DNA of 64,000 nucleotides, taken from the NCBI RefSeq assembly GCF_003073135.1, contig NZ_PGDQ01000004.1, forward strand, positions 298,363 to 362,362. The letters are read 5' to 3'. The notes under the pieces were generated by a model that saw only the letters and a program-made list of their open reading frames with translations, was not told the origin of the DNA and searched no databases. The DNA is from Euzebya rosea. GTDB taxonomy: Bacteria > Actinomycetota > Nitriliruptoria > Euzebyales > Euzebyaceae. The translations under genes were made by a program, and so were the position numbers. Shown one piece after another: positions 1-64,000 of this stretch (positions within the stretch are counted from its first letter, which is position 1; each line of letters begins with the position of its first letter).

Positions 1-2
1 GA

Positions 3-1022
3 CAGTTCTCCGCGCCCGACGAGGTCCACGAGAACCGCCTGCTGGACTACCAGGCCCACCAGCGGCTGCTGCTGCCGCTGCTGGCCCGCACCTACGCGCT
101 GCACTTCGCGCAGGAGGAGCTGCTGCGTCGCTACGTCGCCTCCCAGGACGGCGACGACCCGGAGGCACGCCGCGAGGTCGAGTCGATCGCCGCCGGCATG
201 AAGGCGCAGGCGACGTGGCACTGCAACGAGGTCATGCAGGCCTGCCGCGAGGCCTGCGGCGGCGCCGGCTACCTGTCGGAGAACCGGCTGCCGTCGCTGC
301 GCGCCGACACCGACGTCTTCGCGACGTTCGAGGGTGCCAACACCGTGCTCATGCAGCTGGTCGCCAAGGGCCTGCTCACCGGGTACAGCGAGGAGTTCTC
401 GGAGCTGGACCTGATGGGCACCGTGCGGTTCGTCGCCGACCGGGTGCTGGACAACGTGGTGGAGCGGCTGCGGGCCGTGCCCCTGCTGCAGTCCCTCCGT
501 GGCGCCGCCCCGGTCCGGCAGACCGAGGACCTGCGCGACCGCGGCTGGCACTGCGAGCTGTTCGCCGACCGGGAGGAACACGCCCTCGAGACGGTGGCCG
601 CCCGCATCAAGGCCGGCATGGACGACGACGGCGATGCCTTCGCGGCCTTCAACCGGGCCCAGACCCACGTCCTGTACGCCGCCCGCGTGCACATGGAGAA
701 CGTCGTGCTCGGCCACCTGACCGCGGCGGTCGGCAGGTGCGAGGACGACGACGTGCGCGAGCTGCTCGGGCTGGTCGCCGACCTCTACGCCCTGCACACC
801 ATCGAGGCCGACCGGGGCTGGTTCCTCGAGCACGGCCGCCTGACCCCCGAGACCACCAAGGGGATCACCCAGATGGTCGACGTGCTGTGCAACGAGCTGC
901 GGCCACGGGCGCTGGAGCTGGTCGAGGCGTTCGGTGTCCCGGAGGAGGTGCTGATGGCGCCCATCGCCACCGGCGCCGAAGCGGCGCGTCAGCAGATGCG
1001 GTCGGTCGCCGGATCGGCCTGA
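3..1022 (+). CDS. Acyl-CoA oxidase/dehydrogenase, C-terminal part (5' end outside window)
   Basis: The frame is open from base 3, so the start lies upstream and about 340 C-terminal residues are present. The product should oxidise acyl-CoA to trans-2-enoyl-CoA in beta-oxidation, using FAD. The stretch CGGAGYLSENRLPSLRADTD, followed by VFATFEGANTVLMQLVAKGL, is the conserved C-terminal flavin-domain region of the acyl-CoA oxidase (ACOX) group, with the FEGAN glutamate segment. The remaining C-terminal ~180 residues are helical and acidic, like the extra ACOX domain. An oxidase-like family member is the best fit, but a dehydrogenase using ETF cannot be excluded because the N-terminal half is missing. 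An internal ATG at 198 is not the real start. Confidence 0.85.
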   Translation, partial: QFSAPDEVHENRLLDYQAHQRLLLPLLARTYALHFAQEELLRRYVASQDGDDPEARREVESIAAGMKAQATWHCNEVMQACREACGGAGYLSENRLPSLRADTDVFATFEGANTVLMQLVAKGLLTGYSEEFSELDLMGTVRFVADRVLDNVVERLRAVPLLQSLRGAAPVRQTEDLRDRGWHCELFADREEHALETVAARIKAGMDDDGDAFAAFNRAQTHVLYAARVHMENVVLGHLTAAVGRCEDDDVRELLGLVADLYALHTIEADRGWFLEHGRLTPETTKGITQMVDVLCNELRPRALELVEAFGVPEEVLMAPIATGAEAARQQMRSVAGSA

Positions 1023-1074
1023 CGGCCGGTCCCCGGAATCGTCGGGACGTGACACCGCTGGCATCATTGGGGAC

Positions 1075-1461
1075 ATGCCCGCCGAGCCCCGTTCCCCGTC
1101 GCTGCTGAACGCCCTGCGCGTTCGCTGTCCCCTCTGCGGGCACGACGGGATCACCGAGGGGTACGGCAACGTCGTCGACGAGTGCCCCAGCTGCCACTAC
1201 TCCTACACCCACGGCGAGGACGGCTACTGGGTCGGCGCCCTGATCATGAACATGGCCGTGTGCCTGATCAGCTTCTTCGTGGCGTTCCTCGGGACGATCC
1301 TGCTGACCTGGCCCGACGTGCCGTGGGGTGCGCTGACGTTCATCGCCATCGGCGTGATGGTCGCGGTGCCGATCTGGTTCTACCCCCGCTCCAAGACCGT
1401 GTGGGTGTGGGCGGACCTGCGGATCCACCCCTACACCGAGGACGAGCGACCGGCCGTCTGA
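1075..1461 (+). CDS. DUF983 small membrane protein with zinc ribbon
   Basis: A 128-residue protein. The N-terminus has two CxxC pairs (RCPLCG near residue 18 and ECPSCHY near residue 37), a treble-clef or zinc-ribbon pattern. Two hydrophobic segments follow (about residues 56-78 and 86-105). This is the architecture of the DUF983 family, whose role is unknown. Some members sit beside cytochrome oxidase genes, but nothing here suggests that. It stands alone between an acyl-CoA oxidase and the rpsA promoter. Confidence 0.75.
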   Translation: MPAEPRSPSLLNALRVRCPLCGHDGITEGYGNVVDECPSCHYSYTHGEDGYWVGALIMNMAVCLISFFVAFLGTILLTWPDVPWGALTFIAIGVMVAVPIWFYPRSKTVWVWADLRIHPYTEDERPAV

Positions 1462-1491
1462 CCCGGTCGGGCTCGCCGTCGTTGCCCTTGG

Positions 1492-1520
1492 TTGACAGCG
1501 GCCGGGTGGTACAGCAGACT
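1492..1520 (+). promoter_or_regulatory. Probable rpsA promoter
   Basis: A perfect -35 TTGACA (1492-1497) is followed after 17 bases by CAGACT (1515-1520), an acceptable actinobacterial -10. Transcription from about 1527 would give a roughly 145-base leader before the rpsA start at 1672. Confidence 0.55.
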
Positions 1521-1528
1521 GGCTGCTC

Positions 1529-1543
1529 GCCCCTATTCGGGGC
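1529..1543 (+). promoter_or_regulatory. Small hairpin at the 5' end of the rpsA leader
   Basis: Arms GCCCC and GGGGC enclose a TATTC loop and are followed by TTTCTG. It lies at the predicted transcript start. It could be a 5' stabilising stem, a weak attenuator, or a terminator for the upstream DUF983 gene. Confidence 0.35.
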
Positions 1544-1671
1544 TTTCTGTGCTGCACGCGACAGAGCCGCGCCCCAGCACCCGTGGCCCCCCGGACGAGG
1601 GGCACTCCCATCGAAGCCAGCGTCGACCGACGTCGACACCCTGCAGAATCCCCTGTGAACGGACCGCCAAC

Positions 1672-3255
1672 ATGACCGACCAGTACACCCTCACGTCCGC
1701 TGTGGACGAAGAACGCGAACGAGGTGCCGCCATCCTCCTCGAGGAGTTCGGCTCCGAAGAAGCGTTCCTCGCTGCCCTCGAGGCCACCGTCAAGGACTTC
1801 GACGACGGCGACATCGTGGAGGGGGTTGTCGTCAAGGTCGACCCCGAAGAGGTCCTGCTGGACATCGGGTTCAAGTCCGAGGGTGTCATCCCCTCGCGCG
1901 AGCTGAGCATCAAGCACGACGTCGACCCCAACGAGGTCGTCGCCGTCGGTGATGTCATCGAGGCACTGGTCCTGCAGAAGGAGGACAAGGACGGTCGTCT
2001 GGTCCTGTCCAAGAAGCGCGCCCAGTACGAGCGCGCCTGGGGCAAGATCGAGGAGATCCACGAGCGGGACTCCACGGTCACCGGCACCGTCATCGAGGTC
2101 GTCAAGGGCGGCCTCATCCTCGACATCGGCCTGCGCGGCTTCCTGCCCGCCTCGCTGGTGGAGATGCGTCGTGTCCGCGACCTGCACCCCTACGTGGGCC
2201 AGGAGCTCGAGTGCAAGGTCATCGAGCTCGACAAGAACCGCAACAACGTCGTCCTGTCCCGTCGCAAGTTCCTGGAGGAGACGCAGAGCGAGTTCCGCCG
2301 CGAGTTCCTCGAGACCCTGCAGAAGGGCGAGATCCGCAAGGGCACGGTCAGCTCCTGCGTCAACTTCGGTGCCTTCGTGGACCTGGGCGGCGTCGACGGC
2401 CTGGTCCACGTGTCCGAGCTGTCCTGGAAGCACGTCGACCACCCCGGTGAGGTCGTCGAGCTCGGCCAGGAGGTCGAGGTCGAGGTCCTGGACGTCGACC
2501 TGGAGCGCGAGCGCGTCTCCCTGTCGCTCAAGGCGACCCAGGAAGACCCGTGGCAGCAGTTCGCCCGCCAGCACTACGTCGGCGAGTTCGTCGAGGGCAA
2601 CGTCACGAAGCTCGTGCCGTTCGGTGCGTTCGTCAAGGTCGAGGACGGCATCGAGGGCCTGATCCACATCTCCGAGCTGGCCGACGCCCACGTCGAGCAG
2701 CCCGAGCAGGTCGTGAAGGTCAACGACCGGATCACCGTCAAGATCATCGACATCGACGACGTCCGTCGTCGTATCTCCCTCTCCCTGAAGCAGGCCGTCA
2801 AGGCCGGCTACGGCGAGGCCCCGGAGATCGACGAGGCCCCGGCCTACGCCGCGGAGGACTCCTCCTCGGGCCGTGCGCCCGAGGCTGGCGACGGTGGCTC
2901 GGCCATGGGTGCTGCCCTGGCCCAGGCCCTGCAGCGTTCCCAGGGGACGCAGGCCAGCTCCGAGGAGGCCAGCTCCGAGGAGGGTGGCCTGTCCGCCCAG
3001 GACGTCATCGCCCGGGTCCAGGCCCAGGCTGCTGCTGTCAAGGACGACGAGCCCGCCGAGGACACCGCTGCCGAGGAGGCTCCTGCTGAGGAGGCCGCCG
3101 TCGAGGAGGCTCCTGCTGAGGACGCTGCCGTCGAGGAGGCTCCGGCCGACGCGCCTGCGCCTGCCGAGGACGACACCACCACCGAGCAGGCCGTGTCCGA
3201 GGACACCGCCGACGCTCCCGCAGAGGACGCTCCGGCCGACGAGGCCACCGAGTAA
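1672..3255 (+). CDS. rpsA: 30S ribosomal protein S1
   Basis: A 527-residue protein that binds mRNA on the 30S subunit. Four S1 (OB-fold) repeats are visible at about residues 46-118, 134-202, 217-287 and 303-373, including the NFGAFVDLGGVDGLVHVSEL and PFGAFVKVEDGIEGLIHISE signatures. Four repeats are normal for actinobacteria. The C-terminal ~145 residues form a low-complexity Glu/Ala/Pro tail with repeated EEAPAEEAAVEEAPAED units, longer and more acidic than usual. The ATG at 1672 (MTDQYTLTSA) was chosen because homology begins there. The open frame runs 60 codons further upstream without S1-like sequence and would overlap the promoter. Confidence 0.95.
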   Translation: MTDQYTLTSAVDEERERGAAILLEEFGSEEAFLAALEATVKDFDDGDIVEGVVVKVDPEEVLLDIGFKSEGVIPSRELSIKHDVDPNEVVAVGDVIEALVLQKEDKDGRLVLSKKRAQYERAWGKIEEIHERDSTVTGTVIEVVKGGLILDIGLRGFLPASLVEMRRVRDLHPYVGQELECKVIELDKNRNNVVLSRRKFLEETQSEFRREFLETLQKGEIRKGTVSSCVNFGAFVDLGGVDGLVHVSELSWKHVDHPGEVVELGQEVEVEVLDVDLERERVSLSLKATQEDPWQQFARQHYVGEFVEGNVTKLVPFGAFVKVEDGIEGLIHISELADAHVEQPEQVVKVNDRITVKIIDIDDVRRRISLSLKQAVKAGYGEAPEIDEAPAYAAEDSSSGRAPEAGDGGSAMGAALAQALQRSQGTQASSEEASSEEGGLSAQDVIARVQAQAAAVKDDEPAEDTAAEEAPAEEAAVEEAPAEDAAVEEAPADAPAPAEDDTTTEQAVSEDTADAPAEDAPADEATE

Positions 3256-3275
3256 CCCTCCGCACCGGACACGTG

Positions 3276-3313
3276 CGTCGACCCCGCCACCACGGCGGGG
3301 TCGACGCCGTTTT
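3276..3313 (+). terminator. Rho-independent terminator of rpsA
   Basis: A perfect 13-bp stem (CGTCGACCCCGCC with GGCGGGGTCGACG) and a 5-base loop, then CCGTTTT. It lies 20 bases after the rpsA stop and separates it from coaE. Confidence 0.85.
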
Positions 3314-3346
3314 GCGTCCGGGACGGCGGCCCCCCACGATCCCACG

Positions 3347-3961
3347 ATGCAGCTCGTTGGCCTCACCGGTGGCATCGCATCCGGCAAGTCGACCGTGTCC
3401 CGGCGGTTCGCGGAGGTGCACGGGTTCCCCGTCATCGACGCCGACCTCGTGGCACGGGCCGTCGTCGAACCCGGTCAGCCGGCCCTGGCGGAGATCGCCT
3501 CGCGCTTCGGTGAGGACATCCTGCTGGCCGACGGCACGCTCGACCGTCCGGCGCTGGGCGCGATCGTCTTCGCCGACGAGGTCGCCCGCCGGGACCTCAA
3601 CGGCATCACCCACCCGCGGATCGCCGAGGAGATGGGTCGTCGCATCGCCGCCCATGCCGACCACGACGGCCCGGTCGTGGTCGACTCGCCGCTGCTGGTG
3701 GAGATGGGACACGCCGAGGCCTACCCGACGATCGTGGTCGTCGCCGCCGGCCCGGAGGTCCAGCACGACCGGCTCGTCGCCGACCGAGGCATGGACCCCG
3801 ACGAGGCGTGGGGCCGGATCAACAGCCAGGCACCCCTCGCCGACAAGCTGGCCGTCGCCACCCACGTCATCTGGAACGAGGGCACGCTGGCCGAGCTGGA
3901 GGCGCGCGTGGACGACGTCGCCGTCACCCTGCGGGCCAACCGCGCCGTCAGCGGGGGTTGA
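3347..3961 (+). CDS. coaE: Dephospho-CoA kinase
   Basis: A 204-residue cytoplasmic kinase for the last step of coenzyme A synthesis, phosphorylating the 3' hydroxyl of dephospho-CoA with ATP. The P-loop GLTGGIASGKST is at residues 5-16. DADLVAR, the THPRI segment and the DSPLLVE region are the family signatures. Many actinobacterial CoaE proteins carry a C-terminal UPF0157 domain; this one lacks it. The ATG at 3347 gives the P-loop its usual position. Its last 14 bases overlap the end of the convergent antiporter gene. Confidence 0.93.
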   Translation: MQLVGLTGGIASGKSTVSRRFAEVHGFPVIDADLVARAVVEPGQPALAEIASRFGEDILLADGTLDRPALGAIVFADEVARRDLNGITHPRIAEEMGRRIAAHADHDGPVVVDSPLLVEMGHAEAYPTIVVVAAGPEVQHDRLVADRGMDPDEAWGRINSQAPLADKLAVATHVIWNEGTLAELEARVDDVAVTLRANRAVSGG

Positions 3962-6077
3962 TCACCACCGCCACCGACATGGGAGCGGTGGCCAGCAGGT
4001 GGGTCACGGTGTGGCCGAGGAACGCCCCGCCCTCGTGACGCGGCTCGCCGCCGACCACCAGCAACGACGCGTCCGCCTCGACCGCGGCGGCGACGAGGTC
4101 CTCCGCCACGGTGCGGGACCGGCGCAGCTTGACGTCCACGCCCACGCCGGAGCGTTCGGCGTGCTGCCGGGGCTCGGCGAGCATCCCGTCGATGTCGGCG
4201 AAGGCCTGCGCCTGCCAGCGCGACGCCAGCGGGCGATCGTGCCGGTCGACGCGAGGTTGGTCGATGATGTGGATCATCGACAGCTCAGCCGCCCCGCCGG
4301 CTGCCATGCGGATCGCGAGGTCGATCGCCAGGCCACCCGATGTCGTGCCGCTCGCCCCGACGGCGATGCGGTCCAGCGCGATGTCCTCCGGCGGCCGGTC
4401 GAGCGCGCTGCGGACCAGCAGGACGGGCACGGTGGCGGAGGTCACGATCTGCTGCAGCACTGGGCTTGCGGTCGGGCCGCCGGCGGACGTGGCGGTGGCG
4501 CCGAGGGCGATCAGCTCGTAGCCCATGACGGACTCGGCCAGCACCGCCTTGGCGGGATCCTCGGCGATGTGGTCCCGCCAGCGCATGCGCCGGTCGACGT
4601 GGGTCTGGATGTTCCTGGCCGCCTCGCGACCGGCGGCCGCGTCCTCGGCGTCGGTGTGCACGGTGAGGGCCGTGATGCTGGCTGTCGGCGGCAGCACGCG
4701 GGAGAGCACTCGGCCCGCCAGGACCGACGAGCCACCACCCCGGGTGGGCAACAACGCCGTGCGGACGTGTGCCAGGACGCCGTTGTCGGTCTCGTCGTCC
4801 CCGTCGGGGTCCAGCTCGAGCAGCCAGGTCAGCAGGGGCGGGGCCATCAAGGACGTGGCCACGGCCATCACGACCACCGCGGAGTACGCCTCGCTGGACA
4901 GCACACCCAGGGACAGGCCGAGCGAGGCAACCACGATCTCCAGGGCCCCGCGGGCGTTCAGGCCCACGCCGATGGCCAGGCCGTCGCGGTTGCCGAAGCC
5001 GCCCAGACGGGCACCCACCCAGCCGCCGAGCACCTTCGCGCCGACGGCCACGGCGAGGATGGCCAGCGTCCACCACAGCAGGGGAGGGGCCACGATGGCG
5101 AACAGGTCGACCTTCAGGCCGGCGGTGGCGAAGAAGACGGGGGCGAGCACGTGGTCGGCCAGGGTGCTGAGGGGCTGCTCGACCCGGCGGCCGCCCAGCG
5201 GCGACCGTGCCAGGACCATGCCGGCCACGAACGCGCCGAGGACGGCCTCGACCCCCAGCGCCTGCGTGATCGACCCGGCGATGATGACGATGATCACCGA
5301 CACGCCGAGCATGGTGCCGTTGCTGGCGTCGTGGCGTCGGACGAACCGCAGCAGGCGGTCGACGCCGCGCTGGCCGATCGTCAGCCCACCGACGACGGTC
5401 AGCAACGCGCCGCCGAGCGCCACGGCGAGGCCCACAGCAGGGGACGTCCCACCCCCGACACCACCGGTGGCCACCGCGGCGACGACACCGAGCAGGGCCC
5501 AGCCGACCACGTCGTTGAGCATGCCGGCGGCGAGCATGATCTGCCCGACGCCAGCCTTGGCCAGCCGCAGCTCGCGCAGGACCTTGGCCACGACCGGAAG
5601 CGCCGAGATGCCGAGCGCCACACCCATGAACAGCGGCAGGGCGGCCCGATCCTCACCACCCGAGAACGAGTCGGGCAGGACCTGTCCGAGCCCGTACCCG
5701 AAGGTCACCGGGATGATCAGGCTGGCCCCACCGACCGTGAGCGCGGCCCGGCCCAGCCGACGCAGGGTGCCGAGGTCGACCTCGAACCCCGTGGCGGCCA
5801 GCAGCAGGACCACACCGAGCCAGGCCACCGCGGCGATCATGATCGCCACCGTTCCCTCGTCGGGGAACAGCTGCTCGGTCACCTGCGGGAAGACCCGCCC
5901 GAGCAGGGTCGGGCCCAGCAGGATGCCGGCAGCCAGCTCACCGACGACGGAGGGTTGGCCCATCCGCTTGGCCAGGTGCCCCAGCACCTTCGCCGACGCC
6001 AGCAGCAGCGCCAGCGCGATCCAGAAGCGGAGGAGGTCGGACTCGAGGACTGCGCCAGCGGCGAGGACGGGGGTCAT
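3948..6077 (-). CDS. CPA2-family cation:proton antiporter with C-terminal universal-stress domains
   Basis: A 709-residue membrane protein. The first ~400 residues contain about 12 hydrophobic segments typical of monovalent cation:proton antiporters (KefB/NapA type), including LAAGILLGPTLLGRVFP near residue 50 and the ND pair in AAGMLNDVVGWALLGVVA near residue 185, which corresponds to the ion-binding helix. The C-terminal ~280 residues look like two universal-stress-protein folds, with VGASGTTSGGLAIDLAIRMA and a final LLVVGGEPRHEGGAFLGHTV in the nucleotide-loop position. It presumably exchanges Na+ or K+ for H+ under nucleotide or stress control. Its start overlaps the upstream gene by 4 bp, so the two are co-translated. 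Confidence 0.88.
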   Translation of the reverse strand: MTPVLAAGAVLESDLLRFWIALALLLASAKVLGHLAKRMGQPSVVGELAAGILLGPTLLGRVFPQVTEQLFPDEGTVAIMIAAVAWLGVVLLLAATGFEVDLGTLRRLGRAALTVGGASLIIPVTFGYGLGQVLPDSFSGGEDRAALPLFMGVALGISALPVVAKVLRELRLAKAGVGQIMLAAGMLNDVVGWALLGVVAAVATGGVGGGTSPAVGLAVALGGALLTVVGGLTIGQRGVDRLLRFVRRHDASNGTMLGVSVIIVIIAGSITQALGVEAVLGAFVAGMVLARSPLGGRRVEQPLSTLADHVLAPVFFATAGLKVDLFAIVAPPLLWWTLAILAVAVGAKVLGGWVGARLGGFGNRDGLAIGVGLNARGALEIVVASLGLSLGVLSSEAYSAVVVMAVATSLMAPPLLTWLLELDPDGDDETDNGVLAHVRTALLPTRGGGSSVLAGRVLSRVLPPTASITALTVHTDAEDAAAGREAARNIQTHVDRRMRWRDHIAEDPAKAVLAESVMGYELIALGATATSAGGPTASPVLQQIVTSATVPVLLVRSALDRPPEDIALDRIAVGASGTTSGGLAIDLAIRMAAGGAAELSMIHIIDQPRVDRHDRPLASRWQAQAFADIDGMLAEPRQHAERSGVGVDVKLRRSRTVAEDLVAAAVEADASLLVVGGEPRHEGGAFLGHTVTHLLATAPMSVAVVINPR

Positions 6078-6775
6078 GCACCAACCTTCGGGCGGGTCGA
6101 GGGAGGAGTGGTGGTCGTGGGTGACCCCGGGTCGGAGGGCGCGCGGGTCAGGTCGACCAGGCGGGCCCGATGACGGCGACGGACCGGCTGCGGACCGAGG
6201 TTGCGCAGGCGTACACCGGTGACGCCCAGCGGGGGGCCGCCGCTGGGCGGCTCGACCAGCAGGACCTCGTGGTCACGCGGTACCCGCCGCAGCGCCTGCA
6301 GCCGCGTCGACCCGGGCAGCAGGGCGAGCGGCTGGGCCACATCGGCCCAGGTGCCGTGGAAGTCGGGACGGGCAAGTGCCGCGACGGCGACGTCCATCGA
6401 CACCACGCCCCAGCCGTCGTCGGTCCGGACGATCGCCGGGACGATCGGGGACAGCAGGGCGAGGTCGTGCCGGGGATGGGTCGACTGGCGACTGAGGCGC
6501 GGCAGGGGTTCGGCGACCTCGCCGAGCGTGACGTCCGGCAGCTGGCTGACCTCGTACTCGCGGTCCCGACGGGCCAGCAGCACCACCAGTCCGCAGGTGC
6601 CCAGGCACAGCACGCTCAGGCCCCAGCGCGCATGGGCCAGCGTGCCGTACAGGCCGGCGGCCAGCCCCGCGACCGACGCCGCCAGGCCCAGGTCGAGCAG
6701 CCCCGGCCGGGGCAATCCCACCCAACCCCGACCGTCGCGGCGGCTGGAGGTCTCGGAGGCGGGAGTTGCGGCCAT
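6074..6775 (-). CDS. Conserved hypothetical membrane protein coupled to the antiporter
   Basis: 233 residues, not recognised as a named family. Two hydrophobic segments occur near residues 28-48 and 50-67, followed by a mostly soluble part with the motif RRVPRDHEVLLVEPPSGGPP and a basic, proline-rich tail. The gene ends ATGA over the antiporter start, so it is probably an accessory or regulatory partner of the transporter. The 86 bases upstream of it separate it from the response-regulator gene on the same strand, so all four genes could form one transcript. Confidence 0.6.
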   Translation of the reverse strand: MAATPASETSSRRDGRGWVGLPRPGLLDLGLAASVAGLAAGLYGTLAHARWGLSVLCLGTCGLVVLLARRDREYEVSQLPDVTLGEVAEPLPRLSRQSTHPRHDLALLSPIVPAIVRTDDGWGVVSMDVAVAALARPDFHGTWADVAQPLALLPGSTRLQALRRVPRDHEVLLVEPPSGGPPLGVTGVRLRNLGPQPVRRRHRARLVDLTRAPSDPGSPTTTTPPSTRPKVGA

Positions 6776-6861
6776 GGCACCACACTGCGGGGCCCGGCCT
6801 CACCGTGCGTACTCGGGTTCGGGTAGATCCCCCCAGCGGACACGCGGTTGCCCCGAACGGA

Positions 6862-7518
6862 TCAGGGCGGGTCGACGACCTCGTACTGCAGGGCCAGGCT
6901 GACGGCCTCGAGGCGGCTGCCGGCCCCGAGCTTGCCCATCAGGTTGCGCACGTGGGTCTGCACCGTCTCCGGGGAGATCCCCAGCCGTTCGGCGGCCTCG
7001 GCCGTGCTGGCGCCGTACACGAGGTGCTCGAGCACCTCGACCTCCCGGCTGGTCAGGGCGTCGCGGACGAGCTCGGCGCGGCGACGGCGGTTCAGGTCGG
7101 CGTCCAGGGCGCGCAGGCGACGCTGCGTCTCGGCCGCGGGCAGGACCACCCCACCGCTGGCCACGACCCGGACCGCCGCGATGATCTCCGGGATCTCGGC
7201 GGTCTTCTGCAGCACCGAACGAGCCCCGGCCTGGATCGCCCGACCCAGCTCGCGGTCGTCCCGCAGGCCGGTCAGGACCACCGACGGCACCGGTGGGTCG
7301 GCTTCGAGCAGCGCGGCGACGACGTCGGCGCCGTGGCCGACGGGCAGCTCGAGGTCGACCACGGCCACGTCGGCCCCGGCGGCCGCGGCCACCGCTGCGT
7401 CGGGATCACCGTCCTCGCGATGGCCGATGACCTCGATGTCGTCCTCGAGGCCCATGACGGCGGTCATGGCCTGTCGCAGGCTGGCGTGGTCCTCGATCAG
7501 CAGGACACGGATGGTCAT
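6862..7518 (-). CDS. LuxR/NarL-family response regulator
   Basis: 218 residues. The receiver domain (1-120) shows the acidic pair at residues 9-10, the phosphoacceptor D55 in VVDLELP, and the conserved lysine in SVLQKTAE. The C-terminal helix-turn-helix (LTSREVEVLEHLVYGASTAE, then RLGISPETVQTHVRNLMGKL) binds DNA. The start at 7518 overlaps the stop of the histidine kinase gene by 4 bp, so kinase and regulator are a cognate pair. Likely targets are the downstream membrane protein and antiporter genes, by position only. Confidence 0.92.
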   Translation of the reverse strand: MTIRVLLIEDHASLRQAMTAVMGLEDDIEVIGHREDGDPDAAVAAAAGADVAVVDLELPVGHGADVVAALLEADPPVPSVVLTGLRDDRELGRAIQAGARSVLQKTAEIPEIIAAVRVVASGGVVLPAAETQRRLRALDADLNRRRRAELVRDALTSREVEVLEHLVYGASTAEAAERLGISPETVQTHVRNLMGKLGAGSRLEAVSLALQYEVVDPP

Positions 7519-9041
7519 CGGTTCTCCTCCACGGACTCCCGGAGCGGCAGCACCACACGAACCCTGGCCCCCGTGTCGGTGGGACGTTCGAAGGCCACTG
7601 TCCCACCGTGGGCGTTGACGATCTGTCGGACCACCCACAGCCCCAGGCCCGTGCCCTCGGCGTCGTCCTGGCCCCGACGGTACTTCTCGAACAGCTCCTC
7701 GGCGTGGACCCCCACCCCCGGGCCCTGGTCGGCGACACGGATCACGTAGGTCCCGTCGCGGGCGCGGCCCTCCAGGACGATCGGTGTGCCGACGGGCGCG
7801 TGGCGGACGGCGTTGGTGATCAGGTTGCGGAGCACCTGGGAGATGCGCACCGGGTCCAGCGGCAACGTCCGGTCCTCCGACGCCACGTGCACGGCGTGCT
7901 CGCCCGCCAGCGCCCTGCCGAACGACGCCGCCTCGTCCAGCAGCGGCGCGATCGCCACGGGGCGGAGGTCGACCGACAGGGCGGTGTCCTCCATCTGCTT
8001 CAGGTCGTCCATGCGGTCGATCAGCGTTCGCAGCCGCCGGGCCTCGGTGACGATCCCGTCGACGGCCCCCTGGCGGTCCTGGGGGTCCCCGCCCCGCTGG
8101 AGCAGGTGGCCGTAGGCGGAGATCGTGATCACCGGTGTGGACAGCTCGTGGGTGACCACCGACCGGAACGATGCCTCTCGTTCGACGTAGTCCTGCAGCC
8201 GGCTGGACACCTCCCGGAGCTCGCGGAGGTCCGCCTGCGAGACGTCGAGCGCCCGCACCCGGTCCGCTCGCAGGCGGGCCAGCTGCCGCACGACCCCGGC
8301 CAGCAGCACCAGCGCGGTGACGGCACGGAGCAGGTCGGCGGAGGTGATGACGGGACCGAGCCCGCTGGGGAAGATCGCCTCGTGCAGCTGGGTGAACACG
8401 CCCACGATCAGCGCCCACGAGAGCCATCGCTCCAGCGGCTGCTCGTCGCGGCGGTACAGCCGCTCCGCGAGGAACGCACCCAGGCCGAACAGCGCCATCG
8501 GCACGATCTCGAACGCACGCTGCACCGGGGTCGGCTGGGGAAAGCCGTCTGGCCCGATGACGGTGGGCAGGGCAGGGGAGGGGCCGGTGACGATGACGAC
8601 CTCGATGGCCACCAGCGCGAGGAGGGACACCGTGACCAACCGTGCGGTGGACCATCGGGGCCATTCCGCACCGGCCAGCACGAACAGCACACCGACGACG
8701 TAGCGGGCGGCGATCCAGGGCAGGAGGGTCTCGTCGCCGGTCAGGTCGGTGGTGCCCAGGTTGGGCAGCACGCCGAACCACAGGTCGGTCACCCCGAGCA
8801 GGACCAGCGCGGCGACGAACGGCCGGCGGGCAGCCTGGTCGACCCCGGTCCCGCCGGAGGCCAGCAGGCCGGCGGCAGCCATCGAGGCGAGGAACCGTGT
8901 CGTCTCCAGCGCAACCCGCGTTCCCGGTGCACGGAACGCCGGTGTGGGCGTGATCGGCAGGAAGACCGCGACGGTCACCGCGACCAGCGCCAGGACGAGC
9001 GCCAGATGGGAACGCCCCGACGACCTTGAGGAGACCGGCAT
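7515..9041 (-). CDS. Membrane-bound sensor histidine kinase
   Basis: 508 residues. The N-terminal ~250 residues hold about seven or eight hydrophobic segments, a membrane-embedded sensor without a recognisable periplasmic domain. A coiled linker (255-290) leads to the dimerisation box with H298 in VVTHELSTPV. The ATPase domain has the N box (NLITNAVRHA), G1 (DQGPGVG) and G2 (GTGLGLWVV). It should autophosphorylate and pass phosphate to D55 of the adjacent regulator. The gene is divergent from moaA, with only 22 bp between the starts. Confidence 0.9.
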   Translation of the reverse strand: MPVSSRSSGRSHLALVLALVAVTVAVFLPITPTPAFRAPGTRVALETTRFLASMAAAGLLASGGTGVDQAARRPFVAALVLLGVTDLWFGVLPNLGTTDLTGDETLLPWIAARYVVGVLFVLAGAEWPRWSTARLVTVSLLALVAIEVVIVTGPSPALPTVIGPDGFPQPTPVQRAFEIVPMALFGLGAFLAERLYRRDEQPLERWLSWALIVGVFTQLHEAIFPSGLGPVITSADLLRAVTALVLLAGVVRQLARLRADRVRALDVSQADLRELREVSSRLQDYVEREASFRSVVTHELSTPVITISAYGHLLQRGGDPQDRQGAVDGIVTEARRLRTLIDRMDDLKQMEDTALSVDLRPVAIAPLLDEAASFGRALAGEHAVHVASEDRTLPLDPVRISQVLRNLITNAVRHAPVGTPIVLEGRARDGTYVIRVADQGPGVGVHAEELFEKYRRGQDDAEGTGLGLWVVRQIVNAHGGTVAFERPTDTGARVRVVLPLRESVEENR

Positions 9042-9063
9042 CGTGCAAGGCTAGGCTGACGGC

Positions 9064-10074
9064 GTGACGACCGTCGACACCCGCGGCAGGGGACTGCAGG
9101 ACCTCCGGGTCTCAGTGACCGACCGGTGCAACTTCCGCTGCACCTACTGCATGCCGCGCGAGCTGTTCGGGCCCGACCATGCCTTCCTCGAACGCCGCGA
9201 GCTGCTGTCGTTCGAGGAGATCGTTCGCATCGTCCGGGGGGCGGCCGGCCACGGGGTCAGGAAGATCCGCCTCACCGGTGGCGAACCGTTGCTGCGCAGG
9301 GGCCTTCCCGACCTCGTCGCGATGATCCGCGACGTCGACGGCATCGACGACATCGCCATGACCACCAACGGGGTGCTGCTGCCCGACCTGCTGCCCGACC
9401 TGGTCGAGGCGGGGCTGGACCGGGTGACGGTCAGCCTCGACGCGATGGACCCCGAGACGTTCCTGCGGATGGCCGACACCAAGGTCGACGTGGCGGTCGT
9501 CCTCGCCGCCATCGATGCGGCCGTCGACGCGGGGCTGCGGACCAAGGTCAACGCGGTCGTGCAGCGCGGCGTCAACGAGGCCCAGATCGTGCCGCTGGCG
9601 GAGATGGGCCGTGACAAGGGCGTGACCGTCCGCTTCATCGAGTTCATGGACGTGGGCAGCACGAACCGCTGGACACCCACCGACGTGGTGTCGGCCCAGG
9701 AGATCCTCGACACGATCGGGGCCGTCCACCCGCTGGAGGGCGCCGACGAGCACCGCGGGACGGCAGTCGCTGCCACCCACCGCTACGCCGACGGCGGCGG
9801 CACCGTCGGGGTGATCGCCAGCGTGACCCAGCCGTTCTGCGCAACCTGCGTGCGCGCCCGCCTGTCGGCCATCGGCGAGCTGTTCACCTGCCTGTTCGCC
9901 AGCCGGGGGCACGACCTGCGGGCGTTCCTCCGTGACGAGGGGGCCACCGACCCCGAGCTGTTCGACGAGCTCGGCCGCATCTGGGGCCGCCGCACCGACC
10001 GCTACAGCGAGGTCCGCCACCAGGCGCAGCACCAGCCCGCCGACCGCGTGGAGATGTCCTACATCGGCGGATGA
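9064..10074 (+). CDS. moaA: GTP 3',8-cyclase (molybdenum cofactor biosynthesis)
   Basis: 336 residues. A radical-SAM enzyme catalysing the first step of molybdopterin synthesis. The SAM cluster ligands are C22, C26 and C29 in TDRCNFRCTYCMP. The second 4Fe-4S cluster uses C259, C262 and C276 (CxxC-x13-C). The protein ends in the conserved Gly-Gly that enters the active site. The GTG start at 9064 is only 6 bases after a TAGGCT -10-like box, so the mRNA may be leaderless. The Moco it helps make is needed by the Cox-type hydroxylase encoded at 11782-15513. Confidence 0.95.
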   Translation: MTTVDTRGRGLQDLRVSVTDRCNFRCTYCMPRELFGPDHAFLERRELLSFEEIVRIVRGAAGHGVRKIRLTGGEPLLRRGLPDLVAMIRDVDGIDDIAMTTNGVLLPDLLPDLVEAGLDRVTVSLDAMDPETFLRMADTKVDVAVVLAAIDAAVDAGLRTKVNAVVQRGVNEAQIVPLAEMGRDKGVTVRFIEFMDVGSTNRWTPTDVVSAQEILDTIGAVHPLEGADEHRGTAVAATHRYADGGGTVGVIASVTQPFCATCVRARLSAIGELFTCLFASRGHDLRAFLRDEGATDPELFDELGRIWGRRTDRYSEVRHQAQHQPADRVEMSYIGG

Positions 10075-10083
10075 CCCCGCAGG

Positions 10084-10698
10084 TCAGGCGGGCAGCTCGA
10101 TCTGGACGACGTGCCGGTTGACCGCGTCGAGGGTGGCGCGGACCACGGCCTCACGGGCATCACCGCGGACCAGCGCGGCGCCGAGCAGCAGCTGGTCGTC
10201 GGCCTTCACCTGGACCGTCACCTGGTCGTCGTCGCCGTCGATCGTGCCGATCCGGTCGATCCGGCTGATCTCGTAGACCGCACCGTCGCGCACGAAGTCG
10301 TTGAGCGCGTCGACCGCGGCCTCGGCGGTCAACCTGAGCATGTCGACCCGGCGACCGGTCGTCTCGCGGGTGCCCGTGTGGGTTCGGCCCACGACGGCGA
10401 GGGTCACCTGCACCCGCACGTCGTGCCCTTCCCGTTCGATCAGGAGGTCGGTGAAGATGGGGCGTCCCTCGCGGACCGGCTTCCCCTGCTCGGGGTGGAC
10501 CTGCATGGTCTCCAGGTCGATCCGACCGACCTCGACCATCGTCCGCACGACGGCTTCGGTGACCGCACGACGGTCCGCGCCGGCCGCGAACTCCACGCGG
10601 AGGCTGGCCGGGCCGAGCGGGTCGGGCCAGCGCACGACGGCAACCGCCACGCCGGGGATCTGGCGGACGGCGGTCTGGAGGTCGGCCAGGTCGGTCAC
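10084..10698 (-). CDS. Conserved hypothetical protein
   Basis: 204 soluble residues without signal peptide or membrane segment. The order is a short ferredoxin-like or ACT-like N-terminus (AVRQIPGVAVAVVRWPDP), then alternating beta strands and helices with TEAAVDALNDFV and QVKADDQLLLGAALVRGDAR. The last part repeats a strand-helix pattern that could be a double-stranded RNA-binding or KH-like fold. No catalytic motif is visible. It is co-translated with the 82-residue protein upstream (4-bp overlap) and converges on moaA with a 9-bp gap. Function unknown. Confidence 0.55.
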   Translation of the reverse strand: MTDLADLQTAVRQIPGVAVAVVRWPDPLGPASLRVEFAAGADRRAVTEAVVRTMVEVGRIDLETMQVHPEQGKPVREGRPIFTDLLIEREGHDVRVQVTLAVVGRTHTGTRETTGRRVDMLRLTAEAAVDALNDFVRDGAVYEISRIDRIGTIDGDDDQVTVQVKADDQLLLGAALVRGDAREAVVRATLDAVNRHVVQIELPA

Positions 10699-10943
10699 TC
10701 CGAACCCCCGGCCGACGCCGTCGCCCGACGGCCCGACCGCAGGTCGTCCTCGGCCAGCGCCCGGCCGGCGGCCGCAGCCCGCGCTGCCGACGACACGGCC
10801 ATGTCGGCCGACGACTCCTCGCCCGACGGCGTCGGGATGGGCTCGACGTCCTCGTGGGGTGTCGGGTCGAAGCTGATCGCCACCGGCGCGGGCGGGGGCG
10901 CGCTCGCAACACGAATGCGCTCAATGATCCGGGCCCGCTGCAT
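10695..10943 (-). CDS. Small hypothetical protein
   Basis: 82 residues, rich in Ala, Pro and acidic residues, with a basic N-terminus (MQRARIIERIRVA) and probably largely disordered. It ends in a 4-bp overlap with the start of the 204-residue gene. The ribosome-binding site in front of its own ATG is weak, while a better one belongs to a 29-codon ORF that overlaps its start. Family not recognised. Confidence 0.5.
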   Translation of the reverse strand: MQRARIIERIRVASAPPPAPVAISFDPTPHEDVEPIPTPSGEESSADMAVSSAARAAAAGRALAEDDLRSGRRATASAGGSE

Positions 10944-11010
10944 AGGTGAGATGTCCCCGTGGGTGGGTCGACTGTGACAGGCGTGCGGACACCCCCCGAC
11001 AGGCGTCCAT
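10921..11010 (-). CDS. Possible leader peptide overlapping the next gene start
   Basis: A 29-codon ORF (MDACRGVSARLSQST, ending AAGPDH) with a good GAGGAG Shine-Dalgarno 4-5 bases before its ATG. Its stop is 22 bases inside the following 82-residue gene, so translation of one could couple to the other. A TAGTAT box lies just upstream. It could equally be chance; no homology was recognised. Confidence 0.3.
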   Translation of the reverse strand: MDACRGVSARLSQSTHPRGHLTYAAGPDH

Positions 11011-11077
11011 CACTCCTCGAACCGATACTATGACCGAAAGTCGTGATTACCGCCAGTGGTCAAACCGTCGAGCTGCC

Positions 11078-11533
11078 TCAGCGGTAGTAACGGGTGACGA
11101 GCTCGGCGACGCACACGGGCTTGGTCCCGCCGTCACGCTCGACCGTCAGCTCCGACACCGACTGCACACCGCCCTGCACCTCGGTCAGCTCGACCAGGGT
11201 CATCGTGCCGCGCACCGCGGTGCCGACCGGGACGGGCGCCGGGAAGCGCACCTTGTTGAGGCCGTAGTTGACCGCCATCGACACCCCTTCGACGGTCAGC
11301 AGCTCCCACGACAGGACGGGTGCCAGCGACAGGGTGAAGAAGCCGTGGGCGATCGTGCTGCCGAACGGGCCCCTCGCCGCCCGCTCGGGGTCGGTGTGGA
11401 TCCACTGGTGGTCGCCGGTGACCTCCGCGAATCCGTCGACCATCCGCTGGTCCATGTCGTGCCATCCGGTCGGGCCGATGGGGGTGCCCACGAGGGACTC
11501 GAGGTCGTCGAGGTGCACGGTCTGCTGGCTCAT
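11078..11533 (-). CDS. MaoC-family (R)-hydratase
   Basis: 151 residues with a single hot-dog fold, hydrating trans-2-enoyl-CoA to (R)-3-hydroxyacyl-CoA or acting on related thioesters. The hydratase motif is clear: FAEVTGDHQWIHTDPERA carries the catalytic Asp and His, and GPFGSTIAHGFFTLSL is the conserved overhang loop. The ATG at 11533 (MSQQTVHLDD) is preceded by GGAGAACC. The 14 codons upstream of it in the same frame are unlike the family. It is divergent from the Cox cluster with 248 bp between, in which I saw no clear promoter pair. Confidence 0.85.
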   Translation of the reverse strand: MSQQTVHLDDLESLVGTPIGPTGWHDMDQRMVDGFAEVTGDHQWIHTDPERAARGPFGSTIAHGFFTLSLAPVLSWELLTVEGVSMAVNYGLNKVRFPAPVPVGTAVRGTMTLVELTEVQGGVQSVSELTVERDGGTKPVCVAELVTRYYR

Positions 11534-11781
11534 CGCTGGTTCTCCGTCGGTCGAGCGGTCGGGCGCCGGATCCAATCACAGGCGCCCCGGGTGGGCCCCA
11601 TCGGTGCCCACCGGACCGATTGCGAGAAACCCCTACCGGAGCAACGGCAGGCGTTCTAGGCTGCCGATGCGACCCGCTGGATTGCCTCGGTGAAGGAGCA
11701 CACCGGGGATGGAGCCGCTCCGCTGGTCGCACGAAGACGGTGCCGGTCTTCGGCGCCCGATCACTTCTCGGAGGGCACACC

Positions 11782-12282
11782 ATGACAACCACGTCCGCGC
11801 GCGCAGATCGCGTGCCGATCCGGGTCTCGGTCGACGGGACCACCTACGACGACGAGGTGGAACCTCGGCTGCTGTTCGTCCACTACCTGCGCGACGTGCT
11901 GGGCCTGACCGGCACCAACGTCGGGTGCGACACGTCCAACTGCGGGGCGTGCACCGTGCTGGTGGACGGTCGCTCGGCCAAGTCGTGCACGATGCTGGCC
12001 GCGCAGGCCGACGGGGCGGAGGTCACCACGATCCAGGGCTTGGGCAACGGTGAGCTGACGCCCGTCCAGAAGGCGTTCCACGAGAAGCACGGGCTGCAGT
12101 GCGGCTACTGCACGCCGGGGATGATCTGCGCCGCGACGTCGTTGCTGAGCCAGAACCCGGACCCGACGGAGCACGAGATCCGCGAGGGGTTGGAGGGCAA
12201 CCTCTGTCGCTGCACCGGCTACCAGAACATCGTGGCCGCGGTGCAGCAGGCCGCTGGTGAGATGCAGGGGGCGACGCAGTGA
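11782..12282 (+). CDS. coxS: Aerobic CO dehydrogenase-type small subunit (2 x 2Fe-2S)
   Basis: 166 residues. The electron-transfer subunit of a molybdenum hydroxylase of the xanthine oxidase family. The plant-ferredoxin-type cluster is held by C49, C54, C57 and C69. The second cluster is held by C107, C110, C142 and C144 (QCGYCTPGM and NLCRCTGYQ). The ATG at 11782 follows a GGAGGG Shine-Dalgarno. The gene overlaps coxL by 4 bp. The order small-large-medium is that of form II clusters, unlike the M-S-L order of form I. Confidence 0.9.
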   Translation: MTTTSARADRVPIRVSVDGTTYDDEVEPRLLFVHYLRDVLGLTGTNVGCDTSNCGACTVLVDGRSAKSCTMLAAQADGAEVTTIQGLGNGELTPVQKAFHEKHGLQCGYCTPGMICAATSLLSQNPDPTEHEIREGLEGNLCRCTGYQNIVAAVQQAAGEMQGATQ

Positions 12283-14657
12283 CCGCCATCGAGGATCGCC
12301 CGGAGGCCACCGGCAAGGTCGGTGACTGGACCCTCCGCAAGGAGGACGCGCGCCTGATCACCGGGCAGACGCGCTGGACCGACAACATCACGCTGCCCGG
12401 CATGCTGCACGCGGCGGTGCTCCGCTCGCCGATGGCCCACGCCCGGATCAACCGCATCGACACCAGCCAGGCGCTCGAGCAGCCCGGCGTCGTCGCGGCC
12501 TTCACCGGCGCCGACCTCGCCGACGACTACGGCGCGTTGCCGTGCGCCTGGCCCGTCACCGCCGACATGGTCAACCCCGCCCACATGGCGCTGGCCGTGG
12601 AGGAGGTCAAGTACGTCGGTGACGCCGTCGCCGTCGTCGTCGCCCGCACCAGCTACCAGGCGGCCGATGCCCTGGAGTTCGTCGACATCGAGTACGAGCC
12701 GCTGGACCCCGTGGTCGACATGCTCGCCGCGGTCGAGGACGGCGCCACGAAGGTCCACGCCGACACCGACTCCAACGTGTCGTTCCTCTGGCCGTTCGAG
12801 GCCGGTGACGTCGACGCGGCGTTCGACGGCGCCCACACCGTCGTCAGCCGGCGGTTCATCAACCAGCGCCTCGTCCCCGCCGCGATCGAACCCCGCTCGG
12901 TCGTCGTCGACCCGGCCTCTGCATCGGGTGAGGTGACGGTCTACTCCGCCACCCAGGTACCGCACATCCTGCGGCTGATGCTGGCGCTCACCCTGTCCAT
13001 CCCCGAGCAGAAGGTGCGGGTCATCGCACCGGACGTGGGCGGGGGCTTCGGCTCCAAGCTGAACGTCTACGCCGAGGAGGTCGCCATGACGGCGATCGCC
13101 CGGAAGCTCGGCAAGCCGGTCAAGTGGACGGCGTCGCGCAGCGAGGACATCCAGGCCACCATCCACGGGCGCGACCAGATCCAGGACATCTCCATCGCCG
13201 CGGACGCCGACGGGCGGATCCGCGGGCTTAAGGTCGACCTGCTGGCCGACATGGGTGCCTACCTCCAGCTCGTCACGCCGGGCGTGCCGATCCTCGGGGC
13301 GTTCATGTTCCCGTCGATCTACAAGATGGACGCCTACCACTTCGCCTGCCGCGGCGTGTTCACCACGAAGACCCCGACCGACGCCTACCGCGGTGCCGGC
13401 CGGCCCGAGGCCACGTTCGCCATCGAGCGGATCATCGACGAGCTCGCCGCCGAGCTCGGGATGGAGCCGATGGAGCTGCGCAAGCGCAACTGGATCGCCC
13501 ACGAGGAGTTCCCGTTCGACACGATCGCCGGGTTGACCTACGACTCGGGCAACTACGAGGCCGCCACGGCGAAGGCCATGGAGCTGTTCGGCTACGACGA
13601 GCTGCGTGAGGAGCAGCGGCAGCGCCGCGAGTCCGGCGACCCGGTCCAGCTGGGCATCGGCATCTCCACGTTCACCGAGATGTGCGGCCTGGCGCCCTCG
13701 CGGGTCCTCGGGTCGTTGTCCTACGGCGCCGGTGGCTGGGAGGCCGCGACCGTGCGGATGCTGCCCACCGGCAAGGTCGAGGTCGTGACCGGGACGAGCC
13801 CCCACGGCCAGGGCCACGTGACCGCGTGGTCCCAGATCGCCGCCGACACCCTCGGCGTCCCCTTCGACGACGTCGACGTGCTGCACGGCGACACCAAGAT
13901 CGCCCCGATGGGCCTGGACACCTACGGCTCGCGGTCGCTGGTCGTCGGTGGCATCGCGCTGAAGCGGGCATGCGACAAGGTGGTGCAGAAGGCCAAGGTC
14001 TTCGCCGCCCACATGCTGGAGGCCAGCGAGGACGACCTGGAGTTCGCCGACGGGGCCTACTCCGTGAAGGGTGACCCGGAGAAGTCCACGACCATCCAGG
14101 ACATCGCCCTCGCGGTGTTCGCCGGCCACGACTACCCCGAGGGCGTGGAGCTCGACCTGACCGCCAACATGGTCTTCGACCCGGAGAACTTCTCCTTCCC
14201 GCACGGCACCCACCTCGCGGCCATGGAGGTCGACACCGAAACCGGACGGGTCACGATCCGCAAGTACGTCTGCGTCGACGACATCGGCAACGTCGTCAAC
14301 CCCATGATCGTGGAGGGACAGGTCCACGGTGGCCTCGCCCAGGGCATCGCCCAGGCCATGTGGGAGGGGGTGGAGTTCGACGACGCCGGCAACCTGCTGA
14401 CCGGGACGTTCATCGACTACACGTTGCCCAGCGCGGCGGACATGCCGCCGTTCATCACCGACCGGACCACCACGCCGGCCACCAGCAACGACCTGGGGGT
14501 CAAGGGTGTCGGCGAGGCCGGCACGATCGCCTCGACCCCAGCCATCGTCAACGGCGCCATCGACGCGGTGCGCCATCTCGGCGTCAACGAGCTGCCGATG
14601 CCGCTCGTGCCACGCACCGTCTGGAACGCACTGCAGGCCGCAAAGGGAGAGGGCTGA
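12279..14657 (+). CDS. coxL: Form II CO dehydrogenase-like molybdopterin large subunit
   Basis: 792 residues, GTG start overlapping coxS. It carries the molybdenum active site. The signature at residues 369-375 is AYRGAGR, the form II motif, not the AYxCSFR motif (with the copper-binding Cys) of true form I CO dehydrogenases. GGGFGSKLN (cofactor binding) and the catalytic glutamate E746 in VGEAGTIAS are intact. Form II enzymes have been linked to CO oxidation only weakly; other substrates such as heterocyclic aromatics or aldehydes are plausible. The substrate cannot be told from sequence. Confidence 0.88.
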   Translation: MTAIEDRPEATGKVGDWTLRKEDARLITGQTRWTDNITLPGMLHAAVLRSPMAHARINRIDTSQALEQPGVVAAFTGADLADDYGALPCAWPVTADMVNPAHMALAVEEVKYVGDAVAVVVARTSYQAADALEFVDIEYEPLDPVVDMLAAVEDGATKVHADTDSNVSFLWPFEAGDVDAAFDGAHTVVSRRFINQRLVPAAIEPRSVVVDPASASGEVTVYSATQVPHILRLMLALTLSIPEQKVRVIAPDVGGGFGSKLNVYAEEVAMTAIARKLGKPVKWTASRSEDIQATIHGRDQIQDISIAADADGRIRGLKVDLLADMGAYLQLVTPGVPILGAFMFPSIYKMDAYHFACRGVFTTKTPTDAYRGAGRPEATFAIERIIDELAAELGMEPMELRKRNWIAHEEFPFDTIAGLTYDSGNYEAATAKAMELFGYDELREEQRQRRESGDPVQLGIGISTFTEMCGLAPSRVLGSLSYGAGGWEAATVRMLPTGKVEVVTGTSPHGQGHVTAWSQIAADTLGVPFDDVDVLHGDTKIAPMGLDTYGSRSLVVGGIALKRACDKVVQKAKVFAAHMLEASEDDLEFADGAYSVKGDPEKSTTIQDIALAVFAGHDYPEGVELDLTANMVFDPENFSFPHGTHLAAMEVDTETGRVTIRKYVCVDDIGNVVNPMIVEGQVHGGLAQGIAQAMWEGVEFDDAGNLLTGTFIDYTLPSAADMPPFITDRTTTPATSNDLGVKGVGEAGTIASTPAIVNGAIDAVRHLGVNELPMPLVPRTVWNALQAAKGEG

Positions 14658-14661
14658 ACCG

Positions 14662-15513
14662 ATGATCCCCGCAACCTTCGACTACGTCCGGGTGACCTCC
14701 GTCGCCGACGCCGTCCAGGCGCTGACCTCCGCGGAGGACGCCAAGCTGCTGGCCGGCGGACACTCCCTGCTGCCGCTCATGAAGCTCCGGCTGGCCTACC
14801 CCGAGACCCTCATCGACATCGGTCGGGTCGAGGAGATGAAGGGCGTCCGCGAGGACGGCAACCGCCTCGTCATCGGGGCGGCCACCACCCACTACGACGT
14901 CCTGAGCAACCCGCTGGTCCAGCAGCACTGCGGCGTCATCGCCGACGTGACGGCCAAGGTCGGCGACCCGCAGGTCCGCCACCGCGGCACCCACGGCGGG
15001 TCGCTCGCACACGGTGATGCGGCCAGCGACATGCCGGCCATGGCCCTGGCCCTCAACGCCCGGTTCGTCGCGGAGGGCCCGGGCGGCCGTCGCGACATCG
15101 AGGCCAGCGACTTCTTCAGCGACTACCTCGAGACGGCGCTCGCGCCCGACGAGGTGCTGCTGGAGGTGTCGTGGCCCAAGCTGCCCGACGGCGCCCGCTG
15201 GAACTACCAGAAGTTCACCCGCGTCACCCAGGGCTGGGCCATCGTCGGCGCCCTGGCCGTCGTCGCGGGTAACGGCGCCATCGACCACGCCCACATCGGC
15301 CTCACCAACATGGGCTCCACCCCGGTCCGGGCGTCGGGGGTCGAGGCCGCGCTCGCCGGCGTCGACACCGGCGACACGGCCGCCATCGACGCGGCCTGCG
15401 AGCAGGCTGCCGAGGGCACCTCGCCCCCGTCGGACCTCAACGGCGACGCCGCCTACCGGCAGCACCTCGCCCGCGTCCTGACCCGACGGGCCGTCAGGGC
15501 CGCGCTGTCCTGA
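14662..15513 (+). CDS. coxM: FAD-binding medium subunit of the Cox-type hydroxylase
   Basis: 283 residues. Carries FAD and passes electrons from the 2Fe-2S clusters onward. The two FAD loops are AGGHSLLPLMKLR (near 32-44) and RGTHGGSLAHGDAASD (near 112-127). Both match the family, though TIGGS is more common than THGGS. The C-terminal CO_deh_flav_C domain is present. The start is 4 bases after the coxL stop. Confidence 0.9.
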   Translation: MIPATFDYVRVTSVADAVQALTSAEDAKLLAGGHSLLPLMKLRLAYPETLIDIGRVEEMKGVREDGNRLVIGAATTHYDVLSNPLVQQHCGVIADVTAKVGDPQVRHRGTHGGSLAHGDAASDMPAMALALNARFVAEGPGGRRDIEASDFFSDYLETALAPDEVLLEVSWPKLPDGARWNYQKFTRVTQGWAIVGALAVVAGNGAIDHAHIGLTNMGSTPVRASGVEAALAGVDTGDTAAIDAACEQAAEGTSPPSDLNGDAAYRQHLARVLTRRAVRAALS

Positions 15514-15525
15514 TCCGCATCGACC

Positions 15526-15563
15526 GGCAGGGGTGGGGTTGCCCGACGGCGCCCCACCCTGCT
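15526..15563 (+). terminator. Imperfect hairpin between coxM and coxD
   Basis: Arms CAGGGGTGGGG and CCCCACCCTG pair with one bulged G around a loop of about 12 bases. No T-run follows. It could act as an attenuator or processing site that lowers expression of the maturation genes relative to the enzyme subunits. Confidence 0.35.
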
Positions 15564-15612
15564 GGCCGACCCGCTGATCAACCCGTCGCCGACCCACATG
15601 GTGTGATCCTCC

Positions 15613-16530
15613 TTGACCCAGCCAGCCGGCCCGATGCCCCAGGGCGTGGCCTCTCCCCACGATCTGCAGCGCGCGCTCGCCGACGCCGACTACCTCGCCG
15701 ACACGGGCCTCGCGACCGTCGCCTGGCTGGGCCTGCGGCTGTCGCGCCCCCTCTTCCTCGAGGGCGAACCGGGCGTGGGCAAGACCGCCCTTGCGCAGGC
15801 GCTCGCCGTGCTCCTCGACGCGCCGCTGATCCGCCTGCAGTGCTACGAGGGCATCGACGCCTCGCAGGCCCTGTACGACTGGGACTTCCCCCGTCAGCTG
15901 CTGCACCTGCGGGCGGCGGAGACCGCCGGCACGGCCGGTGACGTCGAGGCGCTCGAACACGAGCTGTACGACGAACGGTTCCTGCTGGCCCGACCGCTCC
16001 TGCAGGCCATCCGGACCAGCCCAGCGGTGCTGCTGATCGACGAGATCGATCGGGCCGACGACGAGTTCGAGGCGTTCCTCCTCGAGCTGCTCAGCGAGTA
16101 CGCCGTCACCATCCCCGAGCTCGGACGGATCGTCGCCGAGGTCCCGCCGGTCGTCGTCATCACCTCCAACCGCACCCGTGAGGTGCACGACGCCCTCAAG
16201 CGCCGGTGCACCTACCACTGGCTCGACCACCCCACGTTCGAACGCGAGGTGGCCATCGTCCGCCGGCGGTGTCCCGACGCCGGCCTGGAGCTGACCGCCC
16301 AGGTCGTGGGTGTCGTGCAGGGGCTGCGGGCCGAGGACCTGTTCAAGCCGCCCGGTGTCGCCGAGACCCTGGACTGGACACGGGCGCTCGTCGCCCTGGG
16401 TGCCGACACCCTCGACGTCGAGCTGGCCACCCACACCCTGGGGTCGGTCCTGAAGTACCGCGAGGACCTCGAGCAGGCCAGCAAGCTGGACCTCGGACGG
16501 CTGGTCGCCAACGCCGTGCAGGGGGTGTGA
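15613..16530 (+). CDS. coxD: MoxR-family AAA+ ATPase, CoxD type
   Basis: 305 residues. CoxD is a chaperone-like ATPase needed to mature the hydroxylase active site, and it works with the VWA protein CoxE. Walker A is GEPGVGKTALAQ near residues 50-61. Walker B is VLLIDEIDRADDEFEAFLLE. Sensor 1 is VVITSNRTREVHDALKRRC. The TTG at 15613 is the longest start; an ATG at 15634 is possible. The stop overlaps the GTG of coxE. Confidence 0.85.
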   Translation: MTQPAGPMPQGVASPHDLQRALADADYLADTGLATVAWLGLRLSRPLFLEGEPGVGKTALAQALAVLLDAPLIRLQCYEGIDASQALYDWDFPRQLLHLRAAETAGTAGDVEALEHELYDERFLLARPLLQAIRTSPAVLLIDEIDRADDEFEAFLLELLSEYAVTIPELGRIVAEVPPVVVITSNRTREVHDALKRRCTYHWLDHPTFEREVAIVRRRCPDAGLELTAQVVGVVQGLRAEDLFKPPGVAETLDWTRALVALGADTLDVELATHTLGSVLKYREDLEQASKLDLGRLVANAVQGV

Positions 16531-17687
16531 CCGGCATGCACCCCAGCCCGATCGACACCGCCGACGCGCTGGACACGGCGGTGGCCTTCGCCCGGACGGT
16601 CCGGTCCACCGGCGTGCCCGTCACCACGGGACGCATCCGCGCCTTCGTGGAGGCCCTCGAGGTCCTGGACCCCGGCCGGCGCGACGACGTGTACTGGGCC
16701 GGCCGGTCGACCCTCTGCGGCAACCGGGACGACCTCGGCCGCTACGACCGGGCGTTCGAGGCGTTCTTCGCGGGCGAGGCACCGCACACACGGTTGCGGC
16801 CGGGCACCCCCAGCAGCCAACGACCACAGCTGCGGTCGTTGACCGCCCCGCTGCACGGCGCCGACGACGACGAGGGGGACGACGACGAGCTGCACCTGAC
16901 CGCGAGCGCCAGCCGCCAGGAAGTCCTCCGCCAGCGGGACCTCGCCTCGTTGACCCCGGCCGACCGAGACCTGGTCAACCGACTGCTGGCCGCCATGTCG
17001 CTGCCGGGCGAACCCCGCCGGACCCGACGTCACCATCCGTGGCACCGCGGCGGCATCGACGAACACGCCACCGTGCGCGAGGCCCTCCGTGGCATGGGCG
17101 ACCCCAGGGTGCTGCACCGGCGCCGACACCGTCGCCGCCCCCGGACCGTCGTGCTGCTGGTCGACGTGTCGGGGTCGATGGGGACCTACGCCGACGCCCT
17201 GCTGCGCTTCGCCCACGTGGCGGTCGGGCGGGGTGGCGGTGCCGGCCGAGCGGAGGCCTTCACCGTCGGCACCCGGCTGACCCGCATCACCCGCGAGCTG
17301 TCCCATCGTGACCCCGACACCGCCATGGCCGCGGTGGCCGGCGCCATCCCCGACTGGTCGGGCGGGACCCGACTGGGCGACGGGCTGAAGGAATGGCTGG
17401 ACCGCTGGGGCCAGCGCGGGCTGGCACGTGGCGCGATCGTCGTGATCCTCTCCGACGGCTGGGAACGGGGCGACACCACGGTGCTGGCCACCCAGATGCA
17501 GCGCCTGCAGCGGCTGGCCCACCGGGTGGTGTGGTCCAACCCTCGCAAGGCCGCCCCGGGGTACGAACCCCTCGTCGGCGGCATGGCCGCCGCCCTTCCC
17601 CACGTCGACGAGTTCCTGACGGGCCACTCCGTGGCCGCCCTCGAACGCCTGGCCCGTGTCGTGATGGGAGGCGACGCCCGTGCGTGA
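16527..17687 (+). CDS. coxE: VWA-domain protein, CoxE type
   Basis: About 386 residues. Partner of CoxD in cofactor maturation. The C-terminal von Willebrand A domain has the metal-binding DVSGSMG (DxSxS) and a later TRLGDGL and SDGWERGD. The N-terminal half is helical and basic, with an acidic break (DDDEGDDDE). The GTG at 16527 forms a GTGA overlap with coxD; an ATG three codons later (16536) is an alternative. Confidence 0.85.
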   Translation: MTGMHPSPIDTADALDTAVAFARTVRSTGVPVTTGRIRAFVEALEVLDPGRRDDVYWAGRSTLCGNRDDLGRYDRAFEAFFAGEAPHTRLRPGTPSSQRPQLRSLTAPLHGADDDEGDDDELHLTASASRQEVLRQRDLASLTPADRDLVNRLLAAMSLPGEPRRTRRHHPWHRGGIDEHATVREALRGMGDPRVLHRRRHRRRPRTVVLLVDVSGSMGTYADALLRFAHVAVGRGGGAGRAEAFTVGTRLTRITRELSHRDPDTAMAAVAGAIPDWSGGTRLGDGLKEWLDRWGQRGLARGAIVVILSDGWERGDTTVLATQMQRLQRLAHRVVWSNPRKAAPGYEPLVGGMAAALPHVDEFLTGHSVAALERLARVVMGGDARA

Positions 17688-18786
17688 CATCCTGACCACC
17701 CTCGCCAGCTGGCACGACGCCGGCATCCCTGCCGCGATCGCCACCGTCGTGGAGACCCAGATCAGCGCACCCCGTGATCCGGGGGCGGCCATGGCGGTCA
17801 ACGCCGAGGGGGTCGTCGTCGGCAGCGTCTCCGGCGGCTGCGTGGAGGGTGCGGTCGTCGAGCAGTGCCAGGAGGTGCTGGCCGGCGGACCCGCTCGGCA
17901 GGTGACCTACGGCGTCTCCGACGACGACGCCGTCGCCGTCGGGTTGACGTGCGGCGGCGAGATCTCCCTGTTCGTCGAGCCCTTCGCCGTCCCCGGGTTC
18001 GCCGAGGTCCGGCGGATGATCGAGGACGGGCGAGGCGTTGCCATCGGCACCGTCGTGGACGGCCCCGGCAACGTCGGCTCGAAGCTGGTCGTGACCGACG
18101 ACGACCTGGTCGGCGACCTCGGTAGTGAGGGCCTGGCCGTCGCGGTCTCGAGCGATGCCCGCGGGATGCTGGCCCAGGGACGGACGGGACGACGCTCCTA
18201 CGGCGCGGACGGCGAACGACGCGTCGACGACGTCACCGTGTTCGTGCAGTCCTTCCAGCCACCCCCGCGCATGTACGTGTTCGGGGCCATCGACTTCGCC
18301 GCCGCGGTGGCACGGATCGGCAAGTTCCTCGGGTACCACGTGACCGTGTGCGACGCCCGTCGGGTCTTCGCCACCCGCGCGAGGTTCCCCGAGGCCGACG
18401 AGGTCGTCGTCCAGTGGCCCCATCGGTTCCTGCCGACCGCCCCGGTCGACGCCCGCACGGTGCTGTGCGTGCTGACCCACGACCCGAAGTTCGACGTGCC
18501 GCTGCTGGAGGTGGCCCTGCGGACCGACGCGGGGTACATCGGGGCGATGGGCTCCAGGCGAACCCATGCCGACCGGCTGGACCGCCTCCGCGAGCTGGGC
18601 CTGTCCGAGCAGGAGCTCGGCCGGCTGCGGTCGCCCGTCGGCCTGGACCTCGGCGCCAGGACGCCGGAGGAAACGGCCGTGTCCATCGCCGCGGAGATCG
18701 TGCAGCTGCGCTGGGGCGGCAGCGGGCAACCGCTGTCCGACACCGAGGGACGCATCCACCCTGACCGCGACGACGTGCTCACGTGA
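17680..18786 (+). CDS. XdhC/CoxI-family molybdenum cofactor insertion protein
   Basis: 368 residues. Family members bind, sulfurate and deliver Moco to xanthine-oxidase-type enzymes. The N-terminal XdhC_CoxI domain has TISAPRDPGAAMAV-like sequence and SVSGGCVEGAVVEQ. The C-terminal Rossmann-like part has the MYVFGAIDFAAAVARIGKFL loop, IGAMGSRRTHADR and the final LDLGARTPEETAVSIAAEIV. The GTG at 17680 overlaps the end of coxE by 8 bases. Confidence 0.88.
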   Translation: MRDILTTLASWHDAGIPAAIATVVETQISAPRDPGAAMAVNAEGVVVGSVSGGCVEGAVVEQCQEVLAGGPARQVTYGVSDDDAVAVGLTCGGEISLFVEPFAVPGFAEVRRMIEDGRGVAIGTVVDGPGNVGSKLVVTDDDLVGDLGSEGLAVAVSSDARGMLAQGRTGRRSYGADGERRVDDVTVFVQSFQPPPRMYVFGAIDFAAAVARIGKFLGYHVTVCDARRVFATRARFPEADEVVVQWPHRFLPTAPVDARTVLCVLTHDPKFDVPLLEVALRTDAGYIGAMGSRRTHADRLDRLRELGLSEQELGRLRSPVGLDLGARTPEETAVSIAAEIVQLRWGGSGQPLSDTEGRIHPDRDDVLT

Positions 18787-19430
18787 GCGCCCCCGGCATC
18801 CGTGACGTCGCCGGGATCGTGCTCGCGGCCGGCGCCGGACGACGCATGGGTGGGCCCAAGGCGCTCGTCGAGCTGGACGGCACCCCGCTGGTGGTGCTGG
18901 CAGTGCGATCCCTGGTCGAGGGAGGTTGCGCGCCGGTCGCCGTGGTCACCGGATCGGCCAGCGACAGCGTCGCCGGGGTGCTCGTGGCCGATCCGGTGGG
19001 CCGGCGGGCGACGATCGTCCCCAACGACCGGTGGGAGGAGGGGCAGTCGACCTCCGTGGCCGCCGGCTTGACCTGGGCCGGGGGACGTGGCGTCGGTGGC
19101 GCCCTCCTCCACCTGGTCGACCTTCCCGGCGTGGGCCCGGCGGCCGTCGCCCGATTGCTGATCGCCCGCGAGGACGCCCACCCGGGCGTGCAGGCGTGGG
19201 TCGCCACCTACGACGGGCAGCCACGCAACCCGGTGCTGCTCGCCGCGGACGCCTTCGACGACGTGATCGCCGTGCTGTCCGGCGACCGGGGCGCACGTGG
19301 CTGGCTGGACGACAATCCCGAGGTGGTCCAGCACGTGGCCTGCGACGATGTCGCCGTGCCCGACGACCTTGACACCCCCGACGACCTGGACACGTGGACC
19401 CGGTCCACACACGAGGAGATCAGACACTGA
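18783..19430 (+). CDS. mocA: MobA-like nucleotidyltransferase, probable molybdopterin cytidylyltransferase
   Basis: 215 residues. Predicted to attach CMP to molybdopterin, the cofactor form used by xanthine-oxidase-family hydroxylases. The nucleotide loop LAAGAGRRMGGPKAL is at about residues 14-28. The HLVDLPGVGP segment provides the metal-binding Asp. Its place between XdhC and CoxG favours MocA over MobA or IspD-like roles. GTG start in a 4-bp overlap with the previous gene. Confidence 0.8.
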   Translation: MSAPGIRDVAGIVLAAGAGRRMGGPKALVELDGTPLVVLAVRSLVEGGCAPVAVVTGSASDSVAGVLVADPVGRRATIVPNDRWEEGQSTSVAAGLTWAGGRGVGGALLHLVDLPGVGPAAVARLLIAREDAHPGVQAWVATYDGQPRNPVLLAADAFDDVIAVLSGDRGARGWLDDNPEVVQHVACDDVAVPDDLDTPDDLDTWTRSTHEEIRH

Positions 19431-20227
19431 TGGAGCTCACGCACACCTTCGACGTTCCCGTCCCGCCCGCCCGCGCCTTCGAGGTGCTGCGCGACATCGA
19501 GCGGATCGGCCCCTGCATGCCGGGGGCCACCGTCGACGAGGTCGACGGCGAACACTTCAGCGGCCGGGTGAAGGTCAAGCTCGGGCCGATCCAGGTCACC
19601 TACCGCGGCGAGGCCGACTACGTCGACGTCGACCCCGACGCGCTGACCGCCACCATCAACGCCAGGGGTCGTGAGGCGCGCGGCTCGGGAACGGCCAACG
19701 CCGTGGTGAAGGCCTCGGTCGTCGACGGTCCCGACGGTGGGGCGACGGTGAAGGTCGTCACGGAGCTCGCCATCACCGGCAAGCCGGCCCAGTTCGGTCG
19801 CAGCGTGATGAACGACGTGGGGGAGAAGCTCATCGGCCAGTTCGCGGACTGCCTTGCGGGTGAGCTCGCAGAGGACGATGACCCCGCCACGGCGGCGGAG
19901 GGCGACGCCAGTACCGAGCCGTCCTCCGCGGGCACCGGCGAGGGCACCGCTGAGGGTGACGACGCGGGGGAGGACGCCGGGGCCGACGACGCCGGCACGG
20001 CGACGGTCGCGGCGACCACCGACAACGGCACGGGTCCGGCCACGTCCGCGGGCGCGGCTGCGACGACAGCGTCGCGGCCTGCTGCCTCGAAGCCGCGGAC
20101 GACCGACGATGCGATCGACCTGCTCGACGTCGCCGGCGCCCCGGTGGCCAAGAAGCTGGCCCCGGCAGCCCTCGGCGCCGTCCTGCTGTACGTCCTCTAC
20201 CGGATCCTGAGCTCCCGCAAGGACTGA
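19430..20227 (+). CDS. coxG: CoxG-like SRPBCC protein with C-terminal membrane anchor
   Basis: 265 residues. Residues 1-145 form a START/SRPBCC fold typical of CoxG (FEVLRDIERIGPCMPGATVD, then SGRVKVKLGPIQVTYRGEA). An Ala/Asp/Thr-rich linker follows, and the C-terminus LAPAALGAVLLYVLYRILSSR is a tail anchor. CoxG recruits the soluble hydroxylase to the respiratory membrane. The ATG shares one base with the mocA stop (TGATG), so it is the last gene of the operon. It converges on the next gene with a 22-bp gap. Confidence 0.85.
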   Translation: MELTHTFDVPVPPARAFEVLRDIERIGPCMPGATVDEVDGEHFSGRVKVKLGPIQVTYRGEADYVDVDPDALTATINARGREARGSGTANAVVKASVVDGPDGGATVKVVTELAITGKPAQFGRSVMNDVGEKLIGQFADCLAGELAEDDDPATAAEGDASTEPSSAGTGEGTAEGDDAGEDAGADDAGTATVAATTDNGTGPATSAGAAATTASRPAASKPRTTDDAIDLLDVAGAPVAKKLAPAALGAVLLYVLYRILSSRKD

Positions 20228-20249
20228 GCTCCTCGCGACGGGGTGGTGC

Positions 20250-22340
20250 TCAGCGGCGGGTCAGCATCCGGTCGACCGCCGCGTGTGCGGCGTGCTCGTC
20301 GGGCCCGGGAGCGGCGTAGCGGCGACCCTCCTCGTGGGCCCGGACGAGGTCCAAGCCGTCCCGGTCGAGGTGCGGCAGCGATCGGTGCGCACGCTGCACG
20401 GCCTCCCGCGGGGTGTCGGAAGGGCGGGGTGCCACCCCTTCGGCCTCCAGCGCCGCCAGCAGGCGGACCCACGGCGAGCGACGACGCAGGCGACGTGCAG
20501 CCACCGCGGCGCGGGCCAGCCGGGCCGCCCACCCCAGCGCCACCACGGCGGCCGCCGCGGCGGTCCACGGCCACGGGTCGTCGGTGACGGCGTCGCGGAG
20601 CCGAGCCAGCAGCCGGACCAGCAGGACCTCCGAGGGCTGTCCCTCGGGGTCCAGCACCTGCGAGGTCGCGCCGGTGGGGTCGAAGGGGACCCATCCGACC
20701 CCGGGGACCTGCACCTCGACCCAGGCGTGGGCGTCGGCAGCGCGCACGACGTACTGGCCGCTCAGCAGCTCCCGGGCACCGGGCTGGAACCCCGTGACGA
20801 ACCGTGCGGGGACCCCCAGCGAGCGCAGCAGCACCACCATCGACGTGGCGATCGGTTCGCACCATCCGACCCGACTCTCGAACAGCAGGTGGTCGACCGG
20901 ATCGGCCGATCGGGGCACGACCGGGCCGTCCAGGCTGTAGGCCACACGGTCACCGATCCAGGCCTGGACCGTCTCGGCGACGGCGTACGGGGTCGGCGCC
21001 GCTGCCTGTGCGGCCAGCTGCCGGGCGAGGTCGTGCACGCGCTGCGGCACGCTGTCGGGGAGTGCCGTCCACCGCGGGTCGACCCCAGCAGCGCCGTCCG
21101 GCCGGGCCACGGCGGTGCGCAGCGTCGCCGCGGGGGTGACGTCGATGGCGGACACCACCGAGTAGACCGTGCCGGCGGACATGTCGACCGACGTGGTCAA
21201 CGTCCCGTCGTCCCACGGCGTGACGCTGCGCGCGGCCAGCCACACCTCGCGGGGGTCCGACGCGGCGAAGACAAGGTTGGGGGTGGCGTGCAGCAGCTCG
21301 ATCGTCTGCGTGACACGCTGCGTCGCGGACGTCGATCCGCGTTGGTCGGGAAGCACCACGGGCAGGCCCTGCGCCGGCTCGGGGTCGGTCGGGGACCGGC
21401 CCCACACCCCGTCGTCGTAGACGTCGAACACGACCCCGCGGAGCGGACGGGGCCGGTCGGTCCGCACCCGCATGATCGGGGTGTCGTCGAGGTCGCCGAC
21501 GGACCGGGGGTCGACCCGGTCGGCGAAGCCGAAGTAGTCGGCGGGCCCGTCACCCCGTGGCCCGGCCCCGTCGGCGAACGGCGGCTGGATTCGGCCGTTG
21601 TCGGTCGTGGCCGCCGGGCCCGCCGACCCGAAGGAGAACGGCAGGCCACCGAGCGACCCGTCGGACCGCAACGGCAGCAGCCCGAACAGCAGGAGCGCCA
21701 CCGCGGCGACGGCCACGGCGCTCCGCCCGACCGTGTGGGTGGGCGAGGGCGCCGGGACGATCGGATCCTCGATGTCGACGGCCGGCGCGACCACGCCCTC
21801 CTCGGCCCACTCCTGCGCACGGGACCGCCCGTGCCGGTGCAGCGCCACCGTCGCCGCGCACAGGTGGATCACGAACGGGACGAACATCCAGGCGCCCGGG
21901 CCGGTGGCGAGGGCAAGCCCGAGCAGCGCCAGCGACGACACCAGGCTGAACATCAGGTCGCGGCGCTGGGGCAGGTCGAAGGCGTGCAGGACCTGGATCT
22001 CCAGGAACAGCACCGAGAGGGGAAGCCGGGCGTCGTCGACCGTGGTGATGCCGGAGAGCCCGTCGAAGAAGCGGATCAGGACCGCGACCGCCAGCACGCT
22101 GATGACGACCTTCGCCGCCCAGTTCGACTCGGTGCGCCGGCGATGCGACCACAGGAAGGCCAGCGGGAGGAGCGCGACGATGGCTGCGGCCTCCCCGACC
22201 GGAGCGGCTCCGGCGAGCAGCACCGCCACGGCGCCGGTGACCACGGCGACGAGGACCGCCACGCGGAGGACCACGTCGTGCTCCGGCCGGCGGGTCGTGT
22301 TGACCTCGGCGATCGCCTCGATCAGGCGCCGGCCAGCCAT
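20250..22340 (-). CDS. TgpA-family transglutaminase-like membrane protein
   Basis: 696 residues. About six N-terminal hydrophobic segments (DUF3488 part, ~25-215), then an extracytoplasmic transglutaminase core with a catalytic Cys in SRVGWCEPIATSMVVLLRSL, His in ADAHAWVEVQVPGVGW and Asp in VPFDPTGATS, then one more membrane segment and a cytoplasmic C-terminal domain. The ATG at 22340 follows GGAGGTGC and overlaps the DUF58 gene by 19 bp. The TgpA/DUF58/MoxR triad is common in actinobacteria; its substrate is unknown. Confidence 0.88.
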   Translation of the reverse strand: MAGRRLIEAIAEVNTTRRPEHDVVLRVAVLVAVVTGAVAVLLAGAAPVGEAAAIVALLPLAFLWSHRRRTESNWAAKVVISVLAVAVLIRFFDGLSGITTVDDARLPLSVLFLEIQVLHAFDLPQRRDLMFSLVSSLALLGLALATGPGAWMFVPFVIHLCAATVALHRHGRSRAQEWAEEGVVAPAVDIEDPIVPAPSPTHTVGRSAVAVAAVALLLFGLLPLRSDGSLGGLPFSFGSAGPAATTDNGRIQPPFADGAGPRGDGPADYFGFADRVDPRSVGDLDDTPIMRVRTDRPRPLRGVVFDVYDDGVWGRSPTDPEPAQGLPVVLPDQRGSTSATQRVTQTIELLHATPNLVFAASDPREVWLAARSVTPWDDGTLTTSVDMSAGTVYSVVSAIDVTPAATLRTAVARPDGAAGVDPRWTALPDSVPQRVHDLARQLAAQAAAPTPYAVAETVQAWIGDRVAYSLDGPVVPRSADPVDHLLFESRVGWCEPIATSMVVLLRSLGVPARFVTGFQPGARELLSGQYVVRAADAHAWVEVQVPGVGWVPFDPTGATSQVLDPEGQPSEVLLVRLLARLRDAVTDDPWPWTAAAAAVVALGWAARLARAAVAARRLRRRSPWVRLLAALEAEGVAPRPSDTPREAVQRAHRSLPHLDRDGLDLVRAHEEGRRYAAPGPDEHAAHAAVDRMLTRR

Positions 22341-23362
22341 GCCCGCACCTCCTCCAGCGATCGCAGGACCGCGCGGTCCGAGGGGGTGTCGACCACGATC
22401 GCGGTCGGGACCTCCGGATCGGGGCGCACGATGGCGTCGGGCCCGTCCGCCGCGACGTCGCCGCCCTCGAGGGCCGGGGAGGGCGGGACACGACCGTCGC
22501 CGCTGCCGAGCGGATGCTGTCGGGCGAGCAGCTCGGGCATCGCCGGGGTCCATTCGCAGCGCTGCCCCCCGAGCGTCACCGTCGCGCCGCCGTCCTGCTC
22601 GGCCGCGGCGGCCAGGCCAGCGATGACCGTGGCGGCCAGGACCATCCCGGGGGGCGACCAGCCGGCGTCATCGGCCAGGTCGATCCGCACGTCTGGCCCG
22701 ATGGTCCCGCCGGTGTCACGGACCAGCAGCTGGCCCCGACGTGCCGTCGCCCGCCAGTGGACCAGCCGGCTGCCGTCCCCCGCGGCGTGCTCCCGGAGTC
22801 CCCGTACCTCGTCCCGGCCCACTCGCCTGCGGTCCCGCGGGCCCTGTCCACCGACGATGCGGGCCAGCCGTCCCGCCCCGGCGTGCAGGGTGGGCACGAC
22901 CGTGCAGCGCACCTCATGGCTGGAGCGTTGCTCGGCCGCGGCCAGCGTCAGGCCGCCGACCGTGCGGACGACGACATCGACGGCGTCGAGCGGCCCCACC
23001 GATCGACGGACGGCCGCCGACACGCTGCTCGTCCCGGTCTCCCGCAGGACCGACCGCAGGCCGAGGGCGGGGACCGCCAGCAACGTCGACCCCATGTGCG
23101 GTGGGCGGGTGACTCGCACCGTCACGTGCGGGGGCGCCTCGACCGTCCCCGTCCCGGCTCCGTCGACGACGCAGGCCGTGGCCCGGGACAGTCCTCGGGT
23201 CGTGACGAGGTCGACCGTCACCGCGGCACCCAGCGTGGCGGCCAGAAGGACCAGCCACCCCGACCCGATGTTGGCGCCTGCGACGTACAGCAGCGTCGCC
23301 AGGCCGAGCACGAACCAGCCGAGCCCGGTCGGGCGGGTCGTCGGCAGGCGGGGAGGTCCCAC
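22322..23362 (-). CDS. DUF58 membrane-associated protein
   Basis: 346 residues. Two N-terminal hydrophobic segments (about 14-31 and 34-50) are followed by a beta-rich region, then the DUF58 signature RGLREHAAGDGSRLVHWRAT, ARRGQLLVRD. A degenerate VWA-like fold follows. DUF58 proteins regularly pair with MoxR ATPases and transglutaminases, as here. Confidence 0.85.
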   Translation of the reverse strand: MGPPRLPTTRPTGLGWFVLGLATLLYVAGANIGSGWLVLLAATLGAAVTVDLVTTRGLSRATACVVDGAGTGTVEAPPHVTVRVTRPPHMGSTLLAVPALGLRSVLRETGTSSVSAAVRRSVGPLDAVDVVVRTVGGLTLAAAEQRSSHEVRCTVVPTLHAGAGRLARIVGGQGPRDRRRVGRDEVRGLREHAAGDGSRLVHWRATARRGQLLVRDTGGTIGPDVRIDLADDAGWSPPGMVLAATVIAGLAAAAEQDGGATVTLGGQRCEWTPAMPELLARQHPLGSGDGRVPPSPALEGGDVAADGPDAIVRPDPEVPTAIVVDTPSDRAVLRSLEEVRAWLAGA

Positions 23363-23365
23363 GGG

Positions 23366-24337
23366 TCAGGCGGTGACGGGCGTCTCGTGCAGGACTGCCT
23401 GCACGACCTCGTCCGGCTGCCCGCCGCGGCCGTCGACGACGAGCCGATGGACCAGCACGGCCGATGCAACCCGCTTGAGGTCGTCGGGCAGCACCACCGG
23501 TCGCTGGTCGATCAGCGCCATGGCCTGACCCAGGCGGACCATCTGCAGGGCGGCACGGGGTGATGCGCCCAGCCGGACCCCGGCCCGGTCACGGGTGGCC
23601 CGCACCAGCCGGACGGCGTACCCGAGCAGGTCGGCGGTGGCCGTCACGTTGCGGGCTGCAGCCTGCAGGCCGGCGAGCTGGTGCAGGTCCAGCAGCGGCG
23701 GCAGGCTCGTCAGCGGGTCGGCGCGCAGCTGGCTGGCGACGATCGCCACCTCGTCCGCAGCCTCCGGGTAGCCCATGGAGGTGGCGGCGGTGAACCGGTC
23801 GAGCTGGGATTCCGGGAGCGGGTGGACCCCGTGCTGCTCCACCGGGTTCTGCGTCGCGAGGATCATCGACGGCTGGGGGAGGGCGTGGCTGACCCCGTCG
23901 ACGGAGACCTGGCCCTCCTCCATCGCCTCCAGCAGGGCCGCCTGGGTCCGTGGTGGCATCCGGTTGGCCTCGTCGACCACGACGATGTTGGCGAACAACG
24001 GTCCGGCCACGAACTCGAACCGCTCCTCGCGGGGCCGCCAGACCGCAGCGCCGGTCAGGTCGGTCGGCAGCAGGTCGGGGGCGCCCTGGATGCGGGTGTG
24101 CTGCCCGTCGATGGTTCGCGCGAGGGTCCGCGCCAGGACGGTCTTGCCGACACCCGGTACGTCCTCCAGCAGGAGGTGGCCACCGGCCAGCAGCGTCGCC
24201 ACCGACAGGGTCACCACGGACCGCTTGCCCACGACGACCCGCTCGACGTGGTCGACGAGTCGGGCGGCCAGCGTCGGGTCGACCGGCGTCGACGTCTCGA
24301 CCCGTGCGGTCTGGCCGGGCAGCAGGGGAGTGGACAC
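23366..24337 (-). CDS. MoxR-family AAA+ ATPase
   Basis: 323 residues. Walker A DVPGVGKTVLARTLA is near residue 60, Walker B is VVVDEANRMPPRTQAALLEA and sensor 1 is ATQNPVEQHG. This is the typical MoxR group that acts as chaperone for DUF58/VWA partners. The GTG start at 24337 follows GGAAGG by 10 bases. It is distinct from the CoxD ATPase at 15613. Confidence 0.9.
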   Translation of the reverse strand: MSTPLLPGQTARVETSTPVDPTLAARLVDHVERVVVGKRSVVTLSVATLLAGGHLLLEDVPGVGKTVLARTLARTIDGQHTRIQGAPDLLPTDLTGAAVWRPREERFEFVAGPLFANIVVVDEANRMPPRTQAALLEAMEEGQVSVDGVSHALPQPSMILATQNPVEQHGVHPLPESQLDRFTAATSMGYPEAADEVAIVASQLRADPLTSLPPLLDLHQLAGLQAAARNVTATADLLGYAVRLVRATRDRAGVRLGASPRAALQMVRLGQAMALIDQRPVVLPDDLKRVASAVLVHRLVVDGRGGQPDEVVQAVLHETPVTA

Positions 24338-24451
24338 TGGCAGAGCCTTCCGTGGACCGTGGCATGCCGCGGCACGCCACGATGCGTGCGTGTCACTGGC
24401 ATCGGCAGGCGAGGGGGTCCCCTTGAGCGCTGGGGTGTGGTCTGCCGGGTC

Positions 24452-24847
24452 CTATCCGGTGTGCGTGGCCCCGTCGGCGTCGTCGAGGCCGGGGGTGTAG
24501 CGACCGGCCAGCGCAGCCGCTGCCGCCGCACCGAGGACCATGGACACACCTTCCTGGACGCCGGGCGCCGAGGTGCTGAAGACCGCCATGACCGCGAAGC
24601 GCAGGAAGATCGCCATCACCGGGGTGCCGACGGCGGTCAGGCGCGCGACCGCAGCGACGCGGTGCCCGCGGACGAGCCGGAGTCCCGCGGCAGCCCCACC
24701 GGCCGCGGCAGCGGGAAGCAGCATGCCGACGACCAGCAGCGCGACCCACCACGCGTCCGGCCGCACGGGGCTGGCCGCCAGCACGCCGACGAGGATGGCA
24801 GTGCCCACCGCACCCCCGGCTGCCGCACCCGACAGGCGGCGGGTCAC
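24452..24847 (-). CDS. Small hypothetical membrane protein
   Basis: 131 residues, with about four hydrophobic segments and a short soluble C-terminus (RYTPGLDDADGATHTG). No family recognised; the Ala/Gly/Val-rich helices resemble small actinobacterial membrane proteins. The GTG start at 24847 lies in a GTGA overlap with the stop of the enoyl-CoA hydratase gene, which decides the start. Without that coupling the frame would be open much further upstream. Confidence 0.5.
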   Translation of the reverse strand: MTRRLSGAAAGGAVGTAILVGVLAASPVRPDAWWVALLVVGMLLPAAAAGGAAAGLRLVRGHRVAAVARLTAVGTPVMAIFLRFAVMAVFSTSAPGVQEGVSMVLGAAAAAALAGRYTPGLDDADGATHTG

Positions 24848-25626
24848 TTCCCCTGGAACACGCCGTCGCGACGCTCGACGAAGGACCGCAGGCCCTCGGC
24901 AGCGTCCTCGCTGGTCATGATCGGGACCAGTGATTCGTGCATGTCGGCGATCGCGGCGTCGGTGGACACGTCGCGGGACAGACGTGACTGCCGCAGGGTG
25001 GCCTGGACGCCCATCGGTGCCTGCGCGGCGATGGTCTCGGCGATGGCGGTGGCCGCGGCGAGCTGCTCGCCCGCGGGAACGACCTCCTGCACGAGCCCGA
25101 TCCGGTGGGCCTCCTCGGCGCCGAACTCCTCGCCCGTCAGCAGGAAGCGCATGGCGTTGCCCCACCCGAGGTTGCGGACGGCGCGGATGGTCGCGCCGCC
25201 GAACGGCACGATGCCGCGGCCGACCTCCAGCTGGCGGAAGCGGACGTCGTCGGCGGCGACGATGATGTCGGCGGCCAGCGCGAGCTCGATGGAGAGGGTG
25301 AACGCAACGCCCTGGACGGCCATCACGACCGGCTTGGGGCACGGCTCGCCCCAGATGCCGAACGGGTCGGTCATGCCCGCGGGCACGAACGGTTCGCCGG
25401 CCGCGATCGCCGGACCCACGTCAGCGAGGTCCAGGCCCGCGGAGAAGTGGTCGCCGCTGGCCGAGACGACGCCGACGCGCAGGTCGTCGTCGGTTGCCAG
25501 CCGGTCGTAGGCCTCGGCGAGGGCGTGCAACATCCCACGGTCGAAGGCGTTGCGCTTCTCGGGGCGGTCCACGCCGATGTGGAGGACGTGGCCGTCGACT
25601 CGGGTGGTGATGTGCGCTGCGGGCAT
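24844..25626 (-). CDS. Enoyl-CoA hydratase/isomerase family protein
   Basis: 260 residues, crotonase fold. The oxyanion-hole segments are SASGDHFSAGLDLADVG and AVQGVAFTLSIELALAADII. The usual second catalytic Glu region reads FRQLEVGRGIVPFGGATIR, so E is present near residue 136. The first catalytic Glu position is not the canonical one (TLSIELAL instead of GGGCELA), so the exact reaction is open. The ATG at 25626 follows GAGGAGCC. The open frame extends 60 codons upstream without crotonase sequence. Confidence 0.82.
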   Translation of the reverse strand: MPAAHITTRVDGHVLHIGVDRPEKRNAFDRGMLHALAEAYDRLATDDDLRVGVVSASGDHFSAGLDLADVGPAIAAGEPFVPAGMTDPFGIWGEPCPKPVVMAVQGVAFTLSIELALAADIIVAADDVRFRQLEVGRGIVPFGGATIRAVRNLGWGNAMRFLLTGEEFGAEEAHRIGLVQEVVPAGEQLAAATAIAETIAAQAPMGVQATLRQSRLSRDVSTDAAIADMHESLVPIMTSEDAAEGLRSFVERRDGVFQGK

Positions 25627-26128
25627 GGTGGTGGCTCCTCTGACGGGGGTCGGCGCAGCGTACGGGGGTCGATGCGGCGGGGACGAACCCGGTCGCGGTC
25701 GCACGCCGGTCAGCGAGCACGACCGAGGCGTGGCACGACGGGCTCCCACCCGGGAGAACGAAACGGGCCCGGCACTGGGGAGTACCGGGCCCAGCAGCGA
25801 TGACATGAGGGGGTGGGCATCACCGCTGCAAGCTTCGTGGAGTCAACCGTGGTCGACGTTGTCGGCCGTCCTGGCTGGCCGTGTGTGCAGGGCCGAGCCG
25901 ACCCGTTCGTGTGGTCCCGCCTGGACCTGTGCAACCAAGGTGCCCATGGAACCCGTTACTGAACCATGTTCGGTGAATCTTCTTCACTTGGGCAAGATTC
26001 TTGACGGAAAGTGCCGTAACGGTCACTCATCGCGTCGTCGGCTGGGAGTCTAGGGTGCCGTCCCGCGGCTGCAGGACCCTTCTTCGGGGACCGGCGGTCC
26101 GGGTGAGCCACGTTCGGTACGTGAGGCC
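25627..26128. other. 502-bp gap before the sigma factor gene
   Basis: No convincing gene. It holds an inverted repeat GGGCCCGG/CCGGGCCC (25775-25793 region) followed on the minus strand by GTTTCGTTCT, and a locally AT-richer stretch at 25960-26030 with TTGACG at 26001-26006. The latter probably belongs to the control region of the sigma factor operon, but no well-spaced -10 was found. Confidence 0.4.
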
Positions 26129-26809
26129 GTGATCGCAACGGCTGTACCGTTGCCGAGAAACTTCTGGCCCCGGGGTGGGTCCATCGAGAAAGGATGTCGA
26201 GTTTCCACGGAGGTGTTCGGGAGTGACGGCGCGGTGCATCGCTCGGGCCCGGCGTTCGCCGTGTTCGACGACGCCGAGCTGCTCACCCGCGCCCGCGGTG
26301 GGGACGTGGGGGCCTTCGAGGAGGTCATCCGTCGCAACTACGGCATGTTGTTCAGCGTCGCCCGTGGCATCTGTGGTCGCGACGCCGACGCCGAGGACGC
26401 CGTCCAGGAGACCTTCGTCAGGGCCTGGCGGGCGCTCGCGACGTTCAGGGGAGACAGCCAGGTCTCGACGTGGCTGTACCGCATCGCGACGAACACGAGC
26501 CTCAGCCTCGTCACCCGTCGCAAGGAGGGGGTGTCCTCCGACGTCCCCGACCGGCCCGATCCCGCCTCGTCCCCCGAGGGAACGGTGGAGGGCATGGAGC
26601 GGGTCGCCGTGGTCCAGCGGGCCCTCGCCGACCTCAGCGAGGACGCTCGCGCCGCCTTCGTGCTCCGCGACGTCCAGGGGCTGCCCTACGAGGAGATCGC
26701 CGAGACCCTCGACATCTCCCTGTCCGCGGTCAAGAGCCGTATCTTCCGTGCCCGACAGGCCGTCGCCGACGCCCTCTCCGCCCACGACCGAGGGGAGGGC
26801 CGCGCATGA
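26129..26809 (+). CDS. ECF-type RNA polymerase sigma factor
   Basis: Up to 226 residues. Region 2 covers about 66-135 (LFSVARGICGRDADAEDAVQ, ETFVRAWRALATFRG, STWLYRIATN). Region 4 covers about 160-215 (ALADLSEDARAAFVLRDVQG, YEEIAETLDISLSAVKSRIF). No region 3, hence an ECF sigma factor. The real start is uncertain: 26129 is the longest frame, and GTGs at 26213 or 26234 would also keep all conserved sequence. The stop overlaps the next ATG (ATGA). Confidence 0.9.
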   Translation: MIATAVPLPRNFWPRGGSIEKGCRVSTEVFGSDGAVHRSGPAFAVFDDAELLTRARGGDVGAFEEVIRRNYGMLFSVARGICGRDADAEDAVQETFVRAWRALATFRGDSQVSTWLYRIATNTSLSLVTRRKEGVSSDVPDRPDPASSPEGTVEGMERVAVVQRALADLSEDARAAFVLRDVQGLPYEEIAETLDISLSAVKSRIFRARQAVADALSAHDRGEGRA

Positions 26810-27096
26810 GCACCGTCGACGCGTTCGATGACCCGGACGGGTTGGATCGTGTGACCATGGCCCTGGTCGGCGAGGCCGCCGGCCTGCTCCGGTCCATCGC
26901 CGTGCCCCGCGAGGAAGCCGTTGAGGCCACGGTGCAGCGTGTCCGGGCCGAGGCGATCGTCAGCGTCCTCGCCGGGTCGATCTTCGGGTCCTTCGGCCGC
27001 GTGGCCCGGGCGACCCCGGACCTGCTGGGGCTGCGCGACGACCTCCCCGGCAGCGATGATGGCCCGACGACTGCCCCCACCGAGGACCCTCGATGA
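26806..27096 (+). CDS. Small protein in the anti-sigma position
   Basis: 96 residues, mostly helical and acidic, with a single moderately hydrophobic stretch (IVSVLAGSIFGSFGRVA). There is no zinc-binding HxxxCxxC motif, so it is not a ZAS anti-sigma factor of known type. It overlaps both neighbours by ATGA. Position suggests a regulator of the sigma factor; this is inference only. Confidence 0.6.
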   Translation: MSTVDAFDDPDGLDRVTMALVGEAAGLLRSIAVPREEAVEATVQRVRAEAIVSVLAGSIFGSFGRVARATPDLLGLRDDLPGSDDGPTTAPTEDPR

Positions 27097-27836
27097 CCTT
27101 CGACACCCTGCTCGCCGCCGACGGCCCCCTCGTTCGCACCCTCGTGCCCATCATCGTGTGCGTGGTCGCGGCCTTCGTCCTGGCCTGGCTGCTGCGTGTC
27201 CTCGGCGGCCGCCTGCTGGATGACAGGGCCGAGGTCAACTCCCTCGCCAAGGCAACCCTCGTCGGGGTCAGCGCGGTCGGGTTCCTCCTCGGCCTCGGTC
27301 GCCTGGTGGATCCCGTGGCGACCGACACGGGCCTGCAGGCTGCCCTGTCGGGGATGATCGGCGCCCTTCCCGGGCTGACGATCAGCTTCATCCTCGTCAT
27401 CGTCGCCCTGCTCGTGGCCGCCGTCCTGCGGGCGACGGTCACCCGAGTGATCGCCACGGTGCGACCGGCCATGGCCCGGGTGGCCGGCGCGGTCGTCTAC
27501 TGGACCATCGTGGTGCTCGTCTCCCTGATCGCCGCCGAGCAGGCCGGCATGGATGTCGGCGTGCTGCGGCAGCTGCTGCTCATCACCTTCTCGGGGCTGG
27601 TCGTCGCGGCTGCACTGGGTCTCGGGCTCGGCCTGCGGCCGCTGCTCGGCTCCGTCATCGCCGGCCGCCACGTGGACAACATGCTCGAGGTCGGGTCGAT
27701 CGTGACCTTCGGGGACGTCACCGGTGAGGTCGTCGGCGTCGGCCACGTGTCGGTCAGCCTCCGCACGACCGACGGGACCATCGTCGACATCCCCCACGAA
27801 CGCTTCCTCGACCAGCCCACCGCGTCGGCGGGATGA
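27093..27836 (+). CDS. MscS-like mechanosensitive channel family protein
   Basis: 247 residues. Four or five hydrophobic segments, with the last glycine-rich helix GLVVAAALGLGLGLRPLLGS corresponding to the pore helix, then a short beta domain (GSIVTFGDVTGEVVGVGHVS, TIVDIPHERF) like the start of the MscS beta domain. The C-terminal alpha/beta cage is missing, so it is shorter than E. coli MscS (286 residues). Co-translated with the small protein upstream. Confidence 0.75.
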   Translation: MTFDTLLAADGPLVRTLVPIIVCVVAAFVLAWLLRVLGGRLLDDRAEVNSLAKATLVGVSAVGFLLGLGRLVDPVATDTGLQAALSGMIGALPGLTISFILVIVALLVAAVLRATVTRVIATVRPAMARVAGAVVYWTIVVLVSLIAAEQAGMDVGVLRQLLLITFSGLVVAAALGLGLGLRPLLGSVIAGRHVDNMLEVGSIVTFGDVTGEVVGVGHVSVSLRTTDGTIVDIPHERFLDQPTASAG

Positions 27837-27847
27837 CCTCCGGCTCG

Positions 27848-27883
27848 CAGGAGGCCACGTTGGTCTCCCGTGTGGCCCTCCTG
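27848..27883 (+). terminator. Hairpin after the sigma/MscS operon
   Basis: Arms CAGGAGGCCAC (27848-27858) and GTGGCCCTCCTG (27872-27883) pair with one bulge. No T-run. It probably ends or stabilises the operon mRNA before uvrB. Confidence 0.4.
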
Positions 27884-27941
27884 ACAGCCTCCTGACGGGA
27901 GACCGGGTGACGGTGGTTGACGGGTACGCGACCATGGGGCC

Positions 27942-30005
27942 ATGTCCAGCCCCACCACGCCGGTCCGTCGCGACGGTCGGTTCGAGATCGTCAGCGACTA
28001 CCAGCCCGCTGGTGACCAGCCGCGCGCGATCGCGGGTGTGACCGAGGCCCTCGCCCGGGGCGAGACCGACGTCTGCCTGCTCGGTGTGACCGGATCGGGC
28101 AAGACCTTCTCGATGGCCAACATCATCAACGAGGTCCAGCGGCCGACCCTCGTCATGGCGCCGAACAAGACCCTGGCCGCCCAGCTCGCCGGTGAGTTCA
28201 AGGAGTTCTTCCCCAACAACGCCGTCGAGTACTTCGTCAGCTACTACGACTACTACCAGCCCGAGGCCTACGTCCCCTCGTCGGACACCTACATCGAGAA
28301 GGACTCCTCGATCAACGACGAGATCGAGCGCCTCCGCCACGAGGCGACGATGTCGTTGATGACGCGGCGCGACGTGCTCATCGTCGCATCGGTGTCCTGC
28401 ATCTACGGCCTGGGGTCCCCCGAGCAGTACGAGAAGTACCACCTCATGCTCAGCGAGGGCATGGACATCGACCTCGACAAGGTGATCCGGCGGCTGGTCG
28501 AGCTGCAGTACGAACGCAACGAGCTGAACTTCGTCCGCGGCAAGTTCCGTGTCCGCGGCGACACCCTCGAGATCTTCCCGGCCGACGGCGAGACCGCCTG
28601 GCGCATCGAGTTCTTCGGCGACACCATCGACCGGATCACCCGGCTCGAGCCGATCACCGGCGAGCTGATCGGCGAGTTCGAGCAGGTCATGATCTTCCCC
28701 AACTCCCACTACATCACCGGGGGAACGGGCCTCGAACGCGCCATCCAGACGATCCAGGCCGAGCTCGACGAACGGCTCGAGGAGCTGACGGCGGCCGACA
28801 AGCTGCTCGAGGCCCAGCGGCTGCGGATGCGCACCAACTACGACCTCGAGATGCTGAAGGAGATCGGCATGTGCTCGGGGATCGAGAACTACTCCCGGCA
28901 CCTCGACGGTCGCAGCCCGGGCGAGACGCCCTACACGCTGATCGACTACTTCCCCGACGACTTCCTGCTGATCGTCGACGAGTCCCACGTGACCGTCCCG
29001 CAGGTCGGCGGCATGTACGAGGGCGACCGGTCGCGCAAGACGACCCTCGTCGAGCACGGGTTCCGGCTGCCGTCCGCGATGGACAACCGGCCGCTCCGCT
29101 TCGAGGAGTTCCGCGAGAAGGTCGGTCAGACGGTGCACGTGTCGGCGACCCCCGGGCCGTTCGAGCGGCGCATGTCCTCCACCATCGTCGAGCAGGTCAT
29201 CCGTCCGACGGGCCTCATCGACCCAGAGGTCCTGCTGCGGCCGACGAAGGGACAGATCGACGACCTCATCGAGGAGATCCGCGGCCACGCCGAACGGGAC
29301 GAACGTGTGCTGGTCACCACCCTGACCAAGAAGATGTCGGAGGACCTGACGGACTACCTGCTCGAGGCGGGGCTGAAGGTCCGCTACCTGCACTCCGAGA
29401 TCAACACCGTCGAGCGCATCGAGATCCTCCGCGACCTGCGGATGGGACACTTCGACGCGCTCATCGGCATCAACCTCCTCCGGGAGGGCCTGGACCTGCC
29501 CGAGGTGGCGCTGGTGGCCATCCTCGACGCCGACAAGGAGGGGTTCCTCCGCTCCGAGACGTCGTTGATCCAGACCATCGGACGTGCCGCACGAAACGTG
29601 AACGGCAAGGTCGTGATGTACGCCGACAACATCACCGACTCCATGCGGACCGCGATCAGCGAGACCAACCGCCGTCGGGCGATCCAGGAGCAGTTCAACC
29701 GCGAGCACGGCATCGACCCGCAGACGATCCGCAAGCGCGTCGGTGACATCATCCAGATGGCCCGCGCCGCCGAGGCCGGCATGCCCTACCAGTCCGCCGA
29801 CCCGTCCGACCGCAGCCGTGAGGCGCTGCCCGGCATGCCCGACGTCAGCGACCTGCCGTCGGACGAGCTGGCGACCCTCATCCAGACGCTCAGCGACGAG
29901 ATGCACCAGGCGGCGGGCGAGCTGCGGTTCGAGTACGCCGCACGGCTGCGTGACGAGATCGGCGAGCTGAAGCGCGAGCTGCGGGGCATGAGCGCCGCAA
30001 CCTGA
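27942..30005 (+). CDS. uvrB: Excinuclease ABC subunit B
   Basis: 687 residues. DNA damage recognition helicase of nucleotide excision repair, working with UvrA and UvrC. Walker A is GVTGSGKT at residues 48-55. The beta-hairpin [20 protein letters not shown] inserts between DNA strands. [14 protein letters not shown] and the helicase motifs [11 protein letters not shown] and QTIGRAARN are intact. A C-terminal UVR motif ([20 protein letters not shown]) binds UvrC. Full length. Confidence 0.97.
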
Positions 30006-30056
30006 CCTTCGGGTCCTGAACACACCGCGTGGCGGACAGGAGTACCGTCCTCGCCC

Positions 30057-30076
30057 CCGATGTCGCGGGACATCGG
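30057..30076 (+). other. Perfect hairpin upstream of the clostripain-like gene
   Basis: CCGATGTC and GACATCGG flank a GCGG loop, 21 bases before the ATG at 30098. It may be an operator or a leader stem. Confidence 0.35.
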
Positions 30077-30097
30077 CTGACGAGAACGCGGGCAACG

Positions 30098-32233
30098 ATG
30101 AAGATGCACGGGACAGTGGCCCTCCTGCTGGTGATGGTGCTGCTGGCAGCAGCGTGCTCGGGCACCGATGACGGATCCGTGGACGACACGGTGGCCGAGG
30201 AGGCCCCGGCGGTCGTCGAGGACGGTGGCGTCGCCGACGAGGACGACCCGGGGACGGACGAGGCTGCCGAGGACGACGATCGGTCCGGTGACGGTGGGGG
30301 AGCGGACGGCACCCTCGTGGGTGATGTCGGGTTCGGGCTCGACGTCGACCCGCTCGAGCCCGAGTCGTGGACCTACATGCTGTACTCCATCGCCGACACC
30401 AACCTCGAGGAGCCGATGCTGGAGGACGTCGCCGAGATGGCCACCGTCGGTTCGCCCATCGGCGTCAACACCGTCGCGCTGGTCGACCGCGAGGCCGGCC
30501 ACACCGACCAGCCGCTGCTGAACCTCGACGACTGGGAGACGGCCAAGCTGCTGTACGTCCAGGCCGACGAGTTCGCCGAGATCGCCGACCTGGGTGAGCT
30601 CGACATGGCCGATCCGACGACGTTGGCCTCCTTCATCGCGTTCGCCGTCGAGACCTTCCCGGCCGACAACTACGCCCTGACCATCTCCGACCACGGTGGC
30701 GGCTGGACCGGCATCGGCCCCGACGACAGCAGCGGGGAGGTCCTGGACCTCAGCGAGATCGCCGCGGGCCTTGACGCCGGCCTGGACGCCGCTGGGCTGG
30801 AGCGCATCCAGCTGCTGGGCTTCGACGCCTGCCTGATGGCCACCTACGAGGTCGCCAGCGCGCTCGCCCCCTACGCCGACTACATGCTGGCGTCGGAGGA
30901 GCTCGAACCGGGACACGGCTGGGACTACGGCGCGCTCGGCGCGATCGCGGCCGACCCGACGATCGACGCCGCAGGGCTCGGCGCGGCGTTCGTCGACGGG
31001 TTCGTCGGCCAGGCCGACGCCCAGGGCACCGGTGCCGAGATCACCCTCTCGCTGCTGGACCTCGCCGGCATGTCGGCGCTGGAGGAGGCCATGGCCACCT
31101 TCGCCGGCACGCTGGCCGAACAGGTCGAGGGCCTCGGGGTGCTGATCGGACGACAGCGGGCCAGCACCGTGGAGTACGGCCGCTCGCCCGATCCCTCCCA
31201 GAGCACCCACCTCACCGACCTCGGCCAGTTCGTCGCCGAGATCGGCGTGCAGAGCCTGCAGGTGTCCGACGAGGCCGACGCGGTGCTGCGGGCGATCAAC
31301 GACACCGTCGTCGCCCAGACCGTCGGTCCGGCCCGGCTCGGGTCGACCGGCATGTCCATCTACTTCCCACCCAGCGACGACCTGGCCGATGGCGCGTACC
31401 TGCAGGTGCCCGGCAGCGAGGCCTGGGCCCAGTTCCTGACCGCCTACTACTCCGCGGGACAGTCCATCCCCGCCGACAGGCAGCCGGTGGCCCTCGACCA
31501 GGAGGTCGTCTCGCAGCCCGCACCGGACACCGACGGCGAGGGGCTGGGTGCCGACGGTGCCGAGCCGAGCGTGGTCGGGGCCGACGCCACCGTGACCGAC
31601 GTCGAGGGTGGCGTGGAGGTCACCGTCCAGCTGGACCCGGCATCGTTGGAGAGCGTCGTCGACGCCCGCCTGTCCTTCGGCTACATCGACCCCGAGGACG
31701 GCGCGATCGTCCAGCTCGGCGACACCGCCGCGGAGATCCTCGAGGACGGGACCGTCGTCGGGTTCACCGACCTGACGGTCCTGACCCTGACCGACGCCGA
31801 CGGTGACTCCGTCGACGCCTACCTGGAGCTGGACTTCGACGAGGAGGGCACGCTGGCCTTCGCGAGCGTGCCGCTGGACTACCAGGCGCCCGGATCCGAC
31901 GTCGTCGCGCCGGTCGACCTGTCCATCGTGCTGGATGCCGAGACCGGTGACGTCCTGCAGGAGGTCTACTACCTGCTCGACGAGGAGACCGGGTCCTACG
32001 GGGAGCTGCAGGCCGACCCCACGGCCCTCATCGCCCCGGTCGTGCTCGTGTACCTGCCCGACGGCACCGTGGAGTGGGCGGCCTACGGCGACGGCGCCCT
32101 CTTCGCCGACCTGCCCACCCTGCAGTACGGCCTGGAGCTGCTGGACCCCGGAACCGAGATCTACGTCGACCTGACCGTCACCGACTACGGCGGCAACCAG
32201 CTGATCGCCTCGGCGACGTTCCTGCAGGAGTGA
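30098..32233 (+). CDS. Clostripain-like (C11) cysteine peptidase lipoprotein
   Basis: 711 residues. A type II signal peptide ends in the lipobox LLAAAC, so the protein is anchored outside the membrane. An Asp/Glu/Thr-rich linker follows, then a caspase-fold C11 domain. The catalytic pair is H199 in SDHGGGW and C245 in FDACLMATYEVA. The region SEELEPGHGWDY follows as in clostripain relatives. The last ~180 residues form one or two beta-sandwich domains. C11 peptidases usually cut after Arg; here specificity is unknown. The neighbouring secreted S8 protease suggests an extracellular proteolysis function. Confidence 0.85.
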   Translation: MKMHGTVALLLVMVLLAAACSGTDDGSVDDTVAEEAPAVVEDGGVADEDDPGTDEAAEDDDRSGDGGGADGTLVGDVGFGLDVDPLEPESWTYMLYSIADTNLEEPMLEDVAEMATVGSPIGVNTVALVDREAGHTDQPLLNLDDWETAKLLYVQADEFAEIADLGELDMADPTTLASFIAFAVETFPADNYALTISDHGGGWTGIGPDDSSGEVLDLSEIAAGLDAGLDAAGLERIQLLGFDACLMATYEVASALAPYADYMLASEELEPGHGWDYGALGAIAADPTIDAAGLGAAFVDGFVGQADAQGTGAEITLSLLDLAGMSALEEAMATFAGTLAEQVEGLGVLIGRQRASTVEYGRSPDPSQSTHLTDLGQFVAEIGVQSLQVSDEADAVLRAINDTVVAQTVGPARLGSTGMSIYFPPSDDLADGAYLQVPGSEAWAQFLTAYYSAGQSIPADRQPVALDQEVVSQPAPDTDGEGLGADGAEPSVVGADATVTDVEGGVEVTVQLDPASLESVVDARLSFGYIDPEDGAIVQLGDTAAEILEDGTVVGFTDLTVLTLTDADGDSVDAYLELDFDEEGTLAFASVPLDYQAPGSDVVAPVDLSIVLDAETGDVLQEVYYLLDEETGSYGELQADPTALIAPVVLVYLPDGTVEWAAYGDGALFADLPTLQYGLELLDPGTEIYVDLTVTDYGGNQLIASATFLQE

Positions 32234-32322
32234 CGTCGCGCCTCCCACACCCCCGGAGTCCGGCGGGGGATCATCCCGGCATGCGCCCCGCCTTCGCCGT
32301 ACGGTGTTGCAGCGGTCCCCCC

Positions 32323-32351
32323 TTGTAAATCAATGGGGTTGTAGTTAACTA
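32323..32351 (+). promoter_or_regulatory. AT-rich promoter of the S8 protease
   Basis: TTGTAA (32323-32328), 17 bases, TAACTA (32346-32351), in a short stretch that is AT-rich compared with its surroundings. The GGAG at 32369-32372 lies downstream of it and just before the ATG at 32378. Confidence 0.5.
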
Positions 32352-32377
32352 TTGAGGCGCTTGACATGGAGTGTGGG

Positions 32378-35300
32378 ATGCGTCTGTCTGCCGTCAAAAC
32401 TGCATTGGTGTCCGGGGCGTTGGCGCTCGGGCTGCTTCCGGCAGCCCTCGCCACGCCCTCGACGGCCGAGCCCGCGGACTCGTCCGTGGACACCTCGCCC
32501 TCCGGGACGGTGTTCTCCGGGACGGTCGAGCAGACCTGGTCGCCCGGCGAGCTCGACGTCGACTGGGCGGCCTTCGCCGCCGAGCACCGCGAGGAGTTCG
32601 AACGCAGCGAGTTCGCGTCCGCCGGGGCCGACAGCACCGCAGCCCGCGACGCCGCTCGGGACGCCGTGCAGGCGGAGTACCTCGGCGAGACCAGCAGCGA
32701 CTCGACGTTCAGCTCGCTGGAGCAGCAACGGTCCGGCGCGATCGCGCAGCAGTACTACGACGAGTGCGACGACGGCACCAACCTGCCGAACAACGGGGTC
32801 CAGGCCAACCGCCAGCTGCTGTTCCGCGGTGGCTCCGACGGGGTCTTCGGTCCCAGCTACAACGTGCCGAACCCGGGCGGCAGCGGCAACGAGCCCCCGC
32901 CCCGGATCGACCTCCGCAGCATGTTCATCCTGCAGACGACCGACGACGGCGGGCGCTTCGACCAGACCGCGTTCCTCGTCTACGCCTGCCAGGAGTGGGG
33001 CAACACCGACCTCGGTGCAGGCGGCATCACCTTCGGCCTCTACGTGACCGCCGAGGAAGGCGAGACCCAGTACCCCACCGTCCTCGGTGACCCCGAGGAG
33101 GGCCCCGACTTCGTCGTCTCCATCTTCCCCGAGAACAACGTCCCCGGTCGGCCGCTGCAGATCATGGCCGTCCGCACCCCCTCGCGGAACGCCTCGACGT
33201 GGACGGTCACCTGGCTCGACGAGGCCCAGCGCCTCGACGGCTACGAGATCGACGGCGTGGTGCCCACCAGCGCCATCGGTGACTTCACCGCCGACTCCGG
33301 GTTCGCCTGGACCGTCGAGGTCGTCGACACCCAGACGCCGGAGGGCGGTCGCGACTGGTTCCCCGAGCGCAACTACCTGATCCGCGTCGGCGAGGGCGAC
33401 AGCGCCGTCGAGGGCACCCACGTCCCGCAGTTCCCCGTCCCCGAGACGTGCGGCCTGCAGTCGGAGTCCGCGGTTCGCTACAACCTCGAGCCGCAGGCCA
33501 TCCCCAACGACGACGGGTACCCGGTGCAGTGGTACCACCCGCAGATCGCCACCCCGGCGGCGTGGGACACCATCCGTGACTCCTCCACCGGTGGTCGCAC
33601 CCGTCCGGTGACGGTGGCCGTCATCGACTCGGGCATCGACTCCACCCGGTTCGACTTCCTCGCCGGCGGCGCCCGTGTGGTCGCTGGCCTCGACGCCGTC
33701 TACGGCCTCGAGCTCGAGGGCGGCAACAACGGCGGCGCCATCGGCCCGTTCGTCGGCCCGCAGGCAACCGGCTACGAGTCCTTCGGTGCGGCGGCCCCAC
33801 CGCGCAACTCCGACCGCGGCCCCCACGGCACGGCCGTGGCCAGCCTGATCGGCGCGACCGGCAACAACACCATCGGCATCGCCGGCGTCGACTGGGGCGT
33901 CCGCCTGATGCCGATCCGCGTCAACGACGTCAACGAGTGCATCGACAACGTCGTGGTGGCCGAGGGCATCAAGTGGGCCGTCGACCACGGCGCCGACATC
34001 ATCCACATCTCCCTCGGCTCGCCCGAGACCGCCGACGGCAGCGGCAGCGACCTGCAGCCCGAGTGCAACGACGGCGTCGACAACGACGGCGACGGGACCA
34101 CTGACGGCGACGACCCCGGCTGCGTGAACGAGCAGGACGGGTCGGAGGGGCCGGGCGACAACGCGCCCGACAGCACGCCCGAGCAGGTCGCCGCCTGTGC
34201 GGACCACCGCGACAACGACGGTGACGGCGTGGTCGACCTGGCCGACGCCGACTGCGAGGACGCCAACGACAACTTCGAGTCCCCGCAGACCCCGCTGGTC
34301 CAGCCGGCCGAGCCGATGGAATGCGCCGACGGCATCGACAACGACGGCGACGGATTCGTCGATGCCACCGACAACGCCGACCTCGGCACCGTGGCCGACC
34401 CGGGCTGCGAGGGCGAGGACGACGGATCCGAGGGCCCGAGCCTGGAGTTCGTCGGCACGATCGACGAGCTGGCCCCGGCCTGTGCGGACGGCCGCGACAA
34501 CAACGACGACGACGTCCTGGCCGACGCCGAGGACGCCCAGTGCCTCAACGCCACCGACAACAACGAGGGCCGTGACGAACGCGTCGTCAACGTCGACCCC
34601 CTTCGCGAGGTCATCGACTACGCACTGGAGCAGGGCGTGCCCGTCGTGGCCGCAGCCGGCAACCGTGGCGCCGACGACGACCCCGTCTTCTACCCGGCCG
34701 CCTACCCCGGTGTCCTGACCGTCGGGGCCAGCGACCGGTCCGGTGAACGGTCGTTCTACTCCTCGACCGGCCGGTGGCTCGACATCATCGCCCCGGGCGG
34801 CAACAACCAGGGCACCCTGTCGCAGGACATCGCGGCGCTCTGGGAGCTCGACCGCATCCGTCCGGTGGCTGGGACGAGCTTCGCCGCGCCCCTGGTGACC
34901 GGTGCCGCGTCCCTCTACCTGGGCCTCAACCCGCACATCACCCGAGGGTTCACCCCGTCCGCCCAGCCGCCCGCGCCGGGCGCCAACCTGCCCGACATCG
35001 GCTACCAGCGCACCGTCGACGACGTGAAGATCGCGCTGCAGAACGGCGTCCGTGACCTGTTCCCGCAGGGCCACGACATCTTCAACGGCTGGGGACGCCT
35101 GAACGTCGATCGGGTGCTGGACATCCCGGCGCTCGGTGGCCCGCTGGTCGACCCGGCCCGGCTGCAGCTGCCCCGCACCAACGCCGACTCGGTGATCGAG
35201 GTGGCCGAGGGCGTCGCCCTGTCGCGGCCGCTCGTCTTCCCCGACTTCGTGGTGCTGACCCGCAACGACGTTGCCGTCGACGCCCTGGCGGGTGCCTCGC

Positions 35301-36100
35301 TGCTGCGCGGCGGCCCGCTGCTGGTCTCGACCCACGATGCGGTGAGCGACTCGACCATGGCCGCCATGGCCGAGGTCCTGCCCAACGGCGGCCGTGTCTA
35401 CGTCCTCGGTGGCGACGCGGCGCTCAGCGCCGACATCGACACGCAGCTGGCCAGCCACGGCTACGAGGTCGTGCGCCTCGCCGGTGACTCCCGTGTGGAC
35501 ACGGCGTTGGCCATTGCCGAGGAGGTCCGGCGGATCTACCCGGGCTCCACCACCGTGGCGCTGGCCCGCAGCGACGGCGGCAACGACCCGACCGCCCAGT
35601 GGGCCGATGCCCTCAGCGGTGGCGCCTGGACCGCCAGCACCGGGACACCCCTGCTGGTGACCCCGAGCGACCAGCTGCACCCCGGTGTCGCCGACGCGCT
35701 CCAGCGCTGGGGCATCGAGGAGACGATCCTGTTCGGCGGCGAGGCCGCGCTGGGGCAGGCCGTCGAGGGTGCCGTCCCGGGTGCCCGCCGGATCGGTGGT
35801 GCCGACCGTGCCGAGACGGCCGCGATGATCGCCGAGGACCTGTGGGGCGAGACCGACGGCTTCATGGTCGCCAACGGCTACTACGCCAGGGGCTGGCCGG
35901 CAGGCCTGGCAGCCGCGGGCTGGAGCGCCGACGTGAACGCCCCGCTGCTGTACACGGGTGCCGACTCCGTGCCCCAGGCCACGGTCGACGTGCTGGCGGC
36001 GACCTGCCCGGACACCGACTCGATGCAGATCGTGGGTGGCGCATCGCTCGTCACCGGGTCGGCGGAGACCCAACTGCTGGAGGCTGCGACATGTGGCTGA
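32378..36100 (+). CDS. Secreted S8 serine protease with Asp-rich insert and cell-wall-binding repeats
   Basis: 1240 residues. Signal peptide MRLSAVKTALVSGALALG, then ~380 residues of pro-region. Triad: D417 in AVIDSGID, H483 in RGPHGTAVAS, S834 in GTSFAAP. Between His and Ser a segment at about residues 563-731 carries four Cys- and Asp-rich units (DGVDNDGDGTTDGDDPGC type) that look like calcium loops. H-to-S spacing is 351, against about 157 in subtilisin. The C-terminal ~295 residues form three cell-wall-binding repeat 2 units (PF04122 type), which attach proteins to the wall. The start at 32378 is preferred over 32366 because GGAG sits between them. Probably a wall-bound processing protease. 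Confidence 0.9.
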   Translation: MRLSAVKTALVSGALALGLLPAALATPSTAEPADSSVDTSPSGTVFSGTVEQTWSPGELDVDWAAFAAEHREEFERSEFASAGADSTAARDAARDAVQAEYLGETSSDSTFSSLEQQRSGAIAQQYYDECDDGTNLPNNGVQANRQLLFRGGSDGVFGPSYNVPNPGGSGNEPPPRIDLRSMFILQTTDDGGRFDQTAFLVYACQEWGNTDLGAGGITFGLYVTAEEGETQYPTVLGDPEEGPDFVVSIFPENNVPGRPLQIMAVRTPSRNASTWTVTWLDEAQRLDGYEIDGVVPTSAIGDFTADSGFAWTVEVVDTQTPEGGRDWFPERNYLIRVGEGDSAVEGTHVPQFPVPETCGLQSESAVRYNLEPQAIPNDDGYPVQWYHPQIATPAAWDTIRDSSTGGRTRPVTVAVIDSGIDSTRFDFLAGGARVVAGLDAVYGLELEGGNNGGAIGPFVGPQATGYESFGAAAPPRNSDRGPHGTAVASLIGATGNNTIGIAGVDWGVRLMPIRVNDVNECIDNVVVAEGIKWAVDHGADIIHISLGSPETADGSGSDLQPECNDGVDNDGDGTTDGDDPGCVNEQDGSEGPGDNAPDSTPEQVAACADHRDNDGDGVVDLADADCEDANDNFESPQTPLVQPAEPMECADGIDNDGDGFVDATDNADLGTVADPGCEGEDDGSEGPSLEFVGTIDELAPACADGRDNNDDDVLADAEDAQCLNATDNNEGRDERVVNVDPLREVIDYALEQGVPVVAAAGNRGADDDPVFYPAAYPGVLTVGASDRSGERSFYSSTGRWLDIIAPGGNNQGTLSQDIAALWELDRIRPVAGTSFAAPLVTGAASLYLGLNPHITRGFTPSAQPPAPGANLPDIGYQRTVDDVKIALQNGVRDLFPQGHDIFNGWGRLNVDRVLDIPALGGPLVDPARLQLPRTNADSVIEVAEGVALSRPLVFPDFVVLTRNDVAVDALAGASLLRGGPLLVSTHDAVSDSTMAAMAEVLPNGGRVYVLGGDAALSADIDTQLASHGYEVVRLAGDSRVDTALAIAEEVRRIYPGSTTVALARSDGGNDPTAQWADALSGGAWTASTGTPLLVTPSDQLHPGVADALQRWGIEETILFGGEAALGQAVEGAVPGARRIGGADRAETAAMIAEDLWGETDGFMVANGYYARGWPAGLAAAGWSADVNAPLLYTGADSVPQATVDVLAATCPDTDSMQIVGGASLVTGSAETQLLEAATCG

Positions 36101-37053
36101 GGAAGCATCTGTCCATGGCCCTCGGGCTGGCGCTGCTGACCGCAGCCTGCATCAGCTCCGAACCGCCACCGGCTGACGTCGACCCGGTCGTCGTCGCCCC
36201 CGTCACGACAGCGCCGGCGGAGCCGCTGGAACCCGTCGACGAGGCCACGATCGCCCTCGTCGAGGACTACTGGGAGGCCCGCGACGCGGCCTGGGCCGCG
36301 GGCGTGGAAGCCGGCCTCGCCTTCTCCGTGGCGAACAACCACCCGTTGCTGGACTACACCGCCGATGACTGCCGCGAGGCCTGGTTCAGCGGGGAACCGC
36401 CCGTCGGCTTCGCCGAGCGCAACGCACTGGCCCCGGGCACGATCGTCTCCGACCCCGACTTCATGATGACCGTCGGTCCGCTCGCCGGACGTGACCTCGG
36501 CGAGGGGCTGCTGGAGATGGTCGTGGCCTTCGCCTACGAGGGGCAGGGCCTGTTCGTGGCCGACCGAGTGGCCGACGTGCACCTGCAGGTGCTCGACGGC
36601 CAGGTCCGCCATTTCCTCGTCTGCGAACCGATCGAGATCACGGTCGTCGAGAGCGCCTCCGGTGGGGCGACCGGCGACGGGACGACCGGCGGGGGCACGA
36701 CGGGTGACGGCACGACGACGGGCGGGGGCACGGTCGTGACCGTGGACCCCGTGACCGGTGAACCCGTCACCGTGCTGCCTCCCATCACCGCCACCCCCAT
36801 CCCGGTCACGCCGGGCGACGGCGACGGTGACGGGGACGGCGACGGTGGTGGTGACGGGGACGACGACACACCGTCTCGCCCCAACCCGCCCGGGACACGT
36901 CCGCCGGGATCGGGCATCGACTTCTGCGAGCAGGGTGACCCCGGTGCACAGCCCGTGGCCGGCGACTACTTCCTCTGCCCCGACGACGACGTGGACCTGA
37001 CCGAGACGGAGGAGCCCACCCCGGCCGCCTCCGACGACGTCACCCGCGGCTGA
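36091..37053 (+). CDS. Hypothetical lipoprotein coupled to the protease
   Basis: 320 residues. The lipobox LLTAAC at residues 15-20 marks a lipoprotein. Residues ~45-190 form a compact domain (ATIALVEDYWEARDAAWAAG). The rest is low complexity: TTGGGTTGDGTTTGGG, then Pro-rich and an Asp/Gly run. A Cys pair near the end may form a disulfide. The ATG lies inside the last codons of the protease gene (10-bp overlap) after CTGGAGG, so both are made together. The domain was not recognised. Confidence 0.7.
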   Translation: MWLRKHLSMALGLALLTAACISSEPPPADVDPVVVAPVTTAPAEPLEPVDEATIALVEDYWEARDAAWAAGVEAGLAFSVANNHPLLDYTADDCREAWFSGEPPVGFAERNALAPGTIVSDPDFMMTVGPLAGRDLGEGLLEMVVAFAYEGQGLFVADRVADVHLQVLDGQVRHFLVCEPIEITVVESASGGATGDGTTGGGTTGDGTTTGGGTVVTVDPVTGEPVTVLPPITATPIPVTPGDGDGDGDGDGGGDGDDDTPSRPNPPGTRPPGSGIDFCEQGDPGAQPVAGDYFLCPDDDVDLTETEEPTPAASDDVTRG

Positions 37054-37068
37054 CGACGCGTCGGCCGA

Positions 37069-37094
37069 CCGCCATCAGGACGTCCTGATGGCGG
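37069..37094. terminator. Perfect 26-bp palindrome between convergent genes
   Basis: CCGCCATCAGGAC followed directly by its complement GTCCTGATGGCGG. It contains the stop codon of the minus-strand YbjQ-like gene (37075-37077) and lies 15 bases after the plus-strand lipoprotein stop. It is a likely bidirectional terminator. Confidence 0.6.
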
Positions 37095-37527
37095 TGCCGT
37101 AGCAGATGACCTCCGACGCACCCAGCGTGATCGTGCTGGTCTCGAACCGGACGTTGACGACCATGCTCGCCCCAGCCGCGATCGCCTCCTCGACCATCCG
37201 GAGCCGCGCCTCACGACGTCCGCGGTCCAGGACGGGGGACAGGGCACGGACCTCACCGCCGACGAGGCTGCGCAGGGATGCGGCCAGCCGCTTGTAGTAG
37301 TCGGTGGCGATCACGACGCTGCCGGTGACGAACATCGCCCCGGACTGGACGGTCGTGCCGACGGGCGGCCGGCTCAGGTCGGTGACCGGCACGTGTGCGG
37401 TTCGCTGCTCGCGTTCGGTGAGGTCGGCGAGGTGGGCCCGTTCCCGTTGCTGGCCGACGAGGCCGCCGATGACGAGCAGGGCGATGGGGACCCCCAGCTG
37501 GAGGAGGGGGATGAAGAACGCCTCCAC
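37075..37527 (-). CDS. YbjQ/UPF0145-like protein with N-terminal membrane segment
   Basis: 150 residues. One hydrophobic N-terminal helix (LQLGVPIALLVIGGLVG), a charged linker, then the YbjQ-type fold: GSVVIATDYYKRLAASLRSL, LVGGEVRALSPVLDRGRREA, and EEAIAAGASMVVNVRFETST. The role of this family is unknown, although it is sometimes labelled heavy-metal-binding. It follows a soluble paralogue at a 2-bp distance. Confidence 0.72.
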   Translation of the reverse strand: MEAFFIPLLQLGVPIALLVIGGLVGQQRERAHLADLTEREQRTAHVPVTDLSRPPVGTTVQSGAMFVTGSVVIATDYYKRLAASLRSLVGGEVRALSPVLDRGRREARLRMVEEAIAAGASMVVNVRFETSTITLGASEVICYGTAIRTS

Positions 37528-37529
37528 GG

Positions 37530-37883
37530 CTACATGCCCGGCGCGGTGTGGGCGCCGCTCGGCTGGATCGTGACGGCGGTGCCGTAGGCGTACAGCTCCG
37601 CAGCGCCACCGGCGACCTGGCTGGTGGTGAACCGCACGTTGACGATGGCGTTGGCCTGCAGCTGTTGCGCCTGCACGATCATGCGCTGGACGGCCTCGTT
37701 GCGGGCCTCGACCATCAGCTCGGTGTAGGCCGTCAGCTCACCGCCGACGATGTTCTTCAAGCCGGCGCCGATGTCACGGCCGATGTTCTTGGCGCGGATG
37801 GTGTTGCCCTGGACGAGGCCGCGCAGCCCCACGATGTCGTATCCGGGCACGGTTTCGGTGTTGACGAGGATCACGGCCCGCAT
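37530..37883 (-). CDS. YbjQ/UPF0145 family protein
   Basis: 117 residues, the whole protein being one YbjQ fold: TETVPGYDIVGLRGLVQGNT, NIGRDIGAGLKNIVGGELTA, and NAIVNVRFTTSQV near the end. These proteins form pentamers; function unknown. The ATG at 37883 places the first strand correctly; the frame extends 10 codons further upstream. Confidence 0.82.
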   Translation of the reverse strand: MRAVILVNTETVPGYDIVGLRGLVQGNTIRAKNIGRDIGAGLKNIVGGELTAYTELMVEARNEAVQRMIVQAQQLQANAIVNVRFTTSQVAGGAAELYAYGTAVTIQPSGAHTAPGM

Positions 37884-37921
37884 CCTTGCAGGTCGGCCCG
37901 CCGCAGACCGCACCCGGACGG

Positions 37922-38398
37922 TCAGCTGCGGTCGGCCGCGAGCTCCTCCACGAGGCCACGGGCCGCGTCGCGGACGATGTGCACGACCTCGGTGAAGCCC
38001 TCGTCGGGGCCGGCGTACGGGTCGGGGACGCCCAGGCCCGGACGGTCGGTCCAGTCACGGAACAGCCGGAGCTTCGCGCGGTCGGCGTCGTCCCGGGCCA
38101 GGACTCGCAGGTCCGCGAGGTTGGCGGTGTCCATCGCCACGATCAGGTCGAAGCGGTCGAAGTCCTCGACCGCGACCTGCCGCGCGGTTCCCCGGACGGT
38201 CAACCCCTCGCGGGCCGCAGCGGCGACCATGGGCGGGTTCGGTGGCTGGCCCACGTGGTAGGCAGCCGTCCCGGCCGAGTCGACCTCGACGGGTACGCCG
38301 GCTGCGGTGGCGGCTTCCTCCAGCGCCGCTTCAGCGGTGGGGGAGCGGCAGATGTTGCCGAGGCAGACCATGAGGACACGGGTCGGTCGTGGAGACAT
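37922..38398 (-). CDS. Low-molecular-weight protein-tyrosine phosphatase
   Basis: 158 residues. The P-loop VCLGNICRSPTAE (CX5RS) is near the N-terminus, and the general-acid motif DPYAGP is near the C-terminus. Both catalytic parts are intact. The ATG at 38398 puts the P-loop at residues 10-22, as usual. Substrates may include tyrosine kinases or arginine phosphate; not decidable here. Confidence 0.9.
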   Translation of the reverse strand: MSPRPTRVLMVCLGNICRSPTAEAALEEAATAAGVPVEVDSAGTAAYHVGQPPNPPMVAAAAREGLTVRGTARQVAVEDFDRFDLIVAMDTANLADLRVLARDDADRAKLRLFRDWTDRPGLGVPDPYAGPDEGFTEVVHIVRDAARGLVEELAADRS

Positions 38399-38502
38399 TG
38401 GGGGTGTGTAGCACCCGTGTCGGGTTCGGCGCCAGCGGACCGACCGTCGGGACAAATAGTACAAAACGGAATCAACTGCGTCCTGTCCGCGTTGGACCAC
38501 CA

Positions 38503-39579
38503 ATGACCCATGCAGCCCCCCTCCTCAAGCCCCTCTCCCTCGGCGCCATCAACGCGGCCAACCGTGTCGTCATGGCCCCCCTGACCCGCAACCGGGCCGG
38601 CGAGGGACGCGTCCCCACCGACCTCCACGTGGAGTACTACCGCCAGCGCGCCGGGTTCGGCGCCATCGTGACCGAGGCCACGGTCGTCAGCCCGCAGGGT
38701 GTCGGCTACATCGACACGCCCGGCCTGTACACCGACGAGCAGGTCAGCGCATGGCGTCGCGTGACCGATGCCGTGCACGACGCCGGCGGCACCATCATCG
38801 TGCAGCTGTGGCACGTCGGCCGGGTCTCCCACACCGACTTCCACGACGGGCGCGCCCCGGTGGCGCCGACGGGCGCCAACGCCGAGGCCATGACGTTCAC
38901 CACCGACGGGTTCGTGCCCACCTCCGACCCCCGGGCGCTGCGGACCGACGAGATCGCGGGGATCGTCGACGACTTCGCGGCCGCCGCCCGACGGGCCGAC
39001 GAGGCGGGCTTCGACGGCGTCGAGATCCACGGGGCCAACGGCTACCTCATCGAGCAGTTCCTCGCCTCCGGCGTGAACGACCGCACCGACCGCTACGGCG
39101 GCGGGTCGATCACCGACCGGGCGCGGTTCGCGCTGCAGGTCGTCGACGCGGTCAGCGAGGTCGTGGGCACGTCACGGACCGGCATCCGCCTGAGCCTCGG
39201 CAACGGGACCAGCAACGCCGTCGAGCCCGACCCCGCGCCGACCCTGTCCTACCTCGGTGGGCAGCTGGCCGAGCGGGGCATCGCCTTCGTGCACGTCGTG
39301 GAGGGGCTGCCCGACCACGTCCAGGTGGCGGCGCTCCGTGACGGTGGCTGGGACGGCCCGGTCGTCCTCAACGGTGGCTACGACCTCGAGCGAGGGGTGG
39401 CCACGGTCGAGGCCGGGACCGCCGACGCCATCGCCTACGGCCGCCTGGCGATCGCCAACCCCGACCTCCCCACCCGCTTCGAGCGCGGGGCCGAGCTCAA
39501 CGCGCCCGACAGCGACACCTTCTACGGCGGTGGCGCCGAGGGCTACACCGACTACCCGTTCCTGGACGCCGCCGAGTAG
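38503..39579 (+). CDS. Old-yellow-enzyme family NADH:flavin oxidoreductase
   Basis: 358 residues, FMN-binding TIM barrel. Markers: NRVVMAPLTRNRA at the N-terminus, IIVQLWHVGRVSH, the catalytic pair in VEIHGANGYLIEQFLA (the His/Asn motif), and NDRTDRYGGGSITDRARFAL. Reduces activated C=C bonds; close to the NemA/xenobiotic reductase group, given the length and motifs. Followed by a terminator shared with the convergent acyl-CoA dehydrogenase gene. Confidence 0.9.
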   Translation: MTHAAPLLKPLSLGAINAANRVVMAPLTRNRAGEGRVPTDLHVEYYRQRAGFGAIVTEATVVSPQGVGYIDTPGLYTDEQVSAWRRVTDAVHDAGGTIIVQLWHVGRVSHTDFHDGRAPVAPTGANAEAMTFTTDGFVPTSDPRALRTDEIAGIVDDFAAAARRADEAGFDGVEIHGANGYLIEQFLASGVNDRTDRYGGGSITDRARFALQVVDAVSEVVGTSRTGIRLSLGNGTSNAVEPDPAPTLSYLGGQLAERGIAFVHVVEGLPDHVQVAALRDGGWDGPVVLNGGYDLERGVATVEAGTADAIAYGRLAIANPDLPTRFERGAELNAPDSDTFYGGGAEGYTDYPFLDAAE

Positions 39580-39600
39580 GCGAGGTCCCCCCGAACGGCA

Positions 39601-39629
39601 CGAACCCCCCGGCATCACCGGGGGGTTCG
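39601..39629. terminator. Bidirectional hairpin between convergent genes
   Basis: Perfect 12-bp stem CGAACCCCCCGG/CCGGGGGGTTCG with a 5-base loop, between the old-yellow-enzyme stop and the acyl-CoA dehydrogenase stop. Confidence 0.7.
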
Positions 39630-39654
39630 TCGTGTGGTCGTTCCCGGCGTCGCG

Positions 39655-41445
39655 TCAGACCGACTGCAGCCGCGTGTCGTCGATGGCGAACAGGTCCTCG
39701 GCACCGAACGTGACCGCGTCCACCAGGCCGGGGACGGTGGAGAGGATGTTGCCGGCGAAGAAGCGAGCGGTCGACAGCTTGTCGGCCAGGAACTGGTCGT
39801 CGTCGCCACCGTCGATGGCGGCCTTGGCGGCCACCGCCCCCTTGGCCAGCAGGCTGCCGGCCATCATCGTGGCGAACATCCGCAGGAACGGGGTCGCGCC
39901 TCCGAAGCTGGCGTTGAAGTCCGTCCGATTGGTCATCAGCCACGTCATCGCCGTCTCCACGGCGTCGACGGCACCCTCGAGGTGCTGGCGGAACGACCCG
40001 AACGCCGGATCGTCCAGCGTGGCGGCCTGCTCACGGATCTCGGCGAGCACACCCTTCACGAACGCGCCGCCGTCCATGCCGAGCTTGCGGCCCAGCAGGT
40101 CCATGGCCTGGATGCCGTTGGTGCCCTCGTAGATCGGCGCGATGCGGGCGTCGCGGAAGTGCTGGGCGACGCCCGTCTCCTCGACGTACCCCATGCCGCC
40201 GTAGACCTGGATGGCGATGGAGGTCAGCTCGACGCCCAGGTCGGTGCCCCACGCCTTGGTCAGCGGGGTCAGCAGGTCCGCCATCATCCGCTCGCGGTTG
40301 CGGACGCCCTCGTCCGGGTGGTGGTGGGCCATGTCCAGCGCCGCGGCGTTGCGGTAGGTCAGGGCCCGGATCGCCTCGATCTGGGACTTCATCGTCAGCA
40401 GCATCCGGCGGACGTCGGGGTGCTTGACGATCAGCGACTGGCCACCCTCCAGCTCCTCGTCACCGGGGGCCTTGCCCTGGCGGCGCTCAAGGGAGTACTG
40501 GACGGCTTGCTGGTAGGCGCGGTCGGCGATCGAAAGGCCCTGGGCGCCGACACCCAGGCGGGCGTCGTTCATCATCGTGAACATCTGGCGCATGCCCTGG
40601 TTGGGCTCGCCGACCATGTAGCCGATGGCCTTGTCGTACTCCATCACGCAGGTGGGGGAGGCGTGGATGCCCAGCTTGTGCTCGGTGGACACGACCTCGA
40701 CGGCGTTGCGCTCGCCGATGGACCCGTCGTCGTTGACCAGGTACTTGGGGACGAGGAACAGCGAGATGCCCTTGGTGCCGACCGGCGCATCGGGCAGGCG
40801 GGCGAGGACCAGGTGGCAGATGTTCTCCGTCAGGTCGTGGTCCCCCCAGGTGATCCAGATCTTGGTGCCGGTGATCCGGTAGGTGCCGTCCTCCGCCGGC
40901 TCGGCCTTGGTGGTCAGCGCGCCGACGTCGGATCCCGCCTGCGGTTCCGACAGGTTCATCGTGCCGGTCCACTCACCGGTGACCATCTTCGGCAGGAACG
41001 TCTGCTGCAGGTAGTCGTTGCCGTGCGCCAGCAGGTCCACGACCGCGCCGGTCGTGAGCATCGGGCACAGCGAGAACGCCATGTTCGCGGCCGTGATCAT
41101 CTCCTTGATCGCGGTGGCGACGGCCAGCGGGAAGTTGCCGCCGCCGAACTCCTCGGGGAACTGGATGGCCCCCCAGCCGGCGTCGACGTACTGGGAGTAG
41201 GCGCTGTGGAAGGACTCCGGGGCGGTGACGCCCTCGCCCTCGGCGCGGATGACCGATCCCTGCTGGTCGCCGTCGACGTTGGTGGGGGCGATGACCTCGG
41301 TGCAGAACCGGCCGCACTCGCGCAGGAGCCCCTCGACGAGCTCCTCGTCGGCGTGGGCGAAGGCGTCGATCGACTGCAGGGTGTCCAGCTCGGCGACGTT
41401 CTTCAGGACGAACATCATGTCTCGAACAGGGGCGCGGTAGGTCAT
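39655..41445 (-). CDS. Acyl-CoA dehydrogenase, long form
   Basis: 596 residues. Contains LSEPQAGSDVGALTTKA (FAD/substrate loop), KIWITWGDHD, and the catalytic Glu in IAPIYEGTNGIQAMDLLGRK. The ~180-residue C-terminal extension is typical of the 600-residue actinobacterial and proteobacterial acyl-CoA dehydrogenases. It acts in fatty acid beta-oxidation, giving electrons to ETF. The ATG at 41445 (MTYRAPVRDM) starts the conserved sequence. Confidence 0.9.
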   Translation of the reverse strand: MTYRAPVRDMMFVLKNVAELDTLQSIDAFAHADEELVEGLLRECGRFCTEVIAPTNVDGDQQGSVIRAEGEGVTAPESFHSAYSQYVDAGWGAIQFPEEFGGGNFPLAVATAIKEMITAANMAFSLCPMLTTGAVVDLLAHGNDYLQQTFLPKMVTGEWTGTMNLSEPQAGSDVGALTTKAEPAEDGTYRITGTKIWITWGDHDLTENICHLVLARLPDAPVGTKGISLFLVPKYLVNDDGSIGERNAVEVVSTEHKLGIHASPTCVMEYDKAIGYMVGEPNQGMRQMFTMMNDARLGVGAQGLSIADRAYQQAVQYSLERRQGKAPGDEELEGGQSLIVKHPDVRRMLLTMKSQIEAIRALTYRNAAALDMAHHHPDEGVRNRERMMADLLTPLTKAWGTDLGVELTSIAIQVYGGMGYVEETGVAQHFRDARIAPIYEGTNGIQAMDLLGRKLGMDGGAFVKGVLAEIREQAATLDDPAFGSFRQHLEGAVDAVETAMTWLMTNRTDFNASFGGATPFLRMFATMMAGSLLAKGAVAAKAAIDGGDDDQFLADKLSTARFFAGNILSTVPGLVDAVTFGAEDLFAIDDTRLQSV

Positions 41446-41564
41446 GCGGTACCAGCTCTCTCGGGTCGTTACCGGTCGGTAGGCGAGGGTACCCAAGGGA
41501 ACACTGTCCGGCCCATTCCGAAGGGGTTTCCGGGGGTCCCCGCCCGGATAGCATTGCGCCGAAC

Positions 41565-42647
41565 ATGATCATCACCCTTGCCACTGAAGCCGCGTCCGCC
41601 ACGCAGCGCTTCGCCGACTTCGACGTGCCCCCCTTCGCGTGGTGGGGCCTCCTCATCGGCATCGTCTTCCTGCTGCTGCTCGACCTGCTGCTCGTGCACC
41701 GCAAGCCGCACGAGATCAGCTTCCGCGAGGCCATCATCGAGTCGGCCGTCTGGATCACCCTCGGCCTGGCGTTCGGCCTCGTGATCCTCTTCTGGCAGGG
41801 CGGACAGGCGGCAGGTGAGTACTACGCCGGCTACCTGATCGAGAAGAGCCTGTCGATCGACAACGTCTTCGTCTGGGCGGTGATCCTCAGCTACTTCTCC
41901 GTCCCGAAGATGTACCAGTTCCGTGTGCTGTTCTGGGGTGTCTTCGGCGCCCTCGTGCTGCGCGCCCTCTTCATCTTCGCCGGCGTGGCCTTGATCGAGC
42001 GCTTCGACTGGGTGCTCTACGTTTTCGGTGCGTTCCTGCTGTACTCGGCCTGGAAGCTGGCAGCCCACCGCGACGCCGAGATCCACCCCGAGGAGAACCC
42101 GGTCCTGAAGCTGGTCCGTCGCGTCGTCCCCTCGACGAACGACTACCACGGCCAGGCCATGTTCATCCGCGAGAAGGGCAAGCTGCTCGCGACGCCGCTG
42201 TTCGCCGTGCTCGTCCTGATCGAGGCGACCGACGTCGTGTTCGCCGTCGACTCGGTTCCGGCGATCCTCGCGGTGTCCCGTGAGCCGTTCCTCGTCTTCG
42301 CCTCCAACGCCTTCGCGATCATGGGGCTGCGGGCCCTGTACTTCGCGCTGGCCGGCATGAAGGACCGGTTCCGCTACCTGGACCTCGGGCTTGCCGCCAT
42401 CCTTGCCTTCGTCGGCGTGAAGATGCTGATCGCCGACGTCTACCACATGCCGATCCCGCTCAGCCTCGGCGTGATCTTCGGTGTGCTGACCATCGCCATC
42501 TGGACGTCGCTGGCCGCCGACAAGCGCGACACCCCCACCGCGGACCCGGCCGGTCGGCCGGTCGACCCGGTGTCGGAGGAGCCCGCCTCGCTCGAGGCCC
42601 CGCCGGTCGAGGAGCAGGCCCCGGAGCCCGAGCACCCCCGCGGCTGA
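41565..42647 (+). CDS. TerC/Alx family integral membrane protein
   Basis: 360 residues with about nine hydrophobic segments. The TerC signatures EKSLSIDNVFVWAVIL and EATDVVFAVDSVPAILAV are present, with the conserved acidic residues that likely bind metal. Family members export manganese or load metal onto secreted proteins. Acidic, Pro-rich C-terminal tail. I looked for a yybP-ykoY riboswitch upstream (41446-41564) and saw none. Confidence 0.88.
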   Translation: MIITLATEAASATQRFADFDVPPFAWWGLLIGIVFLLLLDLLLVHRKPHEISFREAIIESAVWITLGLAFGLVILFWQGGQAAGEYYAGYLIEKSLSIDNVFVWAVILSYFSVPKMYQFRVLFWGVFGALVLRALFIFAGVALIERFDWVLYVFGAFLLYSAWKLAAHRDAEIHPEENPVLKLVRRVVPSTNDYHGQAMFIREKGKLLATPLFAVLVLIEATDVVFAVDSVPAILAVSREPFLVFASNAFAIMGLRALYFALAGMKDRFRYLDLGLAAILAFVGVKMLIADVYHMPIPLSLGVIFGVLTIAIWTSLAADKRDTPTADPAGRPVDPVSEEPASLEAPPVEEQAPEPEHPRG

Positions 42648-42653
42648 ACCCGG

Positions 42654-42679
42654 CGTCGGGAGGGTCAGTCCTCCCGACG
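42654..42679. terminator. Bidirectional terminator with a stop codon in its loop
   Basis: Perfect 10-bp arms CGTCGGGAGG and CCTCCCGACG around the loop GTCAGT. The loop contains the ybaK stop codon (42665-42667, minus strand). It sits 7 bases after the TerC stop. Confidence 0.65.
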
Positions 42680-43153
42680 GATCCGCGCGACCGTGGCCTT
42701 GGTCACCTCGACCAGGGCCGCGGGCGCCAGCTCCAGCTCCAGGCCGCGTCGGCCACCGGAGACGAAGACCCGCTCGTGGTCCATCGCGGAGTCGTCGAGG
42801 ACGGTGTCCAGGCGCTTGCGCTGGCCGATGGGGCTGATCCCACCGACCACCATGCCGGTCGAGCGTTCGGCGTCGGCCGGCTTGGCGACAGCGACCTTCT
42901 TGACCCCCAGCGCCTTGGCGACGGCCTTCAGGTCCACCGTCGTGGTGACGGGCACGATGGCCACGGCCAGCCGGTCGTGCTGCACGAGGATGGTCTTGAA
43001 GATGCGCTCGGCAGCGACGTCCATGGCCGCTGCCGCGGCGAGGCCGTAGCCCCGGTCGTCGTCGGGCACACCCTCCTCACCCAGGTCGTGGACCTCGTGG
43101 TCCAGCTTCGCTCGGCGAAGGGCGATCACTGCGGGGGTTTCCTTGCCGCTCAT
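42665..43153 (-). CDS. ybaK: Cys-tRNA(Pro)/Cys-tRNA(Cys) deacylase, YbaK family
   Basis: 162 residues, YbaK/ProX fold that hydrolyses mischarged aminoacyl-tRNA. Signatures: RIFKTILVQHDRLAVAIVPV with the conserved Lys, KKVAVAKPADAERSTGMVVG, and GGISPIGQRKRLDTVLDDSA. Full length. Confidence 0.9.
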   Translation of the reverse strand: MSGKETPAVIALRRAKLDHEVHDLGEEGVPDDDRGYGLAAAAAMDVAAERIFKTILVQHDRLAVAIVPVTTTVDLKAVAKALGVKKVAVAKPADAERSTGMVVGGISPIGQRKRLDTVLDDSAMDHERVFVSGGRRGLELELAPAALVEVTKATVARIRRED

Positions 43154-43199
43154 GCCGCGAGGCTATCCCCGACGGGCCCCGTGGTCGCAGTCGGCTCGG

Positions 43200-44108
43200 T
43201 CACCCGCCACCGAGCCCGCCGGCGTCGCCGAACGGGTCGTCGCGCTCCCGCACGGCCTGCCGGAAGCCGGCCTCGGCTGCACGCTGCTGGAAGGCGTACC
43301 CCTCGGGCGTGTGGCGCGTGATCCCATCGAAGACCGTGCCGAGCACCTGGGTGGCGTGCAGCCCCTGCTCCTGGACCTGGGTGTTGACCAGCAGCTTCAT
43401 CATCGCGAGCTGGTTCAGCGGCATGCGGGTGATCCGCTCGGCCAGGGCGTCGGTGCGCTCGACCAGCCGGTCGGCCGGCGGGGCCTCGATGGCGAGTCCC
43501 CACTCGAGGGCCTCGGTGCCGGACAGCGAGTCGCCGGTGAACAGCAGCCGCTTTGCCCGCTGCGGCCCCAGCCGGTGGGTCCACATCGACGTGGTGGGCG
43601 AACCCCAGACCCGGGCCGGCGGGTAGCCGATCCTGGCGTCATCGGCGATCACGAGCAGGTCGCTGCACAGGGCGAGGTCGGTCCCGCCGGCGACGCAGAA
43701 GCCGTGGACGCTGCAGATGACCGGGGTGGCCGCGTGGAACAGCGTCATGAACGCCTTCACGTTCCGGCTCATCATCGCGTAGTCCACCATCGGGTCCCAC
43801 GTACGGGACGGATCGTGGTTGGCGGCCATCACCGCCGGGTCCAGCGGCGACCCCTCGACCGCGTCGCTGGGACCCAGCGACCCCTGACCCTCGGCCGACT
43901 CGACCAGGTCGTAGCCGCCGCAGAACCCCTTGCCGTTGCCGGACAGCACGATCACGTGGACGTCGGGGTCCAGATCGGCCCGTTCCACGGCAGCGGCGAG
44001 CTCGGCGATCAGGGTGCTGGTCAGGCCGTTGCCGCGGTCGGGACGGTCCAGGGTGATGCGGGCGATGCGGTCAGCGGTGGAGTACGTCAGCTGGGTGGGT
44101 GGCCACAT
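43200..44108 (-). CDS. Crotonase-family enoyl-CoA hydratase/isomerase
   Basis: 302 residues. Oxyanion-hole segments SGNGKGFCGGYDLVES and VICSVHGFCVAGGTDLALCS, with a carboxylate near YPPARVWGSP. An Asp replaces the usual Glu in GGTDLAL. A longer insertion (PSDAVEGSPLDPAVMAANHD) is seen in the 300-residue crotonase group. The ATG at 44108 begins the homology. Substrate unknown. Confidence 0.82.
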   Translation of the reverse strand: MWPPTQLTYSTADRIARITLDRPDRGNGLTSTLIAELAAAVERADLDPDVHVIVLSGNGKGFCGGYDLVESAEGQGSLGPSDAVEGSPLDPAVMAANHDPSRTWDPMVDYAMMSRNVKAFMTLFHAATPVICSVHGFCVAGGTDLALCSDLLVIADDARIGYPPARVWGSPTTSMWTHRLGPQRAKRLLFTGDSLSGTEALEWGLAIEAPPADRLVERTDALAERITRMPLNQLAMMKLLVNTQVQEQGLHATQVLGTVFDGITRHTPEGYAFQQRAAEAGFRQAVRERDDPFGDAGGLGGG

Positions 44109-44197
44109 GGCCGCAGCGTAGGGTCTCGGCTCGGTACCCTGCGTGGTTCGGCACCAACGCCGAACGAGACGACAGACCCGGAAGCAGAAGGACACCT

Positions 44198-44884
44198 GTG
44201 GCGCCGCACGACGACAGAACCGCTTGGCTGGTCAAGGCCGGGAAACGCGCCAAGCACGCCCGCGACTTCGTCATCAAGGACATGGTCTCCATCGGCAGCG
44301 AGTGGCCGGGCGTGGGCGACCTGTCGACGGCATCGGACGCCGAGGTGTTCCTCGCGATCGAGGCGGCCGGCCGCAAGAAGCCTGCCGACGACCTCGTCCA
44401 GCTGCGCATCCTGTCGACCCGGATGGCCACGGGGGACATCGTGGTCACCCCTGACGTCGCCAACGGGGACCTGCTGTTCGGCGCGGTCAGCGGCGAGTAC
44501 GAGTACTCGGCCCGCCCGGTCGTGGAGGACCACCACCACTCCCGCCCGGTCAGCTGGTTCGGTCGCCTGACCGTCGACCACCTCGAGCCGTTCCTCGCCA
44601 AGGCCGTCGACTGGCGCGGTGGGACGCTGCGTCGCCTGCCCGAGCAGACCCACTGGCTGCGCCTCGCCGGCGAGATCCGCGACGGCCTCGGCCGGCCCGC
44701 CAGCGACTTCCCCCGGATCGCCAAGGCTGCGCCCGCCAAGCGCAAGACCCCGTCGAGCACGCCGCGCATGGCCGCCAACCCGACCATGGTCGTCAACCCC
44801 GACCAGCTGTGCCCCTCCTGCGGCCTGCTCCGCGCCGCCAGCATGTTCCCCGACGGCTCCGAGTACTGCCGCGACTGCGATTAG
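44198..44884 (+). CDS. Unknown protein: PUA/EVE-like N-terminal region and C-terminal zinc ribbon
   Basis: 228 residues, GTG start after AGAAGGA. The middle part (GDIVVTPDVANGDLLFGAVS, then GEYEYSARPVVEDHHHSRPV, SWFGR) resembles the barrel of PUA/EVE-like domains found at the front of Mrr-type restriction enzymes, where G-Y-x-Y and H-x-RPV-W are conserved. A basic linker follows, and the end carries CPSC and CRDC, a four-Cys zinc ribbon. No nuclease motif. The relation to modified-base or RNA binding is inference. Confidence 0.5.
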   Translation: MAPHDDRTAWLVKAGKRAKHARDFVIKDMVSIGSEWPGVGDLSTASDAEVFLAIEAAGRKKPADDLVQLRILSTRMATGDIVVTPDVANGDLLFGAVSGEYEYSARPVVEDHHHSRPVSWFGRLTVDHLEPFLAKAVDWRGGTLRRLPEQTHWLRLAGEIRDGLGRPASDFPRIAKAAPAKRKTPSSTPRMAANPTMVVNPDQLCPSCGLLRAASMFPDGSEYCRDCD

Positions 44885-44886
44885 AT

Positions 44887-44944
44887 CGGTCCTCGGGCTC
44901 GGTGCTTGCTGGTCCTCGCTCCGCTCGGACGGTCCTCGGGCTCG
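44887..44944. repeat. 15-bp direct repeat, two copies
   Basis: CGGTCCTCGGGCTCG occurs at 44887-44901 and 44930-44944. The bases between and after it (CCTCGCTCCGCTCGGAC, ACCTCGCTTCGCATCGGG) are further variants of a TCGCT/CGCTC-rich theme. Confidence 0.7.
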
Positions 44945-45106
44945 TGACCGGCGAATCGCTCCCTCGATTCTCGGACCTCGCTTCGCATCGGGCACTGCGA
45001 GTCTCGCTCGCGTTTCGCCGGCGCCCTGCGGCGGTGGGTGGGAGCCCTGGTGGGGTCGGCACACGACGCGTTCCGGCCGTGGCGTGTGGTGTGTGCGTTC
45101 GGCTCC

Positions 45107-45495
45107 GTTGAGGGGTGGGCATCGCACCCAGCCTCTTGTGGCGTGTGCCTTGGGCATCCGTGTGCGGTGGGCATCGCACCCGGCGGCGGGCCCTGGGTGC
45201 GGTCGGTGTCGCTGAGGGGTGGGTATCGCACACGCACCCCGGGTTGAGGGGTGGGGGGGTCGCACACGCCCGCCCTGGTTGAGGGGTCAGGGGCCACGCA
45301 CGCGCCCCTGGTTGAGGGGTGAGGGGCCACATACGCACGCCCGGGTTGAGGGGTGGCCATCCCGCACACCCTCAGGCGGTGTGTGGCGTGGACGTCCCTG
45401 AGGGGTGGGCCTGGCACACGGTGGCCGAACCTGGGTGTGGTCGGCGCCGCTGGGGGGTGGGTATCGCACACGCACCCTAGGCTGAGGGGCCGCGG
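45107..45495. repeat. Degenerate repeat array in a gene-free region
   Basis: About ten copies of a unit close to TTGAGGGGTGGG-N-ATCGCACACGC start near 45108, 45164, 45212, 45244, 45279, 45312, 45346, 45398, 45450 and 45482. Spacing is 32-35 bases in the middle and 48-56 at the sides. All copies point the same way. I found no gene on either strand across 44885-45554; the open frames here are only Pro/His/Thr- or Gly-rich translations of the repeat. Confidence 0.75.
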
Positions 45496-45554
45496 CCGTG
45501 AACAGTCGGTGACGGGCGGGGGAGGGGGACCGGCGGTCGCCTAGATTGCCGGCC

Positions 45555-45977
45555 ATGACGAACTCGACCCTGTGGCTGCGTGGCAGCCTGCTGGCCCTGG
45601 TGATCCTGGCGACCGCGTGCGGCGGAGGCACCGACGACACCGCGGAGGGGCAGCCCGAGGTGGCGGTGGTGGAGGAGTTCGACGCCGAGTGGACGCGCAA
45701 CGCCACGGAGCTGCGCGGCAACGACGGCGACCGGTACGCCTACACCTGCCCGCCGGGCGGCAGCGCGTCGTCGGTCTGGGGGACGGGCCCCTACACCGAC
45801 GACTCCTCGGTCTGCACCGCGGCCGTCCACGCCGGGCTGATCACCTTCGAGGACGGCGGCCGGGTGGTGTTCGAGATCGAGCCGGGCCTCGAGGCCTACC
45901 CCGAGGGGGAGGCCAACGGGGTGACCGCCTCATCGTGGCCCAGCTGGCCCGGCTCGTTCTCCTTCGTCAGCCGTTAG
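45555..45977 (+). CDS. LCCL-domain lipoprotein
   Basis: 140 residues. Signal peptide with lipobox LATAC near residue 22, then an LCCL domain: YAYTCPPGGSASSVWGTGPY, TDDSSVCTAAVHAGLITFED, and NGVTASSWPSWPGSFSF. The two Cys of CPP and SVCTAAVHAG form the usual disulfide. LCCL domains are thought to bind ligands outside cells. The ATG is 7 bases after TAGATT, so the mRNA may be leaderless. Confidence 0.82.
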   Translation: MTNSTLWLRGSLLALVILATACGGGTDDTAEGQPEVAVVEEFDAEWTRNATELRGNDGDRYAYTCPPGGSASSVWGTGPYTDDSSVCTAAVHAGLITFEDGGRVVFEIEPGLEAYPEGEANGVTASSWPSWPGSFSFVSR

Positions 45978-46011
45978 GCCGCCGCCCGCCGACCGCCGCC
46001 CGCCGCCCGGA

Positions 46012-47025
46012 CTAGATCGCCATCGTCTCCGTCAGGTAGCCCGCCAGGCGGTCCGGGCCGGGGAAGTAGTCCCACTCCTGCGCATGCGGGTAGGGGGTGT
46101 CCCAGCCGGTCACGCGGCGGACGGGCGCCTCCAGGTGGAAGAAGCAGTAGCGCTGGACTAGGGCGGCGAGCTCGGCGCCGAAGCCGCTGGTGTGGGTGGC
46201 CTCGTGGGCCACGACACACCGCCCGGTCTTCTTCACCGACTCCACGATCGTGTCCAGGTCCAGCGGCAGCAGGGTCCGGAGGTCGACGACATCGGCCTCG
46301 ACCCCCGCCTGCTCGGCCGCGGCAAGGGCGACGTGGACCATCGTCCCGTAGGCGAGGATCGTGATGTCCGACCCCTCGCTGGCCATCGCCGCCTTGCCCA
46401 GGGGCACCGTGTAGTGGCCCTCCGGGACCTCACCCATCGGGTGGCCCTTCCAGGCCTTCGACGGGCCGTCGTGGCGCCCGTCGAACGGACCGTTGTAGAT
46501 CCGCTTCGGCTCGAGGAACACGACGGGGTCGTTGTCGGCGATGGCCGACAGCAACAGGCCCTTGGCGTCGTAGGGGTTGGACGGCACAACCGTCTTCAGC
46601 CCGGCGACGTGGGTGAACAGCGCTTCGGGGGACTGGCTGTGCGTCTGGCCGCCGAAGATCCCGCCACCGGTGGGCATCCGCACGGTGATCGGGGCCCAGA
46701 AGTCACCAGCGGACCGGTGCCGCAACCTGGCGGCCTCGCTGACCAGCTGGTCGTAACCGGGATACATGTAGTCGGCGAACTGGATCTCCACGACCGGCCG
46801 GATCCCGTAGGCACCCATGCCGATCGCGGCGGCGATGATGCCCTGCTCGCTGATCGGGGTGTCGAAGCAGCGAGTCTTGCCGAACCGCTCCTGGAGCCCC
46901 TTGGTGACGCGGAAGACGCCGCCGAAGTAGCCGACGTCCTCGCCGAAGACCACGACGTCGTCGTCGGCCTCCATGGCGACGTGGTGGGCGTCGTTGAGGG
47001 CCTGGATCATGTTCATTGCGGGCAT
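46012..47025 (-). CDS. 2-oxo acid dehydrogenase E1 component, beta subunit
   Basis: 337 residues. Pairs with the alpha subunit upstream to decarboxylate pyruvate or branched-chain 2-oxo acids with thiamine diphosphate. Markers: VVVFGEDVGYFGGVFRVTKG with the ThDP-contacting Glu, TPISEQGIIAAAIGMGAYG, and VEIQFADYMYPGYDQLVSEA. The ATG shares a base with the alpha stop (TGATG). No E2 gene lies beside it in this window. Confidence 0.9.
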   Translation of the reverse strand: MPAMNMIQALNDAHHVAMEADDDVVVFGEDVGYFGGVFRVTKGLQERFGKTRCFDTPISEQGIIAAAIGMGAYGIRPVVEIQFADYMYPGYDQLVSEAARLRHRSAGDFWAPITVRMPTGGGIFGGQTHSQSPEALFTHVAGLKTVVPSNPYDAKGLLLSAIADNDPVVFLEPKRIYNGPFDGRHDGPSKAWKGHPMGEVPEGHYTVPLGKAAMASEGSDITILAYGTMVHVALAAAEQAGVEADVVDLRTLLPLDLDTIVESVKKTGRCVVAHEATHTSGFGAELAALVQRYCFFHLEAPVRRVTGWDTPYPHAQEWDYFPGPDRLAGYLTETMAI

Positions 47026-48290
47026 CAGCTGTTTCCCCCGGGCGTGGAACCGGCACCGAACTTCAGGAAGGCGGCACGCTGCCGCTCCAGATGTGGGGGC
47101 ATGTGCTCGAACACGCCCTCGAAGATGTCGCGCTGCGCGGTGTTGTCGTGCAGCGTGCCGTAGCGCTCGGCCTCGCGTTGCGCCTCGGCGACCTGTTCCC
47201 TGATCTCGGCTTCCATGTCGGCACGGTCGGACGCCGACCAGTCGCTGATGGCGGCGAGGTGGCGGTGCAGCCGCTCGACCGGGTCCCCGAGCGGCCACTT
47301 CTCGTACTCGTCCTTGGGTCGATAGCCCGAGGGGTCGTCGGAGGTGGAGTGGGCGCCGGCGCGGTAGGTCAGCCACTCGATGAGGGTCGGGCCCAGCGAC
47401 CGGCGGGCGCGGTCCGTCGCCCACTTCGCGGCGGCGTAGACCGCGAGGTAGTCGTTGCCGTCCACGCGAAGGCTGGGGATCCCGAAGCCGTGCCCACGGG
47501 CGGCGAACGTCGCTGCGCCACCACGTGCCACGGTCTGGTAGGTCGAGATGGCCCATTGGTTGTTGACGATGTTCAGCACGACCGGCGCGTTGTAGGTCGA
47601 GGCGAACACGAGGGCGGAGTGGAAGTCGCCCTCCGCCGTCGATCCGTCGCCGATCCAGCCGGCGGCGACCTTGGTGTCGCCCTTGATGGCCGACGCCATC
47701 GCCCACCCGACGGCCTGGCTGAACTGGGTCGCCAGGTTGCCCGAGATGGTGAAGAACCCCTGCGCCTTGGAGGAGTACATGACCGGCAGCTGGCGCCCGC
47801 GGACCGGGTCACGCTCGTTGGAGTAGATCTGGCACATCATGTCGACGAGCGGGTAGTCGTCGGCGATGAGCAGCCCCTGCTGGCGGTACGTCGGGAAGTT
47901 CATGTCCCCGTCGGCCTGCACCATCCGCGAGGCGCAGGCGATGGCCTCCTCACCCAGGCACTGCATGTAGAACGACGTCTTGCCGGTGCGCTGGGCGGTC
48001 TGCATCCGCTTGTCGAACTCGCGGACGGTCAGCATGTGCCGCAGCCCCGTGGTCAACGTGTCGACGGACAGCTCGGGGTTCCACTCGCCGACGGCGTTGT
48101 CGTCGTCGTCGAGGACCCGGACCAGCCCGTAGGCGAGGTCGCGCATGTCCTCCGGCGGGGTGTCGACCGCCGGCCGCGGTGCGTCACCGGCGGCGGGAAG
48201 GTCGAGGTCGTCGTAGGAGGGTGTGTCGCCCGGTCGGAAGGCGGGCTCGGGAACGGTCAGCCTCAGCGGCTGTACGGAGGGGTCGGCCAT
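47025..48290 (-). CDS. 2-oxo acid dehydrogenase E1 component, alpha subunit
   Basis: 421 residues. The ThDP motif GDGSTAEGDFHSAL through NIVNNQWAIS (GDG-x~26-NN) is intact. TYRQQGLLIADDYPLVDMM and the phosphorylation-loop-like YRAGAHSTSDDPSGYRPKDE also match. The extended N-terminus resembles branched-chain (BkdA-type) E1 more than pyruvate E1. The start at 48290 (MADPSVQPLR) was chosen; the open frame continues 53 codons upstream without homology. Confidence 0.88.
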   Translation of the reverse strand: MADPSVQPLRLTVPEPAFRPGDTPSYDDLDLPAAGDAPRPAVDTPPEDMRDLAYGLVRVLDDDDNAVGEWNPELSVDTLTTGLRHMLTVREFDKRMQTAQRTGKTSFYMQCLGEEAIACASRMVQADGDMNFPTYRQQGLLIADDYPLVDMMCQIYSNERDPVRGRQLPVMYSSKAQGFFTISGNLATQFSQAVGWAMASAIKGDTKVAAGWIGDGSTAEGDFHSALVFASTYNAPVVLNIVNNQWAISTYQTVARGGAATFAARGHGFGIPSLRVDGNDYLAVYAAAKWATDRARRSLGPTLIEWLTYRAGAHSTSDDPSGYRPKDEYEKWPLGDPVERLHRHLAAISDWSASDRADMEAEIREQVAEAQREAERYGTLHDNTAQRDIFEGVFEHMPPHLERQRAAFLKFGAGSTPGGNS

Positions 48291-48336
48291 GGGCCCGATT
48301 GTGCCGGACGTCGCCGACCCCCACCGGTGGCCGTTC

Positions 48337-48834
48337 CTACAGGGCGGACAACGCCGCGTCGTAGTCGGGCTCCTGGCCGATCTCGGGGACCTGCTCGCTG
48401 TGCAGGACGGTGCCGTCGGTGTCGAGGACGACGACCGCACGGGAGGCAAGGCCGGCCATGCCGCCGTCGAGGATCTTCACGCCGTAGTCCTCGAGGAACT
48501 CCGGGTTGCGGAAGGTCGAGCCGACGGCGACGTTCTCGATGCCCTCGGCGCCGCAGAAGCGCTTGAACGCGAACGGGAGGTCAGCGGAGACACAGACGAC
48601 GGCGGTGTCCTCGAGCTCCGCGGCCTTCTCGTTGAAGGTGCGGACGCTGGTCGCGCACACGCCGGTGTCGACGGACGGGAAGATGTTCAGCACGACCTTC
48701 TTGCCGGCCAGGTCGTCGGAGGAAACGGGCTTGAGGTCGGCACCGGTCAGGGTGAAGGCCGGGGCCTTCTCGCCCTTCTGGGGGAGGTCGCCGATGGTGC
48801 TGATGGCGTTGCCGCCGAGGGTGATGGATGCCAT
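48337..48834 (-). CDS. tpx: Thiol peroxidase (atypical 2-Cys peroxiredoxin)
   Basis: 165 residues. Peroxidatic Cys in [20 protein letters not shown] and resolving Cys in [15 protein letters not shown], the Tpx arrangement. It reduces hydrogen and organic peroxides with thioredoxin. Full length; monocistronic by position. Confidence 0.95.
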
Positions 48835-48966
48835 GTGCAGGGGTCCTGTTCTGTCGGTTGTCGTCTGGACGGTCGGTAGGGGGAACTGGTGGTTCTGGGA
48901 CTGTCTACATGCCGATGGGCGCGCGCGGAAACCGGACGCTCGACGTATCCGGTCACAGGGCCCGTG

Positions 48967-50100
48967 CTAGGCGGTCATGTCCGCCGGGTCGAGCCCCTCG
49001 CGGGCGCACCACTCGCGATAGGCGATCGGGGAGATCTCGCTGGGCTTGATCTCGCTGCGACCACCCCAGAACACGTTGGTGTAGGACACGGGAATGCCGA
49101 CGGACTCCAGGTGCGCGTCGATGGCCGCCTTGTGCTCCAGCACCCGCTCCTTGTCGGTCCCGTGGGACACACCCATGATGTTGACGTCGGCGAACTCGGG
49201 GCCGCCCTCGCGCCAGTAGGCGTGGGTCATGCAGTGATGCCGCCCGACCTCCTGGCCGGCGCGCAGCTCCTCGCCCTCGGGCACGCGCCAGTGGAACAGC
49301 GCGTTGTAGCGGGTGACCTGGGTGCCGTCGCTGTGCTTCTTGACGTGCTCGAGGAACGTGGAGAACCGGCCGATGACCCGCCGTTCGTTCAGCGACGCCG
49401 CCACCTCGCAGAAGTCCTCGATCGTCTCCCCGGCCTCGGCCGCGCGGGCGACCCATGGATCCTCGACGATCTCCTCGGGCGCGAACTCGCGCTTCAGCGC
49501 CATCAGGATCCGCCACTCGCGCTCGGTCAGGTCGACGATCTTCGTGTCGAGCACCCGCCCGGGTTCGTCGGTCTTCTCGCCCGGCTCGATCGTGCGGCGA
49601 CGCACGTGGCCGACGCCCAGGGCGAACAGCTTCTTCGCCGGCAGCAGGCGGTACCCCTGCGCACCCGTCTTCGCCATCAGGTACCGGCAGTGGGCGTCCA
49701 TGTCGTAGGGCTTCGGGACCTTCAGGGTCGTCCAGAGCTTGTACTGGCTGCCCGGCGTCTCGCGGTCGGTCGTGCGAGTGACCACGTGGCCGCTGAACGG
49801 GTCCTGCTCGAACATGTAGTCGAACGTGGCCTTGATGTCGTCCTGGGGCACCTTCCACGCGACCAGCGCACCCGGTGCGAGGGAGGTCGCCATCAGCGTC
49901 TGCCGGATCCGGCGGATCGTGCCCGCCTCGACCATCGCACGCAGCCGTTCCAGCACCGTCTCCAGCTCGACCCCCGAGTCCTCGGCGATGGTCCGGAAGG
50001 GGTAGCGGTGGAACCCCTGGATCCGGTCCTCCGACACCTTGAGGATCTGGGAGTTGACGGCGTCGTCGACGCCTGCAGGCACGGCTTCAGCAGTTGACAT
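48967..50100 (-). CDS. Two-domain AsnC/Lrp-type protein, siroheme-decarboxylase-like
   Basis: 377 residues, two tandem AsnC/Lrp-like halves. Half one: RYPFRTIAEDSGVELETVLE, AGTIRRIRQTL, ALVAWKVPQDDIKATFDYMF and YKLWTTLKVP, the AhbA/NirD pattern. Half two: LTEREWRILMALKREF, RRVIGRFSTFLEH, ALFHWRVPEGE and MTHAYWREGGPEF, like AhbB/NirL. AhbA/B and NirDL decarboxylate siroheme toward haem or d1 haem. No nitrite reductase or other alternative-haem gene is near, so a regulator that binds a tetrapyrrole is also possible. ATG at 50100 after CCGAGGACG. Confidence 0.6.
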   Translation of the reverse strand: MSTAEAVPAGVDDAVNSQILKVSEDRIQGFHRYPFRTIAEDSGVELETVLERLRAMVEAGTIRRIRQTLMATSLAPGALVAWKVPQDDIKATFDYMFEQDPFSGHVVTRTTDRETPGSQYKLWTTLKVPKPYDMDAHCRYLMAKTGAQGYRLLPAKKLFALGVGHVRRRTIEPGEKTDEPGRVLDTKIVDLTEREWRILMALKREFAPEEIVEDPWVARAAEAGETIEDFCEVAASLNERRVIGRFSTFLEHVKKHSDGTQVTRYNALFHWRVPEGEELRAGQEVGRHHCMTHAYWREGGPEFADVNIMGVSHGTDKERVLEHKAAIDAHLESVGIPVSYTNVFWGGRSEIKPSEISPIAYREWCAREGLDPADMTA

Positions 50101-50149
50101 CGTCCTCGGAGTGTAGGTCGACCTGCCATGCACGCCGTACGGTGAGGCC

Positions 50150-51166
50150 ATGCGCGTCACCACCATCCACGCCCCCGGCGACATCCGCCTCGAGGAGCGC
50201 CCCGACCCGACCATCGAGCGTCCCACCGACGCCATCATCCGGACCGTGGCCGCGTGCGTCTGCGGGTCCGACCTGTGGCCCTACCGCGGCGCCAACGACG
50301 TCGAGGCCGGGAACCCGATCGGCCACGAGGTCGTGGGCGTGGTCGAGGCTGTCGGCGCCGACGTGACGTCGTTCCGCCCCGGACAGTTCGTCGTCGTGCC
50401 GTTCTGCCACAGCGACAACACCTGCGCCCACTGCGCGGTCGGCATGACCTCGGCCTGCGTCAACGGCGGGTTCACCAGCGGCGGCCAGGCCGAGCTGGTC
50501 CGGGTCACCCAGGCCGAGGGCAGCATGGTCGCCACCGACGGCATGCCCGACGACGACCTCATCCCCTCGTTGCTGACCCTCTCCGACGTGATGGCCACCG
50601 GCTGGCACGCCGCGGTGGCGGCAGGGGTGGAGGAGGGGGACACGGTCGTCGTGGTCGGCGACGGTGCCGTCGGGCTGTGCGGCGTCCTCGCGGCCTCGGT
50701 CATGGGGGCCGGACAGGTCATCGCCATGTCCCGTCACGAACCCCGCCAGCGGATCGCCGAGCAGTTCGGCGCCACCAACCTGATCGCCGACCGCGGTGAG
50801 GAGGGCGAGCAGGCGGTCCTCGAGCTGACCGACGGCGTCGGCGCCGACGCGGTGCTGGAGTGCGTCGGGACCGGCCAGGCCATGGAGACCGCGTTCGCGG
50901 TCGCCCGCCCCGGTTCGACCGTCGGGTTCGTCGGCGTGCCCCACGGTGTCGAGCTGCCGATCCGACGCATGTTCGGCAGGAACATCGGCCTGGCCGGCGG
51001 CATGGCCCCAGTCCGCACCTACCTGCCCGAGCTGCTGCGGCTGGTCACCGAGGGCACGATCAACCCCGGCATCGTCTTCGACGCGGTCATGCCGCTCGAG
51101 GACGTCGCCGAGGCGTACCGGGCGATGGACGAGCGCGAGGCCATCAAGGTGCTCCTCGAACCCTGA
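50150..51166 (+). CDS. Zinc-dependent medium-chain alcohol dehydrogenase
   Basis: 338 residues. Catalytic zinc ligands C38 (CGSD) and H59-E60. The structural-zinc lobe has C86, C92, C95 and C103, with the first Cys displaced relative to the standard CxxCxxC spacing, as in the subgroup carrying FCHSDNTC. Rossmann motif VVVVGDGAVGLCGVLA, and TDGVGADAVLECVG follows. Uses NAD(P); substrate unknown. Confidence 0.88.
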   Translation: MRVTTIHAPGDIRLEERPDPTIERPTDAIIRTVAACVCGSDLWPYRGANDVEAGNPIGHEVVGVVEAVGADVTSFRPGQFVVVPFCHSDNTCAHCAVGMTSACVNGGFTSGGQAELVRVTQAEGSMVATDGMPDDDLIPSLLTLSDVMATGWHAAVAAGVEEGDTVVVVGDGAVGLCGVLAASVMGAGQVIAMSRHEPRQRIAEQFGATNLIADRGEEGEQAVLELTDGVGADAVLECVGTGQAMETAFAVARPGSTVGFVGVPHGVELPIRRMFGRNIGLAGGMAPVRTYLPELLRLVTEGTINPGIVFDAVMPLEDVAEAYRAMDEREAIKVLLEP

Positions 51167-51169
51167 TCG

Positions 51170-53104
51170 TCAGGCGTCGAGGTGGTAGGGCACGGAGGTG
51201 ACCACCGTGCCGCGGCGGAACAGCAGGCGTGCCTTCAGCAACAGGGCGCTGTTGTTGTGCAGCAGGTGCCCCCACCAGCGCGACACCACGAACTCGGGGA
51301 TGAGCACCGTGACGATGTCACCGTCCCAGCGGTCGTCGACCTCGTCGATGTAGCGCAACAACGGCCGGGTCAGCTCGCGGTAGGGCGACCGGATGACGTC
51401 GAGTCGGATGTCCCCGGGCACCCTCGCCCAGCGCTCGTGGATCGCGGTCTCGGCGTCGTCGTCGGCGACCACGCTGACCGCCAGCAGGTGCGTCGGGTGC
51501 AGCGACCACGCGTAGCGCAGTGCCTCGACGGTCCCGCGGTGCACGTCGCCGACCAGGACGACGACGGTGTGGGCGGTCGGCTCCAGCACGATGCGGTCGG
51601 GCAGCCGCAGCCCCGAACGGACCCGTTGGTAGTGGGCCGACACCCCGCGGAACAGCAGGACGACGGTCGGGATCACCACGAGCGGCAGCCATGCCCCGCT
51701 GGAGAACTTGGTGACCGCCACGATGAGCAGGACGACGAAGGTGGCCAGGGCGCCGACGCCGTTGATGGCCACGCCGCGTTGCCAGCCCGGTTCCCGCAGG
51801 GTCAGGTGGTGACGCACCATGCCGGTCTGCGACAACGTGAAGCTGGTGAACACCCCGACGGCGTACAGCGGGATCAGGGCTGTCGTGATGCCGCCGAAGC
51901 CGATCAGCAGGGCCGAGGCCGCCGCGGCGAGCAGGACGATCCCGTTGGAGAAGACCAGCCGGTCGCCGCGGTTGGCCAGCTGCCGGGGCAGGTAGCCGTC
52001 GCTGGCGATGATCGAGGACAGCCGGGGGAAGTCGGCGTAGGCGGTGTTCGCCGCGAGCACGAGGATGCAGGCAGTGGCGACCTGCAGGACCAGGAAGAGG
52101 GGCCCCGCCCCGAACACGGCGAGGCCGAGCTGAGAGACGACGGTCTGGTCGTGGCTGGGGACCGGCATGACGTCGCGGGCGAGCACGGCCGAGCCGAGGA
52201 ACAGCGCGCCGAGGATGGCAGCCATCCACGAGAGCGTCACGGCCGCGTTGCGCGGGGCCGGCCGCTCGAAGGCAGGGACACCGTTGGAGATCGCCTCGAC
52301 ACCCGTCAGGGCGACGGCACCCGACGAGAAGCCCTTCAGGATCAGGAAGAGCCCGAGCTCGCCGCCGTCCAGGGCTCCCTCGAAGCCCTCGACGTCGACC
52401 GGTGACAGGCCACCGAACAGACCCAGCTCGGCCTTGGCGAGGCCGACGACGACGAGGGCGCCGAAGGTCAGGATGTAGACGTAGGTCGGGACGGCGAACA
52501 CACGGCCCGACTCCTTGACACCACGAAGGTTGACGATCGTGATCAGGGTCACGAGGACCAACCCGACGGCGACACGGTTGTCGCGCAGCCCCGCGAAGGC
52601 GGGGATGGAGAGGATCGCGGCCACCCCGGCGGAGATGGAGACGGCCACGGTCAGGATGTAGTCGACCAGCAAGGACGCCCCGGCCACCAGGGAGGGCGTC
52701 TCGCCAAGGTTCTCGCGGCTGACGACGTAGGACCCACCGCCGGAGGGGTACGCGTGGATGGTCTGGCGGTAGGACGTCGAGACGATCAGGAGCAGGACGG
52801 CGACGGCCAGCGCGATGGGCACCAGCACCGACAGGCCGAGGGCCAGGCTCGACGCGCCGAGCGCCACGACGAAGAGGATCTCCTCGGTTGCGTAGGCGGT
52901 CGACGAGATCGCGTCGGAGGAGAAGACCGCCAGTCCCACGCGCTTGGAGATCCGTTGGTGGTCGAGCTCGCTGCTGGGCAGGGGGGCGCCGACCAGGGAG
53001 CGCTTGATCGCCTCCAGCACAGGGGGATGGGTGTCCTCCGTCGGCCCATCCGGGTCGGCGTGGGCGCGGGCGACGTCGTGACGTCGGGAGACCTCGAGGT
53101 TCAT
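51170..53104 (-). CDS. APC-superfamily permease with cytoplasmic C-terminal domain
   Basis: 644 residues. Twelve or so hydrophobic segments, with the first-helix motif LAVFSSDAISSTAYATEEIL and SGGGSYVVSRENLGETPSLV as in the APC (YdaO/KimA-like, possibly potassium-transporting) group. The last ~160 residues are soluble, USP-like, with TVVVLVGDVHRGTVEALRYA and VTVLIPEFV. The ATG at 53104 overlaps the DedA stop by 4 bp. The 133 upstream codons in frame are antisense to part of the next gene and are not coding. Confidence 0.85.
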   Translation of the reverse strand: MNLEVSRRHDVARAHADPDGPTEDTHPPVLEAIKRSLVGAPLPSSELDHQRISKRVGLAVFSSDAISSTAYATEEILFVVALGASSLALGLSVLVPIALAVAVLLLIVSTSYRQTIHAYPSGGGSYVVSRENLGETPSLVAGASLLVDYILTVAVSISAGVAAILSIPAFAGLRDNRVAVGLVLVTLITIVNLRGVKESGRVFAVPTYVYILTFGALVVVGLAKAELGLFGGLSPVDVEGFEGALDGGELGLFLILKGFSSGAVALTGVEAISNGVPAFERPAPRNAAVTLSWMAAILGALFLGSAVLARDVMPVPSHDQTVVSQLGLAVFGAGPLFLVLQVATACILVLAANTAYADFPRLSSIIASDGYLPRQLANRGDRLVFSNGIVLLAAAASALLIGFGGITTALIPLYAVGVFTSFTLSQTGMVRHHLTLREPGWQRGVAINGVGALATFVVLLIVAVTKFSSGAWLPLVVIPTVVLLFRGVSAHYQRVRSGLRLPDRIVLEPTAHTVVVLVGDVHRGTVEALRYAWSLHPTHLLAVSVVADDDAETAIHERWARVPGDIRLDVIRSPYRELTRPLLRYIDEVDDRWDGDIVTVLIPEFVVSRWWGHLLHNNSALLLKARLLFRRGTVVTSVPYHLDA

Positions 53105-53766
53105 CGGACGTGCTCGTCGGCTGGTGCGGCGTCCAGCGGGACGACAGGGGTACTCGGGGTGGCGGGGCACACGGCGGGGTGGCGGGAGCCGGTGCGCAGC
53201 TCCAGCAGGACGGGCACCACGGAGGCGAGCACGATCACACCGATGATCGGCAGGAGGTAGCGATCGATGTCGGGGATGGCCTCGCCGAGCAGGTAACCGG
53301 CGGTCGTGACACCCCCGCCCCAGAGCAGGCCGCCTGCCACGTTCCACCCGACGAACGCGCGATACGGCATCGCGACCGCACCGGCGACGAAGGGCACGAA
53401 CGTGCGGACGATCGGCACGAACCGGGCGAGGAGGACGGCGCGGCCGCCGCGCTCCTCGAAGAAGGTCCTGGCCCGCTCGACGTGTGCGGGGCGGGACCAC
53501 CACCGCTCGCGTCGCAGCAACGGCATGCCCAGGCGAGACCCCAGCCAGTATCCGGTCTGGTCACCGAGGACGGCCGCCAGGCAGACGCCGACAAGCAGGA
53601 CGGGAAGGTCGAGCACGCCCCCGGCGGCCAGCAACCCTGCGGTGAACAGGAGGGAATCGCCCGGCAGGAAGAACCCGACCAGCAGGCCGGACTCGATGAA
53701 GACCACGGCGATGACGCCGATCAGGCCGAACGTCATCACGAGGTGATCGGGATGGAGCAGCTCCAT
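53101..53766 (-). CDS. DedA-family membrane protein
   Basis: 221 residues. About five hydrophobic segments, with FIESGLLVGFFLPGDSLLFT, GDQTGYWLGSRLG, and ARFVPIVRTFVPFVAGAVAM (the essential Arg motif). DedA proteins recycle undecaprenyl phosphate or other lipids across the membrane. Co-translated with the permease by an ATGA overlap. Start at 53766; the GTG next to it is an alternative. Confidence 0.9.
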   Translation of the reverse strand: MELLHPDHLVMTFGLIGVIAVVFIESGLLVGFFLPGDSLLFTAGLLAAGGVLDLPVLLVGVCLAAVLGDQTGYWLGSRLGMPLLRRERWWSRPAHVERARTFFEERGGRAVLLARFVPIVRTFVPFVAGAVAMPYRAFVGWNVAGGLLWGGGVTTAGYLLGEAIPDIDRYLLPIIGVIVLASVVPVLLELRTGSRHPAVCPATPSTPVVPLDAAPADEHVR

Positions 53767-53984
53767 CACCGTCCCCCACCTGCGGAAACGGGTACGTCGG
53801 CACACCACACACATCCGTGCACGCTGTCGCTCTCCTGCGCTGGGGCCCGTCGACCGGGCACGCCTCCCCGGCCCGGACGGGTCGGAGGTCCGCGTGGAAC
53901 CAGCCCCACTTCGCGGACGTGCCCATCCTAGCTGTGGACGGATCCGCCGCAGCGATGTCACGGGTGTCTGCGAGGGTGGTGTCC

Positions 53985-56267
53985 ATGTCAGACGACACGT
54001 CCCTGCCGCCAGCCCCACCGCCACCCGAGGAACCACCCGAGGAGGAGTGGGAGGACTCGTGGAGCCCCGACGAGGAGACCCCGTCCCGGGCGACGGCGCC
54101 CGTGGCGCGACCGGTCGTGCCGGATGGCCCACGTCGCGTGGAGGGCGACGTCGACGCCGACGCGATCGGCGAGCAGGCGCAGGCGCTGATCGAGCAGCTC
54201 GCCGGGCCCGACGCGACGGTCCGGCCCGACCAGCTGACGGCGATCATCGCCCTGCTCGAGGGCCGACGAGCGCTCGTCGTCCAGCGCACCGGCTGGGGCA
54301 AGACCGCCGTCTACCTGCTGGCCACCGCCCTGGCCCGGCGGCGCGGTGACGGCCCGACCCTGCTGGTGTCGCCGCTGCTCGCCCTGATGCGCGACCAGCT
54401 GCTGGCCGCCGAACGGGTGGGTGTGCGGGCGGCGACGATCAACAGCGCCAACATCGACAAGTGGGGCGAGGTCGAACGGGCGGTCACCTCCGACGAGGTC
54501 GACCTGCTGCTGATCAGCCCCGAACGTCTCAACCACCCGGGGTTCCGCGAACGGGTGTGGCCGTTCCTCGCGGCCCGGGTCGGCATGGTCGTGGTCGACG
54601 AGGCGCACTGCATCTCCGACTGGGGCCACGACTTCCGGCCCGACTACCGGCGGATCAAGGACGTCCTGGCCGACCTCGGCGGTGCCGGTGTCCTCGCCAC
54701 GACGGCGACCGCCAACGACCGGGTCGTCGACGACGTCACCGCACAGCTGGGGGAGGGGACCGTCATCCTGCGGGGCGGGCTGGACCGCTCGTCGCTGCAC
54801 CTCGCCGTGCACGACCTCGACGACGACGAACGGCTGGCGTGGATGGCCGGCTGGATCCCGACCGTCGAGGGCTCGGGCATCGTCTACTGCCTGACGGTGG
54901 CCGACACCGAGCTGGTTGCGGAGTTCCTGCGGGCCGAGGGCATCGACGCGGTCGCCTACTCCTCGTCGCTGGACAACGACGCCCGTGAGCAGCTCGAGGC
55001 GGACCTGAAGGCCGACCGGGTCAAGGCCGTGGTGGCCACGTCGGCGCTGGGCATGGGCTTCGACAAGGCCGACCTGACCTTCGTGGTCCACCACGGGCTG
55101 CCGTCCTCGCCCGTCGCCTACTACCAGGCGATCGGCCGCGCCGGCCGAGGGGTGGACCGGGCCGACGTGGTGGCGCTGCCCGGCCACGACGACGACGCGG
55201 TGTGGGCCTACTTCGCGTCGGCCTCGATGCCCCGCCAGAAGCTGGTCGACCAGATCCTCGAGACGTTGTCGGTCGGGGCCTCGACGTCGGTCGCCGCGCT
55301 GGAGACGTCGGTCAACGCCGGTCGAGGACGGCTCGACGCCGCGCTGCGGATCCTCGACGTCGACGGCGCCGTCGAACGCGTCAAGGGTGGCTGGACGGCG
55401 ACCGGGAAGGGGTGGCAGCCCGACGAGGAGCGCATCGACCGGGTCGCCCGAGCCCGCGACCTCGAGGCGGACGCCATGCGGACCTACGCCGGGCTGGCGG
55501 CGAAGGGCGAGTGCCTGATGCACCTCCTGCTGGACCACCTCGACGACCCGTCGGTCAGCGAGGACCCGTCGTGGCGCTGCGGGCGCTGCCAGGGCTGCGA
55601 CCCGACCCTGCCGTCCGCCACGTTCGCGGCCGACGCCGCCACAATCACCCGCGCCCTGGCGTTCCTCCGCAGCCGCGACGTGATCGTCGAACCCCGGCGC
55701 ATGTGGCCCACCGGCCTGTCGGACCGCAAGGGCAGGATCAAGGGCCTCCAGGCCGAGGAGGGGCGGGCGCTGGCCCGCGGTTCCGACCCGGGCTGGCGTG
55801 ACGTCGTCGAGGTCCTGCTGCGGCGTGGCGCCGACCGGGCCGACCCCGCGGTGGAAGAGGCGCTCGAGGAGGCCGTCGACGGCCTCTTCGCCGTCCTCAA
55901 GCGGTGGCGCTGGGAGGCCCGTCCGACCTGGGTGACCTGGGTGCCGTCACGCGGTCGCCCGTGGCTGCCCGAGACGCTGGCCGAGCGGATCGCCACCGCC
56001 GGGCGGATGGAGCTCGTCGACGCCGTCAGGAGGACCGGGGTCGACACGCCACCGCAGGAACGGATGGGCAACTCCGCCCACGCCGCCTCCAACGCCATCG
56101 CGGGCCTGACCGTGGATCCCGCGGCGGTCCGCGCCGCACCGGCTGGCCCCTGCCTGCTGGTCGACGACATCCGGACCAGCGGGTGGACCCTCACCGTCGT
56201 CACCGACCTGCTGGCACAGGCCGGCGCCGACGCCGTCCTGCCCCTCGTCCTCAAGCGCGCGTACTGA
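53985..56267 (+). CDS. RecQ-family DNA helicase fused to a phosphoribosyltransferase-like domain
   Basis: 760 residues. Acidic, Pro-rich N-terminus (1-75). Helicase core: Walker A QRTGWGKTAVYL (K106), DEAH at 205-208, YQAIGRAGRGVDRADVVALP (motif VI). Zinc ligands C532, C535 and C538 in CGRCQGC, with an earlier Cys (GECLMH). The C-terminal ~190 residues contain CLLVDDIRTSGWTLT (from ~723), the PRPP-binding loop of type I phosphoribosyltransferases. It unwinds DNA 3' to 5'; the second domain may act on or sense nucleotides. ATG at 53985 after GAGGG. Confidence 0.85.
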   Translation: MSDDTSLPPAPPPPEEPPEEEWEDSWSPDEETPSRATAPVARPVVPDGPRRVEGDVDADAIGEQAQALIEQLAGPDATVRPDQLTAIIALLEGRRALVVQRTGWGKTAVYLLATALARRRGDGPTLLVSPLLALMRDQLLAAERVGVRAATINSANIDKWGEVERAVTSDEVDLLLISPERLNHPGFRERVWPFLAARVGMVVVDEAHCISDWGHDFRPDYRRIKDVLADLGGAGVLATTATANDRVVDDVTAQLGEGTVILRGGLDRSSLHLAVHDLDDDERLAWMAGWIPTVEGSGIVYCLTVADTELVAEFLRAEGIDAVAYSSSLDNDAREQLEADLKADRVKAVVATSALGMGFDKADLTFVVHHGLPSSPVAYYQAIGRAGRGVDRADVVALPGHDDDAVWAYFASASMPRQKLVDQILETLSVGASTSVAALETSVNAGRGRLDAALRILDVDGAVERVKGGWTATGKGWQPDEERIDRVARARDLEADAMRTYAGLAAKGECLMHLLLDHLDDPSVSEDPSWRCGRCQGCDPTLPSATFAADAATITRALAFLRSRDVIVEPRRMWPTGLSDRKGRIKGLQAEEGRALARGSDPGWRDVVEVLLRRGADRADPAVEEALEEAVDGLFAVLKRWRWEARPTWVTWVPSRGRPWLPETLAERIATAGRMELVDAVRRTGVDTPPQERMGNSAHAASNAIAGLTVDPAAVRAAPAGPCLLVDDIRTSGWTLTVVTDLLAQAGADAVLPLVLKRAY

Positions 56268-56292
56268 CCCTCGACATCCTGGAGGAGCCCCC

Positions 56293-56703
56293 GTGGCCAG
56301 CCTGATCAGCCACACCACCGTCAACACCCTCGACGCCTACACCCTGTCCTGCTGGTGGCGGGACCTGCTGGGCTGGACCGACGTGCCCGGCGACCCGAAC
56401 GAACCGGGCCACGAGGAATGCATGATCGTCGACCCGGCGACGGGTCGGATGGTGCTGTTCATCGAGGTCGAGGAGCTGCAGCCCAGGGAGGGACGGTTCC
56501 ACTTCGACCTGATGCCGACGGACCGCACCCGCGACGAGGAGATCCAGCGGGTGCTGGAGCTGGGCGCACGGCAGGTCGCCGACCGGCGCAACCCCGACGG
56601 GACCGGCTGGATGGTCCTGGCCGACCCGGACGGCAACCAGTTCTGCGTGATCCGCAGCGCCGAGGAACGCGCTGCAGCGGGCGACCCTCCGCTCGGCGGC
56701 TGA
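56293..56703 (+). CDS. VOC/glyoxalase-superfamily protein
   Basis: 136 residues, one or two beta-alpha-beta-beta-beta modules: VNTLDAYTLSCWWRDLLGWT, then HFDLMPTDRTRDEEIQRVLE, and TGWMVLADPDGNQFCVIRS, the typical VOC end. Metal ligands are not certain. GTG start after GGAGGAG. Follows the RecQ gene at 25 bp. Confidence 0.8.
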   Translation: MASLISHTTVNTLDAYTLSCWWRDLLGWTDVPGDPNEPGHEECMIVDPATGRMVLFIEVEELQPREGRFHFDLMPTDRTRDEEIQRVLELGARQVADRRNPDGTGWMVLADPDGNQFCVIRSAEERAAAGDPPLGG

Positions 56704-56769
56704 CCCGCGATCCGGCCCGAGCTGATCCGGCCCGAGCTGATCCGGCCCGAGCTGATCCGGCGGGTCAGC
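56699..56769. other. Long-loop inverted repeat between convergent genes
   Basis: 10-bp arms GCTGACCCGC (56699-56708) and GCGGGTCAGC (56760-56769) contain the stop codons of the VOC gene (+) and the DUF937 gene (-). The loop is exactly the 15-bp tandem repeat. Confidence 0.5.
56709..56760. repeat. 15-bp tandem repeat, about 3.5 copies
   Basis: GATCCGGCCCGAGCT at 56709, 56724 and 56739, then GATCCGG at 56754. The copies are identical. Non-coding, between convergent gene ends. Confidence 0.95.
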
Positions 56770-57496
56770 GGCGGCCGAGGATCGAGCCGAGGATGTCGTC
56801 CAGCGGGCTTGCCTTCTTCTGCTTGTCCCGGATGCCGTCGAGCACGTCGTCCAGCACCCCGCCACCGCTGGAGGACCTCTCCTCCTTGCCGTCGCCGAGG
56901 ACCGAACCGAGGATGTCGCCGATGCCGCCGCCGTCGCCGCGGTCCTGCTCGGGCGCGTCGCCACCGCCGAGGACCGAGCCGAGGATGTCGCCGAGCCCGC
57001 CGCCGCCACCGGTCGCCTGACCGGCTGCCCCGCCGCCGAGGACCGAGCCGAGGATGTCGCCGAGGCCACCGCCCCCGCCCGAGCCACCGCCGGTCATCTT
57101 CTTCTTCATGTAGGCCATCACGAGGGGTGCGAGCATCGGCATGAGCTTGCCGACCAGGTCACCCGAGCCGCCGCCCAGGAATCCCTGGAGGTCGTGCTCG
57201 ACCGCGCCCCGCCGGTCGCCGAAGACGTGCCCGACGATCTTGTCGCCCTCCGCGGGGTCGACCCGGCGGACGGCATCGTCGGCATTGAGGAGGGACTCGT
57301 CGTGGTCCTGGCGCAGGGCAGACGCGAGCCCCAGCGCCCGAGCGGGATCACTGGCCTGTGCGGTCAGCCCGGCGAGCAGCGTCGGCAGCGCCGCCTCGGT
57401 CGCCTGCCGCGCCGTGTCCTCATCGGTGCCCAGGCGGGCGGCGATGTCGGACATCGACACGCTGGACAGGATCTCTTCGGTCATCGGGTTGGCCAC
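56765..57496 (-). CDS. DUF937 domain protein with glycine-rich repeat tail
   Basis: 243 residues. Residues ~1-125 are the DUF937 helical domain (DIAARLGTDEDTARQATEAA, LPTLLAGLTAQASDPARALG). The second half repeats GGGLGDILGSVLGGG three times, ending SPLDDILGSILG. The repeats look like amphipathic helices spaced by glycine. The GTG at 57496 follows GGAG. Function unknown. Confidence 0.82.
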   Translation of the reverse strand: MANPMTEEILSSVSMSDIAARLGTDEDTARQATEAALPTLLAGLTAQASDPARALGLASALRQDHDESLLNADDAVRRVDPAEGDKIVGHVFGDRRGAVEHDLQGFLGGGSGDLVGKLMPMLAPLVMAYMKKKMTGGGSGGGGGLGDILGSVLGGGAAGQATGGGGGLGDILGSVLGGGDAPEQDRGDGGGIGDILGSVLGDGKEERSSSGGGVLDDVLDGIRDKQKKASPLDDILGSILGRR

Positions 57497-57677
57497 GGTG
57501 GTGCTCCAGGGAGTTGGCGTCGGCCTCGTCACGAGGTCGAGGGGAGCCTACGCCCTCGGGGCTGCCCACCGGCCGGCCCAGCCGGGCGGTCACGATCGCG
57601 CCAGTCATCGGCCATGGACGACGCAGGCCCCGATCGCGCCGGTGGCCACCCGGCCCGGCCGGGCCACACCCGGCGGG

Positions 57678-57863
57678 CTACCAGCCGCGGTCGCGCCACT
57701 CCTGCAGGTGCGGTCGCTCGGTGCCCAGGGTCGTGTCGTCGCCGTGGCCCGGGTGGACCCACACCGCGTCGTCCAGCACGAACAGCTTGCCCTCCAGCGA
57801 GTCCATGATCCGTCCGAACGCCTCGCTGCTGCCGAAGGTGTTGCCCGGGCCACCCGGGAATGC
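57678..57863 (-). pseudogene. C-terminal fragment of an MBL-fold metallo-hydrolase, cut by the integrated element
   Basis: Reading minus from 57863 gives FPGGPGNTFGSSEAFGRIMD, SLEGKLFVLDDAVWVHPGHG, DDTTLGTERPHLQEWRDRGW and a stop. This is the C-terminus of glyoxalase-II-like MBL hydrolases, with the VHPGHG metal-binding motif. Upstream of FPGGPGNT the frame stays open but the sequence no longer resembles the family, and the serine recombinase begins 62 bases beyond. About three quarters of the gene is missing from this window. The fragment has no start codon, so it is not predicted as an ORF by itself. Confidence 0.85.
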
Positions 57864-57925
57864 GGGGGGAAATTCCCTCCCTAGAAGTGCTATCTTGAGA
57901 CCATGAGAGCAGGTTGGGTACGGTC

Positions 57926-59449
57926 ATGAAAGCGGGTCTCTACGCCCGCATCTCCCAGGACGAGCACGGCACCGAGAAGGGGGTGCAGCGTCAGCTCGAA
58001 GACGCCCGTGCCCTCGCTGAAGCGCGTGGCTGGGAGGTGGTGGGGGAGTGGGCGGACAACGACGTCAGCGCCTACTCCGGAGCGAGACGGCCTGGCTACC
58101 AGGCACTCATGGACTCAGCGGCCGCGGGAGAGTTCGACCGGATCGTGGTCTACATGACCTCCCGGCTGTGGCGGTCACGTCGGGAGCGAGCCGAGGCGAT
58201 GGACCTGCTCGCGGACCGGCGGATCTCCGTGGCGGCGGTGTCGGGTCCCGAGCTGGAGCTGGCCAGCGCCTCGGGCCGGATGGTGGCGGGCATCCTGGGC
58301 GAGTTCGACACCGCCGAGTCGGCGATCAAGGGTGAGCGTGTGGCGCGTGCGGCGCTGCAGCGCGCGCAGGAGGGTCGTGCGTCGGGGCCGGTCCTGTACG
58401 GCTGGCGTCGCGAGCCCGTGCTCGACGATGAAGGACGGCAGGTGTCGTTCCGCGATGTCGAGGATGAGGACCAGGCCGATATCGTCCGCGAGTTGGTGGA
58501 CCGCATCATCGCCGGTGAGTCGATGAAGGGGATCGGGGAGGACTTCAACCGACGAGGCGTCCCCGTGCCGTCGGGCCGGGCCGGAGTGAAGTGGCGCGCG
58601 GGGACGGTCCGCAAGCTCGCGCTTCGACCGGCCAACATCGCCAAGCGGGTCCACCATGGGCTCAAGCGGGATCGGCTCGGCCGTCGGGCGCCCCGCCACA
58701 GCGGCCCGTGCGTCGATGCGTGCATCATCGGCGATGCAGCCTGGCCGCCGATCATCGAGCAGGAGCGCCACCGCGAGGTTGTCGCCCTGCTGACCAACAA
58801 GTCGCGCCGCACCACCATCGCCACCAACAACCGGGTGCATCTGCTGACCTACGGCATCGGGCGGTGTGGCATCTGCGGGGCGGACCTGCGGGTCAAGTCG
58901 TGGCGCTACCACCGCAAGCGGACCGGCCAGACAGTGCAGCGGACGCTCTACACCTGCGAGGCCAAGGGCTGCACCAGCCGCGACGAGCCATCGGTCGACG
59001 ATCTGATAGGGCAGGTCGTCGTCGCCCGCTTGGGTGCGCCGGATGCGGCCCTGCCTGACCTGACGGCCGCCGGTCGGCGAACAGGTGCGGACGACCACCG
59101 GCGGATCGCCGAGGATTTGCGCCGCCGGCTCGACGCTGCCGCCGTCGACTACGCCGACGGCCTCATCGATCGGTTGCAGCTCCGTGAGATCTCCGCTCGG
59201 CTGCGGCCGCGACTCGAGAACGCCGAGCGCAAGGCGACCCGCACCTACGCGACACCCGATCCGAAGCCGCTGCGCGACCTGCTGACGAGTGCCAGCATCC
59301 AGACGGCTTGGGCACAGCTTGACGTGCGCGGGCGGCGGCGGGTGCTCGAGGTCCTTAACCTCTCGGTGTCGCTCATGCCGACCCGGCAGGGCCCCGGCTT
59401 CGAGCCGACCGACGTCGTGATCGAGTGGGCTCCCTCCAGCCACGACTAG
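57926..59449 (+). CDS. Large serine recombinase (integrase)
   Basis: 507 residues. The resolvase domain (1-140) begins with the nucleophile Ser in AGLYARISQDEHGTEKG and has MTSRLWRSRRERAEAMD and GRMVAGILGEFDTAESAIKG. The recombinase domain (~150-270) is followed by a zinc ribbon, CGICGADLRVKSWRYHRK through LYTCEAKGC, and a coiled coil. It should catalyse site-specific integration and excision at attB/attP. The start at 57926 (MKAGLYARIS) is preferred over a TTG four codons earlier; TATCTT at 57891-57896 may be the -10. It faces away from the truncated MBL gene. Confidence 0.93.
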   Translation: MKAGLYARISQDEHGTEKGVQRQLEDARALAEARGWEVVGEWADNDVSAYSGARRPGYQALMDSAAAGEFDRIVVYMTSRLWRSRRERAEAMDLLADRRISVAAVSGPELELASASGRMVAGILGEFDTAESAIKGERVARAALQRAQEGRASGPVLYGWRREPVLDDEGRQVSFRDVEDEDQADIVRELVDRIIAGESMKGIGEDFNRRGVPVPSGRAGVKWRAGTVRKLALRPANIAKRVHHGLKRDRLGRRAPRHSGPCVDACIIGDAAWPPIIEQERHREVVALLTNKSRRTTIATNNRVHLLTYGIGRCGICGADLRVKSWRYHRKRTGQTVQRTLYTCEAKGCTSRDEPSVDDLIGQVVVARLGAPDAALPDLTAAGRRTGADDHRRIAEDLRRRLDAAAVDYADGLIDRLQLREISARLRPRLENAERKATRTYATPDPKPLRDLLTSASIQTAWAQLDVRGRRRVLEVLNLSVSLMPTRQGPGFEPTDVVIEWAPSSHD

Positions 59450-60050
59450 GGCTGAGTTTCTCAGGGGAGCGCCCGGGTACGGACCGGGGGTGGATCGACG
59501 TCCTCCTCCTGGCGCTGTTGCCGGCCGCCGGCAACATCACGGGTGGCCTCGTCGCCGAGATCACCCCCCGTCGGACCGTTGGCGCAACCGGGCCTTGCAC
59601 GCCGCGGCCGGTGTGGTCTTCGCCGTCGTAGCCGTGGAAATCATGCCGAGAGCCGTCGATGTCGTGGCCGGGTGGCTGCTCGCCCTCGCGTTCCTTGGCG
59701 GTGGCGGCCTCTACCTGCTGGCGCAGCGACTCATCCAGGCCCGCGCGAAGGGCTCCGGGCGGATGTGGATGATCTACCTGGCCATCGCGTCCGATCTGTT
59801 CAGCGACGGGCTTCCCATCGGGGCTGGTGCGTCGCTGGGCGGCGGGCTCGGGTTGGTGCTCGCGGTCGGTCAGGTGCTGGCCGACGTGCCCGAGGGGGCG
59901 GCGTCGACGATGACCTTCCGGGGCAACGATGTCCCACGATCCCGACGCCTGTTGCTGTCGGTGGCAACGGTTGTGCCGGTGTTGGTCGGGGCGGCGCTGT
60001 CGTTCCTGGTCCTGCGTGGACGTCCGGAGCGGTGGCAGCTGACTGCGCTG
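59425..60050 (+). pseudogene. ZIP-family metal transporter remnant, frameshifted and truncated
   Basis: Frame one reads WIDVLLLALLPAAGNITGGL and VAEITP; the match then continues one frame over as SDRWRNRALHAAAGVVFAVV, AVEIMPRAVDVVAGW and SDGLPIGAGASLGGGLGLVL, with GQVLADVPEGAASTMTFRGN. These are ZIP helices, with D-G-x-P-I-G and the VPEG metal-binding positions. The switch lies in a run of six C (59564-59569); one more C would restore the frame. The last helices are absent because the frame runs on into M23 sequence. N-terminal start unclear and overlapping the recombinase end. Confidence 0.65.
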
Positions 60051-60568
60051 GTCCGCCGCGTGGCTGCCGAGCAGGCGGCCGTCCGTGCGGCGCTGGCGGC
60101 AGCGGATCAGGCAGCTGAGCCGCAACTCATCGGTCGCCAGGCGGTGGTGGCCGGGGGACAGGAGGCCTGGCCCCCGGTCATGGCGTGCCCCCTCGGACCG
60201 CCGAACGGCTTCTCGTCATCGTGGGGCGCGCCACGATCCGGCGGTCGCAGCCACGAAGGGGTGGACATGTTCGCGGCCCGGGGGACCCCGTGGTGGCGGC
60301 CGGCGCCGGCACCGTCCGAGTCGGACGCAACGGCTCGGGCGGATTGACGGTCAACCTGCATGACGTGGCGGGCAACCGGTACTACTACGCCCACCTCGAC
60401 AGCGTCGGCGTGCTGGACGGGCAAGCGGTCGAGGCGGGTCAGATCCTCGGTGGTGCAGGTACGTCCGGAAACGCCGCAGGTACGCCGCCGCACCTCCACT
60501 GGCAGGTCCACCCCGGTGGCGGCGGACCGGTCGATCCGTTCCCGCTCCCCAACGCGCTCTGCAGGTGA
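60051..60568 (+). pseudogene. M23-family peptidase remnant, frameshifted
   Basis: A helical lead-in (VAAEQAAVRAALAAADQAAE) is followed by SWGAPRSGGRSHEGVDMFAA RGTP, then in the next frame VVAAGAGTVRVGRNGSGG, GNRYYYAHLDSVGVLDGQAV and PPHLHWQVHPGGGGPVDPFP. HxxxD and HLH zinc ligands are present. M23 enzymes cut peptidoglycan cross-links. The frame switch is at four C (60286-60289); a fifth C repairs it. The lead-in is in frame with the ZIP remnant, so the two form one chimeric open frame. Confidence 0.7.
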
Positions 60569-60782
60569 CGGGCAGGACGGTCGTGCCGGCGTCGCGACTG
60601 GATGGTCGGCAGTGATCGGCCCCCAGGTTGTCGTGCGGACACTATCAGGGCTGCAGGCCCCGTCAGGCACTGACCAACACGGTCGAGCTGCGGTGGCCAC
60701 CCACGCCTGACATGAGCAGCGGCGACACCCCCGTGGTCGTGGTCGACACCGCTCTCCCGGCGCTCGTGTGGACTGCCGACGA

Positions 60783-61559
60783 TCAGATCGGGGGCCAGCC
60801 AAACCGGCTGAACAGGCTGGTGAGGGGAGCGAAGAAGCGAAGCCACTGATTCGTGAGGAGCAGGATGCCCATGGTCACCATGACGGCGGCGCCGGCCAAC
60901 TCCACCGCTCTGGCGTGTCGACGGAGCCAGGTAACGATGGGGTCGAGCTGTGAGGCTGCGACGGCGAGACCGATGAAGGGCAGCCCCAACCCGGCCGAGT
61001 AGACGGCCAGCAGCGCCGCCCCTTGCCCGACGGAGCCGTTGCTGGCGGCCAGGGTGAGGATGCCGGCCAGCACCGGGCCAATGCACGGCACCCATCCGAT
61101 CGCGAAGGCCATCCCCAAGGGAACCGCTCCGGCAGGGCCGGGCCGGACCCGCGACAGGTCGAACCGGTACTCCCGCATGAGCACCGGCACGCGCACCACA
61201 CCGGCCAGCACCAGCCCCATGACGATGATGACGACACCGCCCACTTGTGAGAGCACGATGCGGTTGGTGAGCAGCACGGTGCTCATCGCCGACGCGCCCG
61301 CGCCGAGGGCGGTGAAGACCACACCGAAACCGGTGACGAACAGCAGAGCGCTGGACAGCGCACGGGGCCGAGCTGTCCGCCGTTGCACCACCGTTGCGGT
61401 CGAGGCTGCGGTGGTGGCCCGTCCTGAACGATCCGGGGCGTCCTGGCCGGTGCTGCTGATGTAGGCCACGTAGCCCGGCATCAGCGGCAGGCAGCACGGC
61501 GAGGTGAAGGACAGCACTCCGGCCGCGAACGAAAGTCCAGCCATCGTCATCAGCTCCAT
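60783..61559 (-). CDS. CcdA/DsbD-family membrane thiol transporter
   Basis: 258 residues, six hydrophobic segments. The redox Cys pair is C22 or C23 in TSPCCLPLMPGY and C159 in GWVPCIGPVLAG. It moves reducing power from cytoplasmic thioredoxin to extracytoplasmic proteins. Follows GGAAGG. Its promoter region carries a dyad (61600-61619), and the M56 gene is upstream on the same strand (76-bp gap). CcdA relatives commonly accompany heavy-metal or copper resistance modules. Confidence 0.88.
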   Translation of the reverse strand: MELMTMAGLSFAAGVLSFTSPCCLPLMPGYVAYISSTGQDAPDRSGRATTAASTATVVQRRTARPRALSSALLFVTGFGVVFTALGAGASAMSTVLLTNRIVLSQVGGVVIIVMGLVLAGVVRVPVLMREYRFDLSRVRPGPAGAVPLGMAFAIGWVPCIGPVLAGILTLAASNGSVGQGAALLAVYSAGLGLPFIGLAVAASQLDPIVTWLRRHARAVELAGAAVMVTMGILLLTNQWLRFFAPLTSLFSRFGWPPI

Positions 61560-61599
61560 GCTGGGTCCTTCCGCGCCTCATTCCGCAACGTCCCTTGTC

Positions 61600-61619
61600 T
61601 GCTACGTCCAGTAGTAGCA
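61600..61619. promoter_or_regulatory. Candidate BlaI-type operator upstream of the CcdA gene
   Basis: TGCTAC at 61600-61605 and GTAGCA at 61614-61619 form a dyad; the inner part CTACGTCCAGTAG is also symmetric. It resembles the ACTACA/TGTAGT sites near the blaI start, but the assignment is inference. Confidence 0.4.
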
Positions 61620-61635
61620 TGTTGGGCTGCTGGAT

Positions 61636-62583
61636 CTACAGCGAGCAGAAGTTCGGTTCGAGGAGGAGGACGGCATCTGCGGCATCCACCGCCCCGAGGA
61701 CCAGCATCGCGGCCATGAGCGTCGTGGCCGCGCCCAGGATGGCGCGGTCGCGCCAGGATGCGGTGGGGCTGGGCGCAACCAGACGCTGCACCCGCCAGAC
61801 CGCATCGCCGGACGCCCCCAATCCGTGTCCGGGCCTGGCCGCGAGGGCGACCTGACCCAGGGTCACGCCGACGAGTCGGGGGCCGTGTCGGCGCACCGCC
61901 GCATCATCGGCCAGCGCCTCGAGGTGCCGCCCGATGCAGTCGCTGGCGTGACGGACGAACGGCAGCGGTGCGAGCCCTGCGCCCAGAAACTGTGTGACGG
62001 CATCCAACAGGCCGTGCCGACCGCGCTGGTGGGACTGTTCGTGCGCCAGGACGACGCTGCGCTCAGTGGCGTCGGCGTCGGCCCAGAACACGGCGTCGAC
62101 CGCGACCACGGGGCGGAGCAGTCCCACGGTGACCGCCGGTGTCCCAAGATCATCGACGACGGCGACCCGCCTCGGCCGATGGGTGGCCCCGACAACATCC
62201 GCCGTCACCGCCGTCACCGCTGGGGCCGTGCGGACACGCCGGAGGAGCCGGCGCGAGCCGATGAGGTCCTTCGCAACGCACCACAGGCCCCGGCCGGGCA
62301 GCAGCACGACCCAGGCGAGCAGCAGCGACGACTGCCACCACCCGAGTCCCCCGGTCAGCAGGTCGCGCAGCACTGTGCCGCAGGCGGCCACAAGGGTGCC
62401 CGCCGGGCCCGCTGCGTCGGCGATGGCCTGTACGACCAGTCCCAGCGAGCCGACCCACACGGCGGCGGTCGAGAGCAGCAGCATCGTGACGGCGGCGCGT
62501 GGTGCCCGTGCCTCGAGGTCACGGCAGGGCCGCCAGGCAAGCATTGTCAGGCCCATGGCCGTGAGCATGGCCGCGTGGATCAC
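61636..62583 (-). CDS. M56-family membrane metallopeptidase, BlaR1-like
   Basis: 315 residues. Three or four hydrophobic segments, the zinc motif HEQSH at 181-185 in VLAHEQSHQRGRHGLLDA, and a more distal Glu in LEALADDAAVRRHG. M56 peptidases are activated by a signal and cleave or release their partner BlaI repressor. The usual large sensor domain of BlaR1 is absent, so the signal must be sensed otherwise. GTG start overlapping the blaI stop by 4 bp. Confidence 0.85.
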   Translation of the reverse strand: MIHAAMLTAMGLTMLAWRPCRDLEARAPRAAVTMLLLSTAAVWVGSLGLVVQAIADAAGPAGTLVAACGTVLRDLLTGGLGWWQSSLLLAWVVLLPGRGLWCVAKDLIGSRRLLRRVRTAPAVTAVTADVVGATHRPRRVAVVDDLGTPAVTVGLLRPVVAVDAVFWADADATERSVVLAHEQSHQRGRHGLLDAVTQFLGAGLAPLPFVRHASDCIGRHLEALADDAAVRRHGPRLVGVTLGQVALAARPGHGLGASGDAVWRVQRLVAPSPTASWRDRAILGAATTLMAAMLVLGAVDAADAVLLLEPNFCSL

Positions 62584-62972
62584 GCCGATCCCCCGCTTTG
62601 CGGTTCCGGGGCGCCGCCGAGCAGGCGGCGCAGCGCTGCAGCCTCGTCCGGATCGAGATCGGCGACGAAGTGCAGCAGGGCCGCGGTCCGGTTGCCCGCG
62701 ACCGACAGCGCGTCGGCCATCGTGGCGGCCGCGTGAGCCTCACGCGTCGACGACGGCTTGTAGGTCCATGCCCGTCCGGCCCGACGCCGCCGGAGCAACC
62801 CTTTGTCGTGCAGTCGGTTCATGACGGTCATCACCGTGGTGTAGGCGAGATCGTCCTCGAGCCTGGACAGCACGTCACGAACCTGCAGGTACTGACCCGC
62901 GTCGTCCCAAGCCACCCGCATGATCTTGGCCTCGAGCGAACCGAGTTCCGGGGAATCCGCGCCAGCAGCCAT
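62580..62972 (-). CDS. BlaI/MecI/CopY-family repressor
   Basis: 130 residues. Winged-helix N-terminus (ELGSLEAKIMRVAWDDAGQY, then YTTVMTVMNRLHDKGLLRRR, RAGRAWTYKPS) and a helical dimerisation end. It represses its own operon until the M56 partner inactivates it. The ATG at 62972 follows GAGGAGG. The frame continues 10 codons upstream. It is divergent from the BNR-repeat gene, so the shared 115-bp region could regulate both. Confidence 0.9.
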   Translation of the reverse strand: MAAGADSPELGSLEAKIMRVAWDDAGQYLQVRDVLSRLEDDLAYTTVMTVMNRLHDKGLLRRRRAGRAWTYKPSSTREAHAAATMADALSVAGNRTAALLHFVADLDPDEAAALRRLLGGAPEPQSGGSA

Positions 62973-63022
62973 GCACGGGCCTCCTCTCGTACGGGTGAAC
63001 AACAGTGAACGTGGCGTCCCAG

Positions 63023-63060
63023 ACTACAGTGTGAATGTGAACCCTAGGACGTGTAGTACA
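63023..63060. promoter_or_regulatory. Candidate BlaI operator sites in the divergent promoter
   Basis: ACTACA at 63023-63028 is inverted as TGTAGT in the palindrome GTGTAGTAC (63051-63059). BlaI/MecI/CopY proteins bind TACA/TGTA dyads. The sites lie between the blaI start (62972, minus) and the BNR gene start (63088, plus). Confidence 0.5.
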
Positions 63061-63087
63061 ACCGTCGCTGACCGTCCAGGTCGTTCG

Positions 63088-63816
63088 ATGCGCCGCAGCG
63101 TGATTGGCCTCCTGCTCGGCGCGCTGTACCGCAGCGAGGACCAGGGGGCCTCATGGGATCTGGCTGGCCTGGAAGGACAGGACGCGATGTCGCTGGGGGC
63201 GCAGGATCCTGACGGGCTGCTGTTCGTGGCCGGTCATGAGGTGCTGCAGCGCAGTCGTGATGGCGGTGCCACGTTCGAGCCGCTCGCGCCGCCGGACCTT
63301 CCGTCGCTGGACATCCACGCGTTCGCGCAGTCCGCCAGCGATCCGGAGACGGTGTATGCGTTCGTGGTCGGCTTCGGCGTGTTCGTCAGCACCGACGCGG
63401 GTGAGACGTGGGAGGCCCGGGCCGGGGCCGGCCAGACGGTCGGCGCGGACACCTTCGCGCTGTTGGTCGACCCCGAGGACCCCGACGTGGTCCTGGCGGG
63501 TGGCGGGCAGAGCGGGCTGGCGCGCTCCGCCGATGGCGCCCGGACCTTCACCGTGGTCGACGAGGCGGGCGTGGGCTCGTTGACCGCCGACCCGGATGAC
63601 CCCGATCGGGTGGTCGCCCTGACCAGCGTGGGGGTGCAGGAGAGCATGGACGGCGGGCAGACGTGGTCCATGGTGGGCCCGCCAGACGTCGCTGGACAGC
63701 CGGTGACGATCGCCGCCGGCACCCAGGGCCGTATCTGGCTGGTCGCCGAGGAGCCCCGGCAGCTGTACGTGAGCACCGACGGCGGGTCCACGTGGCAGAC
63801 CGCACCGCCGGCCTGA
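63088..63816 (+). CDS. BNR/sialidase-like repeat protein, shortened at the N-terminus
   Basis: 242 residues. Four Asp-box units (RSEDQGASW, STDAGETW, SMDGGQTW, STDGGSTW) form a beta-propeller part like that of F510_1955-type exo-sialidase-like proteins, which occur in actinobacterial metal-resistance islands. The start MRRSVIGLLLG looks like the front of a signal peptide but joins directly to LYRSEDQGASW. The usual ~80-100 residues between are missing. Export is therefore doubtful. Function unknown. Confidence 0.65.
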   Translation: MRRSVIGLLLGALYRSEDQGASWDLAGLEGQDAMSLGAQDPDGLLFVAGHEVLQRSRDGGATFEPLAPPDLPSLDIHAFAQSASDPETVYAFVVGFGVFVSTDAGETWEARAGAGQTVGADTFALLVDPEDPDVVLAGGGQSGLARSADGARTFTVVDEAGVGSLTADPDDPDRVVALTSVGVQESMDGGQTWSMVGPPDVAGQPVTIAAGTQGRIWLVAEEPRQLYVSTDGGSTWQTAPPA

Positions 63817-64000
63817 CCGGCGACGCCGATCCGCCTGTCCGCCGCGCAGCCGGGGCAACGGCGTCGGTCGCCGTCGTGCTGGCCATCGCCGTCGCCGGCG
63901 TGGTGGCCTACCTGACCTCGTCGGCACATGGACTGCACGATCCGGTCCACGCGCTGCAGCAGTTCGACCTGTTCTACCTCGACCAGCCCGCGCCGCTGGC
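63792..64000 (+). CDS. Start of a membrane-anchored hypothetical protein (3' end outside window)
   Basis: A GTG at 63792 opens a frame that runs to the window end, 69 codons: basic-flanked helix VAVVLAIAVAGVVAYLTSSA near residues 26-45, then HGLHDPVHALQQFDLFYLDQ. One membrane segment, N-terminus inside by charge. It overlaps the BNR gene by 25 bases. Not recognised. Confidence 0.5.
   Translation, partial: MADRTAGLTGDADPPVRRAAGATASVAVVLAIAVAGVVAYLTSSAHGLHDPVHALQQFDLFYLDQPAPL

Follow-up and report, generated by a model that had tools for sequence, protein, structure and literature searches.

An acidic repeat array set into the catalytic domain of an S8 protease of the genus Euzebya: a candidate calcium-stabilised module at the rim of the substrate groove

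Results

The protease gene and its surroundings

We analysed a 64,000-nucleotide stretch of the Euzebya rosea genome (hereafter, the window). A single open frame on its plus strand (Table 1) spans the whole of 34064–34569, an interval in which a first-pass annotation had reported calcium-loop-like repeats inside a protease. The frame encodes, in order, a signal-like N-terminus, an uncharacterised N-terminal part, an S8 domain that holds the insert, and CWB2 repeats. The Pfam profile Peptidase_S8 (PF00082) scored 135.5 bits against a gathering cut-off of 21.8; the triad D421/H487/S838 and the oxyanion N766 are intact, and their columns are invariant in 80 aligned rows. The first-pass annotation had picked out the right catalytic residues as H483 and S834; counted from the first ATG rather than, as it apparently did, from Met5, these are H487 and S838. 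The core also keeps Asp430 and Asn501, the equivalents of BPN' D41 and N77, which we take to be side-chain ligands of the ordinary high-affinity calcium site of subtilisin (site A). An identity as a mycosin was rejected, as the TIGR03921 score of 143.1 bits lies below the curated cut-off of 278.75. The ~330 residues that separate the signal sequence from the S8 domain match no Pfam family; they are conserved across the genus and may form the propeptide. In one genome, G000, the query protein had 147 matches, most of them in the CWB2 part, and this genome is rich in CWB2 surface proteins.

A plus-strand gene for a C11 (clostripain family) protease directly precedes the S8 gene; it adjoins the S8 gene in G001 as well and was not detected within 1.5 kb of the orthologues L007 and L008. 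The downstream neighbour is an unassigned, lipoprotein-like ORF conserved at L006 and L010. Two neighbouring YbjQ (PF01906) genes lie further along the window, and scans for Rfam families and tRNAs over its 64 kb gave no match. Overall, the surroundings suggest no dedicated system around the S8 gene.

Table 1. Features of the S8 protease locus, in window coordinates. Ligand positions are the eight described in the text.
Feature	Details	Positions	Strand	Basis
C11 protease gene		30029..32233	+	
S8 protease ORF	1244 aa	32366..36100	+	ORF list, translation, Pfam
N-terminal part	~330 residues	32480..33450		
Catalytic Asp421		33626..33628	+	aligned-piece D60 invariant, 80/80 rows
Asp430	equivalent of BPN' D41	33653..33655	+	alignment to BPN'
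Catalytic His487		33824..33826	+	invariant column, 80 rows
Asn501	equivalent of BPN' N77	33866..33868	+	alignment to BPN'
SLG substrate-binding strand	BPN' S125–G127; directly 5' of insert	34010..34018	+	
Whole insert	residues ~555–745, replacing BPN' ~131–134	34028..34600	+	alignments to BPN'
Unit 1	C567–C586; 7/8 ligand positions D/N/E; tail with DGSE	34064..34123	+	
Region of direct repeat	71 bases, units 2 and 4	34180..34535		
Unit 2	C611–C630; 8/8 ligand positions D/N/E; tail with DNFE	34196..34255	+	
Unit 3	C653–C681; 7/8 ligand positions; 9-residue longer loop; tail with DGSE	34322..34408	+	
Unit 4	C706–C726; 6/8 ligand positions without gap; tail with DNNE	34481..34543	+	
Oxyanion-hole Asn766		34661..34663	+	invariant column, 80 rows
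Catalytic Ser838		34877..34879	+	invariant column, 80 rows
CWB2 cell-wall-binding repeats	3 stretches, best 1037–1134; approximate limits	35243..36094	+	Pfam
YbjQ genes (PF01906)	two, neighbouring	37075..37913	-	

Four repeat units interrupt the catalytic domain directly after the SLG strand

Alignment to BPN' broke off at residue 130 and restarted at 135 (131 and 134 with a four-row profile), placing the insert inside the catalytic domain rather than behind it as a tail, as had been proposed. A loop of ~4 residues in subtilisin is thereby replaced by ~191 in this protease. The first-pass annotation had described ~170 residues with four Cys/Asp units; all four were recovered within residues 567–735 (169 aa), and only the extent needed correction, the real interruption being ~20 residues longer than the interval given. 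The insert begins three residues past SLG, and the core is re-entered before the helix that leads to N766. In subtilisins, the SLG strand lines the S1–S4 subsites, so that an insert at this position presumably comes out on the groove's non-prime rim.

From cysteine to cysteine, units 1–4 measure 20, 20, 29 and 21 residues, and in every unit the second cysteine is followed by an acidic D..E tail. The pattern is far from chance: a loose version of it occurs four times in the protein and at most once in any of 20,000 shuffles of the protein or the insert, and a strict version occurs twice, against never more than once in 20,000 shuffles. The profile NF033662 (acid_disulf_rpt; curated cut-off 41) matched the insert alone in four stretches at 72.3 bits (E = 1.9e-20) and the whole protein at 59.9 bits; single units alone stay below the cut-off. 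No Pfam family was found in the insert at E values up to 1, and the TSP_3 profile was not matched.

The units also differ in their likeness to one another: units 1 and 3 are 69% alike and units 2 and 4 55%, and a 71-base direct repeat, with copies 73% alike and 285 bases apart, pairs units 2 and 4. The simplest account of the sequences would be that the four-unit array is a duplicated two-unit block, or that two other species of the genus, described below, lost a block.

The units resemble calcium loops of teneurin-4

When the insert was searched against PDB sequences at E values up to 10, it matched three teneurin sequences only, the best being 7PLP (E = 0.0025). In the cited description of the teneurin-4 C-rich domain, three crystallographic calcium ions have named ligands, sites I and II are called thrombospondin type 3 (T3)-like and site III LDL-receptor-A-like, and six cysteines pair 1-3, 2-5 and 4-6 (PMC9058538). 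Eight side-chain ligand positions between teneurin C838 and C857 could be transferred to the protease. The 20-residue Cys-to-Cys unit lies in register with teneurin, and six to eight of the eight positions carry D, N or E; in unit 4, one extra residue precedes the equivalent of D851, and alignment brings an Asp back there. The two proteins differ in that teneurin has six cysteines in one domain, whereas the protease has two per unit in two or four copies. Membership of the teneurin C-rich domain family was therefore rejected, as teneurin's other four cysteines are absent from the units.

At the level of sequence, the reading of the units as putative calcium loops is thus well supported. The likeness to thrombospondin type 3 loops put forward in the first-pass annotation holds by way of teneurin sites I and II; its second analogy, to EF-like loops, is weaker, the insert being blank in Pfam at the threshold given above. 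The acidic tail, which likewise follows many NF033662 units elsewhere, may supply a further calcium ligand.

Orthologues carry two or four units under purifying selection

The protein is present with its insert, and with the catalytic residues kept, in all four genomes sampled from the genus (G000–G003). G000 and G001 have four units and G002 and G003 have two. Beyond the genus, the family's one genome of another genus gave no S8 match at E ≤ 1e-20, and among 66 genomes of the class, the same threshold was passed only by the four from the genus, apart from one partial match to the second S8 half. Across 246 genomes of the phylum, a profile search at E ≤ 1e-25 gave only G000 and G003 among the matches listed. 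L006, the 96% identical orthologue from G001, keeps the catalytic serine and has GSS as its catalytic motif where the window protein has GTS, the difference lying at the equivalent of T837.

Comparing the window protein with L006 gave a dN/dS of 0.061 for the insert and 0.027 for the rest (dS 0.38 and 0.40), and comparing L007 with L008 gave 0.447 for the insert and 0.321 for the core. The insert is thus under purifying selection, somewhat weaker than that on the core in both pairs. None of the seven insert replacements between the window protein and L006 falls on a ligand position, a count that is not significant by itself. In the second unit of L008, three D positions hold N, N and S. Because of these changes and the variable unit number (two or four), no exact set of sites appears to be required.

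Within-domain repeats were seen only in this genus

The repeat family and the enzyme family are both known; their arrangement is new to our samples. NF033662 repeats occurred in 30 of 396 genomes of the phylum and 53 of 399 of another class, and in 11/24 and 3/39 in further sets (the sets overlap). After duplicate removal, 77 repeat-bearing ORFs remained, a count that covers only matches with a locus, many further NF033662 matches being present. An S8 domain was found in five of them and in none of the other 72. Three of the five are the orthologous group described here (L006 was collapsed into L005). The remaining two, from other Actinomycetota, are L062 (of which L061 is a near-copy) and L222; in both, the repeats follow the S8 domain and do not interrupt it. 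Elsewhere in the sampled Actinomycetota, NF033662 units share the profile match and the look C.DG.DND.DG..D..DPGC....D.dE, and lie outside S8 domains, whereas a repeat array within an S8 domain, beside the groove, was seen in our samples only in this one genus. This is the outcome, for the sampled Actinomycetota, of looking for the same insert in other S8 proteins. Also in G000, L004 (G000:C6:357118-357183) has one single repeat in a CWB2-like protein without an S8 domain.

The loop itself is unusually long. In a census of 117 S8 ORFs (14 unmeasurable), the distance from SLG to the Asn motif was below 50 residues in 97 other ORFs (largest 47) and 126 and 211 here, in a sample whose loci were mostly chosen at PF00082 E ≤ 1e-40, which favours uninterrupted domains. 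In the longest of the others, the S8 protein L129 (G000:C5), this loop is likewise enlarged and acidic, with 47 residues between the SLG-like and Asn motifs, and has no Cys units.

Other searches returned no further case. Scanning genome contigs with the orthologue alignment gave 77 stretches that matched a pattern, none of which was confirmed. A second pattern, of SLG, ~8–18 residues and a unit (GAC/AAC codons), matched no stretch in viral contigs, a negative of limited reach, since the pattern was built on the orthologues and covers GC-type codons and one site only, and since records from kin of the window may be absent from the contigs. Its sole match in genome contigs, L071, was rejected, since by eye the repeat-bearing frame shows no S8 features. 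With tblastn, the insert matched nothing among plasmids and phages, and the S8 piece matched four plasmid records in its second half only. Literature searches found nothing on the acidic double-disulfide repeat, and text matches to DNDGDG were unrelated by title; thrombospondin was absent as a term among the matches listed for subtilases with calcium insertions, and no related work was found on Euzebya subtilisin (by title) or under domain-insertion terms.

The predicted core is that of a subtilase

We used an AlphaFold model built on an 80-row alignment of S8 rows and orthologues, in which only four rows cover the insert. Isolated repeat segments were left out of the alignment, because adding them shifted S8 rows out of register locally. 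For alignment A2, S8 rows were required to span fewer than 300 residues from His to Ser, which excludes large inserts by construction; 25 loci gave no row, four duplicate rows were dropped and two near-copies were removed by hand. The mean pLDDT was 68.2, with most core blocks at 82–97, some core loops at 46–76 and the insert blocks, in a model with four covering rows and no calcium, at ~30–57. A model from the four orthologues alone had a mean pLDDT of 28 and was set aside.

The model core superimposed on thermitase with Z 41.4 and an rmsd of 1.4 Å over 276 residues, and the fold therefore accommodates the insert. Triad, oxyanion Asn and core fold are shared with thermitase and subtilisin. 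In a structure search with the model, the matches listed were filled by subtilases and teneurin was not among them, so that the search is uninformative on the insert.

Discussion

We propose that the insert is a calcium-stabilised accessory module at the groove rim of an exported S8 protease held at the cell wall, a reading to which we give a probability of roughly 55%. The gene product would be exported and retained at the wall, with the catalytic-domain loop right after SLG given over to an acidic array of putative one-disulfide repeats. Each unit would most likely wrap calcium as the loops of the teneurin-4 C-rich domain and thrombospondin type 3 do, its two cysteines pairing. Outside the cell, where calcium is millimolar and conditions are oxidising, folding of the array would give a stiff module, resistant to proteases, on the non-prime rim. 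There, it may stabilise the long loop and limit or position large substrates, taking no part in the chemistry. Weighing against such a module are the insert's low pLDDT (~30–57), its variable unit number and its weaker constraint relative to the core.

The idea of a rim module draws, by analogy, on two other subtilases. Calcium-binding insertion loops are described in the cited texts as required for the folding of Tk-subtilisin and PfSUB1 (PMC4024747; PMC10580911), and PfSUB1 is characterised there as a calcium-dependent subtilase with an activity-regulating disulfide loop beside the oxyanion Asn (PMC4024747). Going by these accounts, the Euzebya protein shares with both enzymes the setting of extra calcium-type loops into an S8 catalytic domain. 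It differs from PfSUB1 in scale and place: loop 1 of SUB1 is given as 24 residues, and the window protein has ~190 residues of modular repeats after SLG. Loop 1 precedes the catalytic His in the SUB1 numbering.

A different role for the repeats would be docking, in which they bind a putative surface partner or substrate as an exosite and calcium only holds their shape. The CWB2 repeats in the same protein agree with such a role, and the finding that 72 of the 77 repeat-bearing ORFs of the sampled Actinomycetota lack an S8 domain fits a general-purpose surface module; we nevertheless regard docking as rather unlikely.

The PfSUB1 precedent, calcium-dependent and with its regulating loop next to the oxyanion Asn (as far as the cited text goes; PMC4024747), would also suit a putative calcium and redox switch. 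Deprived of calcium or disulfides, the insert would be unfolded and would disturb the SLG strand and S1–S4, so that the protease would become active only once outside the cell, where calcium is plentiful; the insert's start three residues after SLG and its re-entry before the N766 helix place it well for this. The insert may gate activity in this way. However, the unit number is halved in two species, and the core keeps D430 and N501, so that any calcium dependence, as suggested in the first-pass annotation, need not stem from the insert, and an effect of EDTA would not be specific to it. We therefore consider the switch improbable. More doubtful still is an extended version, a modular calcium/redox gate in which a rim of countable units, grown from two to four by block duplication, would be latent inside the cell and set substrate size outside.

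The insert could also be a passive spacer, a flexible surface loop rich in acidic residues that the enzyme tolerates, that lacks specific metal binding and that plays no part in activity. Such a spacer would fit the low insert pLDDT, the differing unit numbers and the shorter extensions that this loop has in other S8 proteins (the longest, in L129, with 47 residues between SLG and the Asn motif), and is quite unlikely in view of the non-random Cys/Asp pattern, the NF033662 score above cut-off, the purifying selection and the retention of the insert in 4/4 genomes.

The calcium-stabilised rim module, if correct, would extend a known theme. In a few subtilases, folding is under the control of calcium-binding insertion loops; were the insert to work in the same way, this genus would have reached the same solution from ready-made repeats, in variable number and at another site, next to the groove. 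Orthologues with two and with four units exist in nature and can be compared directly. As far as the literature searched shows, the repeat family is otherwise named only through its profile, and the protease gives it a bacterial context.

Follow-up and report, generated by a model that had tools for sequence, protein, structure and literature searches.

The window analyzed here is a stretch of 64,000 nucleotides (C4:298363-362362) from the 5.5 Mb, 40-contig genome of Euzebya rosea (G000). Near its right end lies an orphan 3' end of an MBL-fold hydrolase gene and, beside it, the gene for a large serine recombinase (LSR) that points outward, with its ATG 65 bp from the edge of the MBL homology (Table 1). 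The orphan fragment translates to FPGGPGNTFGSSEAFGRIMDSLEGKLFVLDDAVWVHPGHGDDTTLGTERPHLQEWRDRGW followed by a stop codon (60 aa), and we found that its homology to MBL hydrolases starts exactly at the TTC (Phe) codon at 57858-57860, with which FPGG begins, while the codons upstream of FPGG (GDTL, or GDSL/GDCL, in full-length relatives) are missing. Since the fragment matches the same gene in related genomes at 1e-19 to 1e-33, its translation evidently reflects real homology to MBL hydrolases and no chance match. The first-pass annotation had described an orphan MBL 3' end beside an outward-pointing recombinase, a break in homology at FPGG, and the recombinase as the first gene of an element. 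Each of these points is borne out, with coordinates that were essentially right, and the element boundary falls at the left junction with the LSR as the nearest gene. A short tandem repeat of GATCCGGCCCGAGCT-like units is also present between two host genes (window 56718-56763).

Table 1. Features at the left junction and within the part of the element that lies in the window
Feature	Position in window	Strand	Evidence or remark
Displaced native 3' end of host MBL-fold hydrolase gene (60 codons + stop); host half of attL, outside the element	57678..57860	-	Translation
Predicted crossover dinucleotide, TT on the MBL strand (AA on +), in the TTC Phe codon of FPGG	57859..57860	-	Shared core; centre of attP dyad
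Element-side half of attL (left attP arm)	57861..57905		Conserved in G001 and G002 as far as the core; MBL homology begins there
Integrated element, part inside the window	57861..64000		Total about 59.5 kb, on to C4:415760; full MBL gene with element-borne tail
Large serine recombinase, 507 aa from ATG	57926..59449	+	PF00239, PF07508; MBL-targeting clade; TTG start also possible (57914-59449)
M23 peptidase domain, fragment-like (cargo)	60185..60568	+	PF01551, 5.1e-17
DsbD/CcdA-like transmembrane protein (cargo)	60783..61559	-	PF02683, 2.7e-11
M56 peptidase-like protein, BlaR1 type (cargo)	61636..62583	-	PF05569, 2.5e-7, just below its cut-off
BlaI/Penicillinase_R-type repressor (cargo)	62580..63002	-	PF03965, 1.3e-23
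BNR/sortilin-like repeat protein (cargo)	63088..63816	+	PF02012, PF15902; start from gene call

The LSR has the architecture of a large serine recombinase, with a resolvase catalytic domain at its N-terminus (PF00239, 6.8e-25, residues 9-155) followed by a Recombinase domain (PF07508, 6.9e-9) and a zinc ribbon in which Cys313, 316, 343, and 348 are invariant across a three-protein alignment. We infer that this protein carries out the integration reaction; no recombination directionality factor was identified.

At the right junction, 59.5 kb from the left one, we found a complete 219-aa MBL hydrolase gene that adjoins uvrA and lies on the same contig and strand as the orphan tail (C4:415581-416240, minus strand; L005:15581-16240). 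Its host 5' part (C4:415761-416240), the missing piece that the first-pass annotation had suggested looking for to the right of base 64000, runs through GDTL and is followed in frame by a second tail that starts at FPGG and consists of 59 codons (FPGGIGRTTSPEEFDSAYRAVTERLFILDDETWVYPGHGDDTTLGAERPKLDEWRERGW). The earlier view of an interrupted MBL gene is thus overturned, since the host 5' part continues in frame into an element-borne 3' end and the whole encodes an intact hydrolase, for which the closest solved structures are glyoxalase II and other MBL-family hydrolases. GC3 was 0.667 in the element tail, compared to 0.935 in host genes, 0.938 for the MBL 5' part, and 0.951 for the displaced tail. 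By this measure, the host is the source of the displaced tail, and the joined one is foreign.

In addition to the cargo in Table 1, the element encodes a TrwC/MobF relaxase (5.8e-88), CcmF, NADH dehydrogenase subunits, a P-type ATPase, a multicopper oxidase, cytochrome c, and a BTAD regulator, and from this gene content it looks like a mobilizable (MobF) island with cytochrome c biogenesis, complex I, and copper/metal genes. As in an IME, an integrase of its own, attL and attR flanks, and an internal relaxase are all present. A search with a single marker family for the coupling protein, TraG-D_C (PF12696), gave no match inside the element and matches elsewhere in the genome, and no VirB4-like gene was recognised in the element gene list. 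Since TraG-D_C has no match inside it, the element would be better called an IME rather than an ICE. ARAGORN predicted a tRNA-Leu (gag) inside the element (L005:7656-7752), which we left out of the argument because none was predicted in the L085 stretch of the element in G001, the congeneric genome used for comparison.

G001 carries a 66 kb element at the same position, and the identity between the two genomes steps at the FPGG junction on both sides of the element. On the left, host DNA is 84-90% identical, the displaced tail 86.9% (within the host range), and the recombinase 93.5%. On the right, the element end is 98.7-98.9% and the element tail 98.2% identical, and past the junction identity is at once lower, 89.4% for the MBL 5' part and 84-93% for the host DNA beyond. 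The G001 recombinase is split by a 1.4 kb insertion (G001:C1:2826215-2827444, L076) with a 409-aa transposase-like ORF that is IS256-like by eye, so the G001 element may be trapped. In G002, the left end lies on one contig, and the right end lies on another together with the syntenic host flank and a relaxase 64% identical to that of the window element.

The same arrangement was found in G111, which belongs to other Nitriliruptoria, and in IMG/VR contigs, a Nocardiaceae MAG, and Lentzea. The G111 element is 8.7 kb long and has primase/polymerase and helicase genes, and comparison with an uninterrupted relative, as the first-pass annotation had advised, revealed the empty site for this carrier: in its congener G318, the MBL gene directly joins the DNA that follows the displaced tail in G111. 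Most relatives in the class have the MBL gene in one piece with no orphan tail, rather than sharing the arrangement in element-free form, which had been named in advance as counterevidence. Two IMG/VR contigs, G401 (terminase small subunit, primase-like gene) and G402 (portal protein), hold elements of 9.5-10.5 kb with both junctions present, and the phage contig G400, which encodes terminase and portal proteins, starts at the core. The Lentzea element is 29 kb long and carries DISARM genes and a weakly matching relaxase. The recombinases at the Lentzea loci L102/L105 were rejected as members, as the gene fragment beside them is a different one; another recombinase, encoded on the same contig, is the member. 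At the Lentzea DISARM locus (L192:10768-17490; G399 C27:68768-75490), a second serine recombinase lies beside an additional copy, in inverted orientation, of the C-terminal third of the DrmMI methylase, and the locus looks like an invertible cassette that would swap the methylase C-terminus, a form of phase variation.

Across elements, attL and attR share a common core, TTCCCGGGNGG or codon variants of it. attP has an inverted repeat whose centre is the TT of the Phe codon and which is perfect in G111 (TGTTGTCC / GGACAACA); dyad symmetry in attB is ambiguous in the GC-rich background. From the attP dyad and the shared core, we infer that TT is the core dinucleotide. GG had been considered from dyads in one attB, and a scan of multiple sites shifted the core to TT. 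The right attP arm, GGACAACA, is located 19 bases from the first T, lies within the replacement codons, and is read as R-T-T; elements of the window genus have a GGACCACA variant in this arm that also provides R-T-T codons, and the left arm of the window element is divergent. Full-length MBL genes with no known element mostly have NT, KT, or AT at this position. ACA accounts for 1% of threonine codons in G000 host genes, 0/122 in G111, and 8.5% in Lentzea.

We scanned 396 genomes with the attP pattern TTYCCNGGNGGNNNNGGNNGGACAACA, using the reversed pattern as a control, and obtained seven matches compared to none for the control, with all seven in this MBL gene. An orphan tail lies 0.6-8.7 kb downstream in four of them (G111, G143, G027, and G218) and on a different contig in G197, while in G175 the contig ends too soon to show one. 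G121 has an attP-type tail, and no orphan tail was found within 57 kb of the gene. Acquisition of the G121, G175, and G218 tails by integration is putative. Orphan tails with no recombinase nearby occur in G003, where only a decayed tail is left 0.7 kb from the gene, and in G027, G218, and G422. In G027 (L231, G027:C1:2309817-2314419) and G218 (L232, G218:C1:3992258-3996714), the attP-type gene and the orphan tail are separated by 4.3-4.4 kb with transporter and regulator genes and no recombinase of the MBL-tail clade, and of these two orphan tails only that of G027 keeps the FPGG start. From their contents, both loci are apparently domesticated remnants.

In a tree of 60 recombinases, the MBL tail or its core adjoins 11, all of which fall within a single 12-member clade (SH-aLRT 98) that includes the window LSR, and G143 is the one member with no adjoining MBL tail. 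The core sequence was found beside none of the 48 recombinases outside the clade, and the one tail match outside it, a weak one (L044), proved spurious. The MBL-tail label required two changes on the tree compared to a mean of 10.3 when shuffled, and none of 500 shuffles was as low, although this test is a guide only because several rows of the tree are close relatives.

Together, these findings make it very likely, in our judgment, that the window holds an integrated element of this LSR clade that targets the uvrA-adjacent MBL gene at its FPGG codons and keeps the gene by swapping its C-terminus. The LSR would recombine attP with an attB made up of the FPGG codons of the host gene. The element would carry attP at the point where a full substitute 3' end for this gene (about 59-60 codons) begins, on the side opposite the recombinase. 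Integration would thereby join the host 5' part to the element tail at the right end, as an intact chimeric hydrolase, and leave the native tail at the left end as an orphan beside the recombinase. The right attP arm (GGACAACA or GGACCACA) would double as the R-T-T codons of the replacement tail. The placement of the site in the FPGG(P)G codons by the first-pass annotation therefore stands, while its claim that the gene is broken there does not.

This model requires an unintegrated attP, and we identify it, by its sequence, in free K5 mycobacteriophages (Larva, Kratio, and others), where a divergent MBL tail lies beside the serine integrase with the core TTCCCGGGCGG at its first codon. Two apparent integrated elements (L124 and L127) were set aside, as they are IMG/VR copies of the free phages Larva and Collard. 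Guillsminger gp38 (L207:1361-1492), which is annotated as 'hydrolase' and lies beside a different serine integrase, bears no resemblance to the MBL tail, and its name is likely a transferred annotation. Sequence alone shows the junctions, the foreign origin of the tail, attP in free phages, an empty site in a relative of a different carrier, and a single recombinase clade with this target.

Whether the rebuilt protein matters to the host can be judged from the tails themselves. The tail swap could be real and the chimera non-functional, or its activity irrelevant, so that the tail would persist only to hold the right attP arm. Because the conserved GGACAACA arm lies within the first nine tail codons, part of the tail may indeed be kept for recombination alone, but in all 12 of the element tails examined the reading frame of 59-60 codons stays open as far as the RGW stop and retains the PGHG motif, which lies far outside att, and the G000-G002 element tails show a dN of 0.038 and a dS of 1.44 (dN/dS about 0.03). 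We consider this reading improbable; preservation of the hydrolase is consistent with purifying selection on the tail, and the chimeric hydrolase presumably works. The first-pass annotation took the MBL gene to be interrupted by the element, which would amount to plain disruption of the kind seen with Bxb1 in groEL1. A 3' fragment does lie cut off at the left end, and most serine integrases described to date disrupt ORFs (PMC8092301, PMC9262239). The in-frame fusion to a complete alternative tail refutes disruption unless the chimera is inactive, and the open tails with their low dN/dS argue against it as well, which leaves it very improbable. Also very improbable is that the gene end was merely duplicated locally, with no link to the recombinase, which the closeness of the two copies and the doubled tails with no recombinase between them in G027, G218, and G422 might suggest, but which does not account for the same TTC breakpoint in more than a dozen loci, the tail adjoining the integrase in free phage genomes, its confinement to one recombinase clade, or its foreign composition.

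Beyond the in-frame tail swap itself, a deep LSR clade spanning phages, satellite-like elements, and islands may have specialised phylum-wide on these uvrA-adjacent codons, with an attP arm that overlaps the replacement C-terminus and a tail that may retune the enzyme or, by converting attB to attR, bar further elements. We put this forward tentatively and regard it as doubtful in its full extent. The clade itself offers a range of diverse recombinases whose predicted landing site is conserved across Actinomycetota and preserves the target gene.

Neither LSRs nor integration that spares the target gene is new. In e14 and phage 21 at icd, and in other tyrosine integrase systems, the element supplies an alternative 3' coding end and the host protein is kept. 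Those systems use tyrosine integrases, whereas here a serine recombinase is involved and 59-60 codons are replaced. SCCmec elements, with CcrAB, are serine recombinase systems that integrate at the 3' end of rlmH and leave the gene functional, and Ccr replaces only the last few bases. The window LSR falls outside the Ccr group, scoring 60.4 bits on the CcrB model compared to a cut-off of 900. In M. abscessus, the 3'-end-replacing tyrosine integrase system at attB-8 replaces only the last seven residues (PMC8092301). Large serine integrases of the Bxb1, Bxz2, and MabI type likewise have attB in protein-coding genes with a short common core (PMC9262239, PMC8092301), and Dedrick et al. describe three serine-integrase sites in M. 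abscessus that disrupt ORFs (PMC8092301). The usual description of serine integrases is that they break the coding gene into which they insert, as is reported for Bxb1 and the M. abscessus serine-integrase prophages, and that their attB sites call for experiment on account of the very short shared core. Here the ORF is rebuilt with an element-borne 3' end.

The main texts of open papers yielded nothing on an MBL gene as a serine integrase target, the main text of Durrant et al. 2022 (supplements aside) names no MBL target, and an LSR clade that gives a protein a new tail of about 60 codons, with overlap of attP arm and codons, was not found in open main texts. The first-pass annotation did not recognise the target site from known serine integrases, and no open main text was found to name it, although other LSRs do use it, among them the K5 mycobacteriophage integrases. 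In the K5 phages, the tail is annotated as 'hydrolase', and King et al. recorded it as a 43-residue protein related to hydrolase C termini and left it unexplained (PMC5679794); the main texts of the K5 phage literature were not found to state an integration site or a role for this ORF.

The closest known systems are these K5 integrases (Larva, Kratio, Collard, AlleyCat, and Edugator; genus Kratiovirus), which share with the window LSR the same recombinase clade (SH-aLRT 98) and the same attP anatomy: the TTCCCGGGCGG core, a GGAC(A/C)ACA arm in the same place, and the same divergent MBL tail. They differ in belonging to phages rather than a mobilizable island and in having about 40% protein identity to the window LSR. 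According to Hatfull, serine-integrase attB sites need experimental determination (PMC9262239). In this clade, K5 mycobacteriophages included, attB should be predictable from sequence because the element carries a readable copy of the end of its target gene, and the same reading would explain the 43-residue phage ORF.
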